DNA of 31,539 bases from a virus. Below, piece by piece: positions 1-31,539 of this stretch. The notes beneath the pieces were generated by a model. That model saw nothing but the letters and a program-made list of their open reading frames with translations, had not been told where the DNA came from and did not search any database. Made by a program: the position numbers and the translations under genes. The DNA lies in IMG/VR virus record IMGVR_UViG_3300022689_000425, positions 1 through 31,539 of that record. The stretch is one strand, 5' to 3'. Positions within the stretch are counted from its first letter, which is position 1. Each line of letters opens with the position of its first letter.

Positions 1-76
1 TATCTTTAAGTAAGTTGCGGAATTTTAAGGACTTACGTCCCAACAAAACCCGCAACAGAAAACGACTCAACACGAC

Positions 77-115
77 TCCAATTAAGCTTTTTGCCTTAAC
101 TGTGTCTTAACTGGA
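77..115. promoter_or_regulatory. Inverted and direct repeat upstream of the cyclase-like gene
   Basis: The 10-mer TCCAATTAAG (77-86) is followed by CTTAACTGGA (106-115), which is its reverse complement with one mismatch. A partial copy, CTTAACTG, lies between them at 95-102, so two direct copies and one inverted copy are packed into 39 bases, ending 26 bases before the ATG at 142. This could be an operator. No clear -35/-10 pair was recognised. The rest of positions 1-141 is non-coding and AT-rich, with a weak 7-bp inverted repeat (14-20 and 50-56). Confidence 0.35.
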
Positions 116-141
116 ATGTCAGAAAATCAGGATAAATTACG

Positions 142-861
142 ATGAATGGAATCGAATATGAACAACGAGCAGTGGCGTTTATTGATATCCTCGGCTTCAA
201 GAATGTCGTCAATGAATCAATTTCGTCTCCAGAAAGCCTAAAATATCTCAATGAGCTAATACAGCTTCTTGAATCTTCAGTACCAAATCTAAATCGTCAA
301 GTCTCTCCAGACGTCTCGTCTAATTTGATTCCAAAACATATATACATTTCAGATTGTATCATAATTAGTGCCCCTTTAAGTGACCCATGTACGCCTAATT
401 ACTGCGGCTTGGGAGCCGTCGTTATGAGGGCTATACAAATATCTCAGATGATATTAAAATTAGAATACGCAGTCAATGGAGGGATAGCAGTTGGGGAGGT
501 TTGGCATACTAGCAAGAATATTGTTGGACCAGCATATCAAGAAGCATACCGTTTAGTACAGGATAATCGTCTGCCATGCATAGTTCTTTCTCATGATGCG
601 TCTGATCATTGGAAAAATAATAATCACAACTCTCAGAGCACAATGTGTTTAGCCATAAGAAATCGGTATGTAGTTAACCCTTTCGAAGCATCTTATATTC
701 CTCGAAATGAAAAATATGGCGTCATTAATCGAACACTTGACGATTACCAGAAAACCATAGATCGCCACATAAGTAATAATCTACTACCATGTAAAGCACG
801 ACTAAAATGGAAGTGCCTATCGGCTCTTCTTAAAGACTCAAAAAAGGCTCAATCATTATAA
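142..861 (+). CDS. Class III nucleotidyl-cyclase-like protein
   Basis: A 239-residue protein whose motifs follow the class III adenylate/guanylate cyclase order. FIDILGF at residues 13-19 carries the first metal-type Asp (D15). SDCIIIS at 70-76 carries the second (D71). GGIAVGEV (113-120) and GPAYQEAYRL (129-138) match the later cyclase blocks; the usual catalytic Asn of the VNxAxRL block is Gln here (Q133), while the Arg (R137) is kept. There is no membrane segment or signal peptide, so it should be cytosolic and made of little more than the one domain. The following gene starts inside its stop codon (TAATG), so the two are probably co-translated. Bacterial defence cyclases such as the Pycsar family share this fold, but whether this protein makes cCMP, cUMP, cAMP or nothing cannot be told from sequence. 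Fold assignment is fairly secure; activity is inference. Confidence 0.6.
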   Translation: MNGIEYEQRAVAFIDILGFKNVVNESISSPESLKYLNELIQLLESSVPNLNRQVSPDVSSNLIPKHIYISDCIIISAPLSDPCTPNYCGLGAVVMRAIQISQMILKLEYAVNGGIAVGEVWHTSKNIVGPAYQEAYRLVQDNRLPCIVLSHDASDHWKNNNHNSQSTMCLAIRNRYVVNPFEASYIPRNEKYGVINRTLDDYQKTIDRHISNNLLPCKARLKWKCLSALLKDSKKAQSL

Positions 862-2135
862 TGGATACTAATCAAATTCTTTGCGATGCCACAGATTACT
901 ATCTCGCATCAGCAGACTTCAACGGTTATCCGTGCCGTGATATAGTAACCACACACGTAGCGTTCCCCGAGCAGGTGCGTGCAGTGCTCACTAAACTCAT
1001 TTCAGATGGGTTAATCTCGATCAATTTTGGCGACCGCCATCCAAACTTACACATACGCGCTTTTGCAGATGAGAAAATTCCGAGACAGCTAGAAAATCTG
1101 GAGACGGGTGATTTAAACCAGGCTTGCATATACCCTACAAATAAACACCTTAGTGAGGTTGTCGATCCTGCTGACTACGAAAACAAGCCTTACACGCTTG
1201 AATTAGCTTTGGGTTGCGGGGTGCTTGAACACAGAGTATTCGAGCTGAGTGTCTTAGAAAACTATAGAAATGACCCAAGGTACCACTATCAGAACGACGA
1301 TATCGCAGGTTATATTTGCATCTCTGATGATTACTTGGATTCTGAAGAGATGCAAAAACACGACAAAGTACTATTAAAAAGCTTCGGCTTTGCATATGAC
1401 GACGACATGAATAGAGCTGTCGCAGTGTTTTGTGGTGATCTCAAGCAATTAACATCTGAGCATCAACAAATATGGCATAGCAAAGAGGTTAAAGGCACTT
1501 ATATACTTCATCCTGATTTTTATCGCACGAGCATAAATGGAGAATGGGGCGAAAGGTTGCCTATATTTACAGCCTTCATTGAAGAGCTAAAAATTATTAA
1601 CGATATGTCCAAAATCATGGAACGTCCGCCACTATTCAGGGAGGACTTTATGCGCAATAAGCCCAAGAAGTTTAGTTTCCTTGTTCGCCCAACCCATGAC
1701 GAGTATAACCAGTTCGTAATGACACTGGACAACATGATGTCTGGCAATATCAATAAAAAATTTTTTATGAATGAGGTTGCTGCCGAAGATGACATACCTC
1801 GCAATGATGGGAAAATAGAAGTTAGACCGAGAGGAACTATTAAAATGCTAGAAAATTGGCTAACATCAAAATTTCGTCCATTTGATCCTAAGGCGATGAA
1901 TGAGATATTCGAAACATTTCGCAAAGTAAGAAAATTGCGTCAAAAACCAGCACATACTACAAGCCCTGATTATTTTGATCAGGCATATTTTCATAGTCAA
2001 AGAGATTTAATAATTGAAGCATATAAAGCAATTCGTACGATCCGATTAGTATTCGCAAATCATCCACAAGTAAAAGCAGCTGACGATCTTGACATCCCTA
2101 AAAAAATATCCGAAGGGCTAATCTGGACATACTGA
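861..2135 (+). CDS. Unknown protein, winged-helix-like N-terminus and C-terminal R-x4-H motif
   Basis: A 424-residue protein that I do not recognise as a named family. Residues 1-68 look like a winged helix (helices, then LISDGLISINF and LHIRAF strands). The middle is mixed alpha/beta. The C-terminal third is strongly helical and contains R360-Q-K-P-A-H365 between two helices, which fits the R-x4-6-H signature of HEPN ribonucleases, although so short a motif can arise by chance. There are no membrane segments. The start is fixed by the TAATG junction with the cyclase-like gene upstream. Position beside a possible nucleotide-signal synthase suggests an effector or a regulator of it. AT-rich codon use differs from the GC-rich integrase that follows, which hints at separate acquisition. 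Confidence 0.6.
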   Translation: MDTNQILCDATDYYLASADFNGYPCRDIVTTHVAFPEQVRAVLTKLISDGLISINFGDRHPNLHIRAFADEKIPRQLENLETGDLNQACIYPTNKHLSEVVDPADYENKPYTLELALGCGVLEHRVFELSVLENYRNDPRYHYQNDDIAGYICISDDYLDSEEMQKHDKVLLKSFGFAYDDDMNRAVAVFCGDLKQLTSEHQQIWHSKEVKGTYILHPDFYRTSINGEWGERLPIFTAFIEELKIINDMSKIMERPPLFREDFMRNKPKKFSFLVRPTHDEYNQFVMTLDNMMSGNINKKFFMNEVAAEDDIPRNDGKIEVRPRGTIKMLENWLTSKFRPFDPKAMNEIFETFRKVRKLRQKPAHTTSPDYFDQAYFHSQRDLIIEAYKAIRTIRLVFANHPQVKAADDLDIPKKISEGLIWTY

Positions 2136-2200
2136 GAAAATCGGGTTTTCGCAAACTTTACTCTATACTCGCGTGCTTGCCATGGTAGATTTATAATGCC

Positions 2201-3415
2201 ATGAAAATACATACAGTTTATCAGGACTATCGCAAGAAGCCTTATGTGGCGCGGTGGTATGAGGGCGGGCGGATGCGCAATCGGTTCTTTGCAACAGAGC
2301 AGTCCCGCGAGCAGTTCATCCGCAACTTCCGGCAGTCTGCCGCTGGGCAAGACCCTTCGCTGCCGATCATCGAGGCGCACAAGATCATCCGCTGGCAACA
2401 GGCAGCGCAGATCGCCCCCGATGCCGACCCAGTCGAAGTTTACCGCTTTTGGTCAGCCGCGCAGGCTCGAAAGAAACAGCAGGCCACCCGCAACCTGGCC
2501 GACGCCACCCCGCCTTATATTGATGCCATGCAGCGGATGAAACGCCACCCCGCCTACATCGGGCACGTGGACAAGGCGCTGCGGGATTTGCTCGACGAAC
2601 TCGGCGACCGCGACCTGCGGGACTTCTCCGCCGCCGACCTGCGCGAGCACATTTTTTCCCTGCCCTACAGCGAGGTGACGCTCAACCACCGGCGCACCTA
2701 TTTGCAAGGCGCATTCGGATGGTGGCTCAAGCAAGGCTGGGTGGACGAAAACCCAATCCGCAAAATCGAGACCCCCGAAGTCCCCGACAAAGAACCCGGC
2801 ATCCTCACCGTCGCCGAGACCGAGCAGATCTTCCGCGCCAACGAGAAAATCGACCCCGGCATTTGCGGAATCCTCGCCCTCGGCGCATTTGCCGGAATGC
2901 GCAGCTCAGCCATCGCGCGGCTCGCATTTGACGAGATCGACTTCAACCAGCGCGGCATCCTGACCCCTGCGGAGAAGACGAAAAAGAAGCGTCGGCAATG
3001 GATCGAAGACCTGCCGAGCAACCTTTGGCAATGGCTACGCCGCACGCCGCCGGAAATCTTCGACCTAAGCGAGCGGCAACTGCGCCACCTGCGAACGGAG
3101 GCCTTCAAACGAGCGGGGTTACTGGTCGAGGCCGACGACATCGCCCGCGAGCTTCGAAAGCAATCACGCCGGGGTAGCGACCAGCGGGAGGGTAGGGGCG
3201 CGAGCCCCTCGAAGCCTGCGGATGCCATCCGCTGCCCGCCCAAGAACTGCCTGCGCCACAGCTTCGCGACCTACCACGTCGCCCTCCACCGCGACCCAGG
3301 CCGCACCGCGTTGATCCTCAGCCACCGCCAGCAAGACGTTCTCTACCAACATTACCTCGGCATCGCCACCCAGTCCGCCGCCAGCGAATATTTTAAGATC
3401 AAGCCGCGAAAGTGA
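2201..3415 (+). CDS. Tyrosine recombinase (integrase)
   Basis: A 404-residue phage/ICE-type integrase. The N-terminus (Y-x-D-x-R-K-K-P-x-x-A-R-W, residues 7-19) looks like the arm-binding region; a core-binding helical domain spans about 95-190; the catalytic domain runs from about 200 to the end. Visible catalytic residues are R234 (GMRSSAIARL), K259, R352 in K-N-C-L-R-H-S-F, H375 (ILSH) and the probable nucleophile Y385 (YQHYLG). The first His of the usual H-x-x-R box is Asn (N349), and the same change is present in the broken copy at 9451-9690, so it is a family trait rather than damage. Residues about 330-345 are encoded by a perfect AGGGGC/GCCCCT palindrome. It should cut and join DNA at an attachment site, but no att core was identified here. 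Confidence 0.9.
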   Translation: MKIHTVYQDYRKKPYVARWYEGGRMRNRFFATEQSREQFIRNFRQSAAGQDPSLPIIEAHKIIRWQQAAQIAPDADPVEVYRFWSAAQARKKQQATRNLADATPPYIDAMQRMKRHPAYIGHVDKALRDLLDELGDRDLRDFSAADLREHIFSLPYSEVTLNHRRTYLQGAFGWWLKQGWVDENPIRKIETPEVPDKEPGILTVAETEQIFRANEKIDPGICGILALGAFAGMRSSAIARLAFDEIDFNQRGILTPAEKTKKKRRQWIEDLPSNLWQWLRRTPPEIFDLSERQLRHLRTEAFKRAGLLVEADDIARELRKQSRRGSDQREGRGASPSKPADAIRCPPKNCLRHSFATYHVALHRDPGRTALILSHRQQDVLYQHYLGIATQSAASEYFKIKPRK

Positions 3416-3452
3416 GTTGCGCCAGAAGGTGTTCTAGTGTTCACTTTTAAGA

Positions 3453-3632
3453 ATGAAGGTGAGCCCAAATTACAGAGACGGAAGAAAGAAGCCATGGGAA
3501 GCACGTTGGTGGGTGAACCGGCGTATGCGCTCTAAGTTTTTCGCGACTGGATTCGCAGGTGGAAGTTTCCTCGTGTGGTTCTCTTGCACTTGTAGATTTG
3601 ATTCTCCACTGGATACGCAAGTGAAGCTATAA
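3453..3632 (+). pseudogene. N-terminal remnant of a second integrase
   Basis: Beginning at ATG 3453, the first 32 codons give a clear match to the N-terminus of the intact integrase: Y-R-D-G-R-K-K-P-W-E-A-R-W-W then R-M-R-S-K-F-F-A-T, against Y-Q-D-Y-R-K-K-P-Y-V-A-R-W-Y and R-M-R-N-R-F-F-A-T. After codon 32 the similarity is lost and the frame stops at 3630-3632. It begins only 37 bases after the intact integrase ends. The missing middle and the C-terminal fragment at 9451-9690 imply that a second integrase gene was split by the efflux operon or by deletions around it. From 3633 to 3806 there is no convincing gene; 3670-3740 may hold a further decayed stretch of the same reading (S-R-Q-A-T-F-E-T-F). 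Confidence 0.7.
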
Positions 3633-3806
3633 CGGGTTTGTTTGCTTGGAGGAAGCACCTTTATTAGCGACTGGTTCCCGCCAAGCAACCTTTGAGACTT
3701 TCCGCCGCTGCTTTGGGTGGATTGGCTTCAGGGATTTTGCAAATGCCCGATAACGGTCTAGATTGGCCGCTTTGTGAGAATAGATTTTACAGGAAGAGGG
3801 CTCCGC

Positions 3807-5174
3807 ATGGGCAGGTATTTCTCGGGGCTGCTCGCCTTGGGCTTGCTGTGTTTGGGTGGCTGTGCCAGTGCGCCAGACCAAGCTGAATTGCCAGTGGAGC
3901 CTCCGCCAGCGTTTAGCACAACGGGCGCGGCGCCAGCGCAGGCTGATTGGTGGATGGCCTTTGGTGACGCGCAGCTTGAACGCATCATGCAACGGGCATT
4001 GAGGCATAATCTGACGCTGGCTGCTGCCCGAGAGCGTTTGCTGGCGGCCAGTGCGTTGGCGCGGCGCGAGCGAGCCGAGTTGTTTCCAGAGGTCGACGCC
4101 ACAGGCTCAGTTGATTATGAAACAGGCGATAGTCGCGAGGATGAAACGACTTACGGCATCGGCTTGGCGGCTTCCTATGAGGTGGATTTGTGGGGGCGCA
4201 TTGATGCTCAGGTGCGAGCCGAGGACTTGCGTAAAGAAGCCACGGCTGCCGAGGTGCAAACGATGGCACTTAGCCTGACGGGCGAAGTCTCCCTGACGTG
4301 GTTTCGCTTGTTGGAGGCGCGTGCGCAGCAGGGTCTTTTGGAGAAGCAAATTGCCGCCAATGATGAAGTGCTGTCGGTGCTGGATGCGCGTTTTAAGAGC
4401 GGTGCCATCAGCCGTGCCGATGTCTTGCGTCAAAAGCAGCTTGTAGAGTCAACACGGGAGAGTCTTTTAATCGCCGGACAGGAAGGGAGGCTGCGCGAGC
4501 ATCAGCTTGCGACGCTACTTGGCGAGCCACCGCAGAACCGGGCTGAGTATGAAAATGCCGCCTTGCCGGAATTGCCACCCCTGCCAGCGACAGGGATTCC
4601 AGCCGAGGTGTTGCAACGGCGACCGGATGTGCGTGAGGCCTGGCTCCGCATGCAAGTGCTCGACAGCGAAGTGGCCGCAGCGGTGAGTGCGCAGTACCCG
4701 CGTCTCAATCTACTTGCTGGCCTCGAAACAACGGCGGAAAAACCGGCAAATTTATTTGAAGACTGGCTGGGCAGCATCACTGCGCAACTCGTCGCGCCCC
4801 TTTTTGATGCAGGTGAGCGCAGGGCGGAGGTTCGGCGCACGGCGGCCTTGCAGCGCGAGGCGTTGATGCAATACGGGGAGACGGTTTTAAATGCACTGCG
4901 GGAGGTGGAGGATTTTCTCGTGCGTGAACAGACGGCCAAAGCACGGGTTGAAAACCTGCGCTCGCAAGTCCGGCTGGCCGATCAGACGTATGATCTGCTG
5001 CGTGACCGCTACATGAACGGCACTGCCGATTATATTTCCACGCTGACCGCGTTGACGCAGTTGCAACGACTGCAACGCGACCAATTATCCGCTCAGCTAA
5101 GCCTGTTGGAAGCCCGCGTGGGGCTTTACCGCAGTCTGTCGGGCGGCTTCGAAGACCATCATGAGCAAAACTAA
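3807..5174 (+). CDS. Outer-membrane efflux lipoprotein (TolC/NodT family)
   Basis: The outer-membrane channel of a tripartite efflux pump. I chose the ATG at 3807 rather than the in-frame ATG at 3774, because it gives an ideal lipoprotein signal (hydrophobic LLALGLLCLGGC with lipidated Cys19) and has a good ribosome site, AGGAAGAGGG, at 3791-3800. The 455-residue product has the two-fold OEP repeat: coiled helices at about 60-240 and again at 265-445, with the typical family motifs L-P-A-T-G-I-P-A-E-V-L-Q-R-R-P-D-V-R at the start of the second half. It is the first gene of the operon and overlaps the membrane fusion protein gene by 14 bases. Expected to trimerise in the outer membrane. Substrate is unknown. 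Confidence 0.92.
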   Translation: MGRYFSGLLALGLLCLGGCASAPDQAELPVEPPPAFSTTGAAPAQADWWMAFGDAQLERIMQRALRHNLTLAAARERLLAASALARRERAELFPEVDATGSVDYETGDSREDETTYGIGLAASYEVDLWGRIDAQVRAEDLRKEATAAEVQTMALSLTGEVSLTWFRLLEARAQQGLLEKQIAANDEVLSVLDARFKSGAISRADVLRQKQLVESTRESLLIAGQEGRLREHQLATLLGEPPQNRAEYENAALPELPPLPATGIPAEVLQRRPDVREAWLRMQVLDSEVAAAVSAQYPRLNLLAGLETTAEKPANLFEDWLGSITAQLVAPLFDAGERRAEVRRTAALQREALMQYGETVLNALREVEDFLVREQTAKARVENLRSQVRLADQTYDLLRDRYMNGTADYISTLTALTQLQRLQRDQLSAQLSLLEARVGLYRSLSGGFEDHHEQN

Positions 5175-6318
5175 ATACATTTTCGTAACCATCGCCGCCT
5201 GCCTGATCATCCTGCTGATTGCGGGCGGTATTGTCTGGTGGATACAAAACAGCGAACCAACCGCCCAGCGCGAAACGGCCACCAAGCGAACCCCCATGCT
5301 GGTAGAAACGGTCAAGGTTCAAGTGGGCGACTACTCCCCGCAGCTACAGGGACTGGGGCGCGTGGCTGCGGCAGAAGAGGTCATGCTCAGACCCCGCGTT
5401 GGAGGCGAGGTCATCGAAATTTCCAAGAACCTGGAACCCGGCGCTATGGTCAAAAAAGGAGAGGTGCTGGCCAGGCTCGACCCAGCGGATTATCAGAACG
5501 CGCTCGCCATGCGCCAAAGCGAATTGCATCAGGCCGAAGCGGATTTGGCGATGGAAGAAGGCCAGCAGGCAGTCGCACGAAAAGAGTATGACCTGTTGCA
5601 AGAGGAACTGAACCCGCAGCAGCGCGCCTTGGTGCTGCGCGAGCCGCAAATGCAAACGGCTAAGGCTCGGGTCGAGTCGGCTCTGGCTGCTGTGGAGCAG
5701 GCTCAGTTAGACTTGGACAGAACGACGTTACGGGCACCCTTTGACGCGCAGGTACTTGAGCGGATGATCAACGTCGGCTCTCAAATCGACCAGGGCGATG
5801 CAGTCGCTCATCTTGTCGGCACGCAGGAATACTGGGTTGAGGCCACCGTGCCCCTGACGCAACTGCAATGGATCGAGCTGGGTTCCAACCCGTCGGAGGC
5901 CGTTATACGCAAGCGCGGGGTTTGGACAGACGGTCAGCAGCGCGTGGGCACGGTTGTGCGCGTTATTGGAACGCTGGATGAGCAGACGCGATTAGCGCGG
6001 GTCTTGATTTCGGTCAACAATCCAATCGGTAATGAAGAGGCGGTGCTGCTCATTCTGGATTCGATTGTCGAGGTAACGATTGCCGGCCGCGAAATGGAAG
6101 GCGTCGTGCGGCTGGATCGCGACTACCTGCGAGAGAACGACACCGTGTGGGTCATGCAGGACAGCAAGCTTTCGATCCGCAAGGTGGACGTTCTCTTTCG
6201 CGACGCCGAGTATGCCTACATAGCCTCGGGTCTGGAGCAGGGGGACGCGGTCGTGCGTACCAATCTCTCGCGGGTGCGCGAGGGCGCGGAGCTGCGTACG
6301 GAAGGAGCCGCCGAATGA
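5161..6318 (+). CDS. RND efflux membrane fusion protein (HlyD/AcrA family)
   Basis: Periplasmic adaptor of 385 residues linking the inner-membrane pump to the outer-membrane channel. An N-terminal membrane anchor spans about residues 6-28 ([21 protein letters not shown]). The first half of the lipoyl/barrel-sandwich domain is seen around 75-110 (G-G-E-V-I-E-I, then G[13 protein letters not shown]). A charged Gln/Glu-rich alpha-hairpin covers 115-185. The second lipoyl half follows ([18 protein letters not shown]), then beta-barrel and membrane-proximal domains. Its stop overlaps the permease ATG by four bases (ATGA), which supports translational coupling. No Cys lipobox, so it is held by the transmembrane helix. 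Confidence 0.93.
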
Positions 6319-9300
6319 GCGACGATCAGAAAGGCTTGATCGCATGGATGGCGCATAACTCGATCGCTGCGAACCTGCTGATGGTCATCTTGCTGGTGGG
6401 CGGTTTCTGGACAGCTGCGAGCATTCAAAAGGAAGTGTTCCCGCAGTTCCAGCTGGACATTGTCAACGTGGGCGTGGCCTATCCAGGCGCATCGCCGACA
6501 GAAGTTGAACAGGGCATCTTGCGCCCGGTGGAGGAGGCTATTCGCGGCGTAGAAGGCATCCGCGAGATTACTTCCAGCGCCCGTGAAGGCAGCGGCAGCG
6601 TGTCAATTGAACTGGTTTCGGGCGCGGATCGCATGAAGGTCTATCAAGATATCGACCAGGCGGTGAGCCGCATCCGCACCTTTCCCGATGACATTGAGCA
6701 GCCGGAGGTGGAACTGGAAGCACGGCAGCGCGAGGTGATCGAAATCGGCTTGTATGGAGATGTGGATACATGGGAACTCCGCAAGCTGGCCGAGCGCCTG
6801 CGCGACGTAATGATCAGCAACGAAAACATTACGCAGGTGGATCTCGGGCGCGTGCCAGAGTATCGAACACACATCGAGGTCGACCGTGCTACGCTTCGCG
6901 AATACGGACTAACACTGGAGACCATCGCCAGCATCATCCACGATTCCAGCGAGGACATTCCCGCCGGAGCCGTAGAAACAAGCGCGGGCGAAATTCTTCT
7001 CCGCGTGAAAGAACGCAGGCAATGGGCCGATGAATTTGAGCAGGTTGAAATCGTTACGGGTCGCAATGGCGCAGTTGTCCGGCTGGGCGATATTGCACAG
7101 GTCAGGGATGGCTTTGAAGAGGATAACTTCCACTCGCAATTCAACGGGCAGCCTTCGATTGAGTTGAACATCTACCGCGTGGGCTCACAGTCACCCATCG
7201 AGATAGCCGATGCCGTTATGGGCATCATGGCCGACTTTGAAAGTGCTTTGCCCGAGGGCGTCGAATGGCGTATCGATAGCAATGATGCCGAAGATTTTCG
7301 CGAGCGAGTGAGCTTGGTGGTCGAGAATGGCTTGCTCGCGATTCTCATAGTTCTCGTGATATTGACGCTCTTCCTGGAGTTCCGTCTGGCCTTCTGGATT
7401 ATGATGGGAATGGCGATTTCCTTTATCGGCGGCATCCTCTTTTTGCCCGCGGTCGATGTCAGCATCAATATGATTTCGCTCTTCGGCTTTCTGGTGGTAT
7501 TGGGCATTGTAGTGGACGACGCTATCGTCGTTGGTGAGAACATCCACGATCATCAGGAAAAGGAGGAAGACTGGCTGAAAGCGGCCATCAGCGGTGCCAA
7601 AGAAATGGCCATGCCGGTAACTTTTAGCATCCTCTCCAACATCATTGCCTTTATCCCGCTGCTCTTCATCCCGGGCGAAACGGGCAAATTCTGGGGGCCG
7701 CTTCCGGTGGTGGTCATCATGGTGCTGGCGCTCTCGCTGTTTGAGGCACTGTATATTTTGCCCGCACACTTTGGGCATGGTCGCCGCAAGCGCAAACGCA
7801 GCAAGGCCGGGGCGGCGCTCCACAATTTGCAGCAGCGCTTTGCACGCGGCTTCCAAGCCTTCGTCGATACCCGCTACAATGCCTTCCTGACTTTCTGCCT
7901 GCGCTTTCGTTACATTACGTTGACGGTTGCCATCGCTGTCGTTGCGATCGTGGGCAGCTACGCCACCAGCGCGCACATGGGCATGATTATGATGCCCGAG
8001 GTTGCGGCGGACGAGATCGAGGCCGGCGTGCGCTTACCTGTGGGCACAACCCCGCAACAGGCCGCTCGCGTGGCAGAAGATGTCACCGCCGCCACCGCCC
8101 GAATGTTCGACGAACATAACCTTTACGAGGTTGCCGAGGGGATTAAGACCAACGTGCGCGGTCAAAATTTTATCGATGTCGAGATCGTGTTGCGCCCACC
8201 GAATGAGCGTGATATGACTGCCCGCGAAGTCATACAGTTATGGCGCGATAATATTGGCGATCTGCCGGGGCTGGATCAGATTACCTTTGAGGCCGAACGC
8301 GGGCCGGGCGGCTGGCGACAGGATATCAGCGTCGACCTTAGTCATGAAAATATCGACACGCTCGAAGCTGCCAGCCAAGAGTTCCTTGAGCGCATGCAGC
8401 AGTATGAATCCACCCGCGACGTTAACGACAATTACAACAAAGGTAAAACGCAGCTCGATTTCCAATTGCTGCCCGAGGGGCGTGCGCTCGGCCTGACGCC
8501 TGCCGACCTGGGGGCACAACTGCGGGGTGCTTTTTATGGCGACTTGGCACTGCGGCAAATCCGGGGCACCAACGAGGTCGAAGTCCGCGTAAAGCTCCCC
8601 CTGGAACAACGCCGCGACATCTACCACCTGGAAGACCTGGTGCTGCGAACGCCGGACGGTGCCGAGGTGCCGCTCATGGACGTAGCCAGAATGACTTCCG
8701 GCGAAGCGTTCACTTCCATCAATCGCCGGGACGGGCGGCGCATTGTCAACGTGTCGATGGATGTCGAGCCCAAGCGTGCCGTTGGCCAAGTGGTCGAAGC
8801 CATTCAGCAAACGGAGCTGCCCGCGCTGCGCGACAAGTACCCCGGCTTAACATGGACTTTCGAAGGTACAGATGCAGAAATGCGCGACGCCACGGCCTCC
8901 CTCTGGGGCTGGTTTGGCTTTGCGCTCTTCATCATCTATGCGCTGCTGGCCGTCGCCTTCAGGAGCTATCTGCAACCGCTCATTGTCTTCGGCGCGATTC
9001 CTTTTGGCCTGATCGGCGCGGTTGTGGGGCATATACTTCTGGGCTACGATCTCTCGCTGGTCAGCCTCATGGGGATCATCGCGCTGTCGGGAGTCGTCGT
9101 CAATGACGCGCTGATTATGGTGACGCACGCCAATCGCCAGCAGGGGTTGAGCCCGTTCGAAGCGATCCGGCAGGCCGGGCTGCGACGCTTCCGTCCTATC
9201 ACGCTCACAACATTGACGACCTTCGGCGGCCTCTCGCCCATCATTTTTGAACCCTCGATGCAGGCGCAATACCTGATCCCGATGGCCATTTCCCTGGGCT

Positions 9301-9404
9301 TCGGAATCGTCTTCGCCACGGTCATTATCCTCGTCTTAATCCCCTGCCTCTACCTCGTCTTAGAGGATATTAAAAACCGTCGCGTATTTCAGGGCACTTA
9401 TTGA
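6315..9404 (+). CDS. RND family efflux permease, inner-membrane subunit
   Basis: A 1029-residue resistance-nodulation-division transporter, the usual length for the AcrB/MdtB-type superfamily. The start at 6315 (MSDDQKG) is set by the ATGA overlap with the adaptor gene and places the first membrane helix ([15 protein letters not shown]) about 20 residues in; a longer open frame upstream is only read-through inside the adaptor gene. The proton-relay Asp pair D401-D402 lies in helix 4 ([14 protein letters not shown]), and the matching helix-10 block is [11 protein letters not shown]. Two large periplasmic loops with porter repeats are present (about 40-330 and 560-850). It exports an unknown substrate using the proton motive force. 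All three pump genes look intact. Confidence 0.95.
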
Positions 9405-9450
9405 GTATCTACAGGATATGGGCAATGCGTGCAGCGACATGTTCATTATG

Positions 9451-9690
9451 GCCACGGGCGCGAACCCCTCGTGCAAAATCGCAACCGCGATCAAGTCTCC
9501 GCCCAAGAACTGCCTGCGCCACAGCTTCGTCAGCTACCACGTAGCCCTCCACCGCAACCCCGGCCACACAGCCCTCCTAGTCAGCCACAAAAACCAAAAC
9601 ATCCTCTACGAACACTACCTAGGCGTGGCGACCAAGGCAGATGCAGCGCGGTATTTTGAGATCGTGCCCGACAGCGTGATAGAGCATTAA
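9451..9690 (+). pseudogene. C-terminal remnant of an integrase
   Basis: The last 79 codons of an integrase of the same family as the one at 2201. It keeps P-P-K-N-C-L-R-H-S-F, H-V-A-L-H-R-N-P-G-H-T-A-L-L-V-S-H and the nucleophile region Y-E-H-Y-L-G, followed by a similar tail (A-D-A-A-R-Y-F-E-I). DNA identity to 3236-3300 is high (for example GCCCAAGAACTGCCTGCGCC in both). The open frame begins at an incidental ATG (9418), only 13 bases after the permease stop, and lacks the catalytic Arg and Lys parts, so it cannot be active. It is most simply the other end of the gene whose start is at 3453. Confidence 0.85.
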
Positions 9691-9733
9691 AAGCGTTAAT
9701 TTTTGCAGTATCAAGGCTTGCGCGGATAAAGTG

Positions 9734-9763
9734 TTGACAAAAGCGATCGAAGTGTGCAATAAT
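9734..9763 (+). promoter_or_regulatory. Putative sigma-70 promoter of the restriction-modification operon
   Basis: A perfect TTGACA (9734-9739) is followed after 18 bases by AATAAT (9758-9763), 37 bases before the first ATG of the island at 9801. The flanking sequence is AT-rich compared with the genes around it. This is the best promoter-like element seen in the window. No Shine-Dalgarno precedes the ATG at 9801. Confidence 0.6.
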
Positions 9764-9800
9764 ACATACTCAAGATTGATTACTGCATTTATAAAACCGC

Positions 9801-10382
9801 ATGTCTAAAGTTTACAAACACACATCTAAGCTCTCTGATTTGGCTCAAATCCATGTTGGACAGTCTTTCCGTAAAACTGTTTTGGAGGATCCGGAAAGTC
9901 CACATTTCGTGTTGCAGTCACGTGACCTGCTCCCAAATGGTCGCATTTCCGATAACCTGATGCGCATTTCTCAATTGAATGAGAAACCCAAGCCCAATGT
10001 CGCCCCCGGAGACGTGGTCGTCCTCAGTAGAGGGGTGCGCTTCAATGCGGGTGTCGTGTGTGAGCTTCCCGGGCCCACAACAGCCCAGAGTATGTTTCAC
10101 ATCATCAAGCTCAAAAATAATACAGGTGTTTTTGCTGGTTACCTCGCAAACTTTCTGAACACGCCCCCTGCTCAACAATTTCTCAAATCTTTGGCTAAAG
10201 GAATGACTGTCCAGCACCTGCAGGTCGCCGACCTCGGCAGCGTACGCATACCCGTTCCGCCGCTCGAAACCCAGCGCGCCTTTTGCGCCTTGGCTGATGA
10301 GGTGAACGAGGAAAATCGCCTCCTCGAAAAACTACAAACCCTTCGCAAGCAGCAACTATACGCGACGCTTGGCTCACTCTAA
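9801..10382 (+). CDS. Half-size type I specificity subunit (single TRD)
   Basis: A 193-residue HsdS-like protein with a single target-recognition domain (about 1-150), then the conserved spacer block (P-V-P-P-L-E-T-Q-R-A-F, residues about 152-162) and one terminal coiled-coil helix (E-N-R-L-L-E-K-L-Q-T-L-R-K-Q-Q-L). Normal HsdS has two such halves in about 400 residues, and a full HsdS is present downstream at 12436. Single-TRD subunits can dimerise to read palindromic sites, so this may give the same HsdM a second specificity; alternatively it is a truncated leftover or a regulator. It is the first gene after the promoter at 9734. The reading frame is clean with no sign of decay. Confidence 0.75.
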   Translation: MSKVYKHTSKLSDLAQIHVGQSFRKTVLEDPESPHFVLQSRDLLPNGRISDNLMRISQLNEKPKPNVAPGDVVVLSRGVRFNAGVVCELPGPTTAQSMFHIIKLKNNTGVFAGYLANFLNTPPAQQFLKSLAKGMTVQHLQVADLGSVRIPVPPLETQRAFCALADEVNEENRLLEKLQTLRKQQLYATLGSL

Positions 10383-10410
10383 TTTACAACATCAAATAAC
10401 ATTCAGAATC

Positions 10411-11943
10411 ATGGCAGAAAATAACGGCAACAACAGTAGCCTGCAAAAGGAGATCAACAATATCGTCTGGCGAGCCTGCGACACCTTCCGCGGCACCATC
10501 GATCCTTCCCAATACAAGGACTACATCCTCGTGATGTTGTTCGTGAAATATCTCAGCGATCTGCAAAAGGATCGCTATGACGCTCTCAAGGCGCAGTTCG
10601 GCGACGACGAGGCGATGATCCAGCGCCGCCTCCAGCGCGAGCGCTTCGTCATCCCCGAAGGCTGCAGCTACTACGATCTTTACGAGAAGCGCAACAAGGA
10701 CGACATCGGCGAGCAGATCAACAAGGCCCTCGAAGCCCTCGAAGATGCCAATAAGAAGAAGCTCGCCGGCGTCTTCCGCAATATCGACTTCAACAACCAG
10801 CACAACCTCGGCGAGACCAAGGACCGCAACCGCCGCCTCAAGAACCTCCTGGAAGACTTCCACGACCCGAAGCTCGACCTGCGCCCCTCCCGTATCGGTT
10901 CGGTCGACATCATCGGAAATTGCTACCTCTACCTCATTTCTCACTTCGCCAGCGATGCGGGTAAGAAGGGTGGCGAGTTCTACACGCCCGACGAAGTTGC
11001 ACTCCTCCTTGCCAAGCTCGTGAAACCCCAGTCCGGCGACCGCATCTGCGATCCCGCCTGCGGCTCCGGTGGCCTCCTCATCAACGCCGCCGAGCAGGTG
11101 CCCGATGGTAACTTCGCCGTCTTCGGCCAGGAGATCAACGGTGGCACTCTCGCTCTGGCCAAGATGAACATGTTCCTCCACGGCATCGACAACGCCACCA
11201 TCGAGTGGGGCGACACGCTCAACAACCCGAAGCTGATCGAGAAAGACAGCCTCCAGCAGTTCAACGTCGTGGTGGCTAATCCGCCCTTCTCACTCGACAA
11301 GTGGGGCGCGGAGGATGCGCAAAACGACAAGTATGCTCGCTACCACCGCGGTATCCCGCCCAAGTCCAAGGCCGACTGGGCCTTCATCACTCACATGGTC
11401 GAAACCGCCGTCGACGACGGAGGCCGGGTCGGTGTGGTCGTGCCCCATGGCGTGCTCTTTCGGGGCAGCTCCGAGGGCAAGATCCGCGAATCCATGATCA
11501 AGGACAACTTGCTCGACGCCGTCATCGGCCTGCCGGAAAAGCTCTTCTTCGGCACCGGCATCCCCGCTGCCACCCTGATCTTCAAGAAGGGCCGCGAGCG
11601 CGAGGACGTGCTCTTCATCGACGCCTCCCGCGAGTTCGAGTCGGGCACCAAACAGAACCGCCTCTCCGATGCCAATATCGATAAGATCATGAGAACCTAC
11701 GAGGACTTCGAGACGCTCGATAAATACAGCTACGTCGCCACCGCCGAGGAACTCGCGGAGAATGACTACAACCTGAATATCCCGCGCTACGTCGATACCT
11801 TCGAGCCAGAGGCCGAGGTTGACCTGTCTCAAGTGTCCGAGGAGATCGCAGAGACCGAGGAGGCGCTGGTTGAGGTGCAGGGGCGGATTCGGGATTATCT
11901 GCGAGAACTCCAACTCGATAAACAGGAGGTGCCAAATGGGTAA
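10411..11943 (+). CDS. hsdM: Type I restriction-modification DNA methyltransferase subunit
   Basis: N6-adenine methyltransferase subunit of 510 residues. The N-terminal HsdM helical domain (I-V-W-R-A-C-D-T-F-R-G) precedes the catalytic domain with G-E-F-Y-T-P (188-193), the SAM-binding D-P-A-C-G-S-G-G (214-221) and the catalytic N-P-P-F (290-293). I prefer ATG 10411 (MAENNG) over the in-frame ATG 10369, because the longer form overlaps the previous gene and adds residues without family resemblance; neither has a strong ribosome site. Its end overlaps the next start by eight bases. With HsdS it protects host sites; with HsdR it forms the restriction complex. Confidence 0.96.
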   Translation: MAENNGNNSSLQKEINNIVWRACDTFRGTIDPSQYKDYILVMLFVKYLSDLQKDRYDALKAQFGDDEAMIQRRLQRERFVIPEGCSYYDLYEKRNKDDIGEQINKALEALEDANKKKLAGVFRNIDFNNQHNLGETKDRNRRLKNLLEDFHDPKLDLRPSRIGSVDIIGNCYLYLISHFASDAGKKGGEFYTPDEVALLLAKLVKPQSGDRICDPACGSGGLLINAAEQVPDGNFAVFGQEINGGTLALAKMNMFLHGIDNATIEWGDTLNNPKLIEKDSLQQFNVVVANPPFSLDKWGAEDAQNDKYARYHRGIPPKSKADWAFITHMVETAVDDGGRVGVVVPHGVLFRGSSEGKIRESMIKDNLLDAVIGLPEKLFFGTGIPAATLIFKKGREREDVLFIDASREFESGTKQNRLSDANIDKIMRTYEDFETLDKYSYVATAEELAENDYNLNIPRYVDTFEPEAEVDLSQVSEEIAETEEALVEVQGRIRDYLRELQLDKQEVPNG

Positions 11944-12439
11944 GCAACATAAGCTCTTGGCTGTCCCAGAGCAGGTCATCGAAGCTATTCGAGCTGATCT
12001 TAATGGTAATGGAGTCCGATTCTACAAGGTCGACGAGATTCCGCCCGTTTTTATCGATAAGGATCTGATTCACCCGGATGTCGTGGCGAAGTCAACCTGC
12101 ATGGTAGCAGCTTTGTCTGGGAGCGCTGGAGACGAAAGAGAATACATGTTCCTTTCAACACTTCGCGTAGACAGCGGGCAAACGGATATGGATCCGATTA
12201 TGATGGTCTACAATACCACATCGGAATCACCAGAGCCAAGCGGCATCCTCAAACTTCACGGAAATTTCGATGGTCGAACGTTACCTCTCTCTTCGACGGC
12301 ATCACTTGAGAATCTGCAGAGCCATGTAATTACAACTGCTGTCGCGTTTGATCAGGCTCCGAAACGTTTAATAAATGCCATGCACTATATGGCAAAAGAG
12401 TATCGGCTGCATTTGGGTGAAAATGGAGGTGCGGAATGA
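11936..12439 (+). CDS. Unknown protein inside the type I RM operon
   Basis: A 167-residue soluble protein with no motif I recognise. The start at 11936 is well supported: AGGAGGT lies at 11924-11930, and the ATG overlaps the end of hsdM by eight bases. The longer open frame from 11819 lies wholly inside hsdM and is rejected. Its own end overlaps hsdS by ATGA. Predicted alternating strands and helices with a C-terminal helix (A-P-K-R-L-I-N-A-M-H-Y-M-A-K-E-Y) suggest a small globular domain. Its fixed place between hsdM and hsdS implies that its level is tied to theirs, perhaps as a modulator of the complex, but no function can be assigned. Confidence 0.7.
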   Translation: MGKQHKLLAVPEQVIEAIRADLNGNGVRFYKVDEIPPVFIDKDLIHPDVVAKSTCMVAALSGSAGDEREYMFLSTLRVDSGQTDMDPIMMVYNTTSESPEPSGILKLHGNFDGRTLPLSSTASLENLQSHVITTAVAFDQAPKRLINAMHYMAKEYRLHLGENGGAE

Positions 12440-13620
12440 AGAAGGTTCTTCTTGGAGAAATTTCGTCGATCGCATCGGGAGGCACCCCGGCTCGTACAAT
12501 TCCCGAGTTTTGGAACGGCGACATACCGTGGGTTAAAACCACTGATATTAACCAGCGTTTCATCCGTGAAGCAGGAGAGAACATTTCAATGGAGGGACTT
12601 GCGGGTTCAGCGGCTAAAGTCTTTTCAGCCGGAACCTTGCTTATGGCGATGTATGGGCAAGGAAAGACTCGCGGCAAGGTGGCCGTACTATCGATCGATG
12701 CTGCAATCAACCAAGCTTGTGCAGCGATCCAAGTCCGCCCTGGCTACGATAGCAATTACGTTTTCCATCAATTGGAGTTTCGCTACGAACACATTCGCTG
12801 CCTAAGCCATACTGGAAATCAAGAAAACCTGAATGCGCAGATAATTCGATCAATCGCAATCCCCAGCATTGCGCTCCCCGAGCAGAAGAAAATCGCTGAA
12901 ATCCTTGGGGCTTGTGATGAGGCGATTGAGGCGCAGGAGCGTTTGATCGCCCAAAAGCAGCAGCGCAAAAAGGGCCTCATGCAGCAGCTCCTCACCGGCA
13001 AAAAACGCTTCCCGCAGTTTGCCGGAACGCCGTGGCGATGTGTTAAGATTGGGAGCCTGCTGAAGGAGGTTAAGCGCTATGTCGATTGGGACGATGAAGA
13101 GCGTTATCAGTTGCTCAGTCTGCGCCGCCGCTCTGGAGGACCTTTCGCCCGCGAAAGTCTGCTGGGTAGCGAGATCAAAACAAAGACACTCAAGACTGTA
13201 CATGCGGGTGATTTCCTGATCGCCAAAATGCAGGTCACCCACGGTGCCTTTGGGATGGTTGCCGATGGCTTTGATGGATGGAAGGTGTCAGACTCCTATA
13301 TTTGTATGGTTCCGCGTGATCCGGAGGTCTTCGATGTGCGCTTCTTCAATTATCTATCACAAGATCGCTACATTTGGCACTTGGCCTACGTCTCCAGCTA
13401 CGGCGTGGCTATTGAGAAGATGACCTTCGTGCTGAAGGACTTCCTGAAGAAAGAGATTTCGATTCCTCCAACCAAGGAAGAGGCGTCCGCGATAGCCGAT
13501 TGCATCGACGTTGCGAACCAAGAAATCACCCTTCAACAAAACAAACTCGAGCAGATCAAGCAGCAGAAGAAAGGCCTGATGCAGCTACTGCTCACCGGGA
13601 AAGTGAGGGTAAAGCTATGA
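12436..13620 (+). CDS. hsdS: Type I restriction-modification specificity subunit, two TRDs
   Basis: A 394-residue specificity subunit with the full duplicated layout. TRD1 (about 1-145) starts with the common G-E-I-S-S-I-A-S-G-G-T-P motif and W-V-K-T-T-D-I. The central conserved region (L-P-E-Q-K-K-I-A-E-I-L, then a helix ending in Q-Q-R-K-K-G-L-M-Q-Q-L-L-T-G-K) ends near residue 192. TRD2 spans about 195-340, and the second conserved region ends with the near-identical Q-Q-K-K-G-L-M-Q-L-L-L-T-G-K. The two halves should each read one half of a bipartite target. The gene is coupled by ATGA to both neighbours. The target sequence cannot be predicted by eye. Confidence 0.95.
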   Translation: MKKVLLGEISSIASGGTPARTIPEFWNGDIPWVKTTDINQRFIREAGENISMEGLAGSAAKVFSAGTLLMAMYGQGKTRGKVAVLSIDAAINQACAAIQVRPGYDSNYVFHQLEFRYEHIRCLSHTGNQENLNAQIIRSIAIPSIALPEQKKIAEILGACDEAIEAQERLIAQKQQRKKGLMQQLLTGKKRFPQFAGTPWRCVKIGSLLKEVKRYVDWDDEERYQLLSLRRRSGGPFARESLLGSEIKTKTLKTVHAGDFLIAKMQVTHGAFGMVADGFDGWKVSDSYICMVPRDPEVFDVRFFNYLSQDRYIWHLAYVSSYGVAIEKMTFVLKDFLKKEISIPPTKEEASAIADCIDVANQEITLQQNKLEQIKQQKKGLMQLLLTGKVRVKL

Positions 13621-15251
13621 TTGCCAATTCAATTACACATTATCAAACGGGCTTCAAAGTTATCGAATCGCGCATAGGGTACAGCCCACTGAATACAATT
13701 CAAAATATTCTTTTTGGTTGGCTAGTTAGTCGGGAAAAAGATCGCCTGTGTCGTAACGCCAAGAAGGACTTCTTCAGGAAGTGTAATTGGAATAATCTCT
13801 ACAACACTCACAGTTCAGTCGCTACCAATACTGTCTATGCAGATACTTACAAGGCTTGGGCATTTCGCTACACGCATCCGGATTCCGACTTAGGCACTCG
13901 TCGTTACTGGCATGTCGATATTGGTGTAAAGGAAGAAGAGAGCGTGGCGACATTCTACTGCCGTGTCAGCTTCGCCCGCAGCCACTACGACTTGACGTCG
14001 GAACAGCTAGTGCCACCGACAAACACGCCCCGGTTTATTAGGGACATCGTCATGAGGGGGAGCGGATTGAAGGTCTTCTCGGGGGAAAAGGAATTTGGAC
14101 TCTACGATCGGCCAGTTCCAATTTCAGCTGGATACGGCAAGCAGTTGGCAGAATGGATAAAGTCGCGCCAGCGTAGCTATGCTATCATCGTCTTCAATCC
14201 AGAATCGGATGAGATGCGTGGTGAGGCTTCCGCACTCGCCAGAGACCTCGCCGGGAAATCGCAGGTGTTCGTGCTTGATGATGATCCGGATCTCGCAGAC
14301 GAGCTGCGCATTTATCTCAATGCCGAGCTTTGGGTGTCTCGTGGCAAATTCCGTATCTTTTACCCGCTCAATCCGGCATTTCCGCGCTCCGAACGGCATC
14401 GGTGGTTCGACCCGCTTGACATGGATTATCCGACAAAGCGTGAAGCGCTCGTTTCCAACCTGCTTCGCGTTTACCACCTAGAGGAGCCAAAGTCCGTGAC
14501 CAATATATCCGAGGTCGGTCGCATGGTGAGCATGATCGCGCTGCGGAAGCGTCTCAGTGAAAACTCAGCAAGTGATGCTGATATGGAAGAGTTCCAGGAG
14601 ATGTGGGACTCACGCGAGAAAGAGTTCGAGGAACGGGAAAATGTACTAAAAGAAGAGTCTGAGCGCTGGATGTCAGAGTGCGAGCAGGCTGAAGATGAGC
14701 TGAGGGCGCTAAAATCCAAACTGGCTTCGTTTGAATTTGGCACATCAAAAACAGTAAATGACAGTTGCGATCTACTTTCAGAAGTCAAGCGGCATGTTCG
14801 TAACCTTTCTGAGATTGTAGGAGTGTTTTCCCGCATACACGGTGATCGATTAATTTTTGCAGACGAAGCCTTCAAATCTGCCGAAGAATATACAAACTGT
14901 CAGATACTGGATCGTGCATGGGAAATTCTTCAGCATATTGCAACTACGCTTTACGATTTGAAGTTTGAGAATAGTGACCCCGGCGACATCGCTTTGCAGT
15001 TTCAGCACGCCTCAGGCTTCGAATATGCTAAAACCGAAGGCAAACAGTCCAAGGGCGATGCTTCGATCTGCGCGAGCCGAAAAATCACTGTGAACAGTAA
15101 GAGCTATGAAATCTGGCCGCATATCAAGTGGGGAACCAAGCCGCCCAAGACGCTGCGCGTGCACTTTGCATTCTGCGAAGACACTAAGAAAATCGTCATC
15201 GGCTACGTTGGCGAGCATATGCGCAACGCCACAACCCGAGGAATGAAGTAA
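13617..15251 (+). CDS. Unknown coiled-coil protein of the RM island
   Basis: A 544-residue protein, not recognised. The start at 13617 comes from the ATGA junction with hsdS; the longer frame from 13500 lies in hsdS and is rejected. Three parts can be seen. Residues 1-300 are mixed alpha/beta, with a Rossmann-like stretch (Y-A-I-I-V-F-N-P, then A-R-D-L-A-G-K-S-Q-V-F-V-L-D-D-D-P) around 185-225. A charged coiled coil covers about 325-376 (Glu/Arg-rich). A C-terminal domain of about 60 residues reads W-P-H-I-K-W then L-R-V-H-F-A-F and I-V-I-G-Y-V-G-E-H-M-R-N-A-T-T, which resembles a small RelE-like or RNA-binding beta fold. The sensor-linker-effector shape and the position within an RM operon suggest a companion defence factor; this is inference. 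Confidence 0.65.
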   Translation: MIANSITHYQTGFKVIESRIGYSPLNTIQNILFGWLVSREKDRLCRNAKKDFFRKCNWNNLYNTHSSVATNTVYADTYKAWAFRYTHPDSDLGTRRYWHVDIGVKEEESVATFYCRVSFARSHYDLTSEQLVPPTNTPRFIRDIVMRGSGLKVFSGEKEFGLYDRPVPISAGYGKQLAEWIKSRQRSYAIIVFNPESDEMRGEASALARDLAGKSQVFVLDDDPDLADELRIYLNAELWVSRGKFRIFYPLNPAFPRSERHRWFDPLDMDYPTKREALVSNLLRVYHLEEPKSVTNISEVGRMVSMIALRKRLSENSASDADMEEFQEMWDSREKEFEERENVLKEESERWMSECEQAEDELRALKSKLASFEFGTSKTVNDSCDLLSEVKRHVRNLSEIVGVFSRIHGDRLIFADEAFKSAEEYTNCQILDRAWEILQHIATTLYDLKFENSDPGDIALQFQHASGFEYAKTEGKQSKGDASICASRKITVNSKSYEIWPHIKWGTKPPKTLRVHFAFCEDTKKIVIGYVGEHMRNATTRGMK

Positions 15252-15931
15252 TGAGCGATCAGCCTCCTAAACCACGCTACCTCTATATCTTTCTCGATGA
15301 GGCGGGAAACTTCGATTTCTCGCAAAAGGGAACGCAATACTTTCTGCTTGGTTGTATAACCAAGGAGCGACCTTTTGCTGCCGGTCACGAGTTAAGTGAG
15401 CTTAAATACGATTTGGTCGAGAAAGGGATTGGGCTGGAGTATTTCCATGCTGCGGAAGATCAGCAGGCGACGCGCAACGATGTCTTCGGAATTATCCAGA
15501 AGAACCTTGCTGGTGTGCGCTACGATTCCGTTATCGTTGAAAAGAGAAAAACGGGCCCAGCTCTGCAGGCACCTGAAAAGTTCTATCCGAAAATGCTGGG
15601 CTATCTCTTGCGCCATGTTCTTGAGCGACAGCCCTTATCGTTGTTCGAGGAAGTGATTGTTTTTACCGACCGCATCCCGGTTCAAAAGAAAAAGCGAGCA
15701 ATAGAGAAAGCTATAAAAGAGACGCTGGCTGAGATGCTACCGAAACGAGCGCGCTATCGTATTTATCATCATGACAGCAAATCCAACTTTGATCTGCAGA
15801 TCGCAGATTATTTCAACTGGGCAACCTATAGAAAATGGGATCGAGGGGACGAACGCTCGTTTGGTGTAATCCAATCAGTCGTCAAAAGTGAATTCGATAT
15901 CTTCCAGACGGGAAGCACCCTTTATTACTGA
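15251..15931 (+). CDS. DUF3800 domain protein
   Basis: A 226-residue protein with the DUF3800 signature: an N-terminal strand ending in Y-I-F-L-D-E-A-G-N (D16, E17), a central E-E-V-I-V-F-T-D-R, and a C-terminal S-N-F-D-L-Q-I-A-D-Y-F-N-W-A. These acidic residues lie where an RNase H-like nuclease would place its metal ligands, and DUF3800 proteins are common beside restriction and phage-defence genes. The biochemical activity of the family is not settled as far as I know. The gene starts in the stop codon of the previous gene (TAATG) and is the last before a 288-base gap that precedes hsdR. Confidence 0.85.
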   Translation: MSDQPPKPRYLYIFLDEAGNFDFSQKGTQYFLLGCITKERPFAAGHELSELKYDLVEKGIGLEYFHAAEDQQATRNDVFGIIQKNLAGVRYDSVIVEKRKTGPALQAPEKFYPKMLGYLLRHVLERQPLSLFEEVIVFTDRIPVQKKKRAIEKAIKETLAEMLPKRARYRIYHHDSKSNFDLQIADYFNWATYRKWDRGDERSFGVIQSVVKSEFDIFQTGSTLYY

Positions 15932-15956
15932 TGCATACCCAACTTCATAAAGTAGA

Positions 15957-16015
15957 CCACCCCAGCTATTCCGATTGCTCGGAAAGAGCCCCCTGGGCTC
16001 TTATCACTGGGGTGG
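15957..16015. other. Strong nested hairpin between DUF3800 gene and hsdR
   Basis: A perfect 9-bp outer stem, CCACCCCAG (15957-15965) with CTGGGGTGG (16007-16015), encloses a second perfect 8-bp stem, AAGAGCCC (15984-15991) with GGGCTCTT (15995-16002), closed by a three-base loop. No T-tract follows, so it is not a classical terminator. It lies in the only sizeable gap of the RM island (15932-16219), 204 bases before hsdR. It may be part of a small RNA, an mRNA processing site or a regulatory leader that tunes HsdR production. The rest of the gap is AT-rich, and I see no definite promoter in it. Confidence 0.6.
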
Positions 16016-16219
16016 AACCTTTAAATAATATAATGCAGATTTGTCAGGTCAGTTCTGCAGTAACCTTTGAGGGTTCATGCACCACTGCTGCTGAACAAGC
16101 ATTACAGTCGGCTATTTTCATCTGCAGATCAAGCCAATTTCGTAAGAAAATTTTGCAGAAGATTGACCAGCCCATCTGTCGACCGGGAAATGCCCAATCC
16201 ACTTTAAATAGCTTCCTCC

Positions 16220-19200
16220 ATGACTGATTCCTCAAGCCCACATTCACCTTCCACTCTCGAATCCGTGGAGTCACAGCTCCCCGCGATCCAGCAGCTGATC
16301 AATCTCGGTTATCAATACCTGTCCCCGGCTGAAATCGATTCCCAGCGTGGTGGTCGTCTGGCCAATTGTTTTCTCGATGGCATTCTTACCGACCAACTCC
16401 GCAAACTGAATCAGATTGAGGCGGTTAGTGGCAGTTATAGCTTTACCGAGTCCGCGATTCAGGAGTGCGTGCAGTCGCTCAGGGATTTGCGTCCGGAAGG
16501 TTTGATTGCTACCAACGAAAAGGCTTACGACCTGCTTTGCTTGGGTCGAGCAGTTGAGCAGACTATCGATGGGCGCAAGTCTAGCTATACCGTCCGCTAT
16601 ATCGATTGGGAGCACCCCGAGCGCAACGTCTTCCATGTCGCAGCAGAGTTCAGCGTCGAGCGCAGCAAAACCAAGGATACGCGGCGTCCTGACATCGTCT
16701 GTTTTGTGAACGGGATTCCATTCGCCGTGATCGAGGCTAAAGCCCCCGGTCAGAAAATCGGGATCGAGCAGGCCATCTCTCAGCACTTGCGCAATCAACA
16801 TGCCGACGAAATCCCAGACTTCTTCCGCACGCAGCAACTCTTACTCGCGGTCAATGCCAAGGAGGGTCGCTACGCGACGGTCGGCACACCGATCACCCAT
16901 TGGCTGGAATGGAAGGAGGTTTTTCCCAAAGTTGAGGAAGCAGAACTGCACGCATCGATCAACGCGTCCCTCGGTGATGAAGACTCTTCAAAGCTTCTCG
17001 CTGAACCATTCAAACAGAGTGAAATTTCAGCCTTTCGAGAAAAACTTGCCGGAGGCGAACGCCTCCCCACAGGTCAGGATCGTTTAATCTACGCCCTCCT
17101 TCGCCCTCAGCGCCTTCTGGAAATCGCTTACCGGTTCATTGTTTTTGACGGGGGCGACAAAAAGGTAGCGCGATATCAACAGTATTTCACCGTGCAAGAC
17201 ATTATGGAGCGCGTCCTCGACTTCGAGCCAGATGGAGTACGCAAGGGAGGTGTCGTCTGGCACACGCAGGGCAGCGGCAAATCGCTTACCATGGTCATGT
17301 TCGCCAAGGCGATTGCCCTTTGCAATGAGATAGCAAATCCCCGCGTCGTGCTCGTGACGGATCGGGTGGATCTGGACGACCAGATCAAAGGAACATTCAA
17401 AAGCTGTGGTCTCAATCCTAAACAGGCCAACTCGGGAAACGAGCTGGTCCAATTGCTCAAGCAGCAGCGTGACGCCATCATTACCGCAGTGATCAATAAA
17501 TTCGACGCTGCGTGCAACAAGCGCGACCTGCGCCTCGAAGACCCAAACATATTCGTACTTGTCGACGAAGCTCACCGCACAAATTATGGCTCGCTTCATA
17601 CCCATATGCGTAGGGTATTTACCAAAGCCTGCTTCATCGGCTTCACAGGCACCCCGCTAATGCGTCAGGATAAATCGACGCAGAAGAAATTCGGCGGTAT
17701 CATCGGTAAGCCTTACAGGATCAATGAAGCGGTTGAGGATGGGGCGGTTTTACGGCTCCGCTATGAGGCACGCAAGCCGGAGATCGATATCAACCGCGAC
17801 GCTTTGGATAAGCAATTCGCACAGCAAACAGAGGGGCTCCTTGCTGAGGAACAAGCTGAGCTAAAGAAGAAAACAGCGAAGTTTGATAACATAGCCAAGA
17901 CTGATCAGGTCATCTACCAGATCGCCCGCGACATCAGCAAACACTATGAAGAGAACTGGAAGGGCACCTTCGCGAAGGGTCAGATCGTGACCGCGCGAAA
18001 GGATGTCGCGTTGAAGTACAAGCAAGCGCTGGATGAAATCGGTACGGTCACTTCCGAGGTGATTATCTCCCCGCCGGATGATCGGGAAGGCTTCGAAAAT
18101 GCCTACGGGGGCAACAAAGACGAAGTTGCCCGATTTTGGAAAGAGATGATGGCACGCTATGGGAATGAGCGAAGTTACAATCGCACTGTCATCCAAAAAT
18201 TCAAAACCGACGATGAGCCCGAACTCATCATCGTCGTAAGTAAGTTGCTCACTGGGTTTGATGCTCCCCGTAATACGATCCTCTACGTTTGTGCCCCGCT
18301 CAAAAACCACACGCTTTTGCAGGCTATTGCGCGCGTGAACCGTCTCTACAAAGATGCCACCACCGGCGAGGAAAAGGATTTCGGCTACATCATCGACTAT
18401 CGCGGTATACTCGGAGAGCTGAGCGATGCCCTCGACCTATACACCGACGACAACAGTACGGAAGAGGTAGATGAGGTGCTGGTCGATATTGCGGAGGAGG
18501 TAAAAAAGCTGCCCTTCGCACACTCGGTTCTGTGGAATGTCTTCAAGGAGGTCGCCAATAAGAAGGATCGCGAAGCGCTGGAAAACCACCTCGAAGATGA
18601 AGAGCGCCGTGATGTTTTCTACGATTGTTTAAATGACTACGCTAAGATTCTCGCAAATGCCAAGCAGTCGCAGGTCTACTACGAGTCGGTGGCTAAGGAT
18701 AAGCAAAAGCGCTACGTCGATGACCTTCGCTTCTTCACGGAGCTGCGTGCCAGTGTGCGCAAGCGCTTCACCTCCGAGGTCGATGTCCGCCCCTACGAGC
18801 AGCGTATCCAGAAAATCCTGAATCTGAACACCATATCGAGCAATGTCGCCCAGCTAACGGAAATGATAGACATCTTCGACCGCGAAGCGTTCGAACGTGA
18901 AGTCGATAAGGTAGTGTCCATTAAGGGTAAAGCAGATGTCATTATCAGCCGAACCAGGAAAACGATTTCAGAGAAGTGGGAAGAGGATCCTGTTTTTTAC
19001 GAGCGATTTTCACATATGCTGGACAAGATACTCGAGGAGTATCGAAAAAAGCGGATTTCTGATGCCGAGCGTCTTAATAAAGCCAAGCAGATCATGGAGG
19101 CTGTACGCGATCGGACTGAAGATGATCTGCCTGTCATCCTAAAAAACAAGGAAGTCGCCAAGGCCTACTTTGGTTGGACTCATAAACGCTTGGAGCCGTA

Positions 19201-19444
19201 CGCGCCTGACGGGTCAGACTTCTCCGAAATCGCGGCACAGCTCGCCATCGAAATAGAACAGCAGATCGATTCACTCCGCATGGTAAACTGGAAAGACAAC
19301 GACGATGTGAAGAATCGAATGGCTACCGCCATCGAGGATGCTGTTCTCGATGCCAGTGTGAAGGTGCCCTTCGATGAGCTGGACGAGCTGATTAAGGACA
19401 TCCTTGAAATCGCCCTTAAACGCCTCCCCAACGAAGCTGAATGA
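16220..19444 (+). CDS. hsdR: Type I restriction endonuclease motor/nuclease subunit
   Basis: A 1074-residue HsdR. The N-terminal nuclease domain has the PD-(D/E)xK pattern: D158 (R-R-P-D-I-V) and E172-A-K174 (V-I-E-A-K-A-P). The SF2 motor has Walker A G-S-G-K-S (351-355, W-H-T-Q-G-S-G-K-S) and the DEAH box D449-E-A-H452, then F-I-G-F-T-G-T-P and the later motif around A-I-A-R-V-N-R-L. A charged helical C-terminal region (about 750-1074) would bind the methylase core. With HsdM and HsdS it translocates and cuts DNA lacking the host mark. It overlaps the metallopeptidase gene by ATGA. It is full length and shows no damage. Confidence 0.96.
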   Translation: MTDSSSPHSPSTLESVESQLPAIQQLINLGYQYLSPAEIDSQRGGRLANCFLDGILTDQLRKLNQIEAVSGSYSFTESAIQECVQSLRDLRPEGLIATNEKAYDLLCLGRAVEQTIDGRKSSYTVRYIDWEHPERNVFHVAAEFSVERSKTKDTRRPDIVCFVNGIPFAVIEAKAPGQKIGIEQAISQHLRNQHADEIPDFFRTQQLLLAVNAKEGRYATVGTPITHWLEWKEVFPKVEEAELHASINASLGDEDSSKLLAEPFKQSEISAFREKLAGGERLPTGQDRLIYALLRPQRLLEIAYRFIVFDGGDKKVARYQQYFTVQDIMERVLDFEPDGVRKGGVVWHTQGSGKSLTMVMFAKAIALCNEIANPRVVLVTDRVDLDDQIKGTFKSCGLNPKQANSGNELVQLLKQQRDAIITAVINKFDAACNKRDLRLEDPNIFVLVDEAHRTNYGSLHTHMRRVFTKACFIGFTGTPLMRQDKSTQKKFGGIIGKPYRINEAVEDGAVLRLRYEARKPEIDINRDALDKQFAQQTEGLLAEEQAELKKKTAKFDNIAKTDQVIYQIARDISKHYEENWKGTFAKGQIVTARKDVALKYKQALDEIGTVTSEVIISPPDDREGFENAYGGNKDEVARFWKEMMARYGNERSYNRTVIQKFKTDDEPELIIVVSKLLTGFDAPRNTILYVCAPLKNHTLLQAIARVNRLYKDATTGEEKDFGYIIDYRGILGELSDALDLYTDDNSTEEVDEVLVDIAEEVKKLPFAHSVLWNVFKEVANKKDREALENHLEDEERRDVFYDCLNDYAKILANAKQSQVYYESVAKDKQKRYVDDLRFFTELRASVRKRFTSEVDVRPYEQRIQKILNLNTISSNVAQLTEMIDIFDREAFEREVDKVVSIKGKADVIISRTRKTISEKWEEDPVFYERFSHMLDKILEEYRKKRISDAERLNKAKQIMEAVRDRTEDDLPVILKNKEVAKAYFGWTHKRLEPYAPDGSDFSEIAAQLAIEIEQQIDSLRMVNWKDNDDVKNRMATAIEDAVLDASVKVPFDELDELIKDILEIALKRLPNEAE

Positions 19445-20148
19445 TGAAGGTTCTGACATACGGGAAGAAGCAGGTTGCTTATTCAGTGAGTCGTAGGGAG
19501 CGTTCCACACTCGAAATCTCGGTCTACCCCGATTGCACCGTTGAAGTGGTCGCACCCTTACAGGCCTCAGATGAAGCCATCGAAGGGCGAGTAAAGCGTC
19601 GCCTCAAGTGGATCACCCGGCAGCAGCGCGGATTCGAGAACTTTTATCCGAAGCCTGCACCCCGCGAATATATATCCGGTGAGTCATGGCTTTATCAAGG
19701 ACGGCAGTATCGTTTAAAGGTAACTGAGACCGACGGCACACCCAAGGTCGCGCTGCGTCGCCCTGTGCTCGCGGTCGAGACATACGACAAGCGGGACCGG
19801 GACGCGGTAAAAAACGCTCTCGATAAATGGTATCGCAAGCGCGCGCAGGAGCGACTTCAAGTGCGCTTCGAAGTCTGCGCCAAGGAGATTCAAGCCTATG
19901 GCATAGAAGCTCCCTCCATGCAGCTGCAGCGGATGGCCAAACGCTGGGGCAGCTATTCCCCTTCCGGTCGAATCCTACTGAATCCCGAACTCGTGAAGGC
20001 GCCCACCGAGTGCATCGACTACGTGATTCTTCACGAACTCTGCCACGTAAAACACCGCGCCCACGACAAACAATTCTACAAACTTCTCCAGCGCGCTGCC
20101 CCTGATTGGCTACGCCTGAAACATAGGCTAGAGCACCTGCCGCTTTAA
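19441..20148 (+). CDS. YgjP-like (DUF45) zinc metallopeptidase
   Basis: A 235-residue protein of the YgjP/DUF45 group. The C-terminal half carries the zinc site H198-E-L-C-H202 followed by H208 in H-D-K-Q-F-Y, preceded by the typical K-R-W-G-S-Y-S-P-S-G-R-I-L-L-N-P block (168-182). The N-terminal half (1-120) forms the usual beta-rich domain with R-R-L-K-W-I. There is no signal peptide, so it acts in the cytosol. It is coupled to hsdR by an ATGA overlap; such genes are often found directly after hsdR in type I systems, where they may proteolytically limit restriction, but the substrate here is unknown. Confidence 0.9.
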   Translation: MMKVLTYGKKQVAYSVSRRERSTLEISVYPDCTVEVVAPLQASDEAIEGRVKRRLKWITRQQRGFENFYPKPAPREYISGESWLYQGRQYRLKVTETDGTPKVALRRPVLAVETYDKRDRDAVKNALDKWYRKRAQERLQVRFEVCAKEIQAYGIEAPSMQLQRMAKRWGSYSPSGRILLNPELVKAPTECIDYVILHELCHVKHRAHDKQFYKLLQRAAPDWLRLKHRLEHLPL

Positions 20149-20455
20149 TGGCTCGCTAAGATGCCAAAATTTTGGGGATTTTTATTTCGTTGAGGGTGTG
20201 CGGTTTAGTGCTCAGGCGTATAGCTTTTCCTTGACGGCTTGGTTTTTTTTGTGATTTTGGGGTTTGTGACCGAAACAGGCTTTGTGATGCGCGTCCTCAC
20301 AGTGGCCATGTCGGTAGCCGCTGGCGAGTTGGGCGACCTCTCGCTCTTTTCGGTCTTGTGCCGGACTGGACTCTGCATGGGTCAGCCCCGCCTAACCTGA
20401 CGGGCGGTGTAATGTGTCGGGTGGACGCTTCAACCTAGTTTTACACCTATGATCG
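20149..20455. other. Intergenic region after the RM island
   Basis: Little recognisable content. A 12-bp palindrome, CCAAAATTTTGG (20164-20175), followed by a T-rich stretch to about 20187 may act as a weak terminator for the RM operon, though the stem is AT-rich. T runs occur near 20235-20250. A minus-strand frame without a start codon runs from about 20391 down to a stop at 20212-20214 and could be a gene relic. No promoter for the next gene was identified with confidence. Confidence 0.35.
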
Positions 20456-21640
20456 ATGGCGGCATTCAACGTGCTCAAATTTTCACAATTTACTCATCTT
20501 CAAGGGCTGGCTGGTGATGACCTGCGAGCCTTTTTCCAGCCCTTCGCAGACTATCTTTGCGCCCGTGGGCTGATTTTTGATTCTCTGTCACCCGACAACG
20601 AGGCGGCCTGTGCTCAGCTATCGGAAATCCTCCAGTCCCCCGATAATAATACGCCTGCGGAGCTGATCGAATCTCTCTACATTTTGACGCAGCTTTGCCA
20701 GCACGTACCGGAGAGTTTTTACGCCGACGCCGAAGAATTGGGCATGGAGGTTCCGCAAGACCAAAGTGCCGAGCAACTGGCGGTTCGGGTTTGGCTTAGG
20801 GATGATGTGCGGCTGCGCCAGCGTCACGCCGAGCTGGTGCTGACCAAGGCGCGTTCATTCCAGTATTTCAGCGCGGCGGAGGATTACGAAACGCCCTTCA
20901 AGTATCCTTCCCCTTCAGTCATTGGACAGCTGGAGCTTGCGCTGGATCACTGGTTCCAAAGAAAGCGGCGCGGAACGGGATGCAAGGTGCGCATGTATCC
21001 CAAGGGCACGGAGGTCTGGTTCCTAATCTCACATGGCGACTACTTCAAGCGCGTGGGCACTTGGGAAGAAGGCAAAGCCGGCAGCATTGGTTTCCGCCCG
21101 GATCGCCACGATGTAGTTGTGTACGATCAGATCATGCGTGAGCTACGCATTCATGCTGGCACAAAGGAGCTGCGCGAAAACTATCGCCAGCAGTTTGGCA
21201 GCTATCTCTTTGGCCGCGAGAATCATTTTCCGGGCACGCATAAATATTCACTTGAGCCGCTGCGCAAGCTCGGCGCTAAGGCTTTGCACTGTGAGGACGT
21301 CGAGGGCATAAGTTGGGTCAAGCTCTCGAAACTCGAAATGGAGGTTTCGGAAGAGCACAAGCACAAGCGCGTAGAATGCGCCGAGGATGTTTTCGCTGCC
21401 ATGAAGATTGGTTGCGCCGAAATCCCCCGCAAGGCGCGGCTGCTCTCGGCCACTTTCACTGTCCGCTTTAAGGATAACCCGAAGCCGCGCAGTGTCACCA
21501 TCAAGCCCAGCAACGTTGCGCTGTACACGCGCGATGACGACAGCCGCACGCTCGATTTGTGGCTTGTTCGCCGGGGATTCATTAATCAGGAAAGGGTCAA
21601 AAGTCATGAGCAACTCGAATGTGTTTTGGAAGTCTCTTGA
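20456..21640 (+). CDS. Unknown protein, first of a two-gene unit
   Basis: A 394-residue soluble protein that I do not recognise. Residues 1-130 are largely helical and acidic; 140-260 contain several aromatic and strand-rich segments (V-R-M-Y-P-K-G-T-E-V-W-F-L-I-S-H-G) and a run of conserved-looking charged residues; the C-terminus carries an S-V-T-I-K-P-S-N-V-A-L-Y-T-R strand block. No nuclease, ATPase or HTH motif stands out. The next gene starts 35 bases before its end in another frame, so the two are likely made together. Either a phage-island accessory pair or an uncharacterised defence pair would fit. The start is the first ATG of the frame and lacks a clear ribosome site. Confidence 0.65.
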   Translation: MAAFNVLKFSQFTHLQGLAGDDLRAFFQPFADYLCARGLIFDSLSPDNEAACAQLSEILQSPDNNTPAELIESLYILTQLCQHVPESFYADAEELGMEVPQDQSAEQLAVRVWLRDDVRLRQRHAELVLTKARSFQYFSAAEDYETPFKYPSPSVIGQLELALDHWFQRKRRGTGCKVRMYPKGTEVWFLISHGDYFKRVGTWEEGKAGSIGFRPDRHDVVVYDQIMRELRIHAGTKELRENYRQQFGSYLFGRENHFPGTHKYSLEPLRKLGAKALHCEDVEGISWVKLSKLEMEVSEEHKHKRVECAEDVFAAMKIGCAEIPRKARLLSATFTVRFKDNPKPRSVTIKPSNVALYTRDDDSRTLDLWLVRRGFINQERVKSHEQLECVLEVS

Positions 21641-22640
21641 GCTGATCATCCGCGATGCACGCGAGCATGGTTGGCGGCTGGGATGGCGGGAGGATTTTAA
21701 GGAATTCCAGACGTACCTGCTGCCTTCTGGAGAACGCTCGAAGTATGTCGCCTGCCAGCGGACGTACGAAGGCAGCGGTTGGTACCGGATCGTGGAGCAC
21801 GAGGACGGGCTGATCGTCGGCGTTTGCGACGAGGGCGAATGCGAGCGCAAGGTTTTCAAGAGGGAGGAGCTGGCACGCTTCGAAATCGACCGCAAGGGGC
21901 TGGCTGAGCAGATCGCCAACCTGCTGGAAATTTCCCGCCACTACGTGGAGATCGGTCACTACAGCGATTCGTTCACGGCGCGGCTGGGCTCGCTGGGCGT
22001 CAAGCGGCTGCCCGTGCTGCTGACGATCCAGCGCCATGCGGAAAATTTTGAGGAGACCCTGCGGAACTGGTTCGTCATGAATCCGGAGCCGGTGCTTTTT
22101 ATCATGCCGACGACGCGGAGCCTCTCCGAACGCGCTCAGCAGATACTCAATACGCACCGCAGCTTTGTGTTCACGCTCGACGACAACGTGGCGGTTCGCC
22201 GTGACGGGCTGGCCTTTACCGCCGACGGTCAAGACGCCTGGCTGGACATGCGTGGGCAAATCACCGGAGCCATCGCCAACCGTAGTGGCCTGCGCATCCC
22301 CAGCGATGCCCGCTGGCAAGACCTGTCGATTCGCTTCAAAGACGGCTTCACAGTCAGCGTCCGCCTGGGCGAGCAAACCCGCCAGCTCAGCTACGCGGAG
22401 ATGGGCATGGAGGATAAACGCAGCCGTGCGCCCGATGAGCAGTGGCTATTACTCCAGCGATTTGCCGATGAGGCGGGTGTCCTGACATGGGCAAGTAAAA
22501 GTGCGCACGCAGCCAATAAGAAGCGCAAGGAGCGATTGGCCAAGAAGCTAAAAGCGTTTTTTGGCATCGAGGGCGAACCGTTTGCCTACCGTGCAGAAGA
22601 TGGCGGCTGGGAGGCAATATTTCATGTAGGCTTAGCCTGA
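21606..22640 (+). CDS. Unknown protein, second of a two-gene unit
   Basis: A 344-residue soluble protein of unknown function. I chose ATG 21606 (MSNSNVFW) because the longer frame from 21408 lies inside the previous gene. The N-terminal third is rich in Trp, Tyr and Glu (G-W-R-L-G-W-R-E-D-F); the middle has V-L-F-I-M-P-T-T-R-S-L-S-E-R-A then H-R-S-F-V-F-T-L-D-D-N-V, which could be an alpha/beta nucleotide-related fold but has no P-loop; a Lys-rich helix (A-N-K-K-R-K-E-R-L-A-K-K-L-K-A-F-F) lies near the C-terminus and may touch nucleic acid. It ends convergently with vapC, overlapping it by nine bases. Confidence 0.65.
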   Translation: MSNSNVFWKSLELIIRDAREHGWRLGWREDFKEFQTYLLPSGERSKYVACQRTYEGSGWYRIVEHEDGLIVGVCDEGECERKVFKREELARFEIDRKGLAEQIANLLEISRHYVEIGHYSDSFTARLGSLGVKRLPVLLTIQRHAENFEETLRNWFVMNPEPVLFIMPTTRSLSERAQQILNTHRSFVFTLDDNVAVRRDGLAFTADGQDAWLDMRGQITGAIANRSGLRIPSDARWQDLSIRFKDGFTVSVRLGEQTRQLSYAEMGMEDKRSRAPDEQWLLLQRFADEAGVLTWASKSAHAANKKRKERLAKKLKAFFGIEGEPFAYRAEDGGWEAIFHVGLA

Positions 22641-23060
22641 CTCTGTATGCTCCCAAGGATTCACTAATTCGAGCCCTGAGCTTTCGAAGTCGCTGGTGTT
22701 TCGTGTGACCAGGGTCAGCGAATGCAGTTTTGCTGTGGCTGCAATTAGCGCGTCGTTATAGCTCATCTTGCAGGAGTATCTGTAGTCAGCCGCAGCTTCT
22801 GCAATGGAGCGGTCTATGTCCAATAACGCAAAGTGCTCAGGCTGCGAAACAAGCAAAACATACCACTGTTTCAGTAGGTCGGCAAAGGCGGTATCTTTCT
22901 GCTCTATCTTGCGGATGCCATAGCATATCTCGTTTAGCGAAACGACGCTTATGAAGGTGCGAGCATCCCCAATAGAAGCCTGCCAGCTGAGTACTGATGG
23001 GTCTGCCATTGCGCCCTTGCGAAATTCCGAAAGGGTGACGGTGTCGAGCAGGTAAGCCAT
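22632..23060 (-). CDS. vapC: VapC-family PIN-domain toxin
   Basis: A 142-residue PIN-domain ribonuclease. The acidic metal-binding set is complete: D6 (Y-L-L-D-T), E44 (S-L-N-E-I), D103 (Y-N-D-A-L-I-A-A-T-A) and D124 (V-T-R-N-T-S-D-F). VapC toxins usually cut tRNA or rRNA. The start overlaps the stop of the antitoxin gene by one base, as in many vapBC operons. Its 3' end overlaps the plus-strand gene at 21606-22640. Inserted beside a phage-like module, it probably helps to keep the island in the population. Confidence 0.93.
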   Translation of the reverse strand: MAYLLDTVTLSEFRKGAMADPSVLSWQASIGDARTFISVVSLNEICYGIRKIEQKDTAFADLLKQWYVLLVSQPEHFALLDIDRSIAEAAADYRYSCKMSYNDALIAATAKLHSLTLVTRNTSDFESSGLELVNPWEHTESG

Positions 23061-23314
23061 TACTGTTTGAAGGAAACTTCGCGCACTTTACCGGCTTGCC
23101 GATCGTCCAGTGGCAAATCCTTGGCAAAGAACCAATCTGGAGCCTTATCGAGCGTGAGTGCCTCTGCGAGTGTTTTGTTTGGCTTCACTTTAGCGGCCTG
23201 AAGCTCTTTTTGGACGACATCAGCCAGCCATGCGGACAGCGATTTTGATTCATCGACTGCCCTGTGGCGTGCCTGACGGCAAAGCTCATCCGGTAGTTTC
23301 ACGGTCACATTCAT
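23060..23314 (-). CDS. vapB: VapB-type ribbon-helix-helix antitoxin
   Basis: An 84-residue antitoxin. I start at the ATG complementary to 23312-23314, which gives a compact ribbon-helix-helix N-terminus (M-N-V-T-V-K-L-P-D-E-L then helix C-R-Q-A-R-H-R-A and S-L-S-A-W-L-A-D-V-V); the longer frame from 23437 adds 41 residues through the likely operator. The C-terminal tail (D-W-F-F-A-K-D-L-P-L-D) should wrap the toxin. It is expected to bind and silence the VapC product and to repress its own promoter, probably through the repeats at 23361-23389. Confidence 0.85.
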   Translation of the reverse strand: MNVTVKLPDELCRQARHRAVDESKSLSAWLADVVQKELQAAKVKPNKTLAEALTLDKAPDWFFAKDLPLDDRQAGKVREVSFKQ

Positions 23315-23360
23315 TTCGACTAGCACGGTTGCACGATTACACGAAAATCGCAAGTTTTTT

Positions 23361-23389
23361 ATTTGTCGCGGGACAAATAGTTTTGTCCC
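23361..23389. promoter_or_regulatory. Alternating inverted repeats upstream of vapB
   Basis: ATTTGTC (23361-23367), GACAAAT (23372-23378) and TTTGTCCC (23382-23389) form a chain of alternating inverted copies; GGGACAAA (23370-23377) pairs perfectly with 23382-23389. It lies 47-75 bases upstream of the vapB start in the divergent region to the HTH gene at 23503. Such a pattern suits co-operative binding by a ribbon-helix-helix antitoxin. A further CGACAAAACGACAAG stretch occurs near 23473-23487. The remainder of 23315-23502 is non-coding. Confidence 0.5.
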
Positions 23390-23502
23390 TGAAAACTTTT
23401 TCAATAAAAGTTTCCACCCTGCAGACCGCATAAACAAGGGAAACTGGCGATTTTAAGCTCCTCCGGCAAGCGCGACAAAACGACAAGTCGCCATAGGGGG
23501 GT

Positions 23503-23811
23503 GTGAAAGACGCAACATCCAAAGACCCTCTCGAAGCGAAGCTGGAGCATCTGAGTTTTCAGGTGGCTCAGTTGACTGAAGTTGTCCGTGATCTGAAGGA
23601 GCCGGGCGTAAAGTACGTGCTCACGGTGGAGGAACTGGCGCAGCGCTGGGGACTTTGCGCGGAGGCCATCCGCCGCCTGGTGCGGGAGAAGCAGCTGCGC
23701 CCGCTACGGGAGTTTCGCCCGTACCGGTTCACGCTGGATGAAATTCGCTCCTTTGAGAGCAACGAGAAGCCGCGTTACGCCACCGCTGGCCGGAGAGGGG
23801 GTCGCCGGTGA
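23503..23811 (+). CDS. Excisionase-type helix-turn-helix protein
   Basis: A 102-residue DNA-binding protein. Residues 8-33 form a short amphipathic coiled coil; 39-83 match the excisionase/MerR-like winged helix (V-L-T-V-E-E-L-A-Q-R-W-G, then A-I-R-R-L-V-R-E, wing around P-Y-R-F-T-L-D-E-I). The tail is Arg/Gly-rich. The start is GTG 23503, forced by a TAG stop three codons upstream; the G-rich ribosome site is very close to it, so a later internal start remains possible. It is the first gene of the phage-like operon and overlaps the nuclease gene by GTGA. It could act as Xis for an integrase or as an early regulator. Confidence 0.75.
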   Translation: MKDATSKDPLEAKLEHLSFQVAQLTEVVRDLKEPGVKYVLTVEELAQRWGLCAEAIRRLVREKQLRPLREFRPYRFTLDEIRSFESNEKPRYATAGRRGGRR

Positions 23812-24251
23812 GCCGCCGCAATGAAGAGCACCGCATTCAGTCGGCCTTTTTCAAGTGGGCGAAGTATGCCTCGGTGCAGTATCCGGGGCTCAAGCTCATG
23901 TTCGCGATCCCCAACGGCGGTGCCCGGGATGCCGTTACTGGCGCGATGCTCAAGCGCGAGGGCGTGAAACCGGGCGTGCCGGACATCTTCCTGGCCTGCC
24001 CGGTCGGCGAATACCACGGGCTCTTCATCGAAATGAAGACCGCCAAAGGTCGTCCCTCTCCCGAGCAGCGCGAGTGGCTCAGTCGCCTGCGCAGCCGGGG
24101 TTACGCCGCCGTGATCTGCCACGGGCTCGATGAGGCAATTGACACCGCAACCGCTTACGTCACCGGCAGGCGAGCCTGCTTCCAACAAGGGGCTGCGCCC
24201 CTACGCCGCGATGCGGCTACCCCCACCACCCCTGAAGAACCCTCTATTTGA
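23808..24251 (+). CDS. VRR-NUC domain nuclease
   Basis: A 147-residue protein with the phage VRR-NUC form of the PD-(D/E)xK fold: I-P-N-G-G (34-38), L-K-R-E-G-V-K-P-G-V-P-D59-I, then I-E75-M-K77-T-A-K-G and the closing helix with S-P-E-Q-R-E-W. These are the usual metal and catalytic positions of a small endonuclease or Holliday-junction resolvase. The GTG start at 23808 has a GGAGAGGGG site at 23792-23800 and overlaps the upstream stop. The last 28 residues or so come from a run of palindromes (24167-24217) and look like an added tail rather than part of the fold. Confidence 0.88.
   Translation: MSRRNEEHRIQSAFFKWAKYASVQYPGLKLMFAIPNGGARDAVTGAMLKREGVKPGVPDIFLACPVGEYHGLFIEMKTAKGRPSPEQREWLSRLRSRGYAAVICHGLDEAIDTATAYVTGRRACFQQGAAPLRRDAATPTTPEEPSI
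24167..24217. repeat. Cluster of three short palindromes at the 3' end of the VRR-NUC gene
   Basis: CAGGCGAGCCTG (24167-24178), AGGGGCTGCGCCCCT (24188-24202) and GCCGCGATGCGGC (24205-24217) are three perfect dyads in 51 bases. The central one shares its AGGGGC/GCCCCT arms with a palindrome in the integrase gene (3194-3209). The layout suggests a REP-like dispersed element that extended the reading frame. Confidence 0.5.
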
Positions 24252-24276
24252 CGTTCAACCCATAAGTAAAAATCGT

Positions 24277-25266
24277 ATGCAAAAATCCAATACAAACGCA
24301 TTGCCGCTGATCAGTGGCAAAATCACCAAACCGCAGCGGGTCGTCATCTACGGCCCGGAAGGCATTGGCAAGAGCACCCTTGCCGCCGCCTTTCCCGAAC
24401 CGGTCTTCCTCGACACCGAGGGCGGCACCACGCACCTCGACGTCACGCGCTTTCCCAAGCCCGAGCGCTGGGAAGACGTCCTGGGCTTCATCGCGCAGCT
24501 GGCTCAGAGCGACCACGGCTTCAAGACGCTGGTGGTCGACACCGCCGACTGGCTGGAGCGCCTGCTGGTCGAATACATTTGCCAACGCTCGCACAAGGAG
24601 AGCATCGAGGACTTTGGCTACGGCAAGGGCTACACCTACCTGGCCGAGGAATTTTCCCGCTTTCTGCAAAGCTTGGAGTCGTTGCGGGAGCGCAGGATGC
24701 ACCTGCTGATGGTGGCGCACTCGACGATCCGCAAGCACGAGCAACCCGAGGCCGCCGGGGCTTACGACCGCTACGAACTGAAGCTCTCCAAGCAGTGCGC
24801 GCCGCTGCTCAAGGAATGGTGCGACCTGCTGCTCTTCGTCAATTACTTCACGAAAGTTACCGACAACGATGGTAAGAAGAAGGCTGTCGGCGGCAAGGAA
24901 CGGCGCATCTACACGAGCCACTGCGCAGCCTACGACGCAAAGAATCGCCACGGCTTGGAGGAAGTCCTGCCCATGCAGTTTGCGTCATTGGCAGGCGTCA
25001 TCCCGTCCACGGCTCCGCAGCCGGTGAAGGCACAGCCCAAGCCAAAGAGCCAGCCGGCCAAGCCCGTCACCGCGCAGCAAATCGAAACGCTTGAAGGGCT
25101 CTGGAAGCAACTCGGCTACGGCCAGCAGCAGATGGCCAAACTCTTCGAGTGGCTCGGCGCAGATGCCATTAGCGGAGCCGAAAGCTGGACAGACCTCAAT
25201 AGGGATCAAGCCGCACGCGCCTGCGACTTCCTAGCCAAAAAGCTCAGCGAGCAAGCAAGCGCTTAA
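24277..25266 (+). CDS. Sak4-like RecA-fold phage recombination ATPase
   Basis: A 329-residue P-loop ATPase of the phage AAA_24/Sak4 type. Walker A is G-P-E-G-I-G-K-S (26-33), followed by F-L-D-T-E-G-G-T (43-50), and Walker B T-L-V-V-D88-T-A-D. A Pro/Lys/Gln-rich linker (about 248-270) leads to a short C-terminal helical domain. The ATG at 24277 (MQKSNT) is preferred over the frame start at 24130, because the latter overlaps the nuclease gene and is encoded by the palindrome cluster. Phage proteins of this kind promote single-strand annealing or strand exchange together with an SSB, and the next gene supplies a likely SSB partner. Confidence 0.85.
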   Translation: MQKSNTNALPLISGKITKPQRVVIYGPEGIGKSTLAAAFPEPVFLDTEGGTTHLDVTRFPKPERWEDVLGFIAQLAQSDHGFKTLVVDTADWLERLLVEYICQRSHKESIEDFGYGKGYTYLAEEFSRFLQSLESLRERRMHLLMVAHSTIRKHEQPEAAGAYDRYELKLSKQCAPLLKEWCDLLLFVNYFTKVTDNDGKKKAVGGKERRIYTSHCAAYDAKNRHGLEEVLPMQFASLAGVIPSTAPQPVKAQPKPKSQPAKPVTAQQIETLEGLWKQLGYGQQQMAKLFEWLGADAISGAESWTDLNRDQAARACDFLAKKLSEQASA

Positions 25267-25292
25267 AACCCTTTAACCCAATCAAAACACCA

Positions 25293-25706
25293 ATGAAATA
25301 CATATTCCAAAATGCAGATAACATGCCGCGCTTTGTCGAGCCCGGCGAATACCTGCTCACCGTCGTGGAAGCCTCCGAGACGGTCTCCAGAAATGGAGAT
25401 GATATGATCAAGCTCAAGCTCGAAATCGAAGACCGCGGCGTGCATCTGTACGACTACCTGGTCGCGACTGAAAAGAGTTTCTGGAAGATCGACACGTTCT
25501 TGAAAGCCATCGGCGAGGAAGTCGTCGAAGGCGAAGAGGTGGAGCTTTGCGCAGCCGATCTCGAAGGCCGCCAGGGCTACGCCCGGCTCAAGATCGAAGA
25601 CTACAAAGGCAAGCAACACAACAAGGTCGATATCTGGCTCACAGAGCGCAATCCGGCCAAGGCAACTGCAACCCCCACAGCGGAGGACGACAATGAACCG
25701 TTTTGA
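25293..25706 (+). CDS. DUF669-like protein, probable phage ssDNA-binding protein
   Basis: A 137-residue protein with a compact beta-rich core (Y-L-L-T-V-V-E-A, M-I-K-L-K-L-E-I, Y-A-R-L-K-I-E-D-Y-K-G) like DUF669 phage proteins. The last residues, E-D-D-N-E-P-F, follow a disordered Ala/Thr/Pro linker and strongly recall the acidic C-terminal tip of bacterial SSB (D-D-D-I-P-F), which recruits partner proteins. I infer an SSB-like role for the adjacent Sak4-like ATPase and the helicase. The tail is encoded where the gene overlaps the helicase start by 14 bases, so both sequences are constrained together. Confidence 0.75.
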   Translation: MKYIFQNADNMPRFVEPGEYLLTVVEASETVSRNGDDMIKLKLEIEDRGVHLYDYLVATEKSFWKIDTFLKAIGEEVVEGEEVELCAADLEGRQGYARLKIEDYKGKQHNKVDIWLTERNPAKATATPTAEDDNEPF

Positions 25707-27189
25707 CCTGCGCCCCTACCAAGAGGAATTCCTGTCTGCCGTACGCCGAGACTTCGCCGAGCACGACCACGTACTGGGCGTAGCCTCGTGCGGATCAGGA
25801 AAGACCATATTATCCTCTGAGCTGATGCGAAGTTGGAAAGGCAACTGCCTGTTTCTGGCCGATGCGCAGGAGCTTGTGCTCCAGAACGCGGACAAGTTTT
25901 TCCGCTACGCAGGTGAATACGCCGGCGTTGAAATGGCTGAGTCCAAGGCGTTCCCTGGCGACCGTGTTGTGGTTGCCACCACGCAGAGCATCTGCCGAAG
26001 GCTGGATAAGTGGCCGCAGGATTACTTCAGCCTGGTGATCGTTGATGAGGCGCACCGCAATACTCTTGGCGCGATGGCGGCGAAGGTGCTTACGCATTTT
26101 CGGTCGGCAAAAGTGCTGGGGGTGACGGCCACGCCGTTCCGTTCGGATCGTCGGCAGCTGGGCAGTTTTTACGAAAAGATATCGGTGGAAATCGGCCTGG
26201 CGCGGCTGATTAAGGAAGGCTGGCTTTCGCGCATTGTGATCAAGAGCGTGCCGCTGCCCATAAACCTCTCCAAGGTGCGCACGACCGCCGGGGATTACAA
26301 CGAAGGCGACTTAGGCAACGCGATTGAGCCGCACCTGCGCCAGGCCGCCAAGCTCATTGCCGAGCACGCGGCAGGCCGCCGCACGGTTGCGTTCTTGCCG
26401 CTGATTGCCAGCAGTAAGGCATTTGTCGAGGCCTGCCGCGCGGAGGGCATCCGAGCCGTCCATACCGATGGCCAGAACAAGGAGGGGCTGCGTGCTTACG
26501 AGCGCGGGGAATTTGACCTTGTATCCAATGCGTCACTACTGACGACCGGCTGGGATCACCCGCAGACCGATTGCGTGTTCATTCTTCGCCCGACCAAAAG
26601 CCTGTCGCTATTCCAGCAAATGGTCGGGCGTGGCACCCGCATAGCCGAGGGCAAGGATAACCTGCTGCTGCTCGATCCACTCTTCCTGACGGACGATCAT
26701 TCCCTCATCAAGCCCGCACGCCTGCTTGCGCATACAGAGGAGCAGGCCGACGAGCTGAGCGATATCCTGTCCGGCGGCGGGGAGATGGACTTACTCGATG
26801 CCGAGGAGCTGCGCCAGTCACGGCTGGCCGAGCGTCTGCAACGCGCTGCGCGGCGCAAGGCACGCACGATTGATGCGATTGAATTTTGCCTAAGCCTGCG
26901 TGCGGTCGAACTGGCCGACTACGAGCCGGAGCTCTCCTGGGAGGCGCAGCCGCCCAGCGACAAGCAACTATCCGCGCTTGCCAAGGCGGGGTTCGATACC
27001 GACTGCGTCACCTGCCGCGGCCATGCGTCGAAGATTCTCGACCTGCTCTTCACGCGACGGGAGCACGGGCTGGCCACGCCCAAGCAGCTCAACTGGCTGC
27101 ACAAGTTCGGCTACCCGCAGCCCGATCTGGCCACCTTTGAAGAAGCTCAGGCGTTTCTGACACAACGCTTCAACCGAAAGGCAAGCTGA
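25693..27189 (+). CDS. SF2 DEAD/DEAH-box helicase
   Basis: A 498-residue phage-type superfamily 2 helicase. It has a Q-motif-like L-R-P-Y-Q near the start, Walker A S-C-G-S-G-K-T (32-38), the DEAH box D118-E-A-H121, G-V-T-A-T-P for motif III, and Q-M-V-G-R-G-T-R for motif VI. The C-terminal 120 residues are a small helical region rich in Trp, Leu and Lys that includes two similar segments (S-D-K-Q-L-S-A-L-A-K-A-G-F and T-P-K-Q-L-N-W-L-H-K-F-G-Y), likely a nucleic-acid or partner binding repeat. Start at 25693 has GGAGG at 25682-25686. Confidence 0.93.
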   Translation: MNRFDLRPYQEEFLSAVRRDFAEHDHVLGVASCGSGKTILSSELMRSWKGNCLFLADAQELVLQNADKFFRYAGEYAGVEMAESKAFPGDRVVVATTQSICRRLDKWPQDYFSLVIVDEAHRNTLGAMAAKVLTHFRSAKVLGVTATPFRSDRRQLGSFYEKISVEIGLARLIKEGWLSRIVIKSVPLPINLSKVRTTAGDYNEGDLGNAIEPHLRQAAKLIAEHAAGRRTVAFLPLIASSKAFVEACRAEGIRAVHTDGQNKEGLRAYERGEFDLVSNASLLTTGWDHPQTDCVFILRPTKSLSLFQQMVGRGTRIAEGKDNLLLLDPLFLTDDHSLIKPARLLAHTEEQADELSDILSGGGEMDLLDAEELRQSRLAERLQRAARRKARTIDAIEFCLSLRAVELADYEPELSWEAQPPSDKQLSALAKAGFDTDCVTCRGHASKILDLLFTRREHGLATPKQLNWLHKFGYPQPDLATFEEAQAFLTQRFNRKAS

Positions 27190-27212
27190 TGGACTTTGTA
27201 TCCAAAAAAACC

Positions 27213-27518
27213 TTACGATGCCTTTGCCAGCGGCTGAACTTCTTCCTCGATTTTCGCGCCGAGTTCATTGCGGGCTTTGCGCAGGTCGTGTTCCTTTTGC
27301 AGACCCAGCCAGAAGTCCGGCGTTGTCCCAAAGTAGCGTGCCAGGCGCAGGGCAGTGTCCGGCGTAACGGCGCGGCGACCATGAATGATCGCGGTGACGC
27401 GGCTATGCGGGATGCCTATATCCTTGGCGAGTCGATACTGGGTGATGTTCATTTCGTCGAGAAATTCCTCGCGCAGAATGTCGCCCGGGTGCGGAAATTT
27501 AAGTGCCTTTTTGCTCAT
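27213..27518 (-). CDS. higA: HigA-type XRE antitoxin
   Basis: A 101-residue antitoxin with the standard HigA start (P-H-P-G-D-I-L-R-E-E-F-L) and an XRE helix-turn-helix (T-Q-Y-R-L-A-K-D-I-G-I-P-H-S-R-V-T-A-I-I-H-G-R-R), then F-G-T-T-P-D-F-W-L-G-L-Q. It lies 12 bases downstream of the toxin gene, the toxin-first order typical of higBA. The pair is antisense to the replication genes on both sides. It neutralises HigB and likely represses the pair's promoter. Confidence 0.95.
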   Translation of the reverse strand: MSKKALKFPHPGDILREEFLDEMNITQYRLAKDIGIPHSRVTAIIHGRRAVTPDTALRLARYFGTTPDFWLGLQKEHDLRKARNELGAKIEEEVQPLAKAS

Positions 27519-27530
27519 TGGATTTGCGGG

Positions 27531-27812
27531 TTAATGGTAGTCGGTAATTTCGACATCGAAGACGTTGCCTGCCTCCCAGCGGAAGCAAATCCGCCACTGT
27601 TTGTTTATGCGTATACTGTGTTGCCCCTTGCGCTTGCCAGAGAGTGCTTCGAGGCGGTTGGACGGCGGGCTTCGCAGGTCGTCAAGGTCGGCGGACTGGC
27701 TAAGCATCGCGAGCTTGTTGAGCGCACGCTGCTGAATGTCCTGCGGCAAGCGCCGCGAACGTTGCTGGTTCCATATTTTCTCTGTCTCGGCGTCAGCAAA
27801 GCTTTTGATCAC
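27531..27812 (-). CDS. higB: HigB-type RelE/ParE-fold toxin
   Basis: A 93-residue ribosome-dependent mRNA interferase of the HigB group. Family features seen are I-K-S-F-A-D at the start, R-L-E-A-L-S-G-K-R-K-G-Q-H-S-I-R-I-N-K-Q-W-R-I-C-F-R-W in the middle and V-E-I-T-D-Y-H at the end. The start codon is GTG (complement of 27810-27812). About 59 bases separate it from the divergent primase-helicase start at 27872, so the two share a promoter region. Confidence 0.94.
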   Translation of the reverse strand: MIKSFADAETEKIWNQQRSRRLPQDIQQRALNKLAMLSQSADLDDLRSPPSNRLEALSGKRKGQHSIRINKQWRICFRWEAGNVFDVEITDYH

Positions 27813-27871
27813 TCCGCCACCATGGCGCTATTTACGCGCTGCGTCAACAACAATTTACGTTTTGCGGAAAT

Positions 27872-29785
27872 ATGAAGTATACAGGTCAAAAAACGATCCC
27901 CACGGACTTTTGCGAGCTGGCGGAGGCTGTTGTCGGAGCGGTGGAGTGGGAGAGTGAGCACGCGGGCTTTTGCAAGTGCCCGGGCGAGCATCTGCACACA
28001 CGCCCGACACAGCCCCGGGATTGCCGGGTCTATCTGGATGCCGACAATGGCTATGCGCCGACGATCCACTGCTTTCATGATAGCTGCCGTGAGTTGACAG
28101 CGCAGGCGAACTTTTCCCTGCGCTCCTCCATCGGAAAAGCGGCTTATCGGCAGGGCGGCGGCTGCCAGCGTATTGCGCTGTCAAAAGTCATCGCGGATCC
28201 ATTCGAGGCATTTTTGACAGCGTGTTTTGAGCCGGGTGACATCTTGTCCATCGCACCCGGCTTTGTCCCTGATGATGCGGGCAGAGCGGTGCCCGAGCAC
28301 GGCGGCGTGAATGTTTTTTCACGGGATCATTGGCTGTCAAAAGTCAAAAATAAGGGCGGCATTGAGAAGCTCTTTTCGAGCCGTAATGGACTGTACATTC
28401 GGATCAATCCAGTGACTGCAAAATCGCGCGGCGGCGACAAGGACGTGACCGCGTATCGCCACACGCTTATCGAAAGCGACAAGATTCCCAAGGGCGATCA
28501 GGAACGCATCCTGCGGGACTCCGGGTTGCCTATCGCGGCGCTGATCGACTCCGGCGGCGAGAGCATCCATGCCTGGGTGCGGGTCGATGCGCCGGACAAG
28601 GAAGAGTACCACGAACGGCGTGAGCGGCTCTGGGCGTCGTTGCCCGAGGGCTTTGTGATCGATGGCCAGAACAAGAACCCGTCGCGCTTTTCACGGTGCC
28701 CTGGTGGCCTGCGTGGGGACGCTGTGCAGCGGTTACTGGACGTCAATCTCGGCCCCGCTTCATTTGAGCAGTGGGAGCAGGAGTGCGACGGGCTCGGTCT
28801 AGCGCCGCCGATGCGGGTGTCGCAACTTTCTGGATACGATACCGAGAACGATCCCAACAACGTGCTGGGCAACCGCTGGCTGTGCCGGGGTGGCAGCCTG
28901 ATCATCGTCGGTCAGTCGGGCATCGGCAAGTCGTCGTACTCGATGCAGCTCGCCGTCATGTGGGCGCTGGGCAAAGCCGTGTTCAACATCAAGCCAGTGC
29001 GCCCGCTCAAGAGCCTCATCATCCAGGCCGAGAACGATATTGGCGACCTCGCTGAAATGTTCCAGGGCGTGCGTGCGGGCATGGGGTTGACCGCTGAGGA
29101 CGACGCGCTGCTGGAAGAAAACCTGATCTTTTACCGCGACACGATCCACAGCGGCGCAGACTTTGCCAAGACCGCCGAGACGCTCATCAATCGCCACCAG
29201 CCAGACCTCGTGTGGGGTGACCCGCTGCTCAACTACATCGGCGACGACGCCAGCCAGCAGAAGGTCGTGAGCGAGTTCTGCGGACGCCAGCACTGGACGG
29301 GTTCCGACTTTGCATACAGCGGTCTGGGCTCCTCGGCGCTGACCAACTGGGCGCGTGAGGTGGCCGTGCTCATGCGGGTGAAGACGCCCGAGGGCATGCC
29401 GCCGACTTTTCGCTTTGAACTGTGCAAGCGCCGCCGCCGCGCGGGCATGACGGACACGCTGGGAAACCCCACCGAGAGCATCTACCTGTGCCACGGTCAG
29501 AGCGGCATCTGCTGGCAGCAATGCGCCCCGCCACCCGAACCGGAAAAGAGCAGCGGCACCACCTACACTATTGGCAAGAGGAAGGGTAGGGGACGCCCCA
29601 AGGCAGAGGTAGCCGCCATAGATGAGTTCGAGGGGCTGAGGCAACTCACCAATGACATGGCCTCTGAATTATCCGCCAAGTATGGCGTCTCAACCGCCAC
29701 AATTAAGCGCAGATGGAAAGCATTTAAGACCGAGAAAATTAACCAAGAAAAACACACTCATGAAGACGAAAAAAAACTGCCGTAA
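27872..29785 (+). CDS. Primase-helicase fusion protein of the phage replication module
   Basis: A 637-residue multidomain protein. Residues 34-72 hold a Cys/His cluster (C34, C36, H40, H42, C51, H66, C67, H69, C72) that looks like a zinc-binding primase finger. A primase-polymerase-like domain follows, with I-D-S-G-G-E-S-I-H233-A-W at 225-235, a pattern seen in archaeo-eukaryotic-type primases. From about 325 comes a RepA/AAA_25-type RecA-fold helicase with Walker A G-Q-S-G-I-G-K-S (347-354), I-I-Q-A-E-N-D and W-G-D-P-L-L-N-Y-I-G. The C-terminal 60 residues hold an HTH (Y-G-V-S-T-A-T-I-K-R-R-W). The gene probably primes and unwinds at an element origin, and the structured region just downstream is a candidate. 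Confidence 0.85.
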   Translation: MKYTGQKTIPTDFCELAEAVVGAVEWESEHAGFCKCPGEHLHTRPTQPRDCRVYLDADNGYAPTIHCFHDSCRELTAQANFSLRSSIGKAAYRQGGGCQRIALSKVIADPFEAFLTACFEPGDILSIAPGFVPDDAGRAVPEHGGVNVFSRDHWLSKVKNKGGIEKLFSSRNGLYIRINPVTAKSRGGDKDVTAYRHTLIESDKIPKGDQERILRDSGLPIAALIDSGGESIHAWVRVDAPDKEEYHERRERLWASLPEGFVIDGQNKNPSRFSRCPGGLRGDAVQRLLDVNLGPASFEQWEQECDGLGLAPPMRVSQLSGYDTENDPNNVLGNRWLCRGGSLIIVGQSGIGKSSYSMQLAVMWALGKAVFNIKPVRPLKSLIIQAENDIGDLAEMFQGVRAGMGLTAEDDALLEENLIFYRDTIHSGADFAKTAETLINRHQPDLVWGDPLLNYIGDDASQQKVVSEFCGRQHWTGSDFAYSGLGSSALTNWAREVAVLMRVKTPEGMPPTFRFELCKRRRRAGMTDTLGNPTESIYLCHGQSGICWQQCAPPPEPEKSSGTTYTIGKRKGRGRPKAEVAAIDEFEGLRQLTNDMASELSAKYGVSTATIKRRWKAFKTEKINQEKHTHEDEKKLP

Positions 29786-29813
29786 CCTCAGTATCAAAAA
29801 TATCAAAATTACC

Positions 29814-29959
29814 AGGCTCAAAACTCTTAATTTTGATTCCAGTGTCAGGCTCAAAATACAGTCTCCCCCTAATAGGGGAGAGACTGTTTTTGATTTTGAG
29901 CCTAGACAATCCCCGTACCCCTTACCCGCCAAGTTCAAAAGAAATATGATACTGAGCCT
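29814..29959. repeat. Four AGGCTCA/TGAGCCT repeats around a long hairpin
   Basis: AGGCTCAAAA occurs at 29814-29823 and 29847-29856 on the plus strand; the inverse, TTTTGAGCCT, is at 29894-29903 and a shorter TGAGCCT at 29953-29959. The two middle copies pair perfectly over 11 bases (AGGCTCAAAAT with ATTTTGAGCCT). The region is AT-rich and falls between the primase-helicase gene and the next start. The arrangement suits repeated protein-binding sites, for example for the primase-helicase HTH. Confidence 0.55.
29858..29891 (+). terminator. Hairpin with T-tract, possible intrinsic terminator
   Basis: ACAGT-CTCCCC (29858-29868) pairs with GGGGAG (29875-29880) and ACTGT (29883-29887), giving an 11-bp stem with a two-base bulge and a six-base loop. 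It is followed immediately by a short T run (29888-29891). It would end transcripts of the primase-helicase gene. Because it is nested within the AGGCTCA repeats, an origin or regulatory role is an equal possibility. Confidence 0.5.
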
Positions 29960-29980
29960 AAGTGGAAAAGGAGGTGCGCG

Positions 29981-30601
29981 ATGAGCCATGGTGATTACGC
30001 AGACCGGCAGCACGCGCGAGACCGCGAATACGCCGCCGCGTGGGAAAAGCTTTCACCACAGCAGAAACGCGAGCTGGCCAAGGCTGGGATCCAAGGACCT
30101 GAGCTGCCGGTTTACCACACGCGCAAAACGGATCACGAAACCTGCATCGAGCTCAGCCGGGATGCCTCCATGGTGACCCCCGAACACTCCGCCGCCGACG
30201 ACGAACCCGACCTCCCCCTGGCTGACCGCGTGGAAGGCTCTGTGGCGGCTTCTGAGGCGTTGGAGGGCGGCGAGGATAGTCAGACCTGTGCCGGGGCGTC
30301 CGGCTGTGATACAGAGGTGCTCATGGCGGTTCTGCGGCGCTTGCTGGGCGAGATGATGGCCAGCGATAACGTGCGCCTGACGCTGGACTGCCTGAGCCTG
30401 ATTACCGGCATGAGCTACGACGGCGCTTCGATGCGCGAGATCGCCAAGCGCCACCAGATCACGCGCTCAGCCGTCTCGAAACGCTGCGTGCTCATCGCCG
30501 ACTCGCTGGGGCTGCCACCCTCGCGAGCGATGCGTCAGTTGACAGCGCGGCGTGTGTATGAGCGACGTGCCAGAAACAGCCATTCCCGCAGTGCCCACTG
30601 A
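29981..30601 (+). CDS. Sigma-region-4-like HTH protein
   Basis: A 206-residue protein. The N-terminal 60 residues are charged and probably helical; 65-105 are acidic and low in order; 110-195 hold a helical domain ending in a sigma-70 region-4-like HTH (M-R-E-I-A-K-R-H-Q-I-T-R-S-A-V-S-K-R). A strong Shine-Dalgarno, AAGGAGGT, lies at 29968-29975. In phages such small HTH proteins often switch on later genes or act in the packaging module. The next gene starts 44 bases before its end. Role is inferred only from the motif and position. Confidence 0.7.
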   Translation: MSHGDYADRQHARDREYAAAWEKLSPQQKRELAKAGIQGPELPVYHTRKTDHETCIELSRDASMVTPEHSAADDEPDLPLADRVEGSVAASEALEGGEDSQTCAGASGCDTEVLMAVLRRLLGEMMASDNVRLTLDCLSLITGMSYDGASMREIAKRHQITRSAVSKRCVLIADSLGLPPSRAMRQLTARRVYERRARNSHSRSAH

Positions 30602-31244
30602 CGAATCCAGCTACCGCCTTAGCCCCGTTGGCATCGAGTTCACGGGCGAGCTCGACCACGAGGGCTGGCGCGTGCTCGGCAGGCACCTGGGCAGCGCGGG
30701 TCGCTCGGTGGGGTTCCTGCTGGGCGACTGGATCAACTACGGCGAAGTCAAGGGCAAGTGGGGCGACACCTACACCGAGGCGATGGCGATCACGGGCATG
30801 GAGTACAGCGAGCTGACCAAGTTCGCGAGCGTGTCGCGCAAGGTGCCTTTTCGGCTGCGCAGCCAAAATCTTAGCTTTGAACACCACCGCAAGATCGCGC
30901 CACTCAAAACCGACGAGGAAAAGAAGAAGTGGCTACAAGTGGCCGAGAAAGAACGCAGTCGTAGCGGCGGCAAGCCCATGTCCTCGCGCCGTCTGGCAAA
31001 GTCGATCCTCGCCGGGCGCGTGGTCAAGCAGGAAGAAATGTCCGTGCCCGAGAGCGACCGAGGCATCGACAACGTCCACCCGCACGTAAACCGCATCGTC
31101 TCGTTCTGGCGTAGGCTCAAGGACAAGCAGTGGCTCGCAGGTGCAGATGACACCATGCTCGAAGCCTTGCTGGCCGACCTGGCGCCAGTCACGCAGATAG
31201 CCGAAGAATTGCGCGAGGAGCTCAAACAACGCCGCGATAGTTGA
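30558..31244 (+). CDS. LmbU-like helical protein, function unknown
   Basis: A 228-residue protein. I chose ATG 30558 (MSDVPE) over the GTG at 30552. Residues about 60-130 carry the pattern N-Y-G-E-V-K-G-K-W-G-D-x-Y-x-E-A, I-T-G-M-E-Y-S-E-L, then L-S-F-E-H-H-R-K-I-A-P-L, which resembles a domain shared by LmbU-type transcription factors and several phage proteins. The C-terminus is a charged helix. No catalytic motif is seen. Together with the sigma-like gene it may control or use the repeat array directly downstream. Confidence 0.6.
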   Translation: MSDVPETAIPAVPTDESSYRLSPVGIEFTGELDHEGWRVLGRHLGSAGRSVGFLLGDWINYGEVKGKWGDTYTEAMAITGMEYSELTKFASVSRKVPFRLRSQNLSFEHHRKIAPLKTDEEKKKWLQVAEKERSRSGGKPMSSRRLAKSILAGRVVKQEEMSVPESDRGIDNVHPHVNRIVSFWRRLKDKQWLAGADDTMLEALLADLAPVTQIAEELREELKQRRDS

Positions 31245-31259
31245 GATGGTGGTTTAAGT

Positions 31260-31479
31260 GTATCCGAAAGTTCGATACGTAAACTTCCGCAAGGTTGACA
31301 AGGCAACAAAAATGTATCCCAAAGTTCAATACGAAACGCTCGCGAGTTGACAACGCCGCATAGGTGTAACCAAAAATCCAATACAAATTTTCCGACGAGT
31401 TGACAACGAACGATAGGTGTAGTGAAAAACCTGATACAACTTTTAACGATGATCTAAAACGTATCCAAAAAGCCCATAC
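31260..31479. repeat. Five 19-bp dyad repeats, iteron-like array
   Basis: Five copies of a 19-mer occur at 31260-31278 (GTATCCGAAAGTTCGATAC), 31314-31332 (GTATCCCAAAGTTCAATAC), 31366-31384 (GTAACCAAAAATCCAATAC), 31419-31437 (GTAGTGAAAAACCTGATAC) and 31461-31479 (GTATCCAAAAAGCCCATAC). Start-to-start distances are 54, 52, 53 and 42. Each has outer GTAT/ATAC or near-dyad symmetry. Between them lies a second repeat, GAGTTGACAACG (31344-31355 and 31397-31408, with a variant near 31293). After the array come small hairpins (31485-31504 and 31505-31521). The last 60 bases hold no recognisable gene. Confidence 0.75.
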
Positions 31480-31539
31480 ATAGAGCCAGGCCGGCGTAAC
31501 TGGCACCCCGAAACAGGGGGTCTATAAGGAATCTATCCC

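Follow-up and report, generated by a model that had tools for sequence, protein, structure and literature searches.

A phased array of 19-bp sites behind an LmbU-like gene in a Verrucomicrobiota virus-like element, probably a multi-site protein-binding region at the replication-to-late junction

In SopB-sopC of plasmid F and in other ParB-parS systems, tandem units of about 40 to 50 bp, each with a short dyad, lie behind the gene of a ParB-type protein, and proteins of this type bind palindromes as dimers. In phage lambda, the cosB site and the ori iterons likewise consist of several phased sites, close to terminase or replication genes. The Streptomyces protein LmbU is described as binding a palindrome through its central HTH and as forming homodimers, and its site in Streptomyces lincolnensis is CGCCGGCG in antibiotic promoters (PMC6510168). 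Mycobacteriophage stoperators are described as several same-strand asymmetric sites in short operon gaps (PMC9283540).

Here, we describe a tandem array near the end of the IMG/VR virus record IMGVR_UViG_3300022689_000425 (31,539 bases, analysed at full length and called the window below), a fragment of a virus-like element of Verrucomicrobiota type without end repeats. As in the ParB-parS systems, short-dyad units stand in tandem immediately downstream of a gene whose product has a predicted ParB-type HTH; unlike in those systems, the five units are degenerate and not conserved, the protein model has no CTP-binding domain, and no ParA was found among the window proteins scanned. Compared with lambda cosB and the ori iterons, the location relative to the late block and the absence of the array in relatives speak against both. 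The family match and the position of the HTH resemble LmbU of S. lincolnensis (PMC6510168), whereas the window has a phage gene with an array. With stoperators (PMC9283540), the array shares several same-strand asymmetric sites, and it differs in being clustered and phased, with few dispersed sites and no repressor gene recognised in the record.

The replication module extends from position 23503 on and encodes an excisionase-like HTH protein, a VRR nuclease, a Sak4-like ATPase and an SSB-like DUF669 protein, then a helicase, a primase/helicase, an HTH protein and the LmbU-like protein, a gene order also found in Verrucomicrobiota genomes and viral contigs. A HigBA toxin-antitoxin pair (27213-27812, minus strand) is inserted antisense between the helicase and primase genes, which are adjacent in relatives, and genes for a PIN-domain (VapC-like) toxin and a probable antitoxin occupy 22632-23437 on the minus strand. 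An integrase gene (2201-3415) and a C-terminal integrase remnant (9418-9690) flank a three-gene efflux set (3774-9404), and type I restriction genes follow this region; efflux and restriction names were given by eye. The features relevant to the array are the following.

24275-24293, plus strand: sixth site GTATGCAAAAATCCAATAC, standing apart from the array on the Sak4-like (recombinase) start codon, 23.7 bits
27198-27216, plus strand: weak, possible site GTATCCAAAAAAACCTTAC right behind the stop codon of the helicase gene, 16.7 bits
29981-30601, plus strand: conserved HTH protein, earlier called sigma-like
30558-31244, plus strand: LmbU-like protein with a predicted ParB-type HTH (residues ~44-154), candidate binder
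31240-31245, plus strand: GTTGAG, a degenerate box that overlaps the stop codon of the LmbU-like gene and lies 20 bp before unit 1
31260-31278, plus strand: unit 1, GTATCCGAAAGTTCGATAC, 19 bp
31294-31300, plus strand: GTTGACA box, 20 bp before unit 2
31314-31332, plus strand: unit 2, GTATCCCAAAGTTCAATAC, 19 bp
31346-31354, plus strand: GTTGACAAC box, 20 bp before unit 3
31366-31384, plus strand: unit 3, GTAACCAAAAATCCAATAC, 19 bp
31399-31407, plus strand: GTTGACAAC box, 20 bp before unit 4
31419-31437, plus strand: unit 4, GTAGTGAAAAACCTGATAC, 19 bp, the most degenerate of the five
31461-31479, plus strand: unit 5, GTATCCAAAAAGCCCATAC, 42 bp after unit 4, not preceded by a GTTGAC box
31526-31536, plus strand: start of a conserved AAGGAATCTAT block, a late-gene leader in relatives, where the record ends

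The five-unit array is real and beyond chance. Its units lie exactly at the positions given in the preliminary description, and the 19-column consensus, with up to three mismatches allowed, matched the window 11 times, compared with a mean of 0.38 in 100 shuffles, none of which reached 11; unit 4 is not among these matches, all 11 of which are on the plus, that is, the transcribed strand. TRF also called a 53-bp tandem repeat here. Successive units are spaced by 54, 52, 53 and 42 bp, so that the previously noted spacing of 52 to 54 bp, or about five helical turns, holds for the first three gaps, while the last one is close to four turns. The units had been described as 19-bp dyads, with a consensus printed in 18 letters. 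The real unit has 19, and the five are direct repeats in the same orientation with weak dyad symmetry confined to their tips (GTA..TAC, often GTAT..ATAC): dyad pairs 1 to 3 are symmetric in all five units, pair 4 in three and pair 5 in a single unit, whereas the interior (CC-N-AAA) lacks symmetry and is not palindromic. Units 2 to 4 are alike over 49 bp, spacers included. The array is A+T-rich (GC of about 0.42, compared with 0.55 overall) and apparently noncoding. A 30-codon frame starting from GTG (31258-31350; YPKVRY...YPKVQY) spans units 1 and 2, and units 3 and 4 contain stops in the matching frame, both seen by eye.

A matrix built on the five units detected the isolated site at 24275, and with 23.7 bits this site exceeds anything found in about 6 million simulated positions, none of which reached 20 bits under two backgrounds. 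For the score of the site at 27198, about 0.01 to 0.13 occurrences are expected per 62 kb. The proposal of a phased multi-site array that is likely bound by protein is supported by these data, and we regard the region as probably a multi-site protein-binding array at the replication-to-late junction, with a candidate binder and a putative effect that are discussed below.

Interleaved with the units is a second element. Each of units 1 to 4 is preceded, at a distance of exactly 20 bp, by GTTGA, which is extended to GTTGAC(A) before units 2 to 4; unit 5 has no such box. The interleaved word GAGTTGACAACG reported before is exact in front of units 3 and 4 and inexact at the other units. In relatives, GTTGAC was the most frequent hexamer in the interval 9 to 18 bp ahead of ORFs that start with ATG and follow the LmbU-like gene; it was present in 27 of 67 non-redundant loci, compared with a mean of 0.84 (sd 1.45) per hexamer over all 4096 hexamers. 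This count covers 1.3 kb after the LmbU-like gene and required the ATG to open a frame of 60 codons; the 67 loci are related and the 27 are not independent events, and several different downstream ORFs share the box. Among the 40 loci lacking it are L114, L117, L121, L183 and L230, three of which entered the count as L078, L095 and L227; by eye, L114, L117, L121 and L230 have a promoter-like TTGTC-N17-TA.AAT sequence instead. Upstream of the LmbU-like ATG, the box belongs to a conserved coding stretch and has little evidential value. In the reading favoured below, the GTTGAC boxes are a separate, conserved late-region element, distinct from the 19-bp units. A reading of the array as a set of sigma-70 promoters was rejected, since canonical promoters (TTGACA, 16-18 bp, TATAAT-like) are absent from 29700-31539, with 0 sites detected.

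The array itself is private to the window. In the closest relatives found, the primase is 67-70% identical, and relatives with 50-57% identical LmbU-like proteins have no such array. The motif was absent from 24 related loci at the strength of the weakest array unit (18.8 bits), the best match of 17.1 bits lying far from the corresponding slot, so that the GTATCC motif is not conserved among the relatives examined, whereas the interleaved GTTGAC box is. The pattern GTTGACAA-N12-GTA..AAA..ATAC gave single matches in three stretches of viral contigs, none in an array, and a similar pattern gave one isolated match in 372 genomes of one order. Among the papers listed by literature searches on Verrucomicrobia with prophages or LmbU, on promoter motifs with terminase and on stoperators, none was seen to describe such an array, which is not proof of absence.

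The slot after the LmbU-like gene is highly variable in relatives: it is empty in L114, short in L117, filled by a gene in L230, and in some others holds a tRNA-like stretch with small ORFs. A different tandem array, with GTTGACA-N13-GTA units of about 58 bp, occupies the slot of L121 and L183, while L230, a near-twin of L183, has the gene in place of an array. Three spaced GTTGACA words occur in 84 viral stretches and three genome loci, among which only L183 and the G465 locus have two or more units with GTA at +20, and only these have homologues of the module. Downstream, the slot is bounded by a strongly conserved non-coding block, AAGGAATCT[AT]T, which leads to the late genes in relatives and inside which the window ends. 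Among the matches listed, it is present in at least 33 related loci, with identical copies merged and the window's own copy and two unrelated matches left out; by eye, a variant of it can be recognised in L121, L183 and L230. In many relatives, TTCCCAC words follow the block. The tRNA-like stretch, found in the slot of L004-L051 (for example L042:8660-8727), shows by eye a T-arm, CAT in a loop and a terminal ACCA; it lacks a normal D-arm, and ARAGORN called no tRNA in 16 loci.

The array begins 15 bp after the stop codon of the LmbU-like gene, whose product had been proposed as a binder. This upstream neighbour matched NCBIfam NF038070 (LmbU) with 80.9 bits and an E value of 1e-22 (curated cut-off 125) and, by sequence, appears as a clear but distant relative of the LmbU family. 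No Pfam match was obtained at E 0.1, a PDB sequence search gave nothing relevant, and there was no LmbU-like match among 50,697 phage records. An AlphaFold2 model made on 18 sequences was confident (mean pLDDT 82.8) and resembles ParB-type HTH domains: for residues 44-154, the best 12 of 50 rows of a structure alignment include ParB, Noc and Spo0J with Z of 8.1-9.9, values in a range of 8 to 10 that is not decisive for helical proteins, followed by one unrelated row and then SopB, with KorB and VirB among the next ten. Foldseek gave a weak ParB match (best E 0.55). The N-terminal CTP-binding domain of ParB is absent from the predicted model, in which the HTH domain begins near residue 44 of the 228, and the 18 window proteins scanned with Pfam, from a record that is a fragment, include no ParA. 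Tandem imperfect dyads adjoin the gene of a protein with a predicted ParB-type fold, and this neighbour would be the most economical candidate binder.

Of the 235 residues of the LmbU-like proteins of L115 and L116, 25 differ between the two, and the HTH (codons 77-115) accounts for 15 of these differences, while the HTH protein encoded upstream is 98% identical and the modules are otherwise about 89% identical. Silent changes are also raised in codons 77-115, which makes segment exchange likelier than point changes. The specificity of the LmbU-like HTH thus seems to change fast, which would explain a private motif, although no non-coding site inside the L115 and L116 modules changes together with it. 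Divergence between these two loci is concentrated in the LmbU-like HTH and the primase tail. In L183 and L230, the LmbU-like proteins differ at 10 of 226 residues and at none in the recognition helix; as only L183 has an array, an array is dispensable there.

The second candidate, the product of 29981, had been labelled sigma-like, which comes down to a weak match of the HTH to Pfam Sigma70_r4, with an E value of 0.0078 that does not pass the cut-off; its structure model is poor and has generic winged-helix matches. A peptide-pattern search with this protein found no relative, and tblastn on the fetched loci did find relatives. Its HTH is nearly invariant in relatives without the GTATCC motif, which makes it an unlikely binder of this motif. 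HigA and VapB were rejected as array binders, as the matrix search showed no match at their own promoters, higBA included.

Tentatively, at a probability of about 0.38, we read the array as an accessory operator that works where replication gives way to late functions, its most likely binder being the LmbU-like protein. We infer that a dimeric protein, most likely the LmbU-like one, would occupy the five 19-bp sites, whose phasing would place them on one face of the helix, and also the sixth site at the start of the Sak4-like gene. A nucleoprotein complex might thereby form, with the replication operon on one side and the late leader on the other, and modulate read-through into, or the start of, late transcription, as well as its own operon. 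The array is not conserved and does not accompany every LmbU-like gene, which speaks for an operator that is accessory or changes fast rather than for an origin or a packaging site of essential function.

The main rival, which fits almost as well, holds that the sites are immunity-repressor operators or stoperators for a repressor encoded off the record, same-strand sites blocking transcription along the replication module in the lysogen. The restriction of all 11 motif matches to the transcribed strand, and the placing of the isolated site at a start codon and of the weaker one directly behind a stop codon, are in line with it, and private specificity is typical of immunity groups. We consider it unlikely, although the runner-up, as the only Cro/CI-type HTH among the 18 Pfam-scanned proteins of this fragmentary record is the HigA antitoxin, the higBA promoter has no matrix match, and only two sites, one of them weak, lie outside the array. 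Doubtful to a greater degree is a decayed tandem duplication with no present function, minisatellite-like or a remnant of variable-slot cargo. The likeness of units 2 to 4 including their spacers, the degeneracy of unit 4 and the wide variation of slot contents would suit decay; the exact 20-bp distance from box to unit in four units, the helical phase kept despite differing spacers and the isolated copy at 24275 would not.

A packaging site, an origin and an RNA structure are less likely than the operator and repressor readings. Binding of the array by the terminase small subunit (TerS), in the manner of cosB, is improbable: the array does lie between replication genes and what in relatives are late and terminase genes, but the repeated words GTGTAAAG and GTGGGAAA of relatives adjoin TerS or the first late genes, past the conserved block, at a place that in the window's element would fall outside the record, as does its terminase. 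These words were rejected as LmbU sites and follow TerS better, as L116, L118 and L119 share a word and have similar TerS but different LmbU-like HTHs. An unrelated C75C1-like lineage does have arrays of GTAT-N11-ATAC dyads upstream of TerS, which are real; phage C75C1 itself has no array there. In 12 loci of this lineage, picked for having arrays, 64 of 65 dyads lie within 900 bp upstream of TerS, and the arrays, upstream of this gene in all 12 loci measured, precede it by about 160-810 bp. They resemble the window in standing before late genes and differ in spacing (mostly 19-71 bp) and interior, the lineages being compared by terminase genes alone. The bare two-copy pattern GTAT...AAA.....ATAC proves nothing, since its 24 stretches compare with 18 for the reversed control, each of 85 bases, as though they came from a single sequence family. 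Tandem intergenic dyads of GTATC type were also seen in L058, L061, L127, L128, L133, L137, L138, L140 and others.

Still more improbable is a replication origin with iterons. Direct repeats that are phased, A+T-rich and close to primase, helicase and DNA-binding genes would fit, but the array, unlike the conserved iterons expected at an initiator gene, is missing from relatives, and a different repeat set with a strong hairpin (29815-29958), kept in nine of nine relatives, is a better candidate and likely the origin. That region, between the primase and HTH genes, has four TGAGCC copies around the hairpin (29858-29887); the same layout in the nine relatives examined uses other words, TGACAGC or, in L121, L230 and L231, TGACACT, and between L183 and L230 the word has changed in concert despite nearly the same HTH and LmbU-like proteins. 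Hairpins in a transcript leader, very improbable even though unit 1 can by eye form a short one, were rejected, as the array has no stronger fold than shuffled sequences have (z +0.93; 162 of the 200 shuffles fold as well), units 3 and 4 break the stem and Rfam gave no match of note.

It is tempting, if doubtful, to generalise and to see in the LmbU-like proteins of phages a kind of ParB relative that lacks the CTPase and nucleates centromere-like arrays, serving as a switch for late genes or for maintenance, with HTH segments exchanged as blocks and arrays that come and go; the other, conserved element, the GTTGAC box, would mark where late genes start in Verrucomicrobiota phages. An operator bound by the LmbU-like protein would give these widespread, little-studied phages a control region in cis together with a candidate for its binder, and would link ParB-type DNA binding in phages with the LmbU regulators of antibiotic clusters; a mere remnant would be of small significance. 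The conserved GTTGAC box is a candidate late-gene signal open to direct test. Downstream of LmbU-like genes, we also observed perfect palindromes TGGGAAATTTCCCA of up to 16 bp in L078, L108, L227, L008, L044 and L050, and the palindrome TGTAAAGCTTTACA in L090 and L093.
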